NCBI GenBank assembly: GCA_016201205.1
Contig: JACQDF010000055.1
Location: 1 to 55,298, forward strand
Direction: 5' to 3'
Length of the DNA: 55,298 nt
From: Acidobacteriota bacterium
GTDB taxonomy: Bacteria > Acidobacteriota > Terriglobia > Bryobacterales > Bryobacteraceae
The notes under the pieces were generated by a model that worked only from the letters and a program-made list of their open reading frames with translations, searched no databases and was not told the DNA's origin. Positions 1 through 55,298 of the stretch are shown one piece after another. A program made the translations under genes and the position numbers. The stretch's first letter is position 1. Every line of letters begins with the position of its first letter.

Positions 1-567
1 ATCGCGCCGGATTGGAGCCCGCGCTTAACAGGGTTGAGAGCGAGCTCGGTGGCATAGGCATCCTGGTAAATAATGCCGGCAACGTGTCGCTGAGTGGCGG
101 TGTGTTGCACGAGAAACCTGAAGATTGGGACAGCGTCATCGAGACGCATCTCAATGCAGTTTTCCTCCTTTCGAAGCTCGCTGCCAGATCGATGCTTAGT
201 CATAAAGGTGGAAAGATTATTAACATCGCCAGTATGTACTCGTTCGTACTCGTTCTTTGGATCTGGGCTCGTCCCCTCTTACAGCGCAGCGAAAGGAGCG
301 ATAGTCCAACTGACCAAGTCAATGGCCATTGAGCTCGCCCCGCACAACATTCAAGTCAATGCGATCGCGCCAGGGTGGATTGAAACGGACATGACGGCGC
401 CTGTACGTACAATGCCCTTGAACGACGAAATTCTTGCGCGGACACCCGCCGGTCGATGGGGTCAACCGGAGGAACTTGCCGGAACAGCTGTGTACTTGGC
501 CTCGCGGGCTTCGGACTTCGTTACCGGCACTACGATTCGTATCGATGGCGGTTATGCGATCCGATGA
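1..567 (+). pseudogene. SDR-family oxidoreductase, 5'-partial and frameshifted
   Basis: Short-chain dehydrogenase/reductase, an NAD(P)-dependent cytosolic oxidoreductase; the substrate cannot be told. The first frame, open to the window edge, shows the NNAG motif, the helix motif IINIAS and then nonsense sequence. The second frame resumes with the catalytic YSAAK, the motif NAIAPGWIETDM and the family's C-terminal end (TGTTIRIDGGYA) before the stop at 565-567. The switch lies at a perfect 10-bp tandem duplication (236-255). Removing one copy restores the reading ...MYSFFGSGLVPSYSAAK, as intact members have. The Rossmann glycine motif lies before the window. A sequencing or assembly slip is possible but a clean 10-bp duplication is more typical of a real mutation. 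Confidence 0.85.
236..255. repeat. 10-bp tandem duplication (gtactcgttc x2)
   Basis: Two exact adjacent copies of gtactcgttc inside the SDR gene. The second copy is the only lesion needed to explain the loss of frame. Confidence 0.9.
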
Positions 568-1031
568 CATTCCGAACGTAACTCAGGCGGATACCGACCT
601 CGAAGTCCGATCTAGAACGCGACAGCGAAGTTATCCAGATGGACGCATAACGCGCTGCCCATGGGTGGGTGGGATTGTTTCCGAGTGGTCGGCAACCCGG
701 AAGTTGGCCACTCATCGACGGCGAGTTCGAGCGATGAATTGGGGTTGCCCGCAAAATACAGAATGGAAAAGGCGATTTTGGTTGGCTCTCCGTCGTGCAC
801 GCGTTTCGAACTTTGGTGGCCTGTCCGCGGCGGCGATGAGGGCAGTCTTCGAGCAGATTCAGCAACTTGTGGACGCCGAAGACTCAGCAGGTCCTCCGGC
901 GGAGACCGGTCGGCGCCTCAACTGTTGATTCCTCACGCATGCTAAGCTGCTGGCTCGCATCTTACCGATCAGCTATATTCCCAGCCTCACGACGATTCTG
1001 CCAGCCTGACCCGCTGACGCTGGGTCCGCAT
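568..1031. other. Gene-free stretch with dispersed repeat copy A
   Basis: No reading frame here resembles a known protein on either strand. The only recognisable content is repeat copy A at 782-862, which is also found at 17861-17942. The stretch is bordered by two broken genes, the SDR and parE, so it is probably eroded sequence. Confidence 0.5.
782..862. repeat. Dispersed ~80-bp repeat, copy A
   Basis: Closely similar to 17861-17942. It shares the exact 20-bp core acgcgtttcgaactttggtg (799-818 here, 17878-17897 there), followed by matching cctgtccgc and cagattcag segments. Read on the minus strand it resembles the 3' end of a tRNA (GTTCGAA then ...GAGCCA), but no complete tRNA is present. 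Confidence 0.7.
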
Positions 1032-1184
1032 CTACCACCTTGTCTTGACTCCAAACTGAATGATCCGCGCGTAGATCTCCGACCGAAGACGCTCTGCGAT
1101 GTCGGGGCTGTCTTCGGCGATGTCGAGAAGGATTTCTTTAAGGTCAGCCTTCGCCTCCGGAGTTAGAACGAAGCGCCGCTTCAC
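1032..1184 (-). pseudogene. ParE-family toxin, truncated to 50 residues
   Basis: Starts at GTG 1184, which overlaps the parD stop in a GTGA junction as in an intact, translationally coupled parDE operon. The peptide (KRRFVLTPEAKADLKEI...) matches the N-terminal two-helix hairpin of RelE/ParE toxins, including the usual LTPEA..DL.EI..YI-like start. It stops at TAG 1032-1034 after about half the normal length (90-100 residues), so the beta-sheet core and the C-terminal residues are missing. I could not find the missing half in the other frames downstream. The toxin is probably inactive. Confidence 0.7.
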
Positions 1185-1480
1185 CGGCGAGCAGCTTTTT
1201 TCTTGGCGCGACGCCGCTCCTCGATCAGCTCCCGGAGTTCATCGAAGACCTCCTCGCCGCCGAGCAACTCGCCGCGCTCGGCCTGGGCTGCGCCGCGTGC
1301 GAGTTTCGCCTTGAGCTGCTGAAAACCTGGCTCCCGTTCTTTCTCGTGACGCTCCAGGAGCCGAAGAGCCTCCCGAACGACTTCGCTTGTGGTTTGGTAG
1401 CGTCCGGATTTCACGCGGCCCTGGAGGAAGGCGTCGAGTTCAGGCGTCAGGGATATGTTCACGGTCGTCCGGTGAGCCAT
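1181..1480 (-). CDS. parD: ParD-family ribbon-helix-helix antitoxin
   Basis: Antitoxin of a type II ParDE module. It would bind its own promoter and neutralise the toxin. The 99-residue protein begins with the ribbon-helix-helix fold (TTVNISLTPELDAFL), followed by the family motif SGRYQTTSEVVREALRLL, and ends in a charged, disordered toxin-binding tail rich in E, R and K. I chose ATG 1480 over an upstream start because the RHH strand begins at residue 4 and the extra upstream residues match nothing in the family. The partner parE directly after it is truncated, so the antitoxin is now an orphan. Confidence 0.88.
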   Translation of the reverse strand: MAHRTTVNISLTPELDAFLQGRVKSGRYQTTSEVVREALRLLERHEKEREPGFQQLKAKLARGAAQAERGELLGGEEVFDELRELIEERRRAKKKAARR

Positions 1481-1552
1481 AGCTAAACAGGTATCGCAAA
1501 TGGCACATTGTGTCAAGATGTGCCACACCTGTTGGAATGCCTGGGCGGCCGG

Positions 1553-2359
1553 TTATCGCACGCGGTAAGGCGTGGGAAACGTCCTGGACATGTGGTCGTG
1601 CCAGGCAAGTTTCTCTTCGTCCACCAGAGCCCACAACAGACCCAATCCGCCGGAGACGACACTGATCGTGCAAGCGGCAAAGCGGATCAGACGCTGCCGG
1701 CTTTCCGGTTCATCGCCATCAAACGTGATCAGCCTCAATCCCACCCAGCGCATCCCGATGGTGTCGGTTCCGGCCAGACACCACAGGCTGCGGTAGAGAA
1801 TCAGCATGGCCAGCGCCGCCAGCGCGTAGTAGGGCAGCGTCGCCTTGTTCAGCACCACTTGCACAGCGGCAAAATGAAAGATGATCAGGAAGATGCCGAC
1901 GCTGATGAGAATCATGCTCGCATCGAGCGCCGAAGCAATCAGGCGGTGCATGGGCACAGCCACCGGAGCGTTCGAGAACAGGGCGTGCTGAAGCGACTCG
2001 ATCCCGCCGGTCTGAGACGGAAATGTGAAGCGCTGCTGCGCTTCACGCCGAAACTGCACCTGCCCGCGCTCACCAGCCGGCGGCCGCAAGGCATTCGAAG
2101 GGGAAGGATCGAACCTGCGCTTCACAACGCGCAACGAGGGATCGCGCTGATGAGGAAACAACGAGGGCTGTTGCGGGGCCACCGCCACGGGCCTGGCCTG
2201 CGCCGGGACGGCTGGCTGCCCGCTGAGCGCCGGGGCCACTGAGACGCGACTGGAAGCGGGAACCACCACCGGACCATCGCGCGGGCCCGCCAAGCGCCGC
2301 CCGCACCGGACGCAACGGTGTTCGTGCTCGGAATTCCATGCCCCGCAGACGCAGTCCAT
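1553..2359 (-). CDS. RDD-family membrane protein with N-terminal zinc ribbon
   Basis: 268 residues. The N-terminus has four cysteines in a CxC...CxxC pattern (residues 3, 5, 16 and 19), probably a small zinc ribbon. A proline- and alanine-rich linker of about 110 residues follows. The C-terminal half is an RDD domain with a hydrophobic segment at about residues 140-165, a second at 170-190, the family motif GTDTIGMRWVGLRLI and a final LLWALVDEEKLAWHD motif. RDD proteins are inner-membrane proteins, some linked to ion transport; the substrate here is unknown. It is divergent from lptD with 60 bp between the starts, so the two may share a regulatory region. Confidence 0.85.
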   Translation of the reverse strand: MDCVCGAWNSEHEHRCVRCGRRLAGPRDGPVVVPASSRVSVAPALSGQPAVPAQARPVAVAPQQPSLFPHQRDPSLRVVKRRFDPSPSNALRPPAGERGQVQFRREAQQRFTFPSQTGGIESLQHALFSNAPVAVPMHRLIASALDASMILISVGIFLIIFHFAAVQVVLNKATLPYYALAALAMLILYRSLWCLAGTDTIGMRWVGLRLITFDGDEPESRQRLIRFAACTISVVSGGLGLLWALVDEEKLAWHDHMSRTFPTPYRVR

Positions 2360-2419
2360 TGTCGGCTAAAGGGAGAAAACTGCTTGCGATCGTAAAGGCA
2401 GCCATGCTAGGGTTTCGAA

Positions 2420-4810
2420 TTGAAACCCGCAGGGCGAGCGATCCGGCACCCCCCATCTTTAAGTAACATATTCGCCTCAATTTGTCACTTCTTTTTTGTC
2501 TGCAACTTGTTGCTGTATATCTGCTCTACACGGACGTGGGGACAATTGCCGCGGCCCGGCAGCCTCGGTATGCCGAAACCGCTTCCCAGCGCGCCACTCC
2601 CGAATCCGAATCAACACATCCGCGCTCCCAGAGACAACGCGCCGGGGTCCAACGAAGTATGGGTGAGCGCAATCTCACAGCAGGTGGACGGGCGTCTTTA
2701 CAAACTGCGGGGCAAGGTGCGGCTGGAAACCAGCGAAGCGCTGATCGAAGCCGACGAAATCGACTACGACGAAGAAAGCGGAGACGCGGAGGCCCGTGGC
2801 AACGTGTTCTTCAGGCACTTTGAAGGAAACGAAGAGTTGAAGGCGGACCGGGCCGAATACAACGTCACCGACGAAACGGGCACATTCTACAACGTCAAAG
2901 GGACGGCGCCCGGCAAAATCAACCCACGGCCAGGCCTGTTGACGACTACAAATCCCTTTTCTTTTCAAGGGGAATGGGCGGAACGGCTCAAGGATCGCTA
3001 TATCCTCTACAACGGCTTCCTCACCAACTGTAAACTGCCCAAGCCCCTCTGGACGCTCCGTGCGCCGAAGTTCGACATCATCCCGAATGACCGCGCCCTG
3101 GCCCATAAGGCTTGGTTCAAAGTCTACAAATTCCCGCTTTTCTACGCTCCTGTCTTCTACAAATCGCTCCAGCGGCAACCGCGCAGGAGCGGCTTTCTGA
3201 CGCCGAACATCGGAAACAGCTCGCGCCGCGGGAAGATGGTCGGCGCCGGCTACTACTGGGCGATCAACCGCAGTTACGACCTCTCGTACCGCTCGCAGTT
3301 GTTCACTCAGCGCGGCTTCGCCCACACGGTCGATTTCCGGGGCAAGCCGCGTCCAAACGCCGACTTCAACTTTTATTTGTACGGGGTCAATGACCGCGGG
3401 CTCAAGATGCAAAGCGGAGAGCGGATCAAGGAAGGCGGCTTTCTGATCTCGGCGGACGGGCGCGCCGAACTGGGCCATGGTTTCCACGCCAAGGCGCTGG
3501 TCAACTATCTTTCCGGCTTCCGTTTCCGGCAGGCGTTTACCGAGACGTTCAACGAGGCGATCTTCTCGGAAGTTCAGTCGGTCGGCTACGTCAGCCGGCA
3601 CTGGTCCTCGTACGGGCTGAACATGGTCGTTTCACGAAAAGAGAACTTCCTGAGCCCTTACGAGACCGACAAGATCACCATCCGCCGTCTGCCGCAGGCC
3701 GAGTTCAACAGCCGCGAGCGGCAGATCAACGACAAAGTGCTGCCGGTGTGGGTGTCGCTGGAGTCCTCCGCCGGCCTTTTGCGGCGTAAGCAGCCGTTAT
3801 TTGAAACACGCTCTTTGGTCGAGCGGCTCGATCTGGAGCCTCGAATCATGACAGCAGTGCGGTGGAAGGATTTCAGCCTCATTCCGTCGTACTCGATCCG
3901 CGAAACGTACGTGGGTTCGAGCTTCCGGCCGCAGGCGCCGGGGGTGTCCGGATCGAACATTCTCCGCCACGCCCGTGAGCTGTCGCTGGATCTGGTTCCG
4001 CCGTCGCTGGCCAGAGTCTACGATGCGCCCTCCTTTCTGGGCGCAAAGATGAAGCACGTCATCGAGCCGCGAGCCGGATTCCGCTACGTCAGCGGCGTCG
4101 AGGATTTCCGGAACGTGATCCGCTTTGATGAGACGGAATTGCTTTCCAACACCAAGCAAGCCGAGGTGTCCCTCACGAACCGGCTCTTTGTGAAAAAAAC
4201 GAGCGGTGAGACGGTGGAGGCATTGAGCTGGCAGGTGTGGCACCGCCGCTATTTCGATCCCACGTTCGGCGGGGCGGTGGTGGATGGGGAGCGAAACGTG
4301 CTGCTGACTTCGGTGGAATTGACCGGATACGCATTCCTCCATCAACCCCGGCGTTACTCCCCGATCGTGTCCGCGCTGCGGGTGAACCCGCTGAGCAATG
4401 CGGGCATCGAGTGGCGCGCCGACTACGATCCCGCCTTCCGGCGTTTCAGCAACTCCTCGATCACCGCGTATGCACGCGTGTCGAGATATTTTCTCTCGCT
4501 GGGGCACGCCTATGTGAAGAGCGTTTCCGGCCTGTCGCCGCCGTTCAATCAATTCCGGGGGCTGTTCGGCATCGGCAATGAGAACCGCAGGGGCTGGAAC
4601 GCGGCCTTCAGCGCCTTCTACGATTTCCGGCAGGGAACCATGCAATTCGCGACGACCCAGGTAACGTACAACATGGATTGCTGCGGGCTGAGCTTCCAAT
4701 ACCGGCGGTTCAACTTCGGAACGCGAAATGAGAACCAGTTCCGGGTGGCGTTCGCGGTGGCCAACATCGGATCGTTCGGGACGCTGAAGCGGCAGGAGCG
4801 GATTTTCTAG
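2420..4810 (+). CDS. lptD: LPS-assembly outer-membrane protein LptD
   Basis: Outer-membrane translocon subunit that inserts lipopolysaccharide into the outer leaflet, working with LptE. 796 residues, normal length for the family. A hydrophobic segment at about residues 15-40, ending near TWGQ, looks like the signal peptide. Residues 75-165 form the periplasmic OstA/LptA-like beta-jellyroll (RLYKLRGKVRLETSEALIEA, then DEIDYDEESGDAEARGNV). The rest is the 26-stranded beta-barrel, rich in alternating aromatic residues and ending near RIF. The TTG start at 2420 is the longest choice; the real start could be slightly downstream but must precede the signal segment. It ends directly against the convergent DUF1080 gene without an intergenic base. 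Confidence 0.9.
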   Translation: MKPAGRAIRHPPSLSNIFASICHFFFVCNLLLYICSTRTWGQLPRPGSLGMPKPLPSAPLPNPNQHIRAPRDNAPGSNEVWVSAISQQVDGRLYKLRGKVRLETSEALIEADEIDYDEESGDAEARGNVFFRHFEGNEELKADRAEYNVTDETGTFYNVKGTAPGKINPRPGLLTTTNPFSFQGEWAERLKDRYILYNGFLTNCKLPKPLWTLRAPKFDIIPNDRALAHKAWFKVYKFPLFYAPVFYKSLQRQPRRSGFLTPNIGNSSRRGKMVGAGYYWAINRSYDLSYRSQLFTQRGFAHTVDFRGKPRPNADFNFYLYGVNDRGLKMQSGERIKEGGFLISADGRAELGHGFHAKALVNYLSGFRFRQAFTETFNEAIFSEVQSVGYVSRHWSSYGLNMVVSRKENFLSPYETDKITIRRLPQAEFNSRERQINDKVLPVWVSLESSAGLLRRKQPLFETRSLVERLDLEPRIMTAVRWKDFSLIPSYSIRETYVGSSFRPQAPGVSGSNILRHARELSLDLVPPSLARVYDAPSFLGAKMKHVIEPRAGFRYVSGVEDFRNVIRFDETELLSNTKQAEVSLTNRLFVKKTSGETVEALSWQVWHRRYFDPTFGGAVVDGERNVLLTSVELTGYAFLHQPRRYSPIVSALRVNPLSNAGIEWRADYDPAFRRFSNSSITAYARVSRYFLSLGHAYVKSVSGLSPPFNQFRGLFGIGNENRRGWNAAFSAFYDFRQGTMQFATTQVTYNMDCCGLSFQYRRFNFGTRNENQFRVAFAVANIGSFGTLKRQERIF

Positions 4811-5656
4811 TTACTCGTCGTAGCCCTTCAGCCGCCGCACCCAGATATTGCGATAGCGCACAATCACGTCGTGGTCCTGCAACGCCAGCGGCTCTGCGGC
4901 GTCATGCGGCGCGTAAGTCCACACCACCCGGTGCGCCATCCGGCCGATGACCTCCTTGCGATTGTGCACGACGACGCCGTTATGGAACAGAGTCGCATAA
5001 GCGGGCCGGGCCAGCTTTCCGCCTTCAAAGCGCGGCGCTTCAAACACGAGGTCGTATGTCTGCCACTCCCCCGGCTTGCGGGATGCATTCACCAGCGGCG
5101 GCCATTGGCCGTAGATCGAGCCGGCCTGACCGTCGGCATAGGTCGGGTTGTTGTAGGAATCGAGGACCTGGATTTCGTAGCGCTTCATGATCAGCACTCC
5201 CGAGTTGGCCCGCCACTGGCTGTCGCCCGCCAGCTCAACCGGCGCCATCCACTCGATGTGATACTGGGCGTCGCCGAACTTTTCTTTGGATACCAGCGTC
5301 CCCGAGCCCGGCGCGATTTCCATGTAACCGTTCTCGAGTTTCCACGCTGCCGCCACCGGCTCGATTCTGCCTTTCACTTCGGCCACCCACTTGGAAAGAT
5401 CCCTGCCATCGAACAGGACGACGGCGTCCGAAGGCGGCTGGCCGGGCTGCGCGCCAGGCGTCACCGGGCGCGGCTTCGGCCGGTCGATGTCGTGCACTTT
5501 CCATTTCTGCCCGGGCAACAGCGGTGTGTCGCTATAGCCGGCGGGCGAGGTGCGGTACCCTTTCTTTCCGGCTTGGGATTGGCCAAGGACGAGCCCGCCG
5601 GCGCACAGGACGCCGCAGCTAAGCAAGACGAGGTTTCGGTTTCGGCTTTTGCTCAT
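4811..5656 (-). CDS. Exported DUF1080 (3-keto-disaccharide hydrolase fold) protein
   Basis: Secreted concanavalin-like protein of the DUF1080 family, which includes enzymes cleaving 3-keto-glycosides. The N-terminus has a basic segment (KSRNRN) and a hydrophobic core with cysteines (residues 8-25), so it is exported and may be a lipoprotein. The domain starts at about residue 75 with the typical VVLFDGRDLSKW, followed by LENGYMEIAPGSGTLVSKE and NSGVLIMKRYEIQVLDS, all hallmarks of the family. ATG 5656 is chosen because a further upstream TTG adds only three residues. The stop codon abuts the lptD stop. Acidobacteria carry many copies of this family; the exact sugar is not known. Confidence 0.87.
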   Translation of the reverse strand: MSKSRNRNLVLLSCGVLCAGGLVLGQSQAGKKGYRTSPAGYSDTPLLPGQKWKVHDIDRPKPRPVTPGAQPGQPPSDAVVLFDGRDLSKWVAEVKGRIEPVAAAWKLENGYMEIAPGSGTLVSKEKFGDAQYHIEWMAPVELAGDSQWRANSGVLIMKRYEIQVLDSYNNPTYADGQAGSIYGQWPPLVNASRKPGEWQTYDLVFEAPRFEGGKLARPAYATLFHNGVVVHNRKEVIGRMAHRVVWTYAPHDAAEPLALQDHDVIVRYRNIWVRRLKGYDE

Positions 5657-5883
5657 GGCTATCAAGCTACATTATCAGAACGGCGCGCGGGTGGCGCAGG
5701 CATTCGCCTGTTCCTCCGCGGGGCTTGATACCCTGGTCCCAATGCGACTGGCGCCGCTTCTTCTCACCTCGCCTCGATACGGACGTCGTTCCGGATCTGT
5801 TGCTGGACGGCCCCGGCTACTCAGATCCTGCGGCTGCGGTATGGTCGGCCAATGAGGTGTGCATGTTCCGGAGTGGAATCGGA

Positions 5884-6279
5884 TTACACTTGCGAAAAAT
5901 GAGGCGTCCTGGCAAGCGCTCGATCAAACGAGAGGGTAGTGGCACAACCCATCTTAGCGTTTCGACAGCCGATCAGGTGGTCGGAGAAATCTGCCGCCGG
6001 GCTCCGTGAAAGCTGAAGTGCTTGCTGCACGGCGTCTTCATCCTCCAAGCGGAACTGCTCGATTTGTAACAGCCATTCAAAGGCTCCAAGAATGTCGCTC
6101 TTCGAATAGCCGTAGGTGCTTTTCAACACCCATGCTGTTTCGCACAGCACGATCGCGGAGATGAAGACACGATCGCCGCTGTTCCTGCACTTCCGCAGCA
6201 GCCGATGAACTCTTTCATACTGATCCTCGTCGTCATCGATAAAGAAGCGGACCAGAACATTCGTGTCGACGCCGATCAT
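5884..6279 (-). CDS. PIN-domain toxin (VapC-like RNase)
   Basis: 131-residue PIN-domain ribonuclease, the toxin of a type II module. Visible acidic active-site residues are D5 (MIGVDTNVLV), E47 (VLCETAWVL), D97/D100 (AADFSDHLIG) and D119 (LSFDRAL), so all the metal-binding positions are kept. Its start overlaps the antitoxin stop by four bases (ATGA, 6276-6279), the usual arrangement in VapBC modules. Unlike most other toxin genes in this window, it is complete. Confidence 0.9.
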   Translation of the reverse strand: MIGVDTNVLVRFFIDDDEDQYERVHRLLRKCRNSGDRVFISAIVLCETAWVLKSTYGYSKSDILGAFEWLLQIEQFRLEDEDAVQQALQLSRSPAADFSDHLIGCRNAKMGCATTLSFDRALARTPHFSQV

Positions 6280-6548
6280 TTCCCACGTCGGCGCACGGCG
6301 CGCTGATGCTTCTCCGACAGGTAGCGTCCGATCCCCGCGTCCATCTCCTCAACCGAGACGGGCGGTCTGCCCGCACGCCGAAGCATGCCCATCACCTGCT
6401 CGAATGGAACTTTCTTCGTCTGGAGGACGTACTGGCCGTCGGGATTCTTGACAAGGCTGATGCGGTCTCCCGCCTTCAGCCGCAAATCTTCCCGGATTTC
6501 TCTTGGAATCGTGATCTGACCCTTGCTGGTTAATGTCGCCGTCGGCAT
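6276..6548 (-). CDS. AbrB/MazE/SpoVT-type antitoxin
   Basis: 90-residue antitoxin. The N-terminal swapped-hairpin DNA-binding domain is clear (TLTSKGQITIPREIREDLRL followed by KAGDRISLV). The C-terminal part (EEMDAGIGRYLSEKHQ) is the likely toxin-binding tail. A strong Shine-Dalgarno sequence (aaggagg) lies just before ATG 6548. It is the first gene of a two-gene operon with the PIN toxin and probably represses it; no operator was identified with confidence. Confidence 0.9.
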   Translation of the reverse strand: MPTATLTSKGQITIPREIREDLRLKAGDRISLVKNPDGQYVLQTKKVPFEQVMGMLRRAGRPPVSVEEMDAGIGRYLSEKHQRAVRRRGK

Positions 6549-6702
6549 CGCGCCTCCTTACTCATGGTAAGGAACCCTGGCGGACGGCGCAACCCAAACT
6601 CCCCAACTCCCTCTCCTTCTGGCGCGATCACATCCGTTCCAGTCATACTGATACGAACACCCACGCTGCCCGGACATCAGACCGGAGAAAGAACACACAC
6701 CC

Positions 6703-8040
6703 ATGAGAGAGAGATGGTTGGATCGATTCGCGCAGGTGATGGGACGCCTGGTCCCCGATGCCATCACCGCTTGCGTCCTGCTGCTGGTGATTCTCTTTGC
6801 CGCCGCCCTGGCTCTCGGCAACTCGCTTGTCAAGACAATGGAGGCCTATTACCAGGGGCTCTGGATGCTGTTGCCGTTCACCATGCAGATGACGCTGATC
6901 ATTGTGCTGAGCTCGGTCTTGGGCTCGACCCCCTTTTTTCGAAAAGCGATTCGAAGCCTGTCCCAAATCCCCAAGACTGCGAATCATGTGGTGATCCTTT
7001 CCGTTCTGCTTTGCGCGCTTGCATCGTATCTGTACTGGGGCCTGGGGCTTGCACTGAGCCCGATCGTGGCCATCCACTTCGCCCGGCAGGCGGAGCGGAA
7101 GGGGATCGCCATCGATTTCCCGTTCCTGATGAGCGTGCTCTGGGCTTCCAACGCCGCCTGGCAATATGGCCTGTCGGCCAGCGCCCCGCTGCTGGTGGCG
7201 ACTCCGGGCCACTTCCTCGAGAAGCAGATCGGCATTATCCCGCTCTCGACCACCATCTGGTCGCCGGCCGCGATCGCTCACGAGATTTTGTTTGTTGCCG
7301 CCATTCTGGCGGCCGGCTGCCTGCTGATGCCCAAGCAATGCCGGATGGTCTCGAGCTTTCCCGGCGTCGCCAGAATCCTCGAGGCGACGGCCCTTCCGGA
7401 ATCGGCGCCGCTAACCTGGTCCGAGCGCATCGAGCGAAACTCGCTGGGGACGCTGGTTCTCTGCGTCTTCCTCGCCGGCTGGCTGTATCTTCATTTCGCC
7501 GTCCGCCGCCTCAGCCTGGACATCAACTCGCTGAACACGATCCTGCTGCTCTCGAGTCTGCTGCTGCACGGCAGCGTCCACGCATTCACGAAAGCGTTGC
7601 AGCAAGCGATCACGACGGCGTGGCCGGTGATCGTGCTGTATCATCTCTATGCCGGAGTCGCCGGGCTGATCCAGTACACAAACACCGGCGAGACACTGGC
7701 CGGCATCGTTTCCACGGTCGCTACGCCGCTGACGTTCCCCTTCCTCACCGCCGCGATCAGCGCCGTGTTCGCGATCTTCATCCCATCGAGCGGCGGGCAG
7801 TGGGCGATCCAGGGCTTTGTCACCGCCAAGTCGGCCATGGCCGTGGGCGTCTCCGTCCAGCGTGGCATTCTTGCTTTGAGCATCGGAGACCACATGGGCA
7901 ACCTCACCTCGCCCTTCTGGTACGTCATCGTCGCCGGCATCGCCAACGTGGATTTTCGGAGCTTCTTCGGCTACGGGCTGCTGTTCGCGCTGATCTGGTT
8001 TTCGATCGGCGTGGCGGTGTTTACGTTCCTGCCTTGCTGA
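6703..8040 (+). CDS. atoE: Short-chain fatty acid transporter, AtoE family
   Basis: Inner-membrane permease of the AtoE family, which takes up short-chain fatty acids such as acetoacetate or butyrate. 445 residues, the usual length, with 10-12 hydrophobic segments. Recognisable family stretches are the N-terminal RFAQVMGRLVPDAITACVLL, then YYQGLWMLLPFTMQMTLI, then SNAAWQYGLSASAPLLVATP, and near the end FIPSSGGQWAIQG and HMGNLTSPFWYV. It stands alone with no CoA-transferase genes nearby, so its metabolic use is inferred only from the family. Its last 20 bases overlap the 3' end of the convergent glycosyltransferase gene. Confidence 0.9.
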   Translation: MRERWLDRFAQVMGRLVPDAITACVLLLVILFAAALALGNSLVKTMEAYYQGLWMLLPFTMQMTLIIVLSSVLGSTPFFRKAIRSLSQIPKTANHVVILSVLLCALASYLYWGLGLALSPIVAIHFARQAERKGIAIDFPFLMSVLWASNAAWQYGLSASAPLLVATPGHFLEKQIGIIPLSTTIWSPAAIAHEILFVAAILAAGCLLMPKQCRMVSSFPGVARILEATALPESAPLTWSERIERNSLGTLVLCVFLAGWLYLHFAVRRLSLDINSLNTILLLSSLLLHGSVHAFTKALQQAITTAWPVIVLYHLYAGVAGLIQYTNTGETLAGIVSTVATPLTFPFLTAAISAVFAIFIPSSGGQWAIQGFVTAKSAMAVGVSVQRGILALSIGDHMGNLTSPFWYVIVAGIANVDFRSFFGYGLLFALIWFSIGVAVFTFLPC

Positions 8041-9109
8041 GCCCGAGCACGGCGCTCATCTTGTCTCGAAACACCGCCTGCGAGAAGCGCTGCGCCCGCC
8101 GCTGAAGCTCGACCGGGCTGAAGCTTGCCTCTTCGCTCACAAAGCGCCGTATCGCTTCCTCAAGATGTTCTTCATCGGGTTTTGGATAGAGTACGCCACA
8201 GGGAGGATCTTCGGACCCGAGGACTTCGCAAACACCTCCGCGCGCCAGCGCGATCACCGGTTTTCCGCTGGCCAGGGCCTCGACCGGGGCCATGCCGAAA
8301 TCTTCTTCCCCCGGCATGAGAAATGCACGGCAGCGCGCGTACAGCTCACCGAGCTCCGCTTCGTCCACGCGGCCGCAGAACTGCACATTGGGCTGCGCCA
8401 TGTTTCGCAGGCGGCGATACTCGGGGCCGTCGCCAACGATCAGCAGCCGGCGTCCCGTCTTCGAAAACAGGCGCACGGCAACGTCGATCCGCTTGTAGGC
8501 CACCAGCTCGGACACGACGAGGAAGTAATCGTCCGGGGGCTTCGAGAAAAAGGAATCCACAGCCACCGGAGGGTGGATGACGAGCGCGTCGCGGCGGTAT
8601 GCCTTCCAGATGCGGCGGCGGACGTTTTCGCTGTTGGCGATGAATTCATCCACTCGAGCGGCAGCCGCAAAGTCCCACTGCCGCAGGTAGTGAGCGAAGG
8701 CGGCGAACCACGGCCGTTGCCAGCGACTCGACCAGTCGTGCAGGTAGTCCGGATACAAGTCCCACAGGTACCGCATCGGGGTGTGGCAATAGCAGACGTG
8801 ACGTGTGTTGGAGGAAGTGAGAACGCCTTTGGCCGGGCCGGACTCGCTCGAAATCACCAGATCGTAACCGCGCAGATCGAACTGCTCCAATGCCACCGGC
8901 ATCAGCGGGAGCAGGGTGCGATGCCAGCGGCGCAAAGGGTTCAGAAAGGAGGTGGTGACTTTGCGCTCACGAATCGTCTGGCTCACACGCCGCGGATCAT
9001 AAAACAGGGTGAACAGATCCGCTTCCGGAAGCAGGCGGCACAACTCTTCCACCACCTTCTCCCCGCCGCGCATGTGCAGGAGCCAGTAATGAACGATCGC
9101 CGGTCGCAC
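8021..9109 (-). CDS. GT4-family glycosyltransferase
   Basis: Cytoplasmic retaining glycosyltransferase with GT-B fold, 362 residues. The N-terminal acceptor domain starts HYWLLHMRGGEKVVEELCR. The nucleotide-sugar domain carries the typical GDGPEYRRLRNMA motif and the EX7E-like signature GEEDFGMAPVEALASGKPVI. Residues around CYCHTPMRYLWDLYPDYL match GT4 enzymes acting in exopolysaccharide or O-antigen synthesis. It is transcribed away from the HprK-like gene; the gap of 65 bp could hold promoters for both. Donor and acceptor sugars are unknown. Confidence 0.88.
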   Translation of the reverse strand: MRPAIVHYWLLHMRGGEKVVEELCRLLPEADLFTLFYDPRRVSQTIRERKVTTSFLNPLRRWHRTLLPLMPVALEQFDLRGYDLVISSESGPAKGVLTSSNTRHVCYCHTPMRYLWDLYPDYLHDWSSRWQRPWFAAFAHYLRQWDFAAAARVDEFIANSENVRRRIWKAYRRDALVIHPPVAVDSFFSKPPDDYFLVVSELVAYKRIDVAVRLFSKTGRRLLIVGDGPEYRRLRNMAQPNVQFCGRVDEAELGELYARCRAFLMPGEEDFGMAPVEALASGKPVIALARGGVCEVLGSEDPPCGVLYPKPDEEHLEEAIRRFVSEEASFSPVELQRRAQRFSQAVFRDKMSAVLGLSKAGT

Positions 9110-9174
9110 ACTTGTCTACTCGTGGCAGTCTATCATCTGGGAGAGGGGTTTTGGGCTTTGGACGTGCGGCCGTG

Positions 9175-10137
9175 ATGGATCCGTTGCGCTATCGGGTCGA
9201 TTTGCCTCTTTCAGCGGAATTCCATCCGCTGGGATTTCCCGTCCGGCTGCGCACCAACTCTCGAGAGGCGCTGGCCGCGGCCCGCGAAGACTGGGGACGA
9301 TGCCGGCCGAAGTTTGAACGCCCTCCGCTGGAGGTTCGGGTGGCGGTCTCCGACGAGCACGATGCTCCTCCTCCGCCCGACCCGGTATGGCGCGCCCAGC
9401 GGCACGTGCTGAGCATCGTCAGCGATCAGCGCCATTTTGCCGCTTGCGATCTGGATCGAGGATTCTCCTTTTGCTGGCTGACGCCGGTCGCCATGCGGGA
9501 TGCCTGCTGGGTGCGCTGGCACTTTCTGAACACGATGGTCTACTGCACCCTCACTCACCTCTACCTCACTCCTGTTCACGCTGCCTGCGTGTGCTGGCAG
9601 GGTCGCGGCGTGCTGTTGTGCGGCGAGTCGGGAACAGGGAAAAGCACGCTCGCCTATGCCTGCGCCTGCCAGGGCTGGAAGTACATCTCCGACGATGCCA
9701 GTTATCTGGTGCGCGACACCGGCAGCCGCATCTCAATTGGCAGCTCGCACCAGATCCGATTTCGCGACACGGCGGCCGCCCTGTTCCCGGAGCTTCGCGG
9801 AAGGCTGGCCACCCGGCGGCCCGGCGGAAAGCTCTCCATTGAGGTATGGACAGAGGATCTGCCCCAGGTGCGGACGGCCACCGAGTGCCGCGCCGATTTC
9901 ATCGTGTTCCTGGACCGCCGTCCGGAGGGAGACGCGGGTCTGACGCCGGTGACCAATGAAGACGCACTCGCCCGGTGGCTCGGCGCCCTGGCTGTGTTTG
10001 ACCGGCCCGTGCGCGAGGAGCATGAACAGTCTTTGCGCAGGCTGCTCGAAGCGGACGCATACGAATTGCGGTATTCCACATTCGACCAGGCGGTCGCGCA
10101 ATTGAATGCACTCGTGGGAAAGGGCGCAGGCCGTTGA
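9175..10137 (+). CDS. HPr-kinase-like ATPase
   Basis: A 320-residue P-loop protein related to the C-terminal catalytic domain of HPr kinase/phosphorylase. Walker A is GESGTGKST at about residues 150-158, and the paired aspartates of the HprK active site are seen in WKYISDDASYLV (173-174). The first 130 residues have no recognised domain. Members of this group occur next to nucleotidyltransferases in peptide-modification and polysaccharide loci, where they may phosphorylate a protein, peptide or sugar; true HPr and PTS genes are not in the window. ATG 9175 is chosen; a TTG at 9112 would add 21 residues of low complexity. Its stop overlaps the next gene's start (TTGA), so the two are probably translationally coupled. 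Confidence 0.8.
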   Translation: MDPLRYRVDLPLSAEFHPLGFPVRLRTNSREALAAAREDWGRCRPKFERPPLEVRVAVSDEHDAPPPPDPVWRAQRHVLSIVSDQRHFAACDLDRGFSFCWLTPVAMRDACWVRWHFLNTMVYCTLTHLYLTPVHAACVCWQGRGVLLCGESGTGKSTLAYACACQGWKYISDDASYLVRDTGSRISIGSSHQIRFRDTAAALFPELRGRLATRRPGGKLSIEVWTEDLPQVRTATECRADFIVFLDRRPEGDAGLTPVTNEDALARWLGALAVFDRPVREEHEQSLRRLLEADAYELRYSTFDQAVAQLNALVGKGAGR

Positions 10138-12536
10138 ACGAACGTGTCACCCGCGGCCTTTGGCAAGCCTTGCGATGGGATGGCGGAACCACGGATCTTG
10201 AGGCGCTCCGGGATCAGGATTGGAAAGACGTGCTCGCTTTCTGCGATCGCGCACAGCTCACCCTGGTGCTCGCCCGCACAGTGAACAGCGCACCGGAATG
10301 GCTGCGGGCGGAATTCGACCGCCGCATGCGCTCGAACGCGGAGCGTCACGACCGGTTGCGCGATTCATTCTGCGAAATCGCCGGCGCACTGGAACGAATG
10401 CGCACCGATTACCTGGTGTTGAAAGGGTTCACGCAATGGGGGCTCTATTGCGAAGACCCTCTGGTACGGGTGCAGTATGACTTCGATCTCTACTGCCCTC
10501 CGGAGTCGCTGTACAAGGCCCGCGACGCGCTCCTCGATCTGGGCTATGAAGCTCTCAAAGAACGGGAGGAGTTCCCCACGGACCATCTGCCGGTGATGGT
10601 GCGTAAGACGGGATACCAGTGGCGCGGAGATTATTTCGATCCGGACATTCCATTTGCCGTGGACCTCCATTTCCAGTTCTGGAGCCAGGAGGCGGAGCGA
10701 ATTGCCGCGCCGGGCGTGGAGCATTTCTGGGATCGGCGGGCGCGAATGCGAGTCTTCGAGCGTGAGGTGGCGGCGCTCCATCCGGCAGACGGCCTGGCTT
10801 ACTGCTGTCTGCATCTGTTGCGCCATCTGTTGCATGGCAGTGTGCGCCCCTTCCATGTCTATGAGCTCGCATCATTCTTACATCGCAAGGCGGAGGATGA
10901 AGCGTTCTGGCGGGAATGGGAAAGCCTGCATCCGCCGCGTCTGCGCTTTCTTCAAGCGATCGCGTTTCGCCTCGCCACGGAATGGTTTGGCTGCCGGCTG
11001 TCGCCTGTTGCAAGAGCGGAGGCGGAGGCGCTGCCTTCGCTGGTCCAGAGCTGGTTTGCGATGTTCGGCGCCTCCGGGGTCTGGCGCGGGTATCGCAACA
11101 AGAGCGAGTTATGGCTTCATTGGAGCCTTCTTGACAACCGGCGCGACCGGCTGAGCATCGCGAGAAGGAAGCTGCTGCCAGCACGCCTTCCCGGGCCGGT
11201 GGACGCTGTTCTGCTGCCCGGCAGCCAGATCAATTGGCGGGTGCGGCTCCGCGGCCGCTGGCGCTATCTGCTCTATCTGGTTTCGCGCATCCTGTTCCAC
11301 ACACGCACACTGGTTCCGGCGCTCTGGCAGGGACTCCGCTGGTGGCGACCTCAGTCCGGCTTGCACCAGGATCTGCCGCTGTTTCTGGCGATGTCGTCTG
11401 TCTTCGGACTTGGCGTCTACGTGATCGTGCTGCTCTACAACCTCTACCTGCTGGACTTGGGATTTCGTGAGGATTCTGCCGGCCTGGTAAGCACCGCGCA
11501 CACCGCCGGGAGCATTGCCGGCGCTCTGCCCGCTGCCTCGTTGATCGCGCGGTTGGGGCTCCGGCGCACGCTGGCGCTTGCCTTCGCTGCTCTCGCCGTG
11601 GTTTCAGCGTGCCGGGCACTGGCGGCATCGCAGACAGCACTGCTGGGCTTCGCCTTTCTCGGCGGGGCGCTGCTCTCGATCTGTCCTGTGGCGATGGCGC
11701 CGGCGATCGCGCAGCTCACCACCGAGGCGCGGCGGCCGCTGGGATTCAGCCTTTTCATCGCTACCGGAATCAGCACCGGAGTCTTGGGCGGATGGCTGGG
11801 AGGGCGCTTGCCGCTGTGGGTCGGAGGCAAACAGGCGGCCTTGCTTTTCGGGAGCCTGCTGATCGCGTGCGCGCTTCCGTTCCTGCTCAGAATCCGGTTC
11901 GCCGGTACGGATGCGCCACGTGCCGCTGCCTATCCACGCGGCCCGTTTATCGCGCGATTCCTGGCTGCCATGGCCGTCTGGAACGTCGCCACCGCCACGT
12001 TCAATCCCTTCTTCAACATGTTCTTCTCGCGCCATCTTGGCACTCCCGTCGAGCGCATCGGTTCGATTTACTCGGCTGCGCAACTGACGCAGGTGGCTGC
12101 GCTGCTGATGGCGCCGCTGCTGGTTCGCCGGCTTGGCACGGTCAACGCCATCGGTTCGATGCAGGCAGCCACTGCCGTGGCTCTGGCCGCCCTCGCCATG
12201 GCCTCGCCCGGCGCCTGGCCCGCCGTCGCGTACTCGATGTACATGGCGTTCCAGTGGATGAGCGAACCGGGCATGTACTCTCTGCTCATGCAGCGGGTGG
12301 CAACATCGGAGCGCGCCGGCGCCTCCGCGCTGAACATGCTGGTGAGCTTCGCGATCCAGGCCATCGTAGCGATGGCGGCCGGGCGCGCGTTCGCCGATTT
12401 CGGCTATCCTCCGGTGCTGGCTACGGCGGCGGCAATCGGGCTGAGCGCGGCGCTGCTGTTCCGCTGTCTTCTGGGGAAGTATGAACCGCCGCCTCCATCG
12501 CCTCGAGCACCTCCGTCTGGTAACGCTCCAAGGTAA
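10134..12536 (+). CDS. Fusion of NTP_transf_5-type nucleotidyltransferase and MFS transporter
   Basis: 800 residues, two clearly different halves. Residues 1 to about 385 resemble the uncharacterised nucleotidyltransferase family PF14907: YLVLKGFTQWGLY (KG at 97-98), an arginine, then the catalytic-type DFDLY at 116-120, and later HFQFW and HLLRHLLHG helices. From about residue 412 a major-facilitator protein with 12 hydrophobic segments begins (LPLFLAMSSVFGLGVYV), with a loop RLGLRR after the second-third helix as in MFS permeases. The TTG start at 10134 overlaps the HprK-like stop. The last ~18 residues (PPPPSPRAPP) lie antisense to the convergent glycosyltransferase. I infer that nucleotidyl transfer and export of one product are linked; neither substrate is known. 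There is no internal stop, so this is a true fusion and not two genes. Confidence 0.82.
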   Translation: MNERVTRGLWQALRWDGGTTDLEALRDQDWKDVLAFCDRAQLTLVLARTVNSAPEWLRAEFDRRMRSNAERHDRLRDSFCEIAGALERMRTDYLVLKGFTQWGLYCEDPLVRVQYDFDLYCPPESLYKARDALLDLGYEALKEREEFPTDHLPVMVRKTGYQWRGDYFDPDIPFAVDLHFQFWSQEAERIAAPGVEHFWDRRARMRVFEREVAALHPADGLAYCCLHLLRHLLHGSVRPFHVYELASFLHRKAEDEAFWREWESLHPPRLRFLQAIAFRLATEWFGCRLSPVARAEAEALPSLVQSWFAMFGASGVWRGYRNKSELWLHWSLLDNRRDRLSIARRKLLPARLPGPVDAVLLPGSQINWRVRLRGRWRYLLYLVSRILFHTRTLVPALWQGLRWWRPQSGLHQDLPLFLAMSSVFGLGVYVIVLLYNLYLLDLGFREDSAGLVSTAHTAGSIAGALPAASLIARLGLRRTLALAFAALAVVSACRALAASQTALLGFAFLGGALLSICPVAMAPAIAQLTTEARRPLGFSLFIATGISTGVLGGWLGGRLPLWVGGKQAALLFGSLLIACALPFLLRIRFAGTDAPRAAAYPRGPFIARFLAAMAVWNVATATFNPFFNMFFSRHLGTPVERIGSIYSAAQLTQVAALLMAPLLVRRLGTVNAIGSMQAATAVALAALAMASPGAWPAVAYSMYMAFQWMSEPGMYSLLMQRVATSERAGASALNMLVSFAIQAIVAMAAGRAFADFGYPPVLATAAAIGLSAALLFRCLLGKYEPPPPSPRAPPSGNAPR

Positions 12537-13572
12537 AGGATGTCTCCCAATACGCGCGCCCCGCTTGGGCTGCTTTCCGCAGCCTGGCCGGCTGCTCCAT
12601 CAATTGGTCGAGCACAGTGGCCAGCGCTTCCGCCGTGGGCGTCGGAACCAGGAACCCGGTTTCACCATCGAGGACCACTTCCGGAATGCCTCCCGAAGCG
12701 AAGGCCACTACGGGCACGCCGGCCGCATAGGACTCGAGAATGACGCGCGGGGTGGCCTCGGCAACGATCGAGGGCACAACGAGCACATCCAGTCCTCCGA
12801 TCACTGAGGCGGCGTCTTCCACGTATCCGGTGAACTCGACGGGAAGCCCTTGCGCCAGCCGCTGAAGCTCGCGCTGGTAGGCGCTCTCGAACGGATCGGA
12901 GAACAATGTGGAGCCGCAGATGACAAAGCGACATTGGTCCGCGCGTTTGGTCAGCCTGCGCGCTGCTTCCAGGAAGATGTGCTGTCCTTTGCCGCGATCG
13001 AGTCGCCCCACCACGCCAACCCGGAACTCTGGGTGCCGGCCGTTCCCCGGCCTGCGAGGCTCCGCGACGCCGTTGTAAACGATGCGAGCGCGGCGGGCTG
13101 CAAGCGGTTCCAGCGCGAAGCGCGAGGACGACACAACGGATGCGCCTGCGGCGCCGAGCGACCAATTCGCCAATGCAAGCGACCCTCCCGCGAGCCGGTT
13201 GTGACAATGAAACAACACCGGCCGTTTGTTTCGGGCGCACCAGGCCGCCGGCGGCAACAACTGTGGCCCGTTGACATAAAACAAGCCGGCCCGGCTCTGT
13301 TCAGCCAGCGCGCCAATGGCCCGTACGAGCCCCGGCAGCCGGACGCTGTAGCGGATCACGTCCCGCCAGTCCTTGTGTCCCATCGAGTAGCGGCCGCATT
13401 CGAGTGAATGCACGATGACGCCGAGCGATCGAAGCCTGCCGGCCAGCGGTCCGGCGGCAGGCGCCGCCACGTGTGGGCGCCAGCCTCGCTGGACCACCGC
13501 CGGCATCAGGTCCAGCAGGCAGCGCTGCGCTCCTCCCAAGTCGCCGTATTGATCCAGAAACAAGACGGTCAT
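12421..13572 (-). CDS. GT4-family glycosyltransferase
   Basis: GT-B glycosyltransferase of 383 residues, last gene of a wzz-ligase-GT operon. The N-terminus MTVLFLDQYGDLGGAQRCLL is typical of GT4 enzymes. The C-terminal domain has VGVVGRLDRGKGQHIFLEAA and the signature EATPRVILESYAAGVPVVAF. ATG 13572 is chosen because it overlaps the ligase stop (ATGA) and begins exactly at the GT-B first strand; a longer upstream reading would only mirror the ligase gene. Its 3' end overlaps the NTase-MFS fusion gene by 116 bp on the opposite strand. The sugars involved are unknown. Confidence 0.88.
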   Translation of the reverse strand: MTVLFLDQYGDLGGAQRCLLDLMPAVVQRGWRPHVAAPAAGPLAGRLRSLGVIVHSLECGRYSMGHKDWRDVIRYSVRLPGLVRAIGALAEQSRAGLFYVNGPQLLPPAAWCARNKRPVLFHCHNRLAGGSLALANWSLGAAGASVVSSSRFALEPLAARRARIVYNGVAEPRRPGNGRHPEFRVGVVGRLDRGKGQHIFLEAARRLTKRADQCRFVICGSTLFSDPFESAYQRELQRLAQGLPVEFTGYVEDAASVIGGLDVLVVPSIVAEATPRVILESYAAGVPVVAFASGGIPEVVLDGETGFLVPTPTAEALATVLDQLMEQPARLRKAAQAGRAYWETSFTLERYQTEVLEAMEAAVHTSPEDSGTAAPRSARLPPP

Positions 13573-14933
13573 CGGCGCAGAGCCACCGCCAGCGTCCACA
13601 AGTAGAGAGGCATCACGCGCCAGTAGGTGAGCAGGTCCCCTGACACCATCTGCACCGTTTCGCCGCCCCAGAAACACAGAATCCAGGCGCCGAAGAACGA
13701 GCTCCGGGTGTTGTCGCTGCGGGCCGCGCGCCAGCCAGCGCGAAGAATCGCAACGTTGACGATGAGCAACGCTGCCAGCCCGACCAGGCCCGTTTCCACG
13801 AGAATACTCAGGTACATGTTGTCGGCGATGACCGGCCTTCCGGCAACGCTCGAGTAGGGCAATGTCTTGTACCCTACGCCGAACAGGAGATGCCAGGGAT
13901 TCACGGCCAGGAAGCCTGCCAGATGATTCCAGCTTTCCAGGCGGCCCGACAGGACGCCTCCCGTCTCCGAGAACATGTAGACGCCAGAAGCCCACCACCG
14001 CAGCCAGTACGCTTCCAGAAAATCGCCGAAGTAGCGTCCCAACGCGAGGAAACCCGCAGCGACCAGGGGGGGCAGGATCCAGATTGCGCGCGGAAGGCGA
14101 ATCCGGCGGCGATTCAGGAAAATGAGCAGCGTCGCGGCAACGGCGACATTCAGCACGGATGCGCGTGAGAACGACAAAACCAGCGCGGCGGAGAACACCA
14201 CCGCGCCCGCGGCCAGCGCCACACGGCATACCGGCGCGGCCAGCGGCCGGGCCAGCGATACTGCGATCATCACCAGGAAGAATGCGCACAGGTTTCCCAG
14301 CGTGCTCGCCTCATAAAAAAGTCCCTGTGCGCGCCGGTAGACGCCCGTATCCAGCCAGATGAACTGCGGGCCGAAACCAGCCGGCGGCGGCCACTGGAAA
14401 TAGAAATCGAGGCAGGCGAATCCGGCGGCCGCAAACCCCGCCCAGAACAGCAGCCGGGCGACACGTTCGGCATCGGACGGCGCAATCCAGCGCTCGAAGA
14501 AAAACACGCACAGCGAGAGCCCGAAGAGCAGGATTCGAAGCAGCGACTGCCCGGCCAGCACAGGCCCGGAATGAATCAGCGCCATCGGCACGCTCACCAG
14601 GAGGGCCAGCAACAGCAAGCACAAGGCCGCTGAAACGAAGTCCCATTGCATCCGCCACTGATCCAGATGCAGCAGGCCGACGAAGATGCCCAGCGCGGCG
14701 ATCACGATGCTCGGGTGCGGGCCGGAGTCACCGATGGGGATCGGCAGCGGCGGCAGCAGCAACGCCGCACAAAAGAACGCCGGAATCCAACGCGCCGGCG
14801 AGAGGAGCAGCCACCAGCACAGCGGCGCAGCCAGGCACAGGACGGCCGCCAGCAGGATGAACTTCGGATCGGGAAGAAATGCCAGCAGAGCCGCGCAAGC
14901 GCCCAGCAGCGCGGCCGCCAGCCAGGGAATCAT
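13569..14933 (-). CDS. O-antigen ligase / polymerase-like membrane protein
   Basis: 454-residue polytopic membrane protein with about 11-12 hydrophobic segments and one large periplasmic loop. The region GRLESWNHLAGFLAVNPWHLLFGVGYKTLP matches the Wzy_C/O-antigen ligase superfamily, which joins or polymerises undecaprenyl-linked glycans on the periplasmic side. Start and stop overlap both neighbours by four bases (14930-14933 with the Wzz-like gene, 13569-13572 with the GT), so the three genes form one translationally coupled operon. Whether it is a ligase or a Wzy polymerase cannot be decided from sequence. Confidence 0.83.
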   Translation of the reverse strand: MIPWLAAALLGACAALLAFLPDPKFILLAAVLCLAAPLCWWLLLSPARWIPAFFCAALLLPPLPIPIGDSGPHPSIVIAALGIFVGLLHLDQWRMQWDFVSAALCLLLLALLVSVPMALIHSGPVLAGQSLLRILLFGLSLCVFFFERWIAPSDAERVARLLFWAGFAAAGFACLDFYFQWPPPAGFGPQFIWLDTGVYRRAQGLFYEASTLGNLCAFFLVMIAVSLARPLAAPVCRVALAAGAVVFSAALVLSFSRASVLNVAVAATLLIFLNRRRIRLPRAIWILPPLVAAGFLALGRYFGDFLEAYWLRWWASGVYMFSETGGVLSGRLESWNHLAGFLAVNPWHLLFGVGYKTLPYSSVAGRPVIADNMYLSILVETGLVGLAALLIVNVAILRAGWRAARSDNTRSSFFGAWILCFWGGETVQMVSGDLLTYWRVMPLYLWTLAVALRR

Positions 14934-16039
14934 TCGAGGCTCCGCGAAGCAACGCGAAGAGCCGGACGCTTCGCCTCCCCGCTTCTGGAGCGCACGCTGA
15001 ACTCAACTGCCAGCCAGGCGAGCGAGAGCAGCGTCGCCAGCAGCCAGGCAGCCACCAGATTCAGCGGCAGATTCGGAAAAGACGGCCGCTCAGGAACGAT
15101 GCCCGGATCGATAATCTTCAGCCGTTCCCCGCGATACCCGATGGTGATTCCGGTGTCGCGGAGGCGGCTCTCGGCGGACTCGAGAGACGCCTGGGCCGCT
15201 TTCCGCTGCACGTCGAGCTGCTCCCGCCGGGCCAGCCCTTCCTGCAACCGAACCTGCTTGCGAGCGATCTCCTGCCGCAGCTCCTCGATCTGGCTGCGCA
15301 AGTTCGCGGCTCGGGCGCGGGCGCTCGACCACTCGATGGTGGCGCTCTCAGATGCCTTGCGCCGCTCCGCATATTCGGCCGCGAGCAGATCCTCCTGGCG
15401 CAACTGGCGCTCGAGATCCGTCTGGGCGTCCGTTCGGGCGTCGATTTCGGCCTCCAGCGAGTCCACCGGATGCTGCTGCCGCAGGCGAGACCAGGCCGCT
15501 TCGGCGTTCTCGCGGCGGATGCGCGCTTGCTCGTGCTGTTTCACCGCCGCCGCCGCCAGCTCCTCGTCGCCCTGCCGGTTGACCGTCTGATTCAGCTTCA
15601 CCGTTTCCTCGGCAATAAAGAACGCCAGCCCATGCGCCTTGCGGGGATCGCCGAGGGTGACGTGGATTTCCAGGATCTTGGTGTTGCGTGGAATGGTGAC
15701 TTCCAGCACGCTGCGCTTCCACGACTCGACGGGCCTGTGCCTGGACTGCTCGCGCAACTGGAACTTGTCAAGCGCTCGCAGAAACAGGCTGTCGCTGGAA
15801 GCGAAGTGCTCATACGTGCGAAGCGATTCGAGATAAATGGGGCTGACGGCCATGCTGGCGCGAACATCGGCGCCCGCCGGCGGCTCAATCAAGATGCGGC
15901 ACGTCGCAGTGTATTTGTTGGGAATCGCAAGGCTGACTCCCAGCGCAATCGCCAGCGCCGCCAACCACGCAACCGCCACGAAGCGCCAGCGCGTCCGCAG
16001 GTGTTCGAAAAACTGCAATGGGTCCACTGCATCCGGCAT
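14930..16039 (-). CDS. Wzz-like chain-length determinant (polysaccharide co-polymerase)
   Basis: 369-residue inner-membrane protein with the Wzz topology: an N-terminal TM segment (residues 19-40, VAVAWLAALAIALGVSLAI), a periplasmic domain with the familiar YTATCRILIEPP strand, a long charged coiled coil (about 160-290), a PERPSFPNLPLN motif (the PxxP-type segment before TM2) and a second TM (about 325-347). No C-terminal tyrosine kinase domain is present. It probably sets the chain length of the polymer handled by the ligase-like gene downstream. It is the first gene of the operon, divergent from the O-antigen ligase 5' fragment at 16072. Confidence 0.85.
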   Translation of the reverse strand: MPDAVDPLQFFEHLRTRWRFVAVAWLAALAIALGVSLAIPNKYTATCRILIEPPAGADVRASMAVSPIYLESLRTYEHFASSDSLFLRALDKFQLREQSRHRPVESWKRSVLEVTIPRNTKILEIHVTLGDPRKAHGLAFFIAEETVKLNQTVNRQGDEELAAAAVKQHEQARIRRENAEAAWSRLRQQHPVDSLEAEIDARTDAQTDLERQLRQEDLLAAEYAERRKASESATIEWSSARARAANLRSQIEELRQEIARKQVRLQEGLARREQLDVQRKAAQASLESAESRLRDTGITIGYRGERLKIIDPGIVPERPSFPNLPLNLVAAWLLATLLSLAWLAVEFSVRSRSGEAKRPALRVASRSLE

Positions 16040-16049
16040 CGGAGGCTCC

Positions 16050-16152
16050 GTGTGAGATAGTAGTGTAGCCTATGGCCATTGTTTTGGCTATCGTTCTGGC
16101 GCTGACGCCTTTGGCGATCACGCGGCCCATCAATGCGCCCGAGAGGGAGTAG
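16050..16152 (+). pseudogene. 5' fragment of the O-antigen ligase gene found intact at 29799
   Basis: From ccgtgtga through about 16127 this copies the promoter-proximal sequence and first 17 codons of the intact gene at 29799. The ATG at 16072 reads MAIVLAIVLALTPLAIT, against MAIALAIVLALTPLAIT there, then diverges and stops at 16150-16152. Differences are only a few bases plus a 3-bp indel in the leader. It marks the left border of the accessory block and places the ligase promoter directly divergent from the Wzz-like gene. Confidence 0.8.
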
Positions 16153-16164
16153 AATCAAAGGAGC

Positions 16165-16467
16165 ATGGCCAAGGACTACATCGAGCAGCGGGACGGCAAC
16201 TACTACGTTGCCAGCACTCGCGTATCCCTCGATTCGATCGTCCACGCGTTCCGCCGGGGCGAGTCGCCGGAAACCATTTGCCAGAACTTCGAGGTGCTTC
16301 ATCTGGAGGAAGTCTACGGCGCGATTACGTACTATCTGGCGAACCAATCCGCCATCGATGCCTACCTCGTCCGCCAAGGCGAGAAGTGGGCCGAAGGAAA
16401 GCGCAACTCGGAGCCACTGCCGGGCCGATCTCAACAAGACCATTGTGAATGGAGTCCTGCGGCGTGA
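16165..16467 (+). CDS. DUF433-family antitoxin
   Basis: A DUF433 protein of about 100 residues, the usual antitoxin partner of DUF5615 PIN-like toxins. The domain is complete (YIEQRDGNYYVASTRVSLDS, then FRRGESPETICQNFEVL and EEVYGAITYYLANQ). It has a good Shine-Dalgarno sequence (aaagg) just before the ATG. The C-terminus after GEKWAEGKRNSEPLP reads into the start of the toxin gene in another frame, which shows that the original antitoxin tail and the toxin start were removed by a deletion. Regulation is unknown. Confidence 0.78.
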   Translation: MAKDYIEQRDGNYYVASTRVSLDSIVHAFRRGESPETICQNFEVLHLEEVYGAITYYLANQSAIDAYLVRQGEKWAEGKRNSEPLPGRSQQDHCEWSPAA

Positions 16468-16709
16468 ACCGTCCGTGGATTTCCGGTCGGCCCACGCCGC
16501 GGAAAGCCAACGGGTGCTCGTCTCGCACGATGTCGGCACCATGCCCGTCGCACTTTCGCGCGTTCAGGGATGCGGGGAATCACAGCCCCGGTGTATTTCT
16601 GATTCCACAGAGCCTCGACATCGGGACGGCGATCGACGACCTCCTGCTCATCTGGCTGGCTTCGGAAGCATCGGAGTGGGCTGATCGGCTGGAATGGCTG
16701 CCGCTCTGA
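16424..16709 (+). pseudogene. DUF5615-family PIN-like toxin, decayed
   Basis: Remnant of the toxin partner of DUF433. One frame gives ADLNKTIVNGVLRREPSVDF, RSAHAA and then VLVSHDVGTMP. Another frame continues HFRAFRDAGNHSPGVFLIPQ and SLDIGTAIDDLLLIWLASEA through EWADRLEWLPL to TGA 16707-16709. The N-terminus is missing, about 15-20 codons are deleted between RSAHAA and the SHD motif, and one extra base near 16550 changes the frame. The final 51 bases are repeated at the right end of the accessory block. Confidence 0.75.
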
Positions 16710-16741
16710 AATCAGGCCCTCGACAAGTTGCCCCCGGTCGC
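16659..16741. repeat. 83-bp direct repeat, left copy
   Basis: Identical base for base to 29669-29751. It covers the last codons and stop of the DUF5615 toxin and 32 bp after it. After it both copies run into the same 20-bp piece of the O-antigen ligase gene (cctgctcccggcgattgcca); the left copy has 19 extra bases in between. Confidence 0.95.
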
Positions 16742-17195
16742 GTCGGCTCACGGCCGCCGGCCTGCTCCCGGCGATTGCCATTATGCTCAACGGGACGCGC
16801 TTCGCGATGGCGGCTCAATCGACGCGGTGGAGATCCTTCACCGCCGGTTCTATGAAGGCAAGCCGGCCCGGTTGAAGAACCTGGAAGATGCGCGAGCGAA
16901 CGAAGAGATCGCCCGCAAAATCCACGAGTTGAGGGCAGCAGCGGCCCTCACCCAAACTCAGCTTGCCAGGCTCATCGGCACCACTGCATCGGTTATCTGC
17001 CGCCTGGAGGATGCCGATTACGAAGGCCACTCCCTGGCAATGTTGCGCAGGACCGCGGGCGCGTTGAATCAGAGAGTCAGCACGGCCTCAATGTCCAAAG
17101 CGCCCGGATGCGACCCCCACGATTGCGCCCCGTCGAGCTTGTCGAGCGGCGTGGCCACACCGTTACGGTCGTCGGACTTCATCGGGGTTGGTTAA
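16728..17195 (+). pseudogene. XRE/HigA-type antitoxin with replaced ends
   Basis: The central part (about 16820-17077) is a helix-turn-helix antitoxin: ILHRRFYEGKPARLKNLEDA, ANEEIARKIHELRAAAALTQ, TQLARLIGTTASVICRLEDA and DYEGHSLAMLRRTAGALNQR. The first ~30 residues read across the 83-bp repeat and the ligase fragment and match no antitoxin, and the C-terminal ~35 residues after NQRV also look foreign. A TTG at 16728 could still start translation, so a chimeric protein is possible. The RelE-type toxin usually found before such genes is missing. Confidence 0.6.
16749..16815 (+). pseudogene. Internal fragment of the O-antigen ligase gene
   Basis: About 65 bp matching the middle of the intact ligase gene near 30399-30470 (codons for SGLLPAIAIILSGTRSAMAG) with a handful of mismatches. 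It is fused in a different frame to the XRE antitoxin remnant that follows. With the 5' fragment at 16050 it shows that a second ligase copy once lay here and lost most of its body. Confidence 0.75.
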
Positions 17196-17311
17196 AGTTA
17201 AAAGGATTGTTCGACTTGGGCGCCAATGTGGTGGACGCTTTCTGACGGTGCACGCCGGCCACCGCGGCCTCGCTCGCGATCTTCCTACGAAATGAAACAT
17301 AATTGAAATGT

Positions 17312-17518
17312 ATGCGACAGGCCTTGGTATATCGCGGGGAAGACGGTTTCTGGGTCGCCGAGTGCCCCAGCCTGCCCGGTTGTGTCACCCAGGGGGAAAC
17401 GCAGGACTCGGCTCTCGCAAACATCAGGGAAGCCATCGATGCCTACGTCGACGCTCTTGAAGCCGACAAGCTGCCCGTACCTGAAGAACACTTCGACGCA
17501 CGCCTCGTTACCGTGTGA
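17312..17518 (+). CDS. hicB: HicB-family antitoxin
   Basis: 68-residue HicB antitoxin with the degenerate RNase-H-like fold: LVYRGEDGFWVAECPSLPGC, VTQGETQDSALANIREAIDA, then YVDALEADKLPVPEE. This is the short HicB form without an added DNA-binding domain. ATG 17312 is chosen over TTG 17303. Its stop overlaps the GTG at 17515 where the toxin gene should begin, but that toxin is out of frame. Confidence 0.85.
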   Translation: MRQALVYRGEDGFWVAECPSLPGCVTQGETQDSALANIREAIDAYVDALEADKLPVPEEHFDARLVTV

Positions 17519-17732
17519 CCCACCTGTTGTTTCAGGCAGGGCCTGCGTTCGGGTTCTGGAGCGAGTTGGCTTCCACGTTATCCGCCAAGTGGGAAGCCAC
17601 ATTGTCCTGCGGCGTGATGAACCATTCTGTCAGGTTGTTGTGCCGGATCATCGGACCTTAGACCGCGGCACCCTGCGCTCGATTCTGCCCCCCGCAGGGC
17701 TGACTCCAAAACAATTCCGTGATCTGTTGTAG
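17515..17732 (+). pseudogene. hicA: HicA-family toxin, frameshifted at its start
   Basis: Residues VVSGRACVRVLERVGFHVIR, QVGSHIVLRRDEPFCQVVVP and RTLDRGTLRSILPPAGLTPK form a near-complete HicA mRNA-interferase fold, including the active-site histidine in GSHIVL. No ATG, GTG or TTG opens this frame at the right place. The GTG at 17515, which overlaps the hicB stop, is one base out of frame. A single lost base in the following C-run (gtgaccc) would explain it and would restore VTPPVVSGR. It is either a real inactivating deletion or a one-base sequence error. Confidence 0.7.
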
Positions 17733-18095
17733 GCGGCGTACCATCGCTCTCGGTCTGAACTTGACGGACGTTAATGGCAATCAGAGGCCGAAGGTGAAGA
17801 ATCATTAGTGCTCGTTGGTAGCGGTTGGTAATGGATGGCGCCAGATCGATGCGCTTTGAATTGGCTCCCCGGCATGGACGCGTTTCGAACTTTGGTGTCC
17901 TGTCCGCCGGCGGAGATCTGGGCCGTTTTCGTTCAGATTCAGGGACTCGCTGGCTGCTGAGGTGCAACCCGGCCCTCTTGGCTCGCCAAGTCGGCAAAGG
18001 TACTTCGAGCGGTAGGGAAGACTGCGAGGCTCCTGATTCTGATTGGCTTGCTCAACTCGAACGAGCCGGAAGCCAGGCTCTCTCCCTGACTGTGA
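17733..18095. other. Gene-free stretch with dispersed repeat copy B
   Basis: No supported gene. It contains repeat copy B (17861-17942). The rest shows nothing recognisable on either strand. Confidence 0.5.
17861..17942. repeat. Dispersed ~80-bp repeat, copy B
   Basis: Second copy of the repeat at 782-862, with the same 20-bp core at 17878-17897. Its first 17 bases after the leading t (tggctccccggcatgga, 17862-17878) are also identical to 20411-20427. Read on the minus strand these bases end in GAGCCA like the 3' end of a tRNA. Confidence 0.7.
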
Positions 18096-19736
18096 TCAGT
18101 CGCCGCCCAATGCGGCCAAGAGTTCGCGATCGTGGTCGAACTTCACCTCGCAACGGTCGTTGAAGAACATCGTCGCGTCGCGCTCGGCGGTGAACGACGT
18201 CCACTTGGGCAGACCGGAATGGCCCGGGTTACCGGTGCGCGCAAAGCTTACCCAGGCGTCGCTCATCCTGGCCGCCAGTTGGCGGGCCTGCTCCGTTCCC
18301 CCTGTGGCATGCGCACAGCGGTCCGTGTTGTTGAACACGAACGGCAACTCAGTGAAGTGAACGGCGCGCGCGGGTCTCTCCGGGAAGAGCGGAGTCTCCC
18401 ACGCGAAGAGGTACGAGTAAACGGGAGCCGCCTTCAGCGCCGCTTTGCGCTTCGCCACCGCCACCGAGTTGCGGCGTTCGTCCTGCCGGACGATCGCGCA
18501 GCGTTCGGCGGGATGCGTTCCTGGATAGGTCCGCCCGAGAACGTCGAAGAGAGCGTCCGCTTTCGCGGGGTGCGACTTGCGAAGATGATCCCTCAGTGTG
18601 CTCTCCGTAATGGGCTCGTCGGGCGCCCCTTCGTGCAGCGTCGTCCCGATCAGCAGCGGCACACCCGCCGAAATCGCTGGCGCCACAGGTTCGAACGGAT
18701 GACTCGGGAGGACACGCCCATCTACGACGGGGCGTGGGAAGATAGAGAGTTTCCGCTGCACCATGATCCGTGCGTCGAGCAGGCGCTCAGGACTGACCGT
18801 ATGCAATCCCGTAATGCTGGAAGCGGTCAAACCCAATTCCTGAACCATGTCGGCCGCGAACTTCCGCGAATCCTCGTCGGAACCCGACGTAAGGCTCGGT
18901 CCACTTTGAACGATTGCTTTGTGGAACAGCCCTTGCGCGGAAGGCATCGCGAGGAGGTGACAGACCTTGTATCCCCCGCCGGATTGACCGAAGATCGTCA
19001 CGTTTCCCGCGTCGCCTCCGAAGTTCGCGATGTTCTCGCGAACCCATTCGAGCGCGGCGACAATGTCCAGCATGCCGGCATTCGCCGAGTTCGCGTAGGA
19101 TTCGCCGAACTCGGCCAGATTGAGGAAGCCGAACAGATTGAGACGGTGATTGATCGAAACAACCACCACATCTCCTCTCCGCGCGAGGTTCGCGCCGTCG
19201 TAGAAAGTGAACTGGTGTCCGGAGCCCGAATGGAAACCTATGGCATGCAGCCAGAACAGCACCGGACGCTTGCGATTGTCGTGGATGCCCGGTGTCCAGA
19301 TATTCACCCTCAGGCAGTCTTCGTGTTGCTCGGCGTAATCACGCTGGAAGAGGAATCGCAGACGGTCACTGCTGAAGTCCCGATGCGTTTGCGGGCAGGC
19401 GGGCCCAAAGCTCATCGAGCTCCGCACGCCCGGCCACGGAGCTACCTTCTGCGGTGGCTGAAAGCGGTTCTTCCCTTCCGTGGTGGCCGCGTAGGGGATG
19501 CCCTTAAACGTGAAGATGCCGCTTTCGGTGTACCCGCGCACTTTCCCGGACACGGTTTCCACGACTGCGTTCAACGGAGTGGAGATGATCGACCGTCCGC
19601 CGGGCGTCTGCGCGGGAGCGCCTTCCGCTGATACGGAACTCGCAGCGCCGCCTGCGACGATGGCCGAGGCCCGGATGACATCGCGCCTCCCCATAACTCC
19701 TGCGCCCCCGGATTTCTGGCTGTCGTTCGTAGGCAT
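18096..19736 (-). CDS. Exported type-B carboxylesterase
   Basis: Serine esterase of the carboxylesterase type-B / para-nitrobenzyl esterase family, 546 residues. A Tat-like signal is visible (GRRDVIRASAIVAGGAA, about residues 16-33). The family signature EDCLRVNIWTP lies at 139-149, the nucleophile Ser252 in FGQSGGG, and a catalytic-type histidine in AVHFTELPFVF. The oxyanion segment reads HAIGF instead of the usual HGGGF, which could lower or change activity. ATG 19736 is chosen because gagaggg lies just before it; an ATG ten codons upstream is less likely. The substrate is unknown. Confidence 0.87.
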   Translation of the reverse strand: MPTNDSQKSGGAGVMGRRDVIRASAIVAGGAASSVSAEGAPAQTPGGRSIISTPLNAVVETVSGKVRGYTESGIFTFKGIPYAATTEGKNRFQPPQKVAPWPGVRSSMSFGPACPQTHRDFSSDRLRFLFQRDYAEQHEDCLRVNIWTPGIHDNRKRPVLFWLHAIGFHSGSGHQFTFYDGANLARRGDVVVVSINHRLNLFGFLNLAEFGESYANSANAGMLDIVAALEWVRENIANFGGDAGNVTIFGQSGGGYKVCHLLAMPSAQGLFHKAIVQSGPSLTSGSDEDSRKFAADMVQELGLTASSITGLHTVSPERLLDARIMVQRKLSIFPRPVVDGRVLPSHPFEPVAPAISAGVPLLIGTTLHEGAPDEPITESTLRDHLRKSHPAKADALFDVLGRTYPGTHPAERCAIVRQDERRNSVAVAKRKAALKAAPVYSYLFAWETPLFPERPARAVHFTELPFVFNNTDRCAHATGGTEQARQLAARMSDAWVSFARTGNPGHSGLPKWTSFTAERDATMFFNDRCEVKFDHDRELLAALGGD

Positions 19737-19770
19737 CGTGGTTCCCTCTCTACGGTGGTCAGCCACTTCG

Positions 19771-20061
19771 CTATCGCTCCCGCGACATGTGCTCGCGGAG
19801 AATCTCGTTGATTCGGCTCAGATGGCCGCGGCCCTTCGATTTGAGCCAATCCAAGACCTCATTATCGATTCGAACGGAGATCTGAGTCTTGAGGGGGCGG
19901 TAGTACTTTCCGATCACCCCATTGGCCCAATAATCGGGAGGCAACTGTGGCGCATCCGCGTCCCCGTCGAGCGCGCGATCTCGCTTCCGGTAGGCTTGCC
20001 GTGTTTTCGGACTGATCTTCAGCCGCTTAGCGGAATTGGTCGTTGTAGATGCTATTTTCAT
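19771..20061 (-). CDS. brnA: BrnA-family antitoxin
   Basis: 96-residue antitoxin of a BrnTA module. The C-terminal ribbon-helix-helix part is typical: PLKTQISVRIDNEVLDWLKS followed by GRGHLSRINEILREHM. The N-terminal half is basic and probably disordered. It overlaps the 3' end of brnT by 35 bp, so both are expressed together. BrnA normally binds the operon promoter and BrnT. Confidence 0.87.
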   Translation of the reverse strand: MKIASTTTNSAKRLKISPKTRQAYRKRDRALDGDADAPQLPPDYWANGVIGKYYRPLKTQISVRIDNEVLDWLKSKGRGHLSRINEILREHMSRER

Positions 20062-20326
20062 AATCGACTGCCTTTCGTGCCGAGATCAGGTGGATGACAT
20101 CAGTATCTGGTTGACTGCGGTCGACGAACACCACGACAAGCAGAACCAGCTTTCGGGTCATCCCGATCGCCTGATAACGCTGTTCGCCATCGCTCTCGAT
20201 GAAGTAGTTGTTCCCGACGACATGGTTCGGATCGTCGAAGATCTCCGCCGCCATCGGGAACGAGATCCCATGCGCCCGCTGATTTCTTTCGGCCTTGGCG
20301 CGGTCCCACGTGAATCTCACTCTCAT
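20027..20326 (-). CDS. brnT: BrnT-family toxin
   Basis: 99-residue RelE-fold ribonuclease. Family features are the start VRFTWDRAKAERNQRAHGIS, then F..AAEIFDDPNHV, and near the end DVIHLISARKAVDYE. The gene is complete and precedes brnA, the usual toxin-first order. Together with the PIN/AbrB pair it is one of only two modules in the window in which both partners are intact. Confidence 0.88.
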   Translation of the reverse strand: MRVRFTWDRAKAERNQRAHGISFPMAAEIFDDPNHVVGNNYFIESDGEQRYQAIGMTRKLVLLVVVFVDRSQPDTDVIHLISARKAVDYENSIYNDQFR

Positions 20327-20604
20327 ATCACATTATCGTATATCCACGCGGTGTGAGCAGTCATGATTGGCACGGAGTACCGGCGACCAGCGCATAGCGC
20401 TCGTGAGAACTGGCTCCCCGGCATGGATTCGAACCACGATTTGCGATGAACTCACATTTCGCGCCGGTTCTCGAGCGACTTGGTCATCGTCACCTCATCG
20501 GCGAACTCCAGCTCCCGGCCCGCCGGCCGGGATAAGCAAGAGGCCTGCCCTCCACTCGCACACTCGCACTGAAGAGTCATGACACGCTTTCCGAAAACAG
20601 AAGA
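20327..20604. other. Gene-free stretch before the TonB receptor
   Basis: No supported gene. It holds the tRNA-3'-end-like element (20411-20438) and leads into the -10 box of the receptor gene. Confidence 0.5.
20411..20438 (-). other. tRNA 3'-end-like fragment
   Basis: On the minus strand the sequence forms a 5-bp T-stem (cgtgg/ccatg) around the loop TTCGAAT. This is followed by a 7-nt acceptor-like strand ccgggga, a discriminator G and CCA. No matching 5' acceptor strand (tccccgg) or D-arm was found upstream on that strand, so it is not a full gene. It could be an attachment-site scar left by an element that used a tRNA gene. Confidence 0.4.
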
Positions 20605-20610
20605 TATAAT
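20605..20610 (+). promoter_or_regulatory. -10 box (TATAAT) of the TonB receptor gene
   Basis: A perfect TATAAT ends 20 bp before the receptor ATG. No good -35 hexamer lies 16-18 bp upstream (the nearest is atgaca with a 20-bp spacer). The start codon has only a weak ribosome binding site. Confidence 0.45.
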
Positions 20611-20630
20611 CGGACTCGGGGTTTTTTCTT

Positions 20631-23600
20631 ATGACGAAATACGTGCTTGTGCTTCTGACGTACCTCCTGAGCGTTCTGCAAATCTGGGCGCAGGGGCAAT
20701 TTGGCTCCATCAATGGCCAGATCAAGGATGAAACGGGCGCGGTTGTGCCCGGCGCGGCGGTCCTCGTCCGGAACGCGGATACCGGCGTGGACCTCAACGT
20801 CGTCTCTGATGAGCAGGGCCGATACCTTGCGCCACAGCTTCTGCCAGGCACCTACAACCTGATTGTTCGCCGGGATGGATTCAAGCAGGTCGCCATCAAC
20901 GGCCTGAAGCTCGACACGAACGGAAATCTCACACAGGATCTTCTTCTGACGGTGGGCGCGGTGGCCGAGAGCATACAGGTATCCGGCCAGGCCACACTCG
21001 TGGACACGGTTACCGGCTCCATTGGTCATGTCGTCAACAACAAGTCCGTGCTCGAATTGCCCTTGAACGGGCGCGCCGCCTACAACCTGGTCGCGCTCAC
21101 GCCGGGATCGTTCGTTCGAACCGGCGCTGCCATATACGTTTCCATTGGCGGAGGCCGCACGCTTTCGGCCACCAGCGTACTGGATGGCGTGGCGGGAGGT
21201 TCGGGAGGTATTTCCCAGTCGACGATAGGCTTCACCCCGTCGGTGGACGCTTTGCAGGAGTATCGCGTCGAGGCCAACAGTTTCTCGGCGCAGTACGGCC
21301 GCTCGAATGCGGGCATCATCAACGCAACCACGAAGAGCGGATCGAATGAACTCCACGGTGCGCTGTATTGGTTTGTCCGGAACGACGCGTTCGATTCACG
21401 CGGGTGGATTGCGGGTGAGCGCGCCAGCCTCCGGCGCAACACCTTCGGCGGAAGTCTCGGCGGCCCCGTTCGCAGGAACAAGACTTTCTTCTTCTTCAAT
21501 CTCGAAGGATTGCGCGAGCGGCGCGGAGTGCCTCAGACGCGCACAGTTCCGCTCGCCGAATGGCGCACTGGCGATTTGAGCACGTTGCGGCGTGCCGTGA
21601 CCACAGCCCAAGGTGTACAGGGCCAGCAACTGGTGGTGTACGATCCGGCCACGAACCAGCAGCAACCGTTTCCGGGCAACCGCATCCCGGACGCCCGCCA
21701 GGACGCAGTCGCCTTGAACATTCTGAAAGTGATGCCGCTTGCGAATCGCACACCGGACAACCCGATCACACAACAGGGAAATTTCCAGGAAATCGCCGTC
21801 ACGCCGATCACCCGCGATGTACACACCATGCGCGTGGATCATTCGCTCAGTCCCGGCACGCAGATCTTCGGACGGTACATGGTTGCGAGCCCGAACATCG
21901 CACCGCTTGCCGGATTCACTCCCTCCTATGGGCCTTTTGATCCGAATGCCATTGACATTCGCGGCCGCAGTCACAGTCTCTCGGTGAACATAAGCCACGT
22001 CTTCTCGCCTTCGTTTTTCGTGTCCGCACGCGTAGGCGGGGTCCGTACGCCCGAAACCCGTTCCTCGGCGAGTTTGGGGCAGAACTGGCCCGAGAAGCTG
22101 GGCCTGAAGGGCGTCGCGCCGGACTCGTTTCCGCGCATCAACCTGCAAGCCGGACTTGTGCCGCTCACCAACATCGGCACCGGCGGCAGCGGCAATGTCC
22201 AGTATCGTTTCTATGCGTTTCAAAACCTGGAAACGCAATTGAACCTCACCAGGATTCTCGGCAGCCACACGTTGAAATTCGGCGGCACTCATATGCGCAT
22301 CTCGGGAAACGACGAGAACCGTCAGAGCGCCTCGGGGATCTTCGGGTTCGGACCGCAGTATACGACTGGCCGCACCCCGGCGGGGGCGACGATCGCGAAC
22401 ACGGGATCCACGATTTCCGATCTTCTGCTGGGACGGCCCGACTCGGTGACGTTGCGCGCCGCCCCAATGATGGGGCGCAGGATCCGCCACTACGCCGGAT
22501 ACCTTGAAGACGATTACCGCATCACCAGCCGGCTCACGCTGAACCTTGGATTGCGCTACGAAGTGGAGTCGCCATTCTTCGAAGTGAACAATCGCATGAC
22601 CAGCATGGATCCGCAAGCGCCGCATCCTCTGGCCGGAAAGGGCGACATCCCCGCCGGCCAGTTGGGGGCGATCATCTTCCCCGGACGCGGACGCGGCCGC
22701 TATCTCGTCAATTGGGACGCCAATAATTTTGCGCCTCGGGTGGGATTTGCTTACCGGCCCACGTCCTCGAACGATATCGTGGTCCGCGGCGGGATCGGGA
22801 TCTTCTACGGAAATCCGTACGATAACAACGTGATTCAAACGATGCGTGCAGGCTTTGAGAGCCAGGGCAATTATACGTTCCCGGTGCCGTTCACCCTCGC
22901 TCAGGGACTCCCGCCGGGTACGCTGGTGACCCCGCCGGAGCCGGAATTAACCGGCGCCTTCGGGGCGCGTGGCACTGCGTTCCCAACCTCCAGTATCGAC
23001 TGGATCGACCGATACCGCCGCACCCAGTACAGCATCAATTACAACTTCACCGTGCAGCGGCAATGGCGCGAGATTCTGTTCGAAGCTTCCTACTTCGCGA
23101 ATCTGGGCCGCAAGGTGCCGTTCCCGTCGCTGAATGTGAACCAGATTCCCATGCAGTTGCTCTCGCGGACCGACATTCCGGAACGCTTGAAGCGGCCCTA
23201 CACACAGTTTTCCGGCGACCGCGCCGACGTGAACCTGCAAGTGCCGAATTTCGGGCTATCGAATTACCACGCCCTCGGTCTGAAGGTGGATAAACGCTTC
23301 TCCAAAGGGCTTGGTCTGACTGTTGCGTACACCTTCTCCAAGTGGATTGACAACGTTCAGTTCACGGGCGGAGACGATGCCACTTGGGGAGACAACGACG
23401 GAATTCAGAATATCTACGACCTGCGGAACGAGCGCTCGTTGTCTACGAATCACATTCCGCATCGTCTTGTGTTCAGCCCTATCTGGGAACTGCCATTTGG
23501 CAAGGGCAAACCATTCGCCAGCCGGGGCGGCTGGACGGATTGGATCATTGCCGGATGGCAGGTGTCCACGATCTCCACACTCCAGGCGGGATCGATGGTC

Positions 23601-24023
23601 GGCGCCACGGTGACCAACGGCGCGCGCGACATCCTCGGCGACGCCGCGACAGGACGCGTGCTTAGACCGAACGTGTCCGCAAATCCGAACATCGTGGACG
23701 GCAAGGGGCAGCCGGCGCCCGGGCAGCGGGGAATCACCTGGTTCAACCCAGCCGTCTTCTCGACACCCGCGCGGTTCACGCCGGGCAACGCGGCCCGCAC
23801 GCTCATCCAAGGGCTCCGGCTCGTGAACTTCGATTTCGCCATGATGAAGAATTTCCGCATTGCCGAGCGCTATCGCCTGCAGTTGAGATGGGAAGCGTTT
23901 AATGCGACCAACACCCCTTATTTCGAAGTTCTCGGTGATGTATTGGGCCAAGGGAATTTCGGCGTGGCGACGGCCGGGAACTCGAAACGCGAGATGCAGT
24001 TTGCTCTAAAACTCTACTTTTAG
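20631..24023 (+). CDS. Oar-like TonB-dependent receptor with carboxypeptidase-regulatory domain
   Basis: 1130-residue outer-membrane protein of the acidobacterial Oar/Cna-B receptor type. Signal peptide about residues 1-21 (ending WAQGQ). Then a carboxypeptidase-regulatory-like beta-sandwich (about 24-110: GSINGQIKDETGAVVPGAAV, with SDEQGRYLAPQLLPGTYNL). A plug-like region follows (about 125-240, with SVLELPLNGRAAYNLVALTP), and then the large beta-barrel. It ends in an aromatic residue (KLYF), as barrel proteins do. Such receptors import bulky substrates, often glycans, using the proton-motive force through TonB; the ligand is unknown. It is a single-gene unit next to a convergent exported protein. 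Confidence 0.92.
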   Translation: MTKYVLVLLTYLLSVLQIWAQGQFGSINGQIKDETGAVVPGAAVLVRNADTGVDLNVVSDEQGRYLAPQLLPGTYNLIVRRDGFKQVAINGLKLDTNGNLTQDLLLTVGAVAESIQVSGQATLVDTVTGSIGHVVNNKSVLELPLNGRAAYNLVALTPGSFVRTGAAIYVSIGGGRTLSATSVLDGVAGGSGGISQSTIGFTPSVDALQEYRVEANSFSAQYGRSNAGIINATTKSGSNELHGALYWFVRNDAFDSRGWIAGERASLRRNTFGGSLGGPVRRNKTFFFFNLEGLRERRGVPQTRTVPLAEWRTGDLSTLRRAVTTAQGVQGQQLVVYDPATNQQQPFPGNRIPDARQDAVALNILKVMPLANRTPDNPITQQGNFQEIAVTPITRDVHTMRVDHSLSPGTQIFGRYMVASPNIAPLAGFTPSYGPFDPNAIDIRGRSHSLSVNISHVFSPSFFVSARVGGVRTPETRSSASLGQNWPEKLGLKGVAPDSFPRINLQAGLVPLTNIGTGGSGNVQYRFYAFQNLETQLNLTRILGSHTLKFGGTHMRISGNDENRQSASGIFGFGPQYTTGRTPAGATIANTGSTISDLLLGRPDSVTLRAAPMMGRRIRHYAGYLEDDYRITSRLTLNLGLRYEVESPFFEVNNRMTSMDPQAPHPLAGKGDIPAGQLGAIIFPGRGRGRYLVNWDANNFAPRVGFAYRPTSSNDIVVRGGIGIFYGNPYDNNVIQTMRAGFESQGNYTFPVPFTLAQGLPPGTLVTPPEPELTGAFGARGTAFPTSSIDWIDRYRRTQYSINYNFTVQRQWREILFEASYFANLGRKVPFPSLNVNQIPMQLLSRTDIPERLKRPYTQFSGDRADVNLQVPNFGLSNYHALGLKVDKRFSKGLGLTVAYTFSKWIDNVQFTGGDDATWGDNDGIQNIYDLRNERSLSTNHIPHRLVFSPIWELPFGKGKPFASRGGWTDWIIAGWQVSTISTLQAGSMVGATVTNGARDILGDAATGRVLRPNVSANPNIVDGKGQPAPGQRGITWFNPAVFSTPARFTPGNAARTLIQGLRLVNFDFAMMKNFRIAERYRLQLRWEAFNATNTPYFEVLGDVLGQGNFGVATAGNSKREMQFALKLYF

Positions 24024-24047
24024 CTGCGCTCCGCCCACCTGAAACCG

Positions 24048-24677
24048 CTATTTCGACATCGCCAGCCCGTCGATCTGAACCTCAAGGAGATGATTGATGC
24101 GAATCCCGTAAATGCCGTCGGTTTTCGACGTCGCTCCGGTCTTCGGCGTCGTGTGCACGACCGTCCCGTTGACCACGTAATCGATCTTGTCAGCGCCAGC
24201 GCGCACTTCAAGGGTGTTTGTGGACTTCCCGCTGGCGTCGGGTTTGTTCACCGCGTCGCTCGGGGTTCGCGGCGCAATGTTCTCGGTCTTCGCATCGCCG
24301 TCGCGGTGTTTGATGAGCCACGTCCCGTTCTGCGCGACCAGGAAGTACAGATATCTCTGCTGTGGGCCTTCGAGATCGCTGCCCCCGAAAACCAGGCCGT
24401 AGTAGTTGGTGTGGCCGCTGGGCTTCATCAGCGTAAACGTGCCCTTGAGAGTGTAGGATCCGATCGCGGTATTCGCCGGATTCCAGAACACCGCCGCCTG
24501 GGGATTCGTTGCGTGGAAGCCCGATCCCATCGTGACGAACTTAATCTGACCTTCGGCGTCAGGGTCCGACGCCGAGATGCTGCGATCGACGCGCATTTTC
24601 CAGCCCTTTGGCGCTTGGCCGATCAGGGGTGTGAGGGTGACCAGCGTCAGTACTGCAACATGAACTTGGCGCTTCAT
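24048..24677 (-). CDS. Exported DUF1080/LamG-like protein
   Basis: 209 residues with a short signal peptide (KRQVHVAVLTLVTLTPLIGQ). The remainder looks like a concanavalin-type beta-sandwich related to DUF1080 proteins: GSYTLKGTFTLMKPSGHTNY, YGLVFGGSDLEG, and a C-terminal GIRINHLLEVQIDGLAM. It is probably a periplasmic or secreted glycan-related protein, with function not established. ATG 24677 is supported by the Shine-Dalgarno sequence ggagg a few bases before it. Confidence 0.75.
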   Translation of the reverse strand: MKRQVHVAVLTLVTLTPLIGQAPKGWKMRVDRSISASDPDAEGQIKFVTMGSGFHATNPQAAVFWNPANTAIGSYTLKGTFTLMKPSGHTNYYGLVFGGSDLEGPQQRYLYFLVAQNGTWLIKHRDGDAKTENIAPRTPSDAVNKPDASGKSTNTLEVRAGADKIDYVVNGTVVHTTPKTGATSKTDGIYGIRINHLLEVQIDGLAMSK

Positions 24678-24812
24678 TGTGTTCCTCCCGAACTCCAAGG
24701 CATTATACCTTGCCGGCGGCCGATGAATTCGCCTGCCGGTCTCGGTACCGCGAAGTGCTTTGGCGTTGGGTGGGTTTGCGCGCAACGTTGCGCTCTCCCG
24801 TCAAGAATCCCG

Positions 24813-24841
24813 TTGACTCAGAGAACTTTTTAGTGTAGAGT
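24813..24841 (+). promoter_or_regulatory. Predicted promoter of the radical SAM gene
   Basis: TTGACT (24813-24818), a 17-bp spacer, and TAGAGT (24836-24841). The start codon follows 7 bp after the -10 box and has no Shine-Dalgarno sequence, so transcription probably starts at or next to the ATG, giving a leaderless mRNA. Confidence 0.6.
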
Positions 24842-24848
24842 ACTTGAA

Positions 24849-26438
24849 ATGTTCTCGAAAGACCAGCCGTTCAGTCGCCCGCTGCATCCGCGCTGGATCC
24901 CGCCTGAGATGACTCGGGCGCCGCTTCTAGACCCGACCGCCCCAGCTAACCCCATCCAGCCTCGATACGCGCTCCTGATCAACCCCTTCTATCCCAAAGA
25001 TCCCCAGGCGAGTTTCGGCAAGCATGTCCTCACGCCCACGCTGGCCTTGACCAGCTTCGCCGCCACGACTCCCGCATCCTGGCGAGTTCAATACTGGGAC
25101 GAAAACCTGCTCCTTGGCCGCCCGCCGTATCAGCCCATGCCGCAGGTGGTCGGCATCACTGTGCACCTCACATTCGCGCGCCGCGCCTTCGAGCTCTCCG
25201 ATTGGTACCGCCGCCGAGGCAGCAAGGTGATCCTGGGCGGACTACACGTGCTGTCTTGCCCTGAAGAGTGCGCCCCGCACGCGGACGCCCTCGCCCTGGG
25301 TGATGGCGTCCAGCTTTGGCCGCGCATTCTCGCCGACGTGGAATCAGGCTGGTTGCAATCCCGTTACGCCGCGACCTACGAGAATCATTATCGCGACGAT
25401 CCGGCTCCCCGGCGCGAGATCCTGTCGCGAGATAGTTTCCTCACCACCACCAGCCTGGTCGCCACACGCGGTTGCCACAACCGCTGCGGCTTCTGTTATC
25501 TCGCGACCGATGGTTTGCGCATGCCGTACCGGATGCGCGATCCGTCTCAGATCGCCGCTGAGATCCAGGCCGACAACCAGCCCTACGCCGTCTTCATCGA
25601 TAACAATCTCGGCTCGCGCCCGGACTACCTGCACGAGCTCTGTACCGCGCTCCGGCCGCTCGAAAAGATCTGGAGCGCGGCCGTTACGATCGACGTTACC
25701 GACGATCCGGGCTTGATCCGAGCCATGGCGCTGGCGGGATGCACCGGCGTCTTCATCGGCTTCGAATCACTCACGGATCAAAACCTCGCCGACGCTCGCA
25801 AGAAGACTCCCACGGCCGCGGACTACGCCCGCCGCGTCCGCATGCTGCACGATCACGGGATCCAGGTGAATGGGTCCTTCGTGCTCGGCTTCGACCACGA
25901 TCGAAAGGACGTATTCTTGCGCACGGCGGACTGGGTGGAGCAAAACCGGCTGGAGTGCGCCACGTTTCACATCCTCACTCCCTACCCGGGCACACCGCTG
26001 TTCCGGCAAATGGAATCGGAAGGCCGCCTCCTGCACCGCGACTGGAGCCTTTACGATACCGCACACGCCGTCTTTCGCCCGAAGCACATGGAACCGGGCG
26101 AGCTCGAGCACGGCTACGGCTGGCTGTACGACCGTCTGTTCACCCACGCCTCGATCTGGAGACGCCGCCCCCAGGATTGGCGCGCCGCAGCCACCTACCT
26201 GGCCATGTCGTACCTATATAAGCGATCCAACCGCTTCTGGCGCCTCCTGATCAAGCACCGCCTGGTCCATCGGGTTTGGCAACCTTTGGTGGAGCTCTCG
26301 CGCATCAGGCACTTGCAATTCCGCAAGCGCCTCGACGTGGCGCAGGTACTCCCGCCGGTACTCACGCCAGCCGCGTCGAGACTCGTCTTGGCGCCTGATC
26401 CCGCAGTGCCGCCCCGCGCCGTTTTCCGGCAGGGGTAA
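24849..26438 (+). CDS. B12-binding-domain radical SAM protein
   Basis: 529 residues. Residues about 40-170 form a cobalamin-binding-like Rossmann domain (ALLINPFYPKDP, VVGITVHLTFARRAFELSDW, GGLHVLSCPEE). Residues about 200-400 form the radical SAM barrel with the cluster motif CHNRCGFC (C209, C213, C216). The C-terminal ~130 residues are helical and rich in W and R. Related enzymes methylate or rearrange lipids, hopanoids and antibiotics, and others have no known product. It has its own promoter, stands alone and lacks a nearby partner enzyme, so its substrate is unknown. The ATG sits 7 bp after the -10 box. Confidence 0.87.
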   Translation: MFSKDQPFSRPLHPRWIPPEMTRAPLLDPTAPANPIQPRYALLINPFYPKDPQASFGKHVLTPTLALTSFAATTPASWRVQYWDENLLLGRPPYQPMPQVVGITVHLTFARRAFELSDWYRRRGSKVILGGLHVLSCPEECAPHADALALGDGVQLWPRILADVESGWLQSRYAATYENHYRDDPAPRREILSRDSFLTTTSLVATRGCHNRCGFCYLATDGLRMPYRMRDPSQIAAEIQADNQPYAVFIDNNLGSRPDYLHELCTALRPLEKIWSAAVTIDVTDDPGLIRAMALAGCTGVFIGFESLTDQNLADARKKTPTAADYARRVRMLHDHGIQVNGSFVLGFDHDRKDVFLRTADWVEQNRLECATFHILTPYPGTPLFRQMESEGRLLHRDWSLYDTAHAVFRPKHMEPGELEHGYGWLYDRLFTHASIWRRRPQDWRAAATYLAMSYLYKRSNRFWRLLIKHRLVHRVWQPLVELSRIRHLQFRKRLDVAQVLPPVLTPAASRLVLAPDPAVPPRAVFRQG

Positions 26439-26688
26439 ACCGGCCTTCGGCTTAGCCTAACGGGAATCGCCCTGCTGTCGATCGCTCTCAGCGTCGGCGC
26501 GACGGCGGTGGTTTTCGCCGCGATCAAATCCGTGTTAATCGATCCGCTGCCATACGCGCGACCCGAAGAACGCGCAGGCGCTCTACGGATTGCGGATTAC
26601 GGCGAACCTGTTCCAGACGCTCGGCGTCTCACCCATGCTCGGCCGGAACATCCTTCCAGAAGAAGATCAGCCCGGCCATATGCGATGA
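26439..26688 (+). pseudogene. Remnant of an FtsX/MacB-like (ADOP) permease
   Basis: The first frame reads TGIALLSIALSVGATAVVFA and then IKSVLIDPLPYARPEE, the N-terminal membrane part of acidobacterial orphan permeases. Another frame then gives GLRITANLFQTLGVSPMLGR followed by NILPEEDQPGH, from further along the same family's periplasmic domain. So roughly a hundred or more codons are deleted between the two parts, and the rest of the protein is gone. It starts directly after the radical SAM stop and runs into the ankyrin gene. Confidence 0.75.
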
Positions 26689-27428
26689 GGCTTGGCCGTT
26701 TGGAAGTCGCCCGGCTCCTTGAAAAAGCCGGCTCACCCGTTTCGGAGCTGGACGAAGTAGGACGATTCGTGTCGTTGTGCATGGCGGGTGATGAGCGGCG
26801 CGCCCGCGCGATGCTGGAGGGCGCTCCGGACCTTTTGACTCGCGCCCCGAAAGACATGGTGCACCGGGCCGTCTGGACAAGGCGACCGGAAGCCGTCAAG
26901 CTCGTGCTCGATCTGGGTTTCGATCCCAACTATCAGGAGGACAACCCAGCGATCACGCAAGCCGGGGTCCTTGCGGAAAACGATGAGATCCTCCGAATTC
27001 TTCTGGCCCACGGAGCATCTTTGACGCTACGCGATCCGTGGTACGACAGTACCGCGATCGGATGGGCTGATTTCTTCGACTATGCCGATCTGCGCGACAG
27101 GCTGCTTAGCGAACCGGGGATCTGCTTGTTCGATGCGCTCGATTACGGCCGGCTCGATCTGGTTCCCGAAATTCTGGCACGCGATCCCGCGGCGCTGGAG
27201 CGTCCGTTTGCCAAATGTCTTTCACGGGCGGCTAAACCGGAAGACTGGCAAACGCCTCTGGTGCGGATGCTCGTTCGCGGGAAAACCGAGGCAGTGCGGG
27301 TATTGCTCGACTATGGCGCCGATCTCGCTGCCCGGCATCCCGACGGCCGCTCCCTCCTGCAAATCGCCCGTGATCAAGGCTTCGATGAAATCGCCAGTTT
27401 GCTTGGAGCTCGGGACAACTCGAAATAG
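26685..27428 (+). CDS. Ankyrin-repeat protein
   Basis: 247 residues with ankyrin-type helix pairs along most of the length: GRLEVARLLEKAGSPV, RRPEAVKLVLDLGFDPN, NDEILRILLAHGASLTLRD, KTEAVRVLLDYGADLAARHP, then GRSLLQIARDQGFDEIASLL. Such repeats bind other proteins; no enzymatic domain or signal peptide is seen. The first repeat looks incomplete, and a longer reading from GTG 26508 would only add permease remnant, so the original 5' end was probably lost when the permease was deleted. The present gene may be a 5'-truncated version. Confidence 0.7.
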   Translation: MRLGRLEVARLLEKAGSPVSELDEVGRFVSLCMAGDERRARAMLEGAPDLLTRAPKDMVHRAVWTRRPEAVKLVLDLGFDPNYQEDNPAITQAGVLAENDEILRILLAHGASLTLRDPWYDSTAIGWADFFDYADLRDRLLSEPGICLFDALDYGRLDLVPEILARDPAALERPFAKCLSRAAKPEDWQTPLVRMLVRGKTEAVRVLLDYGADLAARHPDGRSLLQIARDQGFDEIASLLGARDNSK

Positions 27429-27578
27429 GCCTGGTGTTGTACGATGCAAATCGAATCGCTCTGCAACACGAAGAAGGGCAATGTGAAGAGGTATACTCTG
27501 GTAGAGATGCACACAGCGCGAACCGGTCTAAACCAAACTGACAACGTCAACGCTCTTTCCGGGGGGAGGCGTTGTCAT

Positions 27579-28712
27579 ATGCACGCGAGAATTTGCAACT
27601 TTTACAAGCACACAGCAACAGCAAGCGTCGTCCTGCTGCTGGCTGGCGGTATGTATGTCCGCATCGGACTGGGCCAAGCCCCAGTCCCCGGCAAGAAGGC
27701 CAGCATCACGAAACCCACAGGCAAAGCGGGGGAGCCCCAGTTCAAAGCGATATGGGAGCCCATCAATTACAAGCAGGACCTGAAGCTGACCGATGTTTTC
27801 TTTATCAATGAGAAGTCCGGTTGGGTGACAGGCGCGGCTGGGACCATACTACACACCGACGACGGGGGCGAAAGCTGGACAGCGCAGTTGGGCGGCGACC
27901 CCCAGGCGCCCGAACAGGAACTGTGTTGCCTCCAGTTCCTCGATGCCAATCACGGATGGGCCATTCGAGGAGGGGGTACGTTACTGCGGACGACCGATGG
28001 TCGAACGTGGGAACAAGTGGCCGACGACGCCGTCCGTCAGTACTTTGGAATCGTGGGGAAGGGATACCATTTCTCGTCTCTCACAAAGGGCGTGAACGCT
28101 TATGGCAATCTCTCCATGACCGAAGACGGTGGCCGCACGTGGAAACAGATCTACACCTGCAAAGTCAAGATGGAGGTGGATGGGTTGACGCGCGACGTGG
28201 GCTGTACTTTGGGAGTTGTGGATTTTCCTTCGCCCAATACGGGCTATGCCGCCCATGAAGCTCGTATCATCGTGAAGACCGAAGACGGAGGCGCCACTTG
28301 GAACGCGCTGGTGGGGCCGCAGGAACCTGGCGATCAGAGGATCTATGGACTCACGTTTCTTGACGATCGTAACGGCTTCGCCGTACGGTCGGGCGCCAAG
28401 CTGTTTCGCACAGAAGACGGTGGGCAGAGTTGGCGTGGCGTAATCGCCTCGCCGGGAGAAAGAATCCTGTTTTCCGGGCCCAACGTGGGTTGGTCGTTTC
28501 GCGGTAAGCTGCTGAACTACACCACGGACGGAGGAAGGCGTTGGACGTCGCGCGAGATCGGATTCCCAGCAGAAGTCAATGCCTTTAGCCTGCCTACGAC
28601 ACAGCGGGCTTACGCTATAGGAAATCACGGCATGATTTATCGCTATCGCATCGTGCCAGTGGAATACTCGGCCAAGGGCATGCTTGCCGCTCCGGCCATG
28701 CCTGCGCAGTAG
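27579..28712 (+). CDS. Exported YCF48/BNR-type beta-propeller protein
   Basis: 377 residues. N-terminal signal or anchor (about 8-30, TATASVVLLLAGGMYV). The rest is built of repeated units of the YCF48/photosystem II stability factor type: DVFFINEKSGWVTGAAGTIL with HTDDGGESW, QFLDANHGWAIRGGGTLLRT with TDGRTW, MTEDGGRTW, KTEDGGATW, FLDDRNGFAVRSGAKLFRTE with DGGQSW, and TTDGGRRW. Such propellers are found outside photosynthesis as secreted proteins of unknown role. ATG 27579 is supported by a strong ggggggagg sequence about 9 bp upstream. Confidence 0.82.
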   Translation: MHARICNFYKHTATASVVLLLAGGMYVRIGLGQAPVPGKKASITKPTGKAGEPQFKAIWEPINYKQDLKLTDVFFINEKSGWVTGAAGTILHTDDGGESWTAQLGGDPQAPEQELCCLQFLDANHGWAIRGGGTLLRTTDGRTWEQVADDAVRQYFGIVGKGYHFSSLTKGVNAYGNLSMTEDGGRTWKQIYTCKVKMEVDGLTRDVGCTLGVVDFPSPNTGYAAHEARIIVKTEDGGATWNALVGPQEPGDQRIYGLTFLDDRNGFAVRSGAKLFRTEDGGQSWRGVIASPGERILFSGPNVGWSFRGKLLNYTTDGGRRWTSREIGFPAEVNAFSLPTTQRAYAIGNHGMIYRYRIVPVEYSAKGMLAAPAMPAQ

Positions 28713-28859
28713 CAATCGAGTAGCCGGTTCGATCACTGGACGCACATTGTTTTCAGAATGATCGGGGCAACTCGCCGACCCACATCCATGCCGGGCGCCC
28801 AGATTGGACACGTCTCGAACCCGCAGGTTCTCCTATGTTGACGGCATAGTCTTTCGCTC

Positions 28860-29345
28860 GTGTCTGGACCCTCTCCTCTGGATGCCGCACGTAACCCGAC
28901 GAACAATGCTTGGCAGCGTGGCAGTCATCGCGCAGGTCGGCGCGAAGTTTCTCCAGTAGAGGTTACCAAGGCCCAACTAGCACGCATCGAGAGCCTGGAT
29001 GCGAGGCTCAACGCATATGCGTTGGTCTTGCCAGAACGCGCTCTAGCAAGGGCAAAGCAAGCGGAGGCAGAGATCAAAGCCGGGCATTACCGCGGCCCTC
29101 TGCACGGTGTGCCCATTGCGGTGAAGGATCTGCTCTTCACAAAAGGCATCGCGACGAAGGGCGGCTGCAAAGCGCTCTTCTCATTTCTGCCTGAGTACGA
29201 CGCAACCGTGCTTGAGCGGCTTGAGTCAGCCGGTGCGGTTCTCCTCGAGCGGCTCGGGTGTGGCCACAGACTGCCGGTCTGAGCTTTGGAACAATCGGCA
29301 CAGACACAGGCGGATCCATCCGGAGGCGGGCGCCACCCCGGAGAC
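28860..29345 (+). pseudogene. Amidase-signature (GatA-like) enzyme, internally deleted
   Basis: The N-terminal part is well kept (REVSPVEVTKAQLARIESLD, then PLHGVPIAVKDLLFTKGIAT with the catalytic lysine of the K-S-S triad, and GCKALFSFLPEYDATVLERL). After AGAVLL about 30 codons are missing. The next bases read SSGSGVA in one frame and then GLSFGTIGTDTGGSIR in another, the two core Ser-containing motifs of the family. Everything beyond is absent. At least one deletion and one frameshift make it inactive. Confidence 0.75.
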
Positions 29346-29445
29346 CGGCGGCGTGCGGAAACTGCGGTGGAGACCAAGGTCGAGCGGAACGAGATGAAGA
29401 AACTGTTGCCCCGTTTGGTCGCGGGGTACCGGACGAGGATGGCGC

Positions 29446-29660
29446 TATGAAGAACACTCGCACTATGAAGCGACGAAAACCAAGCGCGGGCGGCCGGATC
29501 ATCGCCAGTTTGAGGGAAGCGGTGGATTGAGTGGAAGGAAAGGATGTCCAAGTCCGCGTCACCACGGTGGAAGTGCCCGCCATCGATGTGCGCGCAATGC
29601 GGAAGCGCCTCGGATTGAGCCAGTCGGCGGGCCGTCGAGGACGCTCTTCGCAAGGCAAGT
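29446..29660 (+). pseudogene. NadS/HigA-like XRE antitoxin with a nonsense codon
   Basis: Reading from ATG 29446: MKNTRTMKRRKPSAGGRIIA, then SLREAVD, a TGA stop, then VEGKDVQVRVTTVEVP and AIDVRAMRKRLGLSQS. Related antitoxins have a tryptophan (TGG) where the TGA stands, so a single G-to-A change explains the stop. The helix-turn-helix is cut off after GLSQS, close to the right 83-bp repeat. No intact toxin is next to it. Confidence 0.55.
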
Positions 29661-29668
29661 TGAACGCA

Positions 29669-29751
29669 AGCTTCGGAAGCATCGGAGTGGGCTGATCGGC
29701 TGGAATGGCTGCCGCTCTGAAATCAGGCCCTCGACAAGTTGCCCCCGGTCG
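29669..29751. repeat. 83-bp direct repeat, right copy
   Basis: Identical to 16659-16741. Here only the end of the DUF5615 toxin is present, followed at 29751-29770 by the same 20-bp internal ligase piece and then by the leader of the intact O-antigen ligase gene. It marks the right border of the accessory block. Confidence 0.95.
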
Positions 29752-29798
29752 CCTGCTCCCGGCGATTGCCATGATCTGCCGTGTGACATAGTGAGCCT

Positions 29799-31640
29799 AT
29801 GGCCATTGCCTTGGCTATCGTTCTGGCGCTGACGCCTTTGGCGATCACGCCGGGCTGGCTGTTCTACTTCGACGTCACCGGGAAGGCGGTGATCCTGCTG
29901 CTGGGAGCCGCCATGGGCCTGATCCTGCTGCGCGGCGAAAGCGCGCTGCCGGGCTCGGGAACCGGCCGCTGGCTGGTGCTTCTCTGCGTGTTGCAGATGA
30001 TCTCGCTGTCGGCTTCGACCGCACTTTCCACCAATCCGGCCCTTTCCCTGAATGGCTCCAACTGGCGGCGCTTCGGAGGCATGACACAGGCCGGGCTCAT
30101 CGCAGTGGTCGTGTTGCTGGCGGCCTGGGTTGCCGGCAACCGGGCGCGGGTTCTTTTTCTGCTGCGGGTGATCTCGCTAAGCGGGCTCCCCATCGCTCTC
30201 TACGGGGTGCTGCAATATTTCGGCTGGGACCCGTTTCTGCCGGCCTCCGCCTATCACGTAGGCGAAGGAATGTGGACCATCGTGCGGCCGCCGGCCACAT
30301 TGGGCCGCGCAAACTACTTTGCCACTTACTCGCTGTATGTGACATTTGCCGGAATATCGCTGGCAATGGTGGAATCGCACCCAGGCTGGAAGCTGGCCGG
30401 GGCGGCCTCCGGCCTGCTCCCGGCGATTGCCATTATCCTCAGCGGGACGCGTTCCGCGATGGCCGGGCTGGCCGCCGGCGGCGTGCTGCTGCTGGTCTGG
30501 TCACGGCAGCGGTTCTCCCGAAGATTGACGCTGCTTGGCCTGGCTGGGATCGCGGCCCTGTGGATCTTCTATTACTCGCCGCCCGGCCTGAAGCTGCGCA
30601 GCCGCACGCGCTGGTACCTGGAAGATCCCCACGGCGGAGCGCGCCTGTGGCTGTGGCGGGATTCCTTGCTTATGGCTCGCTCGCGCTGGCTGTTTGGCCA
30701 CGGGCCGGAAACCTACGCCACTGATTTCGCCAAATTCCAGTCCGCGGAATTGAGCCGTGTGTATCCGGATACGTACCACGAGTCGCCGCACAACATTTAT
30801 CTGGATACGCTCACTTCTCAGGGGGTTCCCGGCCTCTTGATTCTGCTGGCGCTGACGGCATTGGCGTTCGCGTCCGCCTGGAAGAGCCGCACTGTCGACA
30901 ACAGACTTGCGGGCGCACTGCTGGCCTCGTTCCTCGCCGGCCTGGTAAGCCTCCAGTTTATCGTGTTCACGCTTCCCACCGCGCTCCTGTGCTACACCAC
31001 TCTTGCGCTGCTGGTTGGACAGAGTGTGGGTCCCCAGACGCTGAGACGTGCTCCGAGCCGGCGGCTCCGGATAGCGGCCGCCTTATGCGCGTTGCCGCTT
31101 GCGGCGTTTGCCGTTCAGCTCGCGGTGACGGACGCGGCGCTGGCGCAGGTCCAGCGTCTGCTGGATGGCGGGCGCTACCGCGACGCAATGCGCACGTACG
31201 ACTTCGTGCGGCGCTCGCAGCCCGCCGGCGCGACTTCCGACGTGTGGTACTCGCGCGCTCTGCTGGCCGCTTCGCAAAAACCATCCGAGCCGGGTCTGCG
31301 TCTCCGGATGTGGCTCGAAGCCTTTGAGGCAGCCACCCGGGCGGCTCAAGGCGCGGAGGACCGGCACAACGCCTGCTACAACCTGGCGATGTTTCATGCC
31401 GCCCGCAACGATGCCGCCGAGACCGAGCATTACCTGCGCGCGGCCGCCGCCTGGGCGCCGCAGTGGTTCAAGCCGCATTGGACGCTTGCTCAGCTTCTGC
31501 TCCGCACGGGACGGACGGCGGAGGCGCGAAAAGAAGCCGAGCTGGCCGTGTTTCTGAATGGCGCAAAGAACCCGGAGGTGCAAAAGACGCTCGATGGAAT
31601 CAAGCCGGTTGACTCCGGCAAATCTTCCACGTACAATTAG
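29799..31640 (+). CDS. O-antigen ligase-family protein with C-terminal TPRs
   Basis: 613 residues. The first ~430 form a polytopic membrane protein with about 11-12 hydrophobic segments and the Wzy_C-type region (SLLMARSRWLFGHGPETYAT, followed by the ligase-like HESPHNIYLDTLTSQGVPGL). The C-terminal ~180 residues are helical TPR-like repeats (DRHNACYNLAMFHAARNDAA, ETEHYLRAAAAWAPQW, HWTLAQLLLRTGRTAEARKE) probably exposed to the periplasm. It would polymerise or transfer lipid-linked glycans. The 5' end is duplicated at 16050, which suggests the gene once faced the Wzz-like gene directly. Confidence 0.86.
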   Translation: MAIALAIVLALTPLAITPGWLFYFDVTGKAVILLLGAAMGLILLRGESALPGSGTGRWLVLLCVLQMISLSASTALSTNPALSLNGSNWRRFGGMTQAGLIAVVVLLAAWVAGNRARVLFLLRVISLSGLPIALYGVLQYFGWDPFLPASAYHVGEGMWTIVRPPATLGRANYFATYSLYVTFAGISLAMVESHPGWKLAGAASGLLPAIAIILSGTRSAMAGLAAGGVLLLVWSRQRFSRRLTLLGLAGIAALWIFYYSPPGLKLRSRTRWYLEDPHGGARLWLWRDSLLMARSRWLFGHGPETYATDFAKFQSAELSRVYPDTYHESPHNIYLDTLTSQGVPGLLILLALTALAFASAWKSRTVDNRLAGALLASFLAGLVSLQFIVFTLPTALLCYTTLALLVGQSVGPQTLRRAPSRRLRIAAALCALPLAAFAVQLAVTDAALAQVQRLLDGGRYRDAMRTYDFVRRSQPAGATSDVWYSRALLAASQKPSEPGLRLRMWLEAFEAATRAAQGAEDRHNACYNLAMFHAARNDAAETEHYLRAAAAWAPQWFKPHWTLAQLLLRTGRTAEARKEAELAVFLNGAKNPEVQKTLDGIKPVDSGKSSTYN

Positions 31641-31655
31641 CCGCAGGGGTGATTC

Positions 31656-32459
31656 ATGCAGCCGGTGGCGACAGCGGTCCTCTTGTTTCTGGTTTGCGCG
31701 CTGGGATTGACAGCGCAGACCCCGGTCATTACCGAAGAGATCGTGAACGCCGCCGGTTTCGAGCGCGGCCAGCCAGTCAGCCCGGGTTCGGTTGTTTCAA
31801 TTTTCGGATCGGAGCTGGCGAGCGGATTGTCCCAAGCGGACTCAGTCCCTCTTTCCAATGTCCTTGCGAGCACTTCGGTCACTTTCAACGACGTTCCGGC
31901 GCCTCTGTACTTTGTCGCAACGGCGCAGATCAACGCCGTGGTGCCGTGGCGGCTGCTCCAGCAAGGCGAGCAGTCGGGAACGGCCACTGTCGTCGTGCGG
32001 CGGGGAAGCGCTTCGTCTCAGCCCCGGATAGTACAACTGGCTGCCGTGGCTCCGGCCATCTACACGATCAGCCTGGGCGGCCGGCGCTACGCAATCGCGT
32101 TCAACGCGGAGGATGGGAGTCTGGCGCAGCCGGATGGATCGTTCGCCGGAATCCGGGCGCAGCCGATCCCGGCGGGCAAGCCGCTGGCGATTCTTGCCAC
32201 CGGCCTCGGACCAGTGGATCCGCCGATCGAAGACGGCCGCAATTCTTCCGACGTGACGCGCCGGACCGTCAACACGCCAACCGTCCTGGTTGGCGGTCAG
32301 GAAGCGCAGGTTCTCTTCTCGGGCCTTACTCCGTCCTATCCTGGCGTGAACCAGATCAATGTCGTGGTTCCGTCTGGCGTCCAGGGCGATGCGGTTCCCG
32401 TGCAGCTCCGCCTGGGATCCATTACCACCAGCGATCAGATCACGATCGCTGTCCGGTGA
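31656..32459 (+). CDS. Exported TIGR03437-family (Solibacter-type) protein
   Basis: 267 residues: signal peptide (about 1-20, ending LTAQT), then a single domain that matches the Solibacter C-terminal family TIGR03437 (VNAAGFERGQPVSPGSVVSI, FGSELASG, VTFNDVPAPLYFVATAQINA, VVPWRLL, and PIPAGKPLAILATGLGPVDP). In most proteins this domain sits at the C-terminus of large secreted proteins; here it is the entire mature protein. The function is unknown, perhaps surface binding. It follows the ligase gene by 15 bp and is probably cotranscribed. Confidence 0.85.
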   Translation: MQPVATAVLLFLVCALGLTAQTPVITEEIVNAAGFERGQPVSPGSVVSIFGSELASGLSQADSVPLSNVLASTSVTFNDVPAPLYFVATAQINAVVPWRLLQQGEQSGTATVVVRRGSASSQPRIVQLAAVAPAIYTISLGGRRYAIAFNAEDGSLAQPDGSFAGIRAQPIPAGKPLAILATGLGPVDPPIEDGRNSSDVTRRTVNTPTVLVGGQEAQVLFSGLTPSYPGVNQINVVVPSGVQGDAVPVQLRLGSITTSDQITIAVR

Positions 32460-32460
32460 T

Positions 32461-33066
32461 TCACCATGCGTTCCTTCCGGTAAGCACGGCAACAATCGTG
32501 CGCCAAAGGATGGAAGCATCGAGGCTCCGAGACCGGTGGCGGACGAAGTACAAATCCAGTTTCCGCCGCTCGGCGTAGGTGAGCTTGTTGCGTCCATGGG
32601 CCTGCCACATCCCGGTGATGCCTGGCTTCACCTGAACCACTTCGCGGGCGTCGTCGCCGTAATAGGCGGCCAGTTCCTGTTGCGTCAACGGGCGCGGTCC
32701 GATGATGGACATTTGCCCGCGAAGGACATGCATCAACTGCGGCAGCTCGTCAATCGAGTGCCGGCGGCAGAAGCGGGCAAACCAGTGGGCCACCCGCGCA
32801 TCGCCTGACGCCTTCCGTGAGGGACCCTGCTCGTCGTCGATGTACTCGACCCAGCGGAAACCACGCCCGCCTGTCGAGGGCCACATGGTCCGCAGCTTCC
32901 ACATCCATAAGCGAGAGCCGCACTGGCCGACCCGCCGGTGAGCGACGAACGGAGAGCTTCCTGAGAGCATCACTGCCACGACGGCCGCAAGTCCGATCAG
33001 CGGCAGAGCCGCCAACAAGAGCAAGCCGGCCATCAAGCGCTCGAACAAGTGGTGAGACCCCGGCAC
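32461..33066 (-). CDS. Bacterial sugar transferase (undecaprenyl-phosphate sugar phosphotransferase)
   Basis: 201-residue initiating enzyme of glycan synthesis (PF02397 type): it puts a sugar-1-phosphate on undecaprenyl phosphate in the inner membrane. One N-terminal membrane segment (about 11-33), then the catalytic features KLRTMW, RFCRRHSIDELPQLMHVLRG, MSIIGPRPLTQQE and KPGITGMWQAHGRN. It is the small monofunctional form lacking the extra N-terminal membrane domain. It is convergent with the TIGR03437 gene (one base between stops). It supplies the first step for the polysaccharide genes on both sides of the accessory block. Confidence 0.88.
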   Translation of the reverse strand: MPGSHHLFERLMAGLLLLAALPLIGLAAVVAVMLSGSSPFVAHRRVGQCGSRLWMWKLRTMWPSTGGRGFRWVEYIDDEQGPSRKASGDARVAHWFARFCRRHSIDELPQLMHVLRGQMSIIGPRPLTQQELAAYYGDDAREVVQVKPGITGMWQAHGRNKLTYAERRKLDLYFVRHRSRSLDASILWRTIVAVLTGRNAW

Positions 33067-33111
33067 CTTGTTTTGAGAATACTCCGCCGTCCGCCCGGGC
33101 GCGAACCCGAG

Positions 33112-34113
33112 TCAGCACAGGCTGCGAATTCCGGCCGCCCGCTCCCACAGCGCCGCCGCTTCCGCCGGCCTCCCGGTGCGCTCGAGCAACTCGGCATGGC
33201 GCTCCAGCAACCGCGCCACATCCGCGTGATCCGCGCCCAGGTGCTTCTCCATCCACGCTCGCCCCTCGAGATAGAGTCCGTCCGCTTCCGCCGTCCGGCC
33301 CTGGTCCTCACGCAGCATGGCCAGCAGAAACAATCCAAGCCCCAGACTGGTATCGCGGCTTTTCCGCAGCGTGGCCAGAGCCGCGCAAAGGCCTTCCTCG
33401 GCGTCCCCCAGGCGATTCCGCCGGCGCTGGACATCCGCCAGATTGAGCAGACAAATGGCAACCTCCGGCTCTGAATCAGCATGATGCCGGCGGCAGTGAT
33501 CGAGAGCCCGGCGGCACTGTGCTTCAGCAGCTTCCAGGTCCCCTTTGTCCGATAGCGCGGCGCCCAGATTCGTCAGCAAACGCCAGGTGTTGTTCGTTCG
33601 CTGATGTTCCGCAAGCTGCTCCCACACTTTCAACGCCTGCGTATGAGCGCGGATCGCCTCCTCGTGGCGCCCGGCATCGTTCAGGCAGTTGCCGAGATCC
33701 ATCAGCGCCCAGGACTGGTTGGGTCTGTCATCAAGCTGTGCAAACAGGTCGGCCGCCTTGTCGAGCTTTTCTGCGGCCTCTCGAAAGCGGCACTGCTCAT
33801 ACAACAGCAAGCCGGAGTCATAGAGCAGTTGGGCGGTTTCCGGCGAATGGCGGCGGCTCCAGGCCAGCGCGGGGCGCAGCAGTCCTTGAAGCAACCGGCG
33901 TCCCTTCCAATGATCCGGCGTGACCGGGGGATTCTCGACATTCCAGAGGAAGCGGCCGTATACCCAGATGCAGACCAGCAACAAGGGAAACGCGATTTGA
34001 ACCACGTTTTCGCGGTAGAAGAGGAGTGCGGCAGACAGAGTAGCGATCGCCGAAAGGAGAGCCAGCTTGCATAACACGCGCACAAAGCGATGGAGCGGGC
34101 GGCGTCCCGGCAT
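33112..34113 (-). CDS. TPR membrane protein
   Basis: 333 residues. Two hydrophobic segments near the N-terminus (about 13-31 and 37-55) put the rest in the cytoplasm or periplasm. Repeats from about residue 90 on are TPR-like helix pairs (LLYDSGLLLYEQCRFREAAE, WALMDLGNCLNDAGRHEEAI, LLTNLGAALSDKGDLEAAEA, CLLNLADVQRRRNRLGDAEE). They resemble the Kinesin-light-chain type of TPR. Function unknown; the position beside the sugar transferase suggests a scaffold in polysaccharide export. Confidence 0.75.
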   Translation of the reverse strand: MPGRRPLHRFVRVLCKLALLSAIATLSAALLFYRENVVQIAFPLLLVCIWVYGRFLWNVENPPVTPDHWKGRRLLQGLLRPALAWSRRHSPETAQLLYDSGLLLYEQCRFREAAEKLDKAADLFAQLDDRPNQSWALMDLGNCLNDAGRHEEAIRAHTQALKVWEQLAEHQRTNNTWRLLTNLGAALSDKGDLEAAEAQCRRALDHCRRHHADSEPEVAICLLNLADVQRRRNRLGDAEEGLCAALATLRKSRDTSLGLGLFLLAMLREDQGRTAEADGLYLEGRAWMEKHLGADHADVARLLERHAELLERTGRPAEAAALWERAAGIRSLC

Positions 34114-34210
34114 GAGTCGATAGATGTACTATCGGCGGAATCCGCTCAAAAAACGCACCGTGCTTAGCGCCGGAAAGCCGGCGGCAGCCAGGAGGTGGCT
34201 GCCCGCATGG

Positions 34211-34531
34211 TTAACGTCTTCTCAGACGCGCAGCGCAAAGGGCCAACCCGAAGCCGATCAACGTCCAGGTCGATGGCTCTGGAGTGTTGATGTCCAGCGA
34301 AACGACTGGAAGTAATGTTCCGGTCGGAAAAATCCGTGTTGGTGCGCGGGTCCCCCGTCGGAAAGGCGGTAGCCTCGACGCCGGCGCCAACCACGAAGGT
34401 GCGCGTGTCAGTAATGGCGCCTAGGGATGAGAACTCATACGTAAGCCGAACCGTTTCACCATCGAACAGTAAGCCGCAAAGGGCGTAAGCATCGTTGCGA
34501 GAACAGCGAGGGCAAAGACCACGTGTTTCAC
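34211..34531 (-). pseudogene. PEP-CTERM protein, decayed
   Basis: GTG 34531 follows a good gaggag sequence and opens a signal peptide (KHVVFALAVLATMLTPFAAY). A second frame reads LFDGETVRLTYEFSSLGAIT and then TFVVGAGVEATAFPTGDPRT, a secreted-type beta-rich domain. A third frame ends VSLDINTPEPSTWTLIGFGL followed by ALCAARLRRR and TAA 34211-34213, a textbook PEP-CTERM sorting signal (PEP, hydrophobic stretch, arginine cluster). Two frame changes and probable deletions make it non-functional. PEP-CTERM proteins are processed by exosortases; none is in the window. Confidence 0.7.
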
Positions 34532-34612
34532 CTAGTACTCCTCAGTCAAGAGATTTAATACTCGAATCATGATACACCGCTCTTGGGTGCAACATTCCTT
34601 TGCATCCCATCG

Positions 34613-34618
34613 TATAAT
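34613..34618 (+). promoter_or_regulatory. -10 box (TATAAT) of the sulfatase gene
   Basis: A perfect TATAAT with only 6 bp before ATG 34625 and no Shine-Dalgarno sequence. Transcription should start close to the A of the ATG, giving a leaderless mRNA. No convincing -35 hexamer was found at the right distance. Confidence 0.55.
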
Positions 34619-34624
34619 TCTTCC

Positions 34625-36082
34625 ATGCAACGGCGAACCGCAATCAAGACCCTGGCAGGCTTCCCGGCCATCCTCTCCGCCCAAAACCGGCGCCCCAATG
34701 TGCTGTTCATCATGACTGACGACCAGCGCTGGGACGCGATGAGCTGTGCCGGCAATAAGATCCTGAAAACGCCCAACATGGACCGGCTGGCGGAAGGCGG
34801 CATCCGCTTCGCTCACGCATTCGCCAGCAACCCGCTCTGCTCGCCGAGCCGAGGCACCATCCTCACCGGGCTGTACTCGCATGCCCATGGAGTCACCACC
34901 AACGGCGGCCGGAGCCATTACCTGCGAGGCGATGTGCAGGGGTATCCGGCAATCCAGCAGCGTGCCGGCTACTACACCGCGATGGTCGGCAAATGGCACA
35001 TCGCTTCGATGCCCACCGGCTTCGACCACTGGTGCATCCTGCCCGGTCAGGGCGCTTACCACGATCCGCAGATGGTCAGCCCGAGCGGCCGCCTGCATTT
35101 TCGCGGTTATGTCGATGACATCATCGCGGATCAGGCCCTGGTGACGCTGGAAACCCGCCCGCGCAACCGCCCCTTCAGCATCATCTGCAACTTCAAGGCG
35201 CCGCACCGAGACTGGCGACCGGCGCAGCGCTTCGAGAAGGTTTACGACAACATCAGCATCCCCGAACCGCCGACCTTCCATACCTCGCTGGCCGATCGTC
35301 CTGACCCGATCCGCAACACCGACATGCAAGTCGGCGACATGCCGGACTTCTTCCAGCGCGGAGTGGACCGCAATCTTCCACCGGCGGAGCGCAAGAAGCT
35401 CAACTTCCAGTTGTTCTTGAAGAACTACTACCGAACCATTCTGGGCGTGGACGAAAACCTCGGCCGGATTCTCGACTACCTGGACCGGAATGGCCTGGCC
35501 GAAAACACGATCGTTGTCTACACCGGCGACAATGGCTTCTTCCTGGGCGAATACGGCATGTTCGACAAGCGCCTGATGTACGAGCCCTCGATTCGCATTC
35601 CGATGCTGATCCGCTATCCGGCCGGGTTCAAAGGGGGCCGTGTGGACAACGAGCACATGGCGTTAAACAATGATGTGGCTCACACCTTCATGGACTTTTG
35701 CGGGCTCAGCCTGCCGCCGCTGGCACGCAGCCACGGGATGAGCTGGCGGCCCATTCTGGAAGGCAAGGCCAAGTGGCGCGAGGACTGGCTGTACGAGAAC
35801 TTCGAGTACCCCGGCCCGCACTGCGCTCCCAAGGCGCGTGGAATCCGCACTCCCGAGTGGAAGCTCATTCATTACATTCAGCAGCCCGAGGCCTGGGAAA
35901 TGTTCCATCTGCCCAGCGACCCGGAGGAGCACAAGAACCTGGCCGGTTCCGGCGCTCACCGGGAGCAGTTGGAGAAGCTGCGCCGCCGCCTGGATCAGTT
36001 GCGCACTGAGACCGCCGACGACCGCAGCGAAGATCACACTCCCACCGAGCCATGCGAGAACCGCATGGGGCGGCCGGCGTAA
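34625..36082 (+). CDS. Exported sulfatase (formylglycine-dependent)
   Basis: 485-residue arylsulfatase-family hydrolase. The N-terminus QRRTAIKTLAGFPAILSAQ is a short twin-arginine-like or Sec signal. Metal-binding TDDQRW (31-36) is followed by the formylglycine motif LCSPSRGTILTG with Cys72 as the residue to be oxidised, then MVGKWHIA with the active-site lysine and histidine, and later VYTGDNGFFLGEYGMFDK. It would remove sulfate esters from glycans or similar compounds. ATG 34625 is chosen over an upstream reading because the -10 box lies at 34613. It needs an FGE enzyme; the FGE-like gene at 51745 may not be a true one. Confidence 0.9.
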   Translation: MQRRTAIKTLAGFPAILSAQNRRPNVLFIMTDDQRWDAMSCAGNKILKTPNMDRLAEGGIRFAHAFASNPLCSPSRGTILTGLYSHAHGVTTNGGRSHYLRGDVQGYPAIQQRAGYYTAMVGKWHIASMPTGFDHWCILPGQGAYHDPQMVSPSGRLHFRGYVDDIIADQALVTLETRPRNRPFSIICNFKAPHRDWRPAQRFEKVYDNISIPEPPTFHTSLADRPDPIRNTDMQVGDMPDFFQRGVDRNLPPAERKKLNFQLFLKNYYRTILGVDENLGRILDYLDRNGLAENTIVVYTGDNGFFLGEYGMFDKRLMYEPSIRIPMLIRYPAGFKGGRVDNEHMALNNDVAHTFMDFCGLSLPPLARSHGMSWRPILEGKAKWREDWLYENFEYPGPHCAPKARGIRTPEWKLIHYIQQPEAWEMFHLPSDPEEHKNLAGSGAHREQLEKLRRRLDQLRTETADDRSEDHTPTEPCENRMGRPA

Positions 36083-36141
36083 GCGAGCCGGTTCGAACCC
36101 CAGGCCGGTTTTCAACGGCGCCGCCTTTGTGCTTTCCGGTA

Positions 36142-36192
36142 AGAAAAAAAGCGAAAAAAACGCTTGTCAACGCACCAGAGTTTTGATAGCGT
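36142..36192 (+). promoter_or_regulatory. Predicted promoter with A-tract UP element before the DksA-like gene
   Basis: A run of A-tracts (36141-36160) directly precedes TTGTCA (36164-36169), a 17-bp spacer, and TAGCGT (36187-36192). The A-tracts fit an UP element, so a fairly strong promoter is likely. Confidence 0.55.
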
Positions 36193-36230
36193 TTTCGGAA
36201 ACAATAAAGCTCTTTGGCAAAGGAGCCGAT

Positions 36231-36380
36231 ATGTACTCGATTGAGCGCGGCTGCTGTTGGCGGCTCAACACGGTTGCCCCGCTTGCGGGTAACCGGATCA
36301 AGCAACCCAAGGAAATGGCGCGCTATGAGAAAAACGAGAGGTGTGGCTCCAGCCGCAAACGGCGCAACAGCCAGGCGTAA
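36231..36380 (+). CDS. Possible leader ORF overlapping the DksA-like gene
   Basis: A 49-residue frame with the best ribosome binding site of the region (aaaggag, 5 bp before ATG 36231). The peptide MYSIERGCCWRLNTVAPLAG is basic and Cys-rich and resembles no known family. It runs 56 bp into the DksA-like gene in another frame. Its role could be to regulate translation of the gene behind it; it may also be chance. Confidence 0.35.
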   Translation: MYSIERGCCWRLNTVAPLAGNRIKQPKEMARYEKNERCGSSRKRRNSQA

Positions 36381-36738
36381 CTACCGGCAGATGCTGCTGG
36401 ACAAGCGGCACGAGGCGCTGGCCAACCTCGGCATCAAGTTCGACACCGTGGCCAAGCTGGGACGCGTCGCCGAGGAGGATCAGGCACAGATCTCGCACGA
36501 CGAGTTCGTCAACCTGCGCCTGAACAAGCTGGATTACGACAAACTGAAGCTCGTCAATGAAGCGTTGGACCGGCTCGAGACCGGCGAATACGGCGTCTGC
36601 GAGCGCTGCGAGGAGCCGATTCCGCCCAAGCGGCTCGAGGCCGTCCCGTGGGCGAAATACTGCGTCCACTGCCAGGAGGAACTGGCGCGAGACTATCAGG
36701 AAGAGGAAGAGCCCGCGCTGCTGGCTCGAACCTGGTAG
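36325..36738 (+). CDS. DksA/TraR-type zinc-finger protein
   Basis: 137-residue protein of the DksA/TraR family, which binds RNA polymerase through the secondary channel and alters transcription. It has a coiled-coil part (RQMLLDKRHEALANLGIKFD to KLVNEALDRLETGEYG) and the four-cysteine zinc finger CERCEEPIPP...YCVHCQ. ATG 36325 is chosen; a TTG at 36214 would add 37 residues unlike the family. The start has only a weak aagga sequence, so translation may depend on the upstream leader ORF. Confidence 0.87.
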   Translation: MRKTRGVAPAANGATARRNYRQMLLDKRHEALANLGIKFDTVAKLGRVAEEDQAQISHDEFVNLRLNKLDYDKLKLVNEALDRLETGEYGVCERCEEPIPPKRLEAVPWAKYCVHCQEELARDYQEEEEPALLARTW

Positions 36739-36761
36739 CCGGGCCTTGCGGGAACAATAGC

Positions 36762-38135
36762 TCAGCTCCCATCAGCGGCGATGTCCAGATAGCGAGCCAC
36801 GGCTTCCATGCCGCGGTAGAAATTCGGCAGGTAGAGCTTCTCGTTCGGAGCGTGCAGGTTGTCATCCGGAAGGCCGAAGCCCATCATCACGCTGGGAATG
36901 CCGAGGTGCTTGTCGAAATGGCCGACGATGGGGATTGATCCCCCTGAGCGGATGTACACCGTCTCGTTGCCGAAGATCTCCGTCATGGCTCGAGCGGCGG
37001 CGCGCAGAAAGCGGTTCTCCGGATTCACCATCGAGGGGGCGGCGCCGTGGATCAGCCTGAACTCGGCGGTGACGCCGCGAGGGCAGGTCTTGGCGACGGC
37101 TTTTCGAATCTGCTCGATCGCTTCCTCCGGTTGCTGATCCGGGACCAGGCGCGTCGAGATCTTCGCCACCGCCTGCGCCGGGATCACCGTCTTGGCGCCT
37201 TCGCCGGTGAATCCGCCGCGGACGCCATGCACTTCCAGCGTGGGCCGCGCCCACAGCCGCTCAAACAGCGGATACTCGGCCTCGCCGGTGAGCTCTTGGG
37301 CGCCCATTTCTTCCATGCGATACTTCTCTTCGTCGAACGGCAGCCGCGCCCAGGCCGCGCGCTCGGCGGCCGCCGGCGGCCGCACACGATCGCAGAAACC
37401 CGGGATGCGGATGTGGCCGTCTCGATCCTTCAGCGCGCAGAGGATCTCGGCGATCGCCATCAGCGGATTCGGCGCCGCGCCTCCGTAGATGCCGGAATGC
37501 AGGTCCTGGCGAGCGCCTTTGACGATCAGCTCACCATAGACGATGCCTCGCAGGCCAATGCACAGCGTCGGCAGCTCCGGTGCAAACATCTCGGTGTCGC
37601 AGATGACGGCGGCATCGGACTGGAGGCGCGGCGGTCTCTTCGCGACGTAGCTCTCGATGTGCTCACCGCCGACTTCCTCTTCTCCTTCGATCAGGAAGCG
37701 CACATTCAGCGGCAGGGAGCCGCGCATCGCCATTACGCCCTCGATCGCCTTGATCAAGATCAGCGTCAGCCCTTTATCATCCGCAGCGCCGCGGGCGTAG
37801 ATATTGTCGCCCCGGATCGTGGGCTCGAACGGCGGCGACATCCATTCGTTCAACGGCTCGGGCGGCTGGACGTCATAGTGTCCGTAGAACAGCAGCGTTG
37901 GCTTGCCGGCCGCGCCGAGCCATTCGCCATAGACCAGCGGGTTCCCTTCCCCTTCGATCAGCTCGACGCCATTTAAGCCCGCTTTGCGCAACTGCGCTGC
38001 AACAAATTCCGCCGCGCGGCGGATGTCGGGTTTGTGCTCGGAGAGCGTGCTGATGCTCGGGATGCGGAGGAACTCCTTGAGTTCTTCCAGGCAACGCTCG
38101 CGGTTCTGCTGGAAATAGTTCATAGGCTTATCCAC
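36762..38135 (-). CDS. M20-family dipeptidase
   Basis: 457-residue zinc metallopeptidase of the M20 family (ArgE/DapE/CPG2-like). Metal and catalytic positions are visible in FYGHYDVQP (His and Asp), RGAADDKG, IEGEEEVGGEH (catalytic Glu pair) and VICDTEM. The dimerisation domain lies at about 190-300. It probably cleaves dipeptides in the cytoplasm. ATG at 38135 or the ATG four codons later both fit. It is convergent with the DksA-like gene. Confidence 0.9.
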   Translation of the reverse strand: MDKPMNYFQQNRERCLEELKEFLRIPSISTLSEHKPDIRRAAEFVAAQLRKAGLNGVELIEGEGNPLVYGEWLGAAGKPTLLFYGHYDVQPPEPLNEWMSPPFEPTIRGDNIYARGAADDKGLTLILIKAIEGVMAMRGSLPLNVRFLIEGEEEVGGEHIESYVAKRPPRLQSDAAVICDTEMFAPELPTLCIGLRGIVYGELIVKGARQDLHSGIYGGAAPNPLMAIAEILCALKDRDGHIRIPGFCDRVRPPAAAERAAWARLPFDEEKYRMEEMGAQELTGEAEYPLFERLWARPTLEVHGVRGGFTGEGAKTVIPAQAVAKISTRLVPDQQPEEAIEQIRKAVAKTCPRGVTAEFRLIHGAAPSMVNPENRFLRAAARAMTEIFGNETVYIRSGGSIPIVGHFDKHLGIPSVMMGFGLPDDNLHAPNEKLYLPNFYRGMEAVARYLDIAADGS

Positions 38136-38148
38136 TTATGATGCCACG

Positions 38149-39084
38149 TCATCGGATCAGGCTCGTCCGCGGGTAGTAGTGTTCGAGGATCGAGCGGAAA
38201 TCCAGGCCCGCTTCGGCCATGGCGATTGCGCCACGCTGGCACATCCCAATGCCGTGGCCGTGCCCCTTACCGTGAAGAATCACCGCGCCACCGCGCCGCT
38301 CGATTGTGAACTGATTCGATGCGACACGGTTCCAGCCGAAGCGCCGGGCCAGATCGAGGCGCGCTGCCTCCGAGTCCGGCGGTTCTTCGCCGGCGGGCAG
38401 CTCAAAGGTCCAGGCGTGGGGGCTGCGCAGGCACTCTTCGCACCGCACTCGGAAATAGGGATACGCTGACGCATTCGCGGCCGCCCGTGTCTCCCCGCCA
38501 CAGCTTCGAAAATACATCGCGCCGAAAACGCGACCCTGGTAAGCCAGCACCAGGCCGCGTGTCGCGGCATCCTCGGGGCCCGGATCTTTCAGCAACTGAC
38601 AGTGCGTCGTATCACAGAAATCAAAACCGCCATGCCGGCGGCTGGTGGCGGCGTAGTACGATCGCGCGGCGATGGCTTGCGCTTTGTGCGCTTCCGCAGG
38701 CCCCGATGGCATTTCCGCGGCGGCGACAGAAGCGACTGCGGTTTCCAGATCCATCCGAATGACGGGCGTCAGCGTGCCGGCCGTGGCCGTCACTTCCAGC
38801 TCACCAAGATACTGGCGCTCGATCTTGCCCGGGACACTGATAGTGATCCGCGGGCCGGCCAGGATGCGCCGGGTTCGTGACTCCCGCCCGCCGAACCGGC
38901 AGAGGACTTCATCGCCGGCGGCAATCAATTCCACCGGCTGTTGAGGGGCAAGCCGCTCGACGCCGATTTGCCATTCGAAGGCGGAGACCAGCAGCCGCTT
39001 CGGCTGAAACAGCGCCAGCACACCGACGCGAATCCCGGCGGCGGGGGCCGTCGCGGCCAGTGCAACCAGCAGAATCGCCTTCAT
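38149..39084 (-). CDS. SpoIID/LytB-domain protein
   Basis: 311 residues, with a signal peptide (about 1-16) followed by an N-terminal domain and the SpoIID domain. Diagnostic are MDLETAVASVAAAEMPSGPA (with the catalytic-type Glu), EAHKAQAIAARSYYAATSRR and the cysteine pair in FDFCDTTHCQ. The C-terminal motif is GHGHGIGMCQRGAIAMA. In spore formers SpoIID is a lytic transglycosylase that trims peptidoglycan; non-sporulating bacteria also carry it for wall remodelling. It overlaps the YgfZ-like gene by four bases (ATGA), so the two are cotranscribed. Confidence 0.88.
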   Translation of the reverse strand: MKAILLVALAATAPAAGIRVGVLALFQPKRLLVSAFEWQIGVERLAPQQPVELIAAGDEVLCRFGGRESRTRRILAGPRITISVPGKIERQYLGELEVTATAGTLTPVIRMDLETAVASVAAAEMPSGPAEAHKAQAIAARSYYAATSRRHGGFDFCDTTHCQLLKDPGPEDAATRGLVLAYQGRVFGAMYFRSCGGETRAAANASAYPYFRVRCEECLRSPHAWTFELPAGEEPPDSEAARLDLARRFGWNRVASNQFTIERRGGAVILHGKGHGHGIGMCQRGAIAMAEAGLDFRSILEHYYPRTSLIR

Positions 39085-39983
39085 GACCCTTTCGCGGCGG
39101 CGACTTCCGCCGCTCGGCCGCTCACGATGAGCTTCGTTTGCGGCCTGGCGTGCTCCGCCCGGATGTAGGCGAACGCAACCACGCTGCCGAGCGCTGGCGA
39201 ATACGCAGCCGACATCGTTTCGCCAACCGCGGCTTCGCCCGCCATCACCGGCGTGCCCGGAGGAGGTGGCTGCTCCGCCTGGATGGAAAGCGGCACAAGC
39301 AGGCGATGCACCTGGCCTCTCGAGCGAATGCGCTCGACGATCTCCTGGCCCAGATAGCAGCCTTTGTTGAAGTGCACGGCGTCGAGAAGCTGCGTCTCCT
39401 GCACCAGGTGCTTGTCGGTGATGTCGGCGCCGTAGCGTGGATGGAAGCGCTCGAGCCGCACGATGTTCTGCTCTTCCGGGCCGGCAGGGACGGCTCCGCC
39501 CGCTTCGAGCCTCGCCGCCAGATCCGCTTTGGCGGCGCGCGGGGCATAGAGGCGGAATCCGGCCGCGCCCGTGGCGGTGAACGGCGCCAACGTGCAGTCC
39601 TTCAATTGCTCGCGCAGGGCAGCCGCCCGCGGCCCCTCGAGGCCGATCGCCGCCGTGTCCTGGCGCGCGTCTTCAAGTGTCACATCGTCCGCGATGATGT
39701 ACTTGTCCAGGTGTTGGAAGAGCGGCTCATGCATTTCCGGCTCCGTATCCAGCAGGAAATGATCCTCGAGGCACAGGATCTGCACATCGCTGAGGATGCG
39801 CCCCTGCGCATTGAGAAAAAATGCGTAGAGTCCTTCGCCGGGCCTCAACTGCTCGATGTGGTTCGTGGTCATGGCGTGCAGCAGGCGGGCGCGATCCTGG
39901 CCGCGCGCGCGAAACCGCCCGCGAGCGTCCAGATCGAGCCAGGCCACGCCTTCGCGCAACGCCGTGTACCCGGAAGCCGCCAT
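39081..39983 (-). CDS. ygfZ: YgfZ/GcvT-fold tetrahydrofolate-binding protein
   Basis: 300-residue folate-binding protein involved in iron-sulfur cluster assembly or repair in other bacteria. It has the GcvT-like N-terminus (ARGQDRARLLHAMTTNHIEQ, LRPGEGLYAFFLNAQGRILS) and the YgfZ signature KGCYLGQEIVERI with its conserved cysteine. The start ATG 39983 is 6 bp after a TATACT box on the same strand and has no Shine-Dalgarno sequence. It precedes the SpoIID gene in one operon. Confidence 0.87.
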   Translation of the reverse strand: MAASGYTALREGVAWLDLDARGRFRARGQDRARLLHAMTTNHIEQLRPGEGLYAFFLNAQGRILSDVQILCLEDHFLLDTEPEMHEPLFQHLDKYIIADDVTLEDARQDTAAIGLEGPRAAALREQLKDCTLAPFTATGAAGFRLYAPRAAKADLAARLEAGGAVPAGPEEQNIVRLERFHPRYGADITDKHLVQETQLLDAVHFNKGCYLGQEIVERIRSRGQVHRLLVPLSIQAEQPPPPGTPVMAGEAAVGETMSAAYSPALGSVVAFAYIRAEHARPQTKLIVSGRAAEVAAAKGS

Positions 39984-39989
39984 AATCGA

Positions 39990-39997
39990 AGTATAGC
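39990..39997. promoter_or_regulatory. Overlapping divergent -10 boxes
   Basis: On the minus strand TATACT (39990-39995) ends 6 bp before the YgfZ ATG. On the plus strand TATAGC (39992-39997) ends 9 bp before the MBL hydrolase ATG. The two boxes share the same TATA bases, so one site may fire in both directions. No clear -35 hexamers are seen. Confidence 0.4.
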
Positions 39998-40006
39998 CAC
40001 CTGCCT

Positions 40007-40630
40007 ATGATTCACGAGATTCTGCCCGTCGGGATGCTGCAATGCAACTGCTCGATCTTCGGGGACGAAACCACGAGCGAGGCCATCGTCGTGGACCCGG
40101 GCGACCAGATCGAGCAGATCCTCGCCATCGTCCGCAAACACGGCCTCAAGGTGAAGGCGATCGTCATCACGCACGCACACATCGATCACATCGGCGGCGC
40201 ACAGAAGCTCAAAGCAGCCACCGGCGCGCAGGTCTGGATGAATGAGCAGGACCAGGAGCTATACGACGGGCTGGACATGCAGGCGGCCTGGCTCGGCATT
40301 CGCGCCCCGGAGCGAACCGAGATCGATCACGCGGCAAAGGAAGGCGACAAGCTGGTTCTGGACGCGGCGGAATTCCACGTCCTCCACACGCCAGGGCACA
40401 CGCAGGGGAGCCTGTGCCTGTGGATCCCGCGTGAGAACAAACTGGTGGCCGGTGATACGCTGTTTCGCGAAAGCATCGGCCGTACCGATCTGCCGGGCGG
40501 CGATTTTCGCAAGATTCTGTCGTCGATTCACACCAAGCTGTTCGCGCTGCCGGAGGAGGCGGTGGTCGTTCCCGGCCACGGGTCGAATACCACCATCGGC
40601 CACGAGAAGGAGTTTAATCCGTTCGTCTGA
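40007..40630 (+). CDS. MBL-fold hydrolase (glyoxalase II-like)
   Basis: 207-residue metallo-beta-lactamase-fold enzyme with the metal motif THAHIDHIGG (HxHxDH), a second histidine in HTPGHTQGS, the bridging Asp in AGDTLF and the last His in VVPGHGSNTTIG. Its size and the ends MLQCNCSIFGDE and FNPFV fit the GloB-like hydrolase group acting on thioesters. It starts 24 bp from the divergent YgfZ gene. Confidence 0.9.
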   Translation: MIHEILPVGMLQCNCSIFGDETTSEAIVVDPGDQIEQILAIVRKHGLKVKAIVITHAHIDHIGGAQKLKAATGAQVWMNEQDQELYDGLDMQAAWLGIRAPERTEIDHAAKEGDKLVLDAAEFHVLHTPGHTQGSLCLWIPRENKLVAGDTLFRESIGRTDLPGGDFRKILSSIHTKLFALPEEAVVVPGHGSNTTIGHEKEFNPFV

Positions 40631-40983
40631 GGAACGCGACGCGTCGCGGGCGCGGTCCGTTGTTCGCGAGTTTCTAAACAGCATGTCGGCGGCGACGCTC
40701 AAGTTGGCGCGCTCAGCCAGACGGAAGCGACGGAGGATCTTGACGTCCAAGCCGCGGAAGCCGTCGGCGCGGAGGGAGCCGAGCCGGGCGGGGAAGACGC
40801 GCTGGTGAAACCAACTGCCCGCGAAGGGCGATAAGGCCGCGCGCCTCGTGACCGAGGTCGTCGTGACCGGCATCGAGAAGCTGGACCGGCCGCCAAAGGC
40901 CGTTCTGGCGCAGCCCGAAACCCCGGACGTTGCCCTTCTAAGGGCACCCGGTGCGTGCCCCGCGTGAAGCGGGAGGATCTCTC
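40631..40983. other. Degenerate stretch with a TonB-receptor C-terminal relic
   Basis: On the minus strand, about 40670-40820, one frame reads GSWFHQRVFPARLGSLRADG and FRGLDVKILRRFRLAERANL, similar to the end of Oar-like receptors (WFN..F, GT.G..G.NA.RGP, FKRF...). No other part of such a receptor is present. The rest of the stretch holds nothing recognisable. Confidence 0.4.
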
Positions 40984-41334
40984 TCAGGCAGAGATCGGCA
41001 GCGAGCGGGGAACGCATTTCGAGAAGCGGTCGTCGAGTTCCGCATCGCCACTCAAGAACGCGCGCCGCGGACGTGGTGGGATTGGTGACACACCCAGGAT
41101 GGTATGCCAGTACTGCCAAGACTGAAGATCGAAGAGGCCGATTGGAACGGCTCGCAAAGCGGCTCGCAATTGATCGTCGGACACATGCCGGCGAATCCGT
41201 GAAAGCGCCTCCTCGGTAGCATAAGCCATTGCATAGGGAAGGAAGAATTCAAGATCGGCCTTCGCTTGAGAACGCGCGGGTTCCCACCAAACGGTCTGGT
41301 CTACCACGGGGTGCAAGTCCAACGGCGTCATCAT
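40984..41334 (-). CDS. Small protein encoded beside an AbiEii-like gene
   Basis: 116 residues without a named domain. It is acidic and aromatic in the middle (WWEPARSQAKADLEFFLPYA, MAYATEEALSRIRRHVSDDQ). Its ATG overlaps the stop of the nucleotidyltransferase frame (ATGA, 41331-41334), so it was the second gene of that operon. From memory of gene neighbourhoods, proteins of this kind are often found with AbiEii-type nucleotidyltransferases; a role in a toxin-antitoxin pair is only inferred. Confidence 0.5.
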   Translation of the reverse strand: MMTPLDLHPVVDQTVWWEPARSQAKADLEFFLPYAMAYATEEALSRIRRHVSDDQLRAALRAVPIGLFDLQSWQYWHTILGVSPIPPRPRRAFLSGDAELDDRFSKCVPRSLPISA

Positions 41335-41899
41335 TGCGCCAATCCTACCTCTCCTATTGTCCCGCGCGAGGGGAGCGCAGGCAAGCTATCCAAGCGCACG
41401 GAGGCAACCGCGTTCTGGATGGTTCGTTTTGCAGCCGGAGACAATTGATCGCCCTTCAGATCGTCGAAAAATCCGAGTGCTCGCACGGCGACCACAGGAT
41501 TGAATTGCTTTCCATAGATCGTCTGACCCGCCGACAGAAGCCTTTCCAGAGTCTGACCGGCACCGAGCAGGGCCGCTGTATCCAGGTAGTCCTTCGCCTC
41601 CCCTCGACTCGTGCTAGCGGTAAGTCTCCAAAGAACGAGACCTGGGCTTGTCCCTTCGCAAAAGGGACTACGCAACTCAGCGTGTTTTCAGACGACTGGG
41701 TAATGCGGCCCGAGTGAAGAAAGCCAAGACCGGCCTGAAGCTGATTTGGATCGAAGGCTTGCGATGAAAAGAAGTCGAAATCAACCGATTCACGGTGGCC
41801 CAACTGAATCGCCAACGCGGTTCCTCCGTACAGCGTGAAGCGTGCGGGGACAGCGGCGAGCATTGGCCACAATTCCCGCTGCCCTTGGGGCTCGATCAT
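41331..41899 (-). pseudogene. AbiEii/DUF1814-type nucleotidyltransferase, frameshifted
   Basis: The N-terminal frame (ATG 41899) shows the nucleotidyltransferase core: RFTLYGGTALAIQLGHRESV followed by DFDFFSSQAFDP, with the GG and DFDFF motifs. After GDLPLARV the frame is lost. A second frame continues EAKDYLDTAALLGAGQTLER through FNPVVAVRALGFFDD to the stop at 41331. About 30-35 codons normally found between the two parts are missing, so a deletion caused the frameshift (near 41600-41612). It was the toxin-type half of a two-gene unit. Confidence 0.72.
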
Positions 41900-41956
41900 G
41901 AAGCTGGTTAGTTCGCCTCGACGTGCAACCGATCTTGGGGGACAGTATATACTAAT

Positions 41957-44900
41957 TCAGAAGCTCAGCTTCAACGCGAACTGCACAATTCGCCAGCTTT
42001 CGCCGTTCTGATTGGTCGTGGCCGAGCTCGCCGTGGAGAGTGTCACACAGCAGGCCTGTCCGAACAAGCCGGATGTGATCGCCGGCGTGCCGACACTGGC
42101 GTCGCGCGGGTTGCGGAAATTGGCGTGGTTCAGCGCATTGAACAACTCGGTGCGGAACACCATCCGGAGCCGCTCGGTGATCTGGAATCGCTTCGAGATG
42201 CCGGCATCCAGGTTCCAGTAGCTGGGACCTTGGAAGATATTGCGGCCGAGGCCGACGTCGCCGGGAGCGGGGAAGGTGAATGCTTCGGCATTGGGGAAAT
42301 AGACAGGGCCAATGACGCCCGCCTTCTCCTGCAATCGGGCCTGTGGGAGCGCCACGCCCTGCTTCAGAGCCGCGCGTGACTGCGCGGTGAAATTGGCCGT
42401 GAGCACACCCGCGCGGACCGAAAACGGCTCGCCCGACTGGTAGGTGTAGATTCCGTTGAGACTCCAGCCGGCGGCGATCAGATCGACAACGCGGTTGGGG
42501 CTCGAGGCGAGCTTCTTGCCCTTGCCGAACGGCAGCTCGTAAATGCCGGTGAAGCTGACCACGTGGCGCTGATCGAAGTCGGAGCGGGCGCGCTCGTTGC
42601 GGTAGTTGCGCCCGTCGGTCGCAGTGCGGGAGTTGGTGGTCGTCAACCCGCCGCCGACGGTCGCCAGAACGGGATCGATCGAGAGCACGTCGATCGACTT
42701 GCTGAGCGTGTAGGCGCCGTTGAGCAGCAGCCCGGCCTGATCGAAACGCTTGCGGAGGGTAAACTGGCCGGCATGATAGTTCGAGTCGCCGCCGTTGTCG
42801 ATCATGAGGATCTGGGCGAACTGCGGGTTGGGGCGCAGTCCGGCGGCCAGCGTCGTCTGCTCGACTCGCCAGGCGAAGCTGCCGGCTGCGTTCTGGCTCA
42901 GCTCAGTCTGGGAAGTTGCGCTGTTGGCAAAGGCCGCCGTGATGACGCCCTGCTGGATGATGGGGACAGGGACAGCGCCGGGGCAAGCCGGGCCGCTGGC
43001 CAATGTTCCATCGGGACGGCAGCCGCCCCCGAGAGCCACATTGCGCTGCATTGCGAGAAACGAAGGCAGAATGGGTCTGGCGTCAATCTGGTTGGCGTCC
43101 CAGGAGCGGTAGAGCCTGGTTCCCCGCCGCCCCACGTACGCGCCCGTCACCACATAGCCTCGGGGCAGCTCGCGCTGAACGGTCAGATTCCACATGTGAA
43201 CGGTGGGCAGCTTCAGGTTCTGATCGAAGACGCGGGCCGGAGGAGCGGTGCTCTGCAATTGCGCGGGAGGCGTCAGGAAGCTCGAGGGCTTCACCGTGGG
43301 CGGCGACACTTCATTCGGGAAGGCCGCGCCGAGGCGCACATCACGCACCGGCTGGCAGCCCGGCGTGGTCACCAGCGCGCCGCCCGTGCCGGAGAACTGC
43401 GAGCTGCAACGGAAGGTCTGGCCGGGAACGGCCGCGGCAACGGAAGTCACCTGAAAGGTGTTGAGTGCATCGAACGCCAGTCCGTAACCGGAACGGATCA
43501 CCATCTTCGAAGAATTGCCCGGCGACCAGGTGACGCCAAAGCGCGGCGCGAGGGCGCCGTAGTTGAAATTCGAGAACCAGCGATCGGCATGGGTGAAGCT
43601 CACCGGACCCTCGCGGCCGTCGATGGATTTGCTGGGAATGTAGACGCGGCCGCCCGCTTCCGATGGCGGCGGATTGAATTCCCAGCGCAGGCCGACGCTC
43701 AGGGTCACATTGCGCCGCACTTTCCACTCGTCCTGCGCAAAGAAGTTGTACTGCCTGGCCCGCTGCCCCTGGGCCCACAGGGTCACCTTTTTCTCGCCCG
43801 AGCGGAAGGGCAGGAAAGTGTCGCTCTTCAGGTCGCCCATAAAGACCTGGGTCAAGCCGGCGGGAATGCCCAGCAGGTCATTGATCGCTCCCTGAAGGCG
43901 ATTCAGATCCACGGCGGCGATGCCGGCCGTCGTAGCCGTTGCCAGCGCCGGGAGATTGAATCCGGCCGGGGGGCGAGTGGTGCGGGAAAGCGAAATCGCC
44001 GGCGTCAGGCTGGTGCCGCCCACGTCGCCGCGCTGATCGTTGTGCTGGTAGAAGCGGAGATTCGCGCCAAAGCGCATCACATGCTTGCCACGCAGATAGC
44101 TGATATTCTCGACGATCTGCGGGGCGTTGACAGCGCGATAGGTGTGGGGGTTGGAGGTGTAATCAACGTCCGAGTTGTTGAAAGTGAACCGCGGGGTGTT
44201 GGGGAACGACGGGTTGGCTTCGCCTTGGGTGAACAGGAACTGCCAGCGGGAGAATCCGAGCGTCAGCTCGTTCACCAGCCGCGGTGAAAGGACACTGCGG
44301 AAGCCGATGGCGACGTTGGTCGCCGGTCGAAACACTTCTCCGCGGGGCGGGTAGCCGGGGATGACGACCGGGCGGCCGTTCAGCGGATCGCCGTTGAGGG
44401 TGGCTTGCTCAGCGCCCAGCCAGCGTCCAAACACGGTGTGTTTGTCATTGATGGTGTGGTCGAGGCGCAGCAGGTACTGCGGCCCGCGGACACGGAACGG
44501 GGTGTTCCATTGATAAATGCCGGTGTTGAGGGCGTCGCCGGCATTGTACGAATTCGGCGCCGGATAGCCGCCCAACACGGACCTCACCGCCGAATCGAGG
44601 CCGCCGCGTAAGGGATCGGCGGCGAAAATATTGTAGGAAGCGACGCAGTTGGTGTCGGAGGCGGCGGCGCAGTCTTTCACACCGGGAACATACTGGCCGC
44701 TGCGCGGGTCCACCAGCAGCGGGCTGTTCTGCGTGATGCGCTGGCCGCTGATCACCAGCGGGTTGCGCGGGTCGGCCACCCAGTAGCGGTAAATGCCGGA
44801 CAGGGCCGTTTTCGTATAGAGGTCCACCGAGTCGCCGAACGCTTTGTCGACCGGGTCGGCAAAGTTGACCTTCTGGCCTTGCCAGCTTCCGAAGAGGAAG

Positions 44901-45769
44901 GTCTTGTTCTTGCGAATGGGCCCGCCGATCTCGAATCCGTACTGGTTGAGCTGGATGATGGGCTTGAGGGAACCTTGGGCGGAGGAGTAGAATTCCTGGG
45001 CGTTCAGGCTGGTGTTGCGGAAAAACTCGAACATCGTTGCATGAAACTGGTTGGTCCCCGAGCGCGTGGCGATGGAGACATTGGCTCCTGAGTTGCGCCC
45101 TTCCTCGGCGGTGGGGTTCGAGGTGGTGACCTTGAACTCCTGAACGTTATCCGGATTCAAGCGGAAAATATTGTTGATCGGATTGGGGTTGGTGGATTCG
45201 TTGGCCTCGATGCCATCAATGGTGACGTTGACCGCCGTGGCGCGCGATCCGTTGACATTCACCGTGTTGCCCGATCGCTGCACCACGCCGGGCTCGTACA
45301 TCAGCAGGTTGAGCGGGTTACGCCCGTTCAACGGCAGCGAGACAATCGAGCGCTGCTCGACCACGTTGCCCAGCGTTGCCGAGGAGGTCTGCAACACTTC
45401 GGAACTGGCGCTCACCTGGACACTTTCCACCGTGGCGCCTACTTCGAGCTGGATGTCGACCGAGGCCGGCGTATTCACCTGCACGGTGTTGCCCGTCCGC
45501 ACCGAAGTCTTGAAGCCGGTGGCTTCGACACGGATGGTGTAGATACCCACCGGGATTGCGGGAAACGCGTACACGCCGGCAGGTGTCGTGGATAGCTTCT
45601 GGACGACACCAGTGGCCTCGTTGACAAGCGTCACCCAAGCCCCGGGGACGACGGCGCCAGTGGGATCAAAAACCGTTCCCGAGATCTGGGATGTGGAAGT
45701 CTGCGCAAGAATTGCCGTGGCTGACAAGCAGGCCACAGCGAGCTGAAAAAGACCCTGCAAACACTTCAT
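41957..45769 (-). CDS. Oar-like TonB-dependent receptor
   Basis: 1270-residue outer-membrane receptor. It has a signal peptide (LQGLFQLAVACLSATAILAQ), a carboxypeptidase-regulatory domain (about 25-115: QISGTVFDPTGAVVPGAWVT, then FPAIPVGIYTIRVEATGFKT), and a plug (VEQRSIVSLPLNGRNPLNLL, with YEPGVVQ). A long barrel follows, ending KLSF. It is related to the receptor at 20631 but not a close copy. ATG 45769 is chosen because aggag stands 8 bp upstream; the longer reading adds 22 residues before the signal peptide. The ligand is unknown; the nearby enolase and hydrolase genes suggest use of sugar acids. Confidence 0.92.
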   Translation of the reverse strand: MKCLQGLFQLAVACLSATAILAQTSTSQISGTVFDPTGAVVPGAWVTLVNEATGVVQKLSTTPAGVYAFPAIPVGIYTIRVEATGFKTSVRTGNTVQVNTPASVDIQLEVGATVESVQVSASSEVLQTSSATLGNVVEQRSIVSLPLNGRNPLNLLMYEPGVVQRSGNTVNVNGSRATAVNVTIDGIEANESTNPNPINNIFRLNPDNVQEFKVTTSNPTAEEGRNSGANVSIATRSGTNQFHATMFEFFRNTSLNAQEFYSSAQGSLKPIIQLNQYGFEIGGPIRKNKTFLFGSWQGQKVNFADPVDKAFGDSVDLYTKTALSGIYRYWVADPRNPLVISGQRITQNSPLLVDPRSGQYVPGVKDCAAASDTNCVASYNIFAADPLRGGLDSAVRSVLGGYPAPNSYNAGDALNTGIYQWNTPFRVRGPQYLLRLDHTINDKHTVFGRWLGAEQATLNGDPLNGRPVVIPGYPPRGEVFRPATNVAIGFRSVLSPRLVNELTLGFSRWQFLFTQGEANPSFPNTPRFTFNNSDVDYTSNPHTYRAVNAPQIVENISYLRGKHVMRFGANLRFYQHNDQRGDVGGTSLTPAISLSRTTRPPAGFNLPALATATTAGIAAVDLNRLQGAINDLLGIPAGLTQVFMGDLKSDTFLPFRSGEKKVTLWAQGQRARQYNFFAQDEWKVRRNVTLSVGLRWEFNPPPSEAGGRVYIPSKSIDGREGPVSFTHADRWFSNFNYGALAPRFGVTWSPGNSSKMVIRSGYGLAFDALNTFQVTSVAAAVPGQTFRCSSQFSGTGGALVTTPGCQPVRDVRLGAAFPNEVSPPTVKPSSFLTPPAQLQSTAPPARVFDQNLKLPTVHMWNLTVQRELPRGYVVTGAYVGRRGTRLYRSWDANQIDARPILPSFLAMQRNVALGGGCRPDGTLASGPACPGAVPVPIIQQGVITAAFANSATSQTELSQNAAGSFAWRVEQTTLAAGLRPNPQFAQILMIDNGGDSNYHAGQFTLRKRFDQAGLLLNGAYTLSKSIDVLSIDPVLATVGGGLTTTNSRTATDGRNYRNERARSDFDQRHVVSFTGIYELPFGKGKKLASSPNRVVDLIAAGWSLNGIYTYQSGEPFSVRAGVLTANFTAQSRAALKQGVALPQARLQEKAGVIGPVYFPNAEAFTFPAPGDVGLGRNIFQGPSYWNLDAGISKRFQITERLRMVFRTELFNALNHANFRNPRDASVGTPAITSGLFGQACCVTLSTASSATTNQNGESWRIVQFALKLSF

Positions 45770-45840
45770 ATGGATAACTCCTGAATTCGAGTTTAGCGAG
45801 ACGAAGTTATCCACAGTATAGCCCGCGCTGGCCACCCGAC

Positions 45841-47160
45841 TTATGGCCGCACCACCGCCCCCTCCAGCGTCCGGTCCGTCCGATAAGCCCCGCCGTCCTT
45901 GATCTCTCCGAGCGGATATTTGGCCGCAACCTGCTCGTTGAGGTCAACGCCGAGCCCCGGCTTGCCGCTGCCATAGAGATACCCTTTGCGGATCTGGGCC
46001 GTCCCCGGCAGCATCTCGTGAACCAGCGGCGGGAATCCGTTTTCCTCCTGGATGCCGAATGCGGTGCTCGAAATGTCGACATGATACGCCGCAAGCTGAT
46101 TCACCGGATCATTCTCACCGCCCTCCTGAAACGCTGTCTTGACGCCGAACAACTCGCACAGCGTGGCCACTTTCCTGGCCTGCGTGATCCCGCCGATCGC
46201 CGACACGCGGCAGCGTACATAGTCGATCAGCCGCTCGGTGATCAGCGGCAAATACTCGTACGGATGGGAGAAGACCTCGCCCACCGCCTGCGGTGTCGTC
46301 GCCGCCTGGCGGATCTGGCGGTACCACTGGATCAGCTCCGGCGCCAGCACATCCTCGAGAAAGAACAATTGATACGGTTGCAAGCGCCGCGACAGCTCGA
46401 CCGCATTGATGCCGCTGAGGTGCGAATGGACGTCATGCAGCAGCTTCGGCCCGAAGCCCACCTTGCTCCGCACGTAATCGAACACCTTCGGAATCGTATC
46501 GACGTACATCTCTTCATCAAACGCCAGCCCCTGGTAGCCGCCTTCGGGGCGATTGCCCTGGCCGGCGGGAATGAAACCCCCGCCGCCATAGCCGCCTTCC
46601 CCATATTGGACGCGGATGTGGCGGAAGCCGTTCTCGATCGACTTGCGCACGCTCTCGACGGCCGACTCCATGTCGCGGCCGGCGGCATGGTCATAGCAAG
46701 GCACCGCGTCACGCGCCTTGCCGCCAAGCAGGTCATACACCGGCATCCCGGCGCGTTTCCCCTTGATGTCCCACAGCGCCACGTCCATCGCGGCCAGTGC
46801 GTTGTTGTTCACCGGCCCGTTGCGCCAGTACGTCCGGTAATGCGCGCTCTGCCACAGATCTTCGATGCGGTCCGCCTCCTTGCCGATCAGCCACGGCCCG
46901 AGGTGCTTTTCCAGAGCCGTGATCACGGCGTGCGTCTGAAAGTGGTTGCCCGCGGTGCCGATCCCATACAGGCCCGGCTCGCTGGTGAGCAGCTTCAGAA
47001 AAATCCAGCGGTAGTTGCGGCCGCCGCTGGTGGCGATCACTTTGAAACCGGTGATCTTCAGCGGCGGCAATGCGGTGGTGCGCTGCGCGTAAACCTGCCC
47101 GGACAGCGCGGACATGGCCGGAGCGGCCAGAAGCGATTGATACAGGTCACGTCGTCTCAT
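45841..47160 (-). CDS. Enolase-superfamily protein, mannonate dehydratase-like
   Basis: 439 residues. N-terminal signal-like segment (RRRDLYQSLLAAPAMSALSG, a Tat-type RR start), so it may act outside the cytoplasm, unusual for the family. The enolase N-domain (about 35-150) and barrel follow, with WRNGPVNNNALAAMDVALWD, then LLHDVHSHLSGINAVELSRR, FFLEDVLAPE and TTPQAVGEVFSHPYEYLPLI, which match the D-mannonate or D-gluconate dehydratase (ManD) group. ATG 47160 is chosen; longer readings on this strand mirror the hydrolase gene next door. The exact acid sugar is not known. Confidence 0.87.
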   Translation of the reverse strand: MRRRDLYQSLLAAPAMSALSGQVYAQRTTALPPLKITGFKVIATSGGRNYRWIFLKLLTSEPGLYGIGTAGNHFQTHAVITALEKHLGPWLIGKEADRIEDLWQSAHYRTYWRNGPVNNNALAAMDVALWDIKGKRAGMPVYDLLGGKARDAVPCYDHAAGRDMESAVESVRKSIENGFRHIRVQYGEGGYGGGGFIPAGQGNRPEGGYQGLAFDEEMYVDTIPKVFDYVRSKVGFGPKLLHDVHSHLSGINAVELSRRLQPYQLFFLEDVLAPELIQWYRQIRQAATTPQAVGEVFSHPYEYLPLITERLIDYVRCRVSAIGGITQARKVATLCELFGVKTAFQEGGENDPVNQLAAYHVDISSTAFGIQEENGFPPLVHEMLPGTAQIRKGYLYGSGKPGLGVDLNEQVAAKYPLGEIKDGGAYRTDRTLEGAVVRP

Positions 47161-47179
47161 AAGAAGGAACTCACGGTCA

Positions 47180-47208
47180 TTGTACGACTGCCCGCGGGGG
47201 TGTATCGT
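47180..47208 (+). promoter_or_regulatory. Predicted promoter of the alpha/beta hydrolase gene
   Basis: TTGTAC (47180-47185), a 17-bp spacer, and TATCGT (47203-47208), 6 bp before ATG 47215. No Shine-Dalgarno sequence is present, so a leaderless mRNA is likely. The site lies in the 54-bp gap to the divergent enolase gene. Confidence 0.45.
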
Positions 47209-47214
47209 AGACCC

Positions 47215-48195
47215 ATGCCGCACATTCTCGACCGCCGCACGTTCTTCGCACTGGGCTCCGCCGGCCTGTTGCGCGCCACCGAGGAAATCACTCGCCCGGC
47301 CATCTCCGAGAAGGCCTGCCCGCTGGAAGCGATCTCGCCAGTCGCCCGCGACGGCCACCACGGGCAAGGCTTCCTGCGCAAGCCTCCGGGAAACGGGCCG
47401 TTTCCCGCGATCCTCTTCATCCACGGCGGATTGCAGACGCAACCCGCCAAGGTCCTCCAGAATCTTGCGCTCAATGAGCCCAACCCTTGCCGCTTCCTCG
47501 CCGCCGGCTACGTCGTCGCGCCCATCACCTACCGCAGCCGCAATCACGATCCGCAATCGAGAGTCTCTCTCGAGGATTGCCTGGCCGCCGTCGAGCACTT
47601 GCGTGGATTGCCGTTTGTGCACAAGGACGGCGTGATCGTGTACGGCTGTAGCGGCGGAGGCGATCTCGCGTTGGAAGTGGCCGCGGCGACAACCAGCGTC
47701 CGCGCCATCGTGCCCGAGGAGCCGGCGAGCCTCATTCTCACAGGCATCTTCCATGCCAGGTTTCCGAAGAAAGGCGAATTCCTGACGCCGGCGGATTCGG
47801 CCCCCATTTCGGAGAACCCGAAAAAATACTACACGCCTGAATACCAGGAGATCACACGGGCCAAGCTCCGCAAGATCCGCTGCCCGATCCTCATCATTCA
47901 GGGGGACGTGCACGCGATCAACCACTTCAACGCCGAGGTGCTGATTCCGGAGCTGAAGAGCGCGGGCAAAACGCTCGAGGTGAAGACGTACCCGGGCGCT
48001 CCGCACTGCTTCGCCTTTGCGGGCAACCGCAGGCCCGCTCAGGCGCTCCAGGTGTTTCAGGATACAGACGCCTTCTGCCGGCGTTACCTGCCGGTACAGC
48101 CGAAGTCCATCGATCGCAGCCTGGTCCAGGAAACGCCAGTGGCCGCCGCGTCGCTCATTGGGAGTTGCGGATGTGATCCACCATGGCGCGTGTGA
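47215..48195 (+). CDS. Exported alpha/beta hydrolase
   Basis: 326 residues. A twin-arginine-like start (LDRRTFFALGSAGLLRA) points to export. The fold is that of dienelactone hydrolase/prolyl-oligopeptidase-type hydrolases: GPFPAILFIHGG (oxyanion region), nucleophile in VYGCSGGGDLAL, an Asp in ILIIQGDVHAI and a His in GAPHCFAF. It could act on esters of sugars or other compounds. The last ~14 codons overlap the 3' end of the convergent S41 peptidase gene by 41 bp. Confidence 0.85.
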   Translation: MPHILDRRTFFALGSAGLLRATEEITRPAISEKACPLEAISPVARDGHHGQGFLRKPPGNGPFPAILFIHGGLQTQPAKVLQNLALNEPNPCRFLAAGYVVAPITYRSRNHDPQSRVSLEDCLAAVEHLRGLPFVHKDGVIVYGCSGGGDLALEVAAATTSVRAIVPEEPASLILTGIFHARFPKKGEFLTPADSAPISENPKKYYTPEYQEITRAKLRKIRCPILIIQGDVHAINHFNAEVLIPELKSAGKTLEVKTYPGAPHCFAFAGNRRPAQALQVFQDTDAFCRRYLPVQPKSIDRSLVQETPVAAASLIGSCGCDPPWRV

Positions 48196-49873
48196 ACGCG
48201 TCCACAAAAGCCCGCCCCTGGCCGAGCAGGTTCTCCCGAGTCATGTAGTCCTCGACGACGTCCGGCCGCACGCCGATGTTCTCGACGTACGGCGCGGTGG
48301 GATACTCGGGAGTGACGATTGGATTTTTGCGGTTCATCAGCGACACGGTGACGCGGGCGAAGCCCTCAGTGTAAGTGGCGCCGTTGAATCCGAGGACGCT
48401 TCCGCCGGCGCCCATCGTGCGCATGCCGAAAATCCTGCCGCGCTGGTTGTCCTGAACGACGGCGGGGAAGTAATCGCCGCCCGAGGCGGAGAATTCGTCC
48501 ACCAGCGCCATCAGCGGTTTGGTGTAGGCGATCACTTTCCCGGTGCGGTCAGCGGCCGGGTCCAGATCGATCTGCACGCTTCCGAGGATAGGGTTTGTGC
48601 AGACAAACACCGGACCGGTGCGTCCCCGGTTCTCCGAGTACGCCCCTTTGACATCGCCGAGCACCGCTTCCAGATATCGGATTTGCCATTCCGGCGCGCC
48701 CACCAGACGGGCAATGGTGACACTCGAGGAGAAGCTGATGACCCAGTTCGCCGTGGCGCGAAGCTCGAATCCCAAGGTGCGGAATTTGTAGGGAATCACG
48801 CGCTGCAACAGCGAGTCCGCGTAGCAGGCATTGCCGCCCGGGTTGCGCATGTCGTCGAGAATCAGCCCGTCGGTATTGTCTTGGAAGAAAATAATCTCGT
48901 TTTCAAACTGCGTCAAAGCAGCGCCGGTCTGCGGCTGCGAATAGTTCGGGATGCGCAGGAAGCCGATCTTGAAGCCGCCGGCTTCGTAGATGCCGGAAAA
49001 GAAGAAGTCGGTGCCGACGCGCCCGAGTCGCTGGGTGAAGTTTTGCGGCATGGCGAACAGCGGATTACGACCGCCGACGTTGAGCGCCGTCTGACGCTCA
49101 GGAGCAAGCATGACGTGGCGCAGCGGCAACAGGACACGCAGGTAAGAAGGGAGATCATCGTCCCAGGGCGTCTCGATGGATTGGGCCGCGCGGACCGTCG
49201 TCATCTTGGGGGATGGCACAGGGCCCACCGCCAGCAGCGGCGTTCCTTGCTTCAGCCACGAGATCGTGTACGTCTCCAGGTTGCCATTCTGCCTTCGGAT
49301 CACGACGCTGGCCGTGTCCCCGATCTCGTGTGCGCGCGGCTGGACTGACTGCGAGCGGTTGGTGATCCTGGCCGCCGCCGAGCGGCGCGTGCTGCGCTCG
49401 TTGGCCGCAATCGCGTACTTGGACAGGAGGCTGATCCACTCCTCCACCGTCCTCCCGTCCACCGACACCAGCTCGTCGCCGGCCACGAAAGGAAACGACT
49501 GCACGGGCAAGCGCACCCGGTTGATCGAATCGATCAGAACTTTACCTTCGTAAATATCCACCGTGAAGCCGAGGGTCGCGGAGAAATCGCTGGGGAGGAT
49601 GAACAGATCATGGGCGTCGTTTAGCGAGGCGACGTACTCGATGCACAAATCGTAGAACTCGAGGTCATCTTTGGCTCGCCGGACGCGATCGAGCCACGGC
49701 GCGATGTTGAGCAGATCGAACCCCTGGGCCAACTTCCATTCATAAGGGCCGTAGTTCTTGGCGTAGGTGGCGGCAAGCTGCTGGAAGTCCGCCAGCCGCT
49801 GGTCCATCGTGGTCTGAGCGAAGCACACGGCGGCCAGCGCCACAAACAGCGAGCAAAGCATTCGGCTGATCAT
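48155..49873 (-). CDS. Exported S41-family peptidase
   Basis: 572 residues with a signal peptide (CSLFVALAAVCFAQ). A PDZ-like segment (about 120-240, VAGDELVSVDGRTVEEWISL) precedes the peptidase core (GLILDDMRNPGGNACYADSL and later LMALVDEFSASGGDYFPAVV with the nucleophile Ser in EFSASGGD). The tail is IGVRPDVVEDYMTRENLLGQ. This is the C-terminal-processing-protease family; the target is unknown. ATG 49873 is used; an ATG four codons downstream with a better spaced gggg sequence is also possible. Confidence 0.87.
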   Translation of the reverse strand: MISRMLCSLFVALAAVCFAQTTMDQRLADFQQLAATYAKNYGPYEWKLAQGFDLLNIAPWLDRVRRAKDDLEFYDLCIEYVASLNDAHDLFILPSDFSATLGFTVDIYEGKVLIDSINRVRLPVQSFPFVAGDELVSVDGRTVEEWISLLSKYAIAANERSTRRSAAARITNRSQSVQPRAHEIGDTASVVIRRQNGNLETYTISWLKQGTPLLAVGPVPSPKMTTVRAAQSIETPWDDDLPSYLRVLLPLRHVMLAPERQTALNVGGRNPLFAMPQNFTQRLGRVGTDFFFSGIYEAGGFKIGFLRIPNYSQPQTGAALTQFENEIIFFQDNTDGLILDDMRNPGGNACYADSLLQRVIPYKFRTLGFELRATANWVISFSSSVTIARLVGAPEWQIRYLEAVLGDVKGAYSENRGRTGPVFVCTNPILGSVQIDLDPAADRTGKVIAYTKPLMALVDEFSASGGDYFPAVVQDNQRGRIFGMRTMGAGGSVLGFNGATYTEGFARVTVSLMNRKNPIVTPEYPTAPYVENIGVRPDVVEDYMTRENLLGQGRAFVDAFTRAMVDHIRNSQ

Positions 49874-49978
49874 CCCCCCAGTATAGGAAAACCGGGGACA
49901 GGCTACCCGTTCCCCCCATTTCCTCGCGGAAGTACTGGGAGCGGTCCGCTGCGTACAGGTTTCCTCTACAATGAGACA

Positions 49979-50187
49979 ATGGCGACAGCAACCACGTATA
50001 CGCCGCCAAAGACGTAGCGCTGATCCCGGCGTCGGAGCTGGCCGGACTGGTGGAGACATCGCATCTGTTGCGTTCCCCGAGGAACGCGCTCCGGCTGCTC
50101 TCCGCACTGCGCCGCGCCGCATCCTCGAGAAAGCGGAGAGCAGAATCGGCCGACATGTTACGTCGAGAGATGGGGCTGGAGCCTTGA
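49979..50187 (+). pseudogene. Possible Phd/YefM-type antitoxin remnant
   Basis: The frame ending at TGA 50185-50187 reads VYAAKDVALIPASELAGLVE, TSHLLRSPRNALRLLSALRR and ESADMLRREMGLEP, like the C-terminal half of Phd/YefM antitoxins (TxxLLxSPxNAxRLLxALxR). The ATG at 49979 is one base out of frame, so the start was lost to a single-base change. No toxin follows. The assignment rests on pattern only. Confidence 0.4.
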
Positions 50188-50206
50188 AGCCTCGCGTGAA
50201 GACGCG

Positions 50207-51744
50207 CTATTTCAAGCCAAACAACGCCGGATTCGCCTTCTGGAATGTGAACCGCTTCGGATTGACCGCCGTCACCCCGCCGCTGTCCACTTCGATGATC
50301 TTCGCGGCAATCGGCTCATAGGCGGCGCGCGGCGCCACCGTTCCTTTCGCCACCAGGATCTTCTGCCGCTGCGGATAGATTCCGTTGCTGGTGAGCTGAT
50401 GAACGCTGAAGGGGATGATGCGCTTCCTGGTCAGCAGCAAGAAATTCGACAGGTCCCGTGTCGAGCCGTCGGCTTCGATCACAGCGGTGTGTCCCATGTC
50501 CCAATAGCGCAGGCCGCCGTGGCGCACTTCCGGCTCGATGAACCGGCCGTCGCTGAGCGACTTCACCCGGCCGCGCACGCGCAGCGGCTCCCCGTGCAGC
50601 TTGTCGGTCTTGCCTCCCACCGGCATGTCGAAGCTGCCGCCGACGCCCGCCTTGAACGCCGCCTCGGTGGCCTCCGGGTCCGAGATGGCCACCACCCAGC
50701 CCGGCGCTTTCTGCTCGAGCAGCTCGGCCAGCAGGAAGGTGCCGTCGCCGGATGAGCCGCCGCCGATGTTGTCGCCGGTGTCCATCAGGACTACCGGGAA
50801 ACGGTCATTCTTCATTGCCATGGCGACGGCGCGAGCCGGATCCGGCAGATTCAGGACAAGCCTGTCTCTTAAAGCCCAGAGCATGTCGCTGAGCCGCTGC
50901 GCTTCGCGTTTGGCCAGCGCGGGATCGTTGTCGGTGGCCACGATCACACCAGGGCCCATCGCCGGGATGTCGGCCCACTGATATCCGCCCGGTACGCTGG
51001 CCGCGAGGATCTTGGGATTCGTTTCCAGGCGCTTGGATTCGTCTACGATCGACTTGAGCGGATCGACAAATGTATTCTGAAATACCAGGTTCAGAAGCAT
51101 CGGCGGCTTCACCAGGACCTGCACAGGCTTCACCTTGCCACGAATCACATCCGCCATGATGCGGGCGGCCTGCAAGCCACGTTCCCTGGCATCCAGGTGC
51201 GGGCATTCCTTGTAAGTGATCAGCACCGTCGAGTGATCGATGATCTCCTGCGACACGTTGGCGTGGTAGTCATGGGTGACGATGATCGGCAGCTTGGGAA
51301 AGGACTGGCGTACCCGTCGCACCACCTCAGCATCGGCGTGAGGAAAGCCTTCCGCCACCATAGTGCCGTGCAGGGTGAGCAGGATGCCTTCGAGCCTGGG
51401 GGCAGCCTTCAGGCGCTGCAATAGCTCGCCAGCCAGGCTCTCGAACGTTTCGCGGGTCACCATACCGATGGTCTGCGGGCCCGCCTGCACGGTGGGGAAC
51501 AAGTCGAGGCCGTATCGTCTGGCGCCCTCGATGATGCCACTGGTGGTCGAATTGGCGAGCTCGGATTCACGGAGAATGTCCTCTCCTCGCAGAATGCCCG
51601 AGCCGCCTATGCCCGTCTCGAAATCGGCAACAGTCGTCTTGCGAGGGTTGAACGTGTTGGTCTCGTGAATGATCCCGCCTACAGCGACAACGGGTTTTTC
51701 AGCGGCGCTGAGACCGAGGGTAAGGAGGCTCAAGTAATAGAGTT

Positions 51745-51748
<4 letters not shown>
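50207..51748 (-). CDS. M81-family metallopeptidase (MlrC-like)
   Basis: 513-residue zinc peptidase of the M81/MlrC family, named for the microcystin-degrading MlrC. Signal-like N-terminus (KLYYLSLLTLGLSAAE), then the domain start VVAVGGIIHETNTFNPRKTT with the first metal histidine and glutamate. LLTLHGTMVAEGFPHADAEV, VTHDYHANVS and ITYKECPHLDARERGLQAAR are further metal and active-site regions; MDTGDNIGGGSSGDGTFLLA is the C-terminal domain motif. The ATG at 51748 overlaps the FGE-like stop (ATGA), so it is the last gene of that operon. Confidence 0.9.
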
Positions 51749-52483
<735 letters not shown>

Positions 52484-52509
<26 letters not shown>

Positions 52510-53878
52510 CAGTCGGGATGTAGCCATGGGGCCCAAGCGCATCGACATATGGATAGGCACGGCCGGAGGGCGTGTTGGTGATCTCCTTGGACCAGTCGAT
52601 GCCGAGCGCCGAATAGATGGTGGCGACGACGTTCTCGATGCGCGGTTGCTCTTTGTGCGCCCATCCGGTCTCGAGGCATTTGGCGCCTTCCGAGTCCGTT
52701 TGGCCCAGGATCTTGCCCCCCTGGATGCCGGCGCCAGCAAACATCGCCGGGAAGCATTTGTTGTAGTGGTCGCGGCCGGCCATGTTGTTGAGCGCGCCAG
52801 GAGTGCGGCCGAACTCGCTCATCACCACCAGCAGCGTCTCATCGAGCAGCGTTTTGGACGGATCGGCCTTCGAGGGCATGGCCGACAGATCCTCGATGAG
52901 GCTCGAAAGAGCCGAGTCCAGCTCGGCGCACAGCATGTAGTGGTTGCTCGATGCCTTGCGGTCCCAGATCTGCACGTGGTGGTCCCAGCCGGGATGGCAG
53001 AGATGAAGGAAGCGCGTACCGGCGTCGGCAGCGATCACGTTGCGCGCCAGGATCGAGGAGATGCCAACGGCGTGATTGCCATAGCGCCGGCGGTCCTCTT
53101 CTTTGATCTGGAAGGCATCGGGCCAGCGCGGGTCGGTGAGCAACCGGTGCGCCGTCTCGTAGAAATCGCCGTAGCCAAGCATATCTCTGCCGTAGCCGGC
53201 GATGCTGCTGCGGGAAGCATCGCGGAGCCTGGAAAGAAGCTGCCATCGCTGCTCCATCAGCTCGACGGCTTTCTGGTCGAGCGTGCTGCCCTTCACGGCA
53301 GACTCGGGGTTGATATCGACCACGGAGAACCGCGGCGGCAGGAAGCCGGTCGAGAGCGCCCCGGCCGCGCCTTTCTCGAGGTAGAACGACATGTAGCTGG
53401 GAAACGTCTCGTTCTGGCGGCGGCGCGGCTCCATCTCCATGGCAATCAGCGAGCCGACTGCTGGAATCTCCTTGGCGAACGCAAGATTCAACTGCCGGCC
53501 GGTCTGTACGTAGTACTGGCCGCGGAAGTGAACCTCCTCATGGCTCTGGAGCGAGCGCAGAATGGCGAACTTGCCGATGTGCTTTCCCAGCTTGGGAAAC
53601 AGGAGGTGGGAGAGATAGAAGCCGTCCTTGATCTTTCGGACATCCAGGTCTTTGGGCGTCCCGGCGTTCTCTTTGAAGTCCCAGCCCTCGACGTGACTGA
53701 TGGCGCCGGACAGTTCGAAGTAAAGGACATGGCGGGCGCTCGAGCGCGGCGTCACCTTTTCCTTGGCGGCGGCCGAAACACGGAGCGGCCAGACACCGGG
53801 GACGGCGGCGCCGGCGAGGCCGAGGCCGCCGAACTTGAGCAATTCGCGGCGAGTGGGGAAGAGGTCGCCTACGCGCAT
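52484..53878 (-). CDS. DUF1501 protein with Tat signal
   Basis: 464 residues. A twin-arginine signal (TRRELLKFGGLGLAGAA, about residues 9-25) is followed by the DUF1501 domain, which shares the alkaline-phosphatase/sulfatase fold. Visible family motifs are HPGWDHHVQIWD and VVMSEFGRTPGALNNMAGRD with HYNKCFPAM. The start codon has an aaggag sequence overlapping the stop of the DUF1549/1553 gene (10 bp gap). DUF1501 genes almost always accompany DUF1549/DUF1553 genes; their function is not established, but a periplasmic or surface role is likely. Confidence 0.9.
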
Positions 53879-53888
53879 GGGTTGCTCC

Positions 53889-55298
53889 TTAGTGGTTGAA
53901 CAGGAATTCCGGATGGTTGATCAAAGCCCATTGCAGGTTCTGGGCGCCTTCGGTGCGGTTCTTCGCCAGCGCCTCGAGCGCGATCTGCTGTTCCGCCGCC
54001 GTCGCCGGCCGCGCCAGCGCGCCGAGGAAGATCTCCTCGACCAGGCGGTTGTCATCGTCCTTGTAAGTCTCAAGCAGGCGCTGCACGCGGCTGTCTTTGG
54101 CAGCGATCACTCGATCCATCACTACCGGGGATTGCATCAGCAACATCGCCTGCAATGGCGATCCTGTCGGCGCTTTCGGCGGATTCGAGCGGTTGGACTG
54201 GCCGAAGGTCTGGAGGAAATAGCGCACATCGCCGCCGCCGCCGGGACCGGAGAGCTGCATCGCCCAGCCCATCTTCTCGCCGCCGTAGGTGAACGAGCCA
54301 GGGCGGCCGGTCGCCTGCACGATCGAATCATGCACCTCTTCGGCGTTCAACTGACGGACGAACTTGCGCGCGTAATACTTCGTGTAGGCCTCTTTCCACT
54401 CGCCTTCAAAGCGGGCCGAAAGCTGGTAGGCCGTCGAGCCGCAGATGATGCGGACCAGGCGCTTGATGCTGTGGTTGTTCCTGCGGAAGTCGGCGGCCAT
54501 CGCGTCCAGCAACGCCGGATGCGACGCCTGTGCCTGCCAGCCTTTGGGCGCCGACTTCTCATCCAGCCGCGCCAGGTCGAACTCATCATACGGCTCGACG
54601 ATCCCGAAGCCCATCAGCCTGGCCCAGAACAGGTTGGCGGCGGCGCGAGCGAACTGCGGATGCCCGGCGATCATGCGGCCAAGCTCGGCGCGCGGCTCAT
54701 GGCCAGGCCGCGGCTTCTCGCCTGTCATGATGAAAGCTGGCGAGCCGGCGCCGCCGAAGCGCGGCACGCGGATCATGCTCTTGCCCTTGGTGTCGTAGCC
54801 CGGGTTTTCATCATCGATCATGAACTCGCCCGACTGCGGCTTGCCGTGCTCCCAATACATGAGATACCGGGAGTTGCCCAGGAACGAAGCAAATTGGAAG
54901 AATTCGGAGCGCTTCCTCTGGCTGAGCCAGACGTTTACCTTCTCCAGGTGGCCTCTCCCGTCATGGCAGGAAATGCAGGAGAAGTTGATTCCGAGAAATG
55001 TCTTGCCGTAGAGAATGGCGAGCTCGTCATGCGTGTCGAGCTGCTGCACCATGCCGAAGTCCTTGCCGTCATCCGGCTGCGGCTTGCCCTGCACGTGCTC
55101 GCGGGCGATGACATTCGAGGCGGCCACCACGTGATTGGATTTGGCCGACGAGGCGATGATGTCGCGGGCCACGTCGTCATAAGGCCGGTCGACGCGCAGG
55201 TTCTCCTTCATCCAGTAATGAAACAGATTCTGCCCGCGGCCCATCTTGCCATTGGCGCGGAACAAATCCATGAAGAAGTACGCCCATTTGTCAACGAA
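53889..55298 (-). CDS. DUF1549/DUF1553 protein, 5'-partial
   Basis: C-terminal part (about 468 residues) of a large exported protein; the frame is open to the window edge (FVDKWAYFFMDLFRANGKMG). It includes the end of DUF1549 with a CISCHDG motif that resembles a c-type haem site, then the DUF1553 domain (ARAAANLFWARLMGFGIVEP, RNNHSIKRLVRIICGSTAYQ, RQLNAEEVHDSIVQATGRPG). It ends EFLFNH. It is the first gene seen of the operon leading to DUF1501, FGE-like and M81 genes. A cytochrome-like N-terminal domain may lie outside the window. Confidence 0.9.
   Translation of the reverse strand, partial: FVDKWAYFFMDLFRANGKMGRGQNLFHYWMKENLRVDRPYDDVARDIIASSAKSNHVVAASNVIAREHVQGKPQPDDGKDFGMVQQLDTHDELAILYGKTFLGINFSCISCHDGRGHLEKVNVWLSQRKRSEFFQFASFLGNSRYLMYWEHGKPQSGEFMIDDENPGYDTKGKSMIRVPRFGGAGSPAFIMTGEKPRPGHEPRAELGRMIAGHPQFARAAANLFWARLMGFGIVEPYDEFDLARLDEKSAPKGWQAQASHPALLDAMAADFRRNNHSIKRLVRIICGSTAYQLSARFEGEWKEAYTKYYARKFVRQLNAEEVHDSIVQATGRPGSFTYGGEKMGWAMQLSGPGGGGDVRYFLQTFGQSNRSNPPKAPTGSPLQAMLLMQSPVVMDRVIAAKDSRVQRLLETYKDDDNRLVEEIFLGALARPATAAEQQIALEALAKNRTEGAQNLQWALINHPEFLFNH

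What the first reader, a model, noticed from the sequence alone, without database searches (positions are those of the whole stretch)
9175..12536. HPr-kinase-like ATPase coupled to a nucleotidyltransferase-MFS fusion
Two genes overlap by four bases (TTGA). The second encodes an 800-residue protein in which a PF14907-type nucleotidyltransferase (KG at 97-98, DFDLY at 116-120) is fused in one frame with a 12-helix MFS permease. HprK-like proteins with such nucleotidyltransferases are known near peptide-modification and polysaccharide genes, but I do not know of this fusion with an exporter. It suggests a pathway in which phosphorylation, nucleotidylation and export of one small product are tied together inside an O-antigen locus. 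No precursor peptide was found nearby.
Basis: partly seen in the sequence, partly recalled or inferred. Interest (0 to 1): 0.75.

Follow-up and report, generated by a model that had tools for sequence, protein, structure and literature searches.

The report
Phosphate-joining enzyme fused to membrane carrier
Some soil Acidobacteria carry a kinase next to a second enzyme that is physically joined to a membrane carrier, probably to modify one small molecule by phosphate chemistry and move it across the membrane; in three relatives the join itself may be made by a slip at a run of nine Ts.

Summary
The 800-residue ORF joins, in one frame, a PF14907 transferase (98 bits) and a 12-helix MFS carrier (94.5 bits), and overlaps an HprK-like kinase gene by TTGA. 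It is no artefact: 32 distinct genomes hold the fusion intact, 29 with the kinase in the stretch held. The kinase keeps the His-Lys-Asp-Asp set of lasso-peptide kinases; the transferase keeps K97-G98, R112, D116, D118 in 42 of 42 homologues. The kinase/PF14907 pair is also in the agrocin 84 cluster; that product, and pseudomycoidin, carry a hexose held by a phosphate. I read the module as a phospho-conjugating pair coupled to transport. No precursor peptide, PF05402 (PqqD) or lasso-B2 match was found. Substrate, chemistry and direction are inferred. The polysaccharide setting holds for the window's family, not for Acidobacteriaceae.

The parts
9175..10137 (+). HprK-like kinase, 320 aa, ATG start; Walker A with K156, H135, D173-D174
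   Evidence: pLDDT 93.7; PEPCK/HprK fold. Only match of this protein in the genome at E 0.001.
10134..12536 (+). Transferase::MFS fusion, 800 aa, TTG start overlapping the kinase stop by TTGA
   Evidence: intact in 32 distinct genomes.
10212..10991 (+). PF14907 (NTP_transf_5) domain, residues 27-286; K97-G98, R112, D116, D118, D177, H179
   Evidence: only PF14907 match in the genome; conservation in 42 homologues.
10992..11357 (+). Helical C-terminal extension of the transferase with long helix 368-408; matches of most stand-alone homologues also run to about residue 404
11373..12482 (+). 12-helix MFS carrier, residues 414-783
8021..9109 (-). GT4 glycosyltransferase, divergent neighbour
   Evidence: 93.4 bits; same family (F3) in 20 of 55 loci compared.
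12421..13572 (-). GT4 glycosyltransferase, convergent, overlapping the 3' end of the fusion by 116 bases
   Evidence: start codon at 13572 chosen by eye.
13569..14933 (-). Wzy_C / O-antigen-ligase family protein
   Evidence: 48.1 bits.
14930..16039 (-). Wzz-type chain-length protein
   Evidence: 27.6 bits, cut-off 25.5.

Best explanation
A phospho-conjugating enzyme pair coupled to a carrier, acting on one small molecule. (1) The HprK-like kinase phosphorylates (perhaps polyphosphorylates) a hydroxyl or amine of the substrate in the cytosol. (2) The PF14907 domain, with a pol-beta-like set of acidic residues (recalled comparison), joins that phosphate to a hydroxyl of a second molecule, most likely a sugar, leaving a phosphate-bridged conjugate. 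(3) The fused MFS carrier moves the product across the inner membrane, and in many relatives a dedicated TonB-dependent receptor lineage serves the same molecule at the outer membrane. Shown: the fusion, its recurrence, the kinase and receptor linkage, the conserved residues, and the kinase/PF14907 pair in the agrocin 84 cluster. Inferred: the chemistry, the substrate, and export rather than import (about 60:40).
For: Intact fusion in 32 genomes, kinase in the stretch held in 29. The fused state needs at least 7 changes on the transferase tree (42 rows, 16 fused) and 3 on the carrier tree (39 rows, 17 fused); a single fused clade is rejected on both. Kinase H135/K156/D173/D174 in 43/43/39/42 of 43 homologues, the His-Lys-Asp-Asp set reported for lasso-peptide kinases (PMC9266682, passages). 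Agrocin 84 cluster: agnE1 matches the kinase profile (97.6% probability) and agnF matches PF14907 above cut-off (40.8 bits); that product bears a glucopyranose joined through C2/O2 to a phosphoramidate (PMC4526662, passages). Pseudomycoidin: PsmK phosphorylates Ser, PsmN is needed for hexose on that phosphate (PMC9266682, PMC8498205, passages). A non-anomeric sugar linkage suits a sugar hydroxyl attacking a phosphate (inference). On plasmids 7 of 13 annotated regions read around kinase matches hold a PF14907 gene. Receptor lineage in 35 of 56 carrier-bearing loci, 1 of 25 loci with transferase but no carrier. T9 junction under constraint in three genomes.
Against: No biochemistry on any member. 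agnF is far from the window protein: two-sequence BLASTP finds nothing and hhalign gives 6.8% probability over 36 columns around the KG...R.DxD motif; the link rests on Pfam. PMC9266682 itself leaves open that PsmN is a nucleotidyltransferase and that a host enzyme adds the hexose. agnG has no Pfam match, so it is not an MFS by that test. The other 6 of the 13 plasmid regions show no nucleotidyltransferase gene, one of them a true PTS-type HPr kinase (gene tables incomplete). Neither the window's stretch nor its genome has the receptor lineage (best 37% identity). Kinase and transferase occur without the carrier in 16 of 82 loci, some cut by contig ends.
Confidence: 0.38

Rival explanations
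1. Import and trap: receptor and carrier bring a scavenged molecule in, and the kinase and fused transferase modify it at the cytosolic mouth of the carrier (salvage into an NDP-sugar for the polysaccharide, catabolism, or detoxification).
For: Specific TonB-dependent receptor with carrier-bearing loci (35 of 56 against 1 of 25); a GDPD-family gene beside kinase and carrier in 6 Acidobacteriaceae loci (L076, L077, L082, L087, L088, L089; Pfam tested on L088 only; secretion judged by eye); G6PT transporters among the top folds.
Against: Pol-beta-type transferases are not known to me (recalled) to make NDP-sugars; VMAT, NorA and MdfA exporters lead the same fold list; the kinase/PF14907 pair in agrocin 84 is in a biosynthetic cluster.
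Confidence: 0.25
2. Polysaccharide decoration: kinase and transferase add a phosphate-linked substituent to a lipid-linked repeat unit or nucleotide sugar, and the carrier moves the substituent or donor.
For: In the window a GT4 gene flanks the pair on each side, with Wzy_C and Wzz; in 14 further loci of the 54 compared a gene of the same GT4 family lies within three genes of the kinase. In L073 the kinase and transferase run in line with sugar-transferase, GT4 and MurJ-family genes.
Against: Acidobacteriaceae members lie beside cytochrome c-type, cupredoxin and OMP genes instead. The carrier does not replace a flippase: four of the five loci with the MurJ-family gene also have the carrier (L017, L056, L059, L063; not L073).
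Confidence: 0.18
3. Lasso- or RiPP-type peptide tailoring with an unlinked precursor.
For: The kinase hits a gene in a paeninodin-type lasso cluster on a Priestia plasmid (E 4e-5) and one in a Thalassobaculum lasso cluster; Sphingomonas and Vibrio HprK_rel_A genes sit next to PF14907 genes, the former with a PqqD-type chaperone.
Against: No PF05402 match and no PF13471 (lasso B2 type) match in a genome 94% complete; no recurring small ORF family except one group in 4 loci that looks like a shadow frame. Caution: PF05402 scores even the annotated Sphingomonas chaperone below cut-off (14.5 against 23.4 bits), and the PqqD_rel_X search rang in no control, so it says nothing.
Confidence: 0.08
4. 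Annotation artefact: two genes with a missed stop or an assembly error at about codon 405.
For: Stand-alone homologues of each half exist; three relatives have a frame change close to this point.
Against: 32 uninterrupted fusions from different genomes, 36-52% identical to the window where measured; third-position GC 0.67-0.81 along the gene without a break.
Confidence: 0.01

Closest known systems
Agrocin 84 genes agnE1 (HprK-like) and agnF (PF14907), with the annotated exporter gene agnG upstream of agnF on the same strand
   Same: Same two enzyme families together; transferase gene next to a transporter gene; product holds a hexose through a phosphate (PMC4526662, passages).
   Different: Separate genes; agnG has no Pfam MFS match, and in a related plasmid the gene at that place is annotated as a polysaccharide-biosynthesis type protein; a nucleotide pathway surrounds it; sequences very distant.
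Pseudomycoidin PsmK/PsmN and paeninodin-type lasso kinases
   Same: HprK-like kinase with the His-Lys-Asp-Asp set; nucleotidyltransferase needed for hexose on the phosphate (PMC9266682, PMC8498205, passages).
   Different: Peptide substrate with lasso maturases; no PF13471 (B2 type) match in this genome. PsmN itself was not available to compare.
HPr-rel-A systems (PqqD-type chaperone, HprK_rel_A kinase, nucleotidyltransferase)
   Same: Kinase followed by PF14907 gene (L144, L154).
   Different: Kinase scores 53.3 against a cut-off of 200 bits for TIGR04352; no PqqD-type partner found here, with the limits; the transferase genes there are separate, 306-362 aa, without a carrier in the regions read.
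Thermus dnaX, slippage at nine Ts
   Same: T9 run inside a gene giving products of two frames (PMC5009743, passage).
   Different: Here, in three relatives and not in the window, slippage would join an enzyme to a carrier; untested.

Membership tests
PF14907 NTP_transf_5 | Score over Pfam's curated cut-off | tested here: met
   98.0 bits against 31.2
PF14907 NTP_transf_5 | KG and R...DxD motif conserved (motif recalled) | tested here: met
   K97, G98, R112, D116, D118 in 42 of 42 homologues; D or E at 177 in 41 of 42
PF14907 NTP_transf_5 | Nucleotidyl or phosphoryl transfer activity | not testable with these tools
   No assay; Pfam calls the family uncharacterised
MFS | MFS_1 profile over cut-off and 12 helices | tested here: met
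   94.5 bits against 33.4; 12 helices in the model by my count
HPr kinase/phosphorylase (PF07475, TIGR00679) | Score over curated cut-off | tested here: not met
   29.4 against 33.3; 29 against 240. The predicted fold agrees with PEPCK and HprK
HPr-rel-A system (TIGR04352) | Kinase over cut-off | tested here: not met
   53.3 against 200 bits
HPr-rel-A system (TIGR04352) | PqqD-type partner | tested here: inconclusive
   No PF05402 match in the genome, but that model scores a known such partner below cut-off; PqqD_rel_X rang in no control
Lasso-peptide kinase clusters | His-Lys-Asp-Asp catalytic set | tested here: met
   H135, K156, D173, D174
Lasso-peptide kinase clusters | Lasso maturases and precursor | tested here: not met
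   No PF13471 (B2 type) match in the genome; no recurring small ORF family of weight; the C cyclase was not searched for
Agrocin 84 type phosphate-hexose conjugation | HprK-like kinase plus PF14907 transferase in one locus | tested here: met
Agrocin 84 type phosphate-hexose conjugation | Phosphate-bridged hexose product | not testable with these tools
   Needs chemistry

The most novel reading that the evidence does not exclude
A modification-coupled carrier: cells make a phosphate-bridged sugar conjugate (an agrocinopine-like private compound or signal), export it through the carrier that bears the conjugating enzyme, and retrieve it with a dedicated TonB-dependent receptor and, in some genomes, a GDPD-type phosphodiesterase. 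In Granulicella/Edaphobacter relatives the enzyme-to-carrier join is itself made by transcriptional slippage (or a -1 frameshift) at a conserved T9, giving free and tethered enzyme from one gene. The recoding part alone I hold at about 0.7; the whole statement much lower.
Probability: 0.12. Interest if true: 0.85.

Novelty: new variant of a known kind. Interest (0 to 1): 0.66.

Why it matters
Pfam labels PF14907 uncharacterised. Finding the same kinase/transferase family pair in the agrocin 84 cluster, beside the published kinase/nucleotidyltransferase pair of pseudomycoidin, gives one testable chemistry for the family. The recurrent fusion names a carrier and a receptor lineage that probably share its substrate, and the T9 junction offers a chromosomal case in which slippage would decide whether an enzyme is free or tethered to its carrier.

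Tried and rejected
Artefact or missed stop: rejected (32 intact fusions). L120 was left out of that count because only 0.18 of the carrier profile lies in the frame of its transferase. Precursor peptide: 2,366 ORFs of 18-130 aa outside the main genes of 55 loci were compared with each other; one group in 3 or more loci (L019, L058, L069, L075), likely a shadow frame. PqqD: no PF05402 match in the genome, but PF05402 gives the annotated Sphingomonas chaperone only 14.5 bits and the PqqD_rel_X search rang in no control genome, so a divergent PqqD-type protein is not excluded. Lasso B2 type (PF13471): no match. Carrier as flippase substitute: rejected, MurJ-family genes coexist in four loci. Carrier substrate from solved structures: by sequence only OCT2 at E 0.0011 for the whole alignment; folds mixed. 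Transferase half: no PDB sequence match at E 1; the fold search of the full model showed carriers in its top 50 as far as the rows are named, so the fold of the N-terminal half was not identified. First genome-contig scan with the single sequence found nothing. The receptor in the window (20631-24023) is not the linked lineage (about 28% identical to linked ones).

Dropped or merged rows: for and 112 loci of the same contig were merged by hand using contig lengths; L126 was dropped although its counterpart had not been fetched as a region; a receptor counted at 850 bits or more of a profile built from 12 linked receptors, so a truncated one (L060) does not count; three duplicates (L107/L189, L159/L190, L161/L191) were subtracted by hand to give 35/21 and 1/24. 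Loci, not genomes, are counted (five genomes give two loci each). Relatedness is not corrected, so the Fisher value (3.7e-7) is too small. The carrier tree lacks L067 and the transferase tree lacks L016. The T9 count (1,494,535 bases) holds some contigs twice. Names such as GT4, Wzy, sugar transferase and MurJ for relatives rest on clustering and Pfam of one member each.

Literature: 10 searches. No paper in that library held PF14907 or NTP_transf_5 by name, none held agnF with agrocin, and none held HPr kinase, nucleotidyltransferase, major facilitator and fused together; only open-licence PMC papers are searched. Seen as passages: PMC8498205, PMC9266682, PMC6429109, PMC4526662, PMC4392301, PMC3711429, PMC5009743, PMC4066793; others only in listings.
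Full report
WHAT IS THERE. The kinase gene (9175-10137, ATG) and the fusion gene (10134-12536, TTG) overlap by TTGA. Pfam places NTP_transf_5 at residues 27-286 and MFS_1 at 420-741, both well over cut-off. The kinase matches Hpr_kinase_C just below cut-off and HprK_rel_A well below. AlphaFold models are confident (kinase pLDDT 93.7; fusion 91.0). The kinase folds like PEPCK and HprK; the carrier half resembles VMAT, NorA, MdfA and G6PT, which does not decide direction. The genome (94% complete) shows one match to this kinase, one PF14907 gene, no PF05402 match (a weak test, see below) and no PF13471 match. It is unnamed; named relatives of its family are Bryobacterales/Bryobacteraceae, so I take it as that family (inference).

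THE FUSION IS REAL AND RECURRENT. Full-length matches were found in 7 of 61 genomes of the first set, 14 of 399 of the class, 4 of 62 of one Acidobacteriaceae genus and 3 of 398 of that family; these sets overlap and the first two include the window. Merged with named contigs and re-checked for coverage of both profiles, 32 distinct genomes hold it intact (duplicates removed by hand); 29 have the kinase in the stretch held, and in the other three (L016, L060, L119) the fusion lies close to a contig end. Stand-alone transferases and carriers also occur; matches of the former mostly end near residue 404, those of the latter begin between about 391 and 430. On trees the fused state needs at least 7 changes for the transferase and 3 for the carrier, and a single fused clade is rejected on both (the out-of-frame pairs described below count as separate).

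CONSERVED RESIDUES. In the transferase K97, G98, R112, D116 and D118 are present in 42 of 42 homologues, and D or E at 177 in 41. In the kinase H135 and K156 are in 43 of 43, D173 in 39 and D174 in 42. These four match the His-Lys-Asp-Asp set of lasso-peptide kinases (PMC9266682, passages; the correspondence is my reading).

PARTNERS. In the window the pair lies between two GT4 genes of a polysaccharide locus with Wzy_C and Wzz; in 14 further loci of 54 a gene of the same GT4 family lies within three genes of the kinase, and five loci have a MurJ-family gene there. In many Acidobacteriaceae loci it lies beside genes for cytochrome c-type proteins, a cupredoxin and an outer-membrane-like protein of no Pfam family, in six beside a GDPD-family gene. 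A TonB-dependent receptor lies within 500 bases of the kinase in 20 of 44 loci. The nearest kin of these 20 in other loci are 54-93% identical; of 11 other long receptors in the stretches, five belong to the same lineage (48-89% to a linked one) and six, among them the window's, are 25-32% identical to linked ones, in a setting where the genome has at least 65 proteins of this type. By profile, 35 of 56 carrier-bearing loci hold the lineage and 1 of 25 loci with transferase but no carrier does (relatedness not corrected). So receptor and carrier probably serve one molecule. The window's own genome lacks the lineage (best 37%), as do 13 of the 32 stretches with a fusion.

A JUNCTION THAT SEEMS TO SLIP. 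In G143 (Granulicella sp. GL140_4), G253 and G441 (Edaphobacter sp. RYN_3) the transferase frame ends soon after a T9 run inside the first carrier helix, and the carrier continues in the -1 frame; the 14 bases TCTTTTTTTTTGAC are identical in all three. Four fused relatives compared there spell the stretch mostly with TTC codons. In 1,494,535 bases there are five A/T runs of nine and none longer; four, from three genomes, are at this junction and one lies upstream of another transferase gene. Synonymous differences between the three are near or at saturation (pS 0.61-0.79; third-position identity 0.36-0.51), while the downstream carrier is constrained (dN/dS 0.14 in the one pair where it can be computed). 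Nine Ts is a length at which bacterial RNA polymerase slips with high efficiency, as used by Thermus dnaX (PMC5009743, passage). I think recoding is likely; phase variation, a separate start (in G253 the carrier frame has an upstream ATG) and assembly error remain. This is not in the window, whose two genes have no A/T run of seven or more.

LINK TO KNOWN CHEMISTRY. The kinase finds agnE1 of agrocin 84 (profile probability 97.6%), and agnF, two genes on, is a PF14907 protein (40.8 bits, cut-off 31.2). Of 13 annotated regions read, out of 28 plasmid records hit, 7 hold a PF14907 gene near the kinase, two of them agrocin-type; 6 show none. Agrocin 84 carries glucopyranose through C2/O2 on a phosphoramidate (PMC4526662, passages). 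In pseudomycoidin a kinase phosphorylates Ser and a nucleotidyltransferase is needed for hexose on that phosphate, and related kinases polyphosphorylate (PMC9266682; PMC8498205; passages). My inference: a polyphosphorylated substrate resembles an NTP, and a pol-beta-type enzyme could pass it to a sugar hydroxyl with release of pyrophosphate. Against it: the agnF comparison is weak outside Pfam; that agnE1 and agnF make the sugar-phosphate part is itself inferred; and PMC9266682 leaves open that PsmN is a true nucleotidyltransferase.

PEPTIDE READING. No recurring small ORF, no PF05402 and no PF13471 match speak against a RiPP, but PF05402 scores the annotated Sphingomonas chaperone below cut-off and the PqqD_rel_X search rang in no control, so a divergent chaperone is not excluded.

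ASSESSMENT. Fusion and kinase linkage: as good as certain. Two-step phospho-conjugation coupled to transport: my best reading, about 0.38. Import-and-trap and polysaccharide decoration are serious rivals. A new variant of a known kind.

Noticed in passing
L067:9744 (same place L143:9212), L068:10038, L130:9227: Identical T9 run at the transferase-carrier junction in three genomes, with the carrier in the -1 frame: candidate transcriptional slippage or -1 frameshift.
   Followed up: partly
window 12421-12536: The fusion gene and the convergent GT4 gene overlap by 116 bases; convergent overlaps of about 74-106 bases appear in L017, L018 and L019.
   Followed up: no
L064, L065, L067, L068, L070, L071 and others (families F7, F9, F10, F11): Recurring cassette of an outer-membrane-like protein without Pfam family, a cupredoxin and two cytochrome c-type proteins beside kinase and transferase in Acidobacteriaceae (one member of each tested, F10 below cut-off); meaning unknown.
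   Followed up: partly
L188:8134-11654: In G003 (same genus) a receptor of the linked lineage lies next to a 133-aa piece of an HprK-like frame, away from the fusion locus.
   Followed up: no
L024, L025, L026, L073-L075, L080, L095: Kinase and transferase without carrier lie near radical SAM genes: B12-binding type (F18) or SPASM type (F29).
   Followed up: no
window 20631-24023: Large OMP_b-brl_4 TonB-dependent receptor of the expanded acidobacterial type, not of the kinase-linked lineage.
   Followed up: yes
window 29799-31640: Second Wzy_C protein (613 aa) about 15 kb from the first.
   Followed up: no
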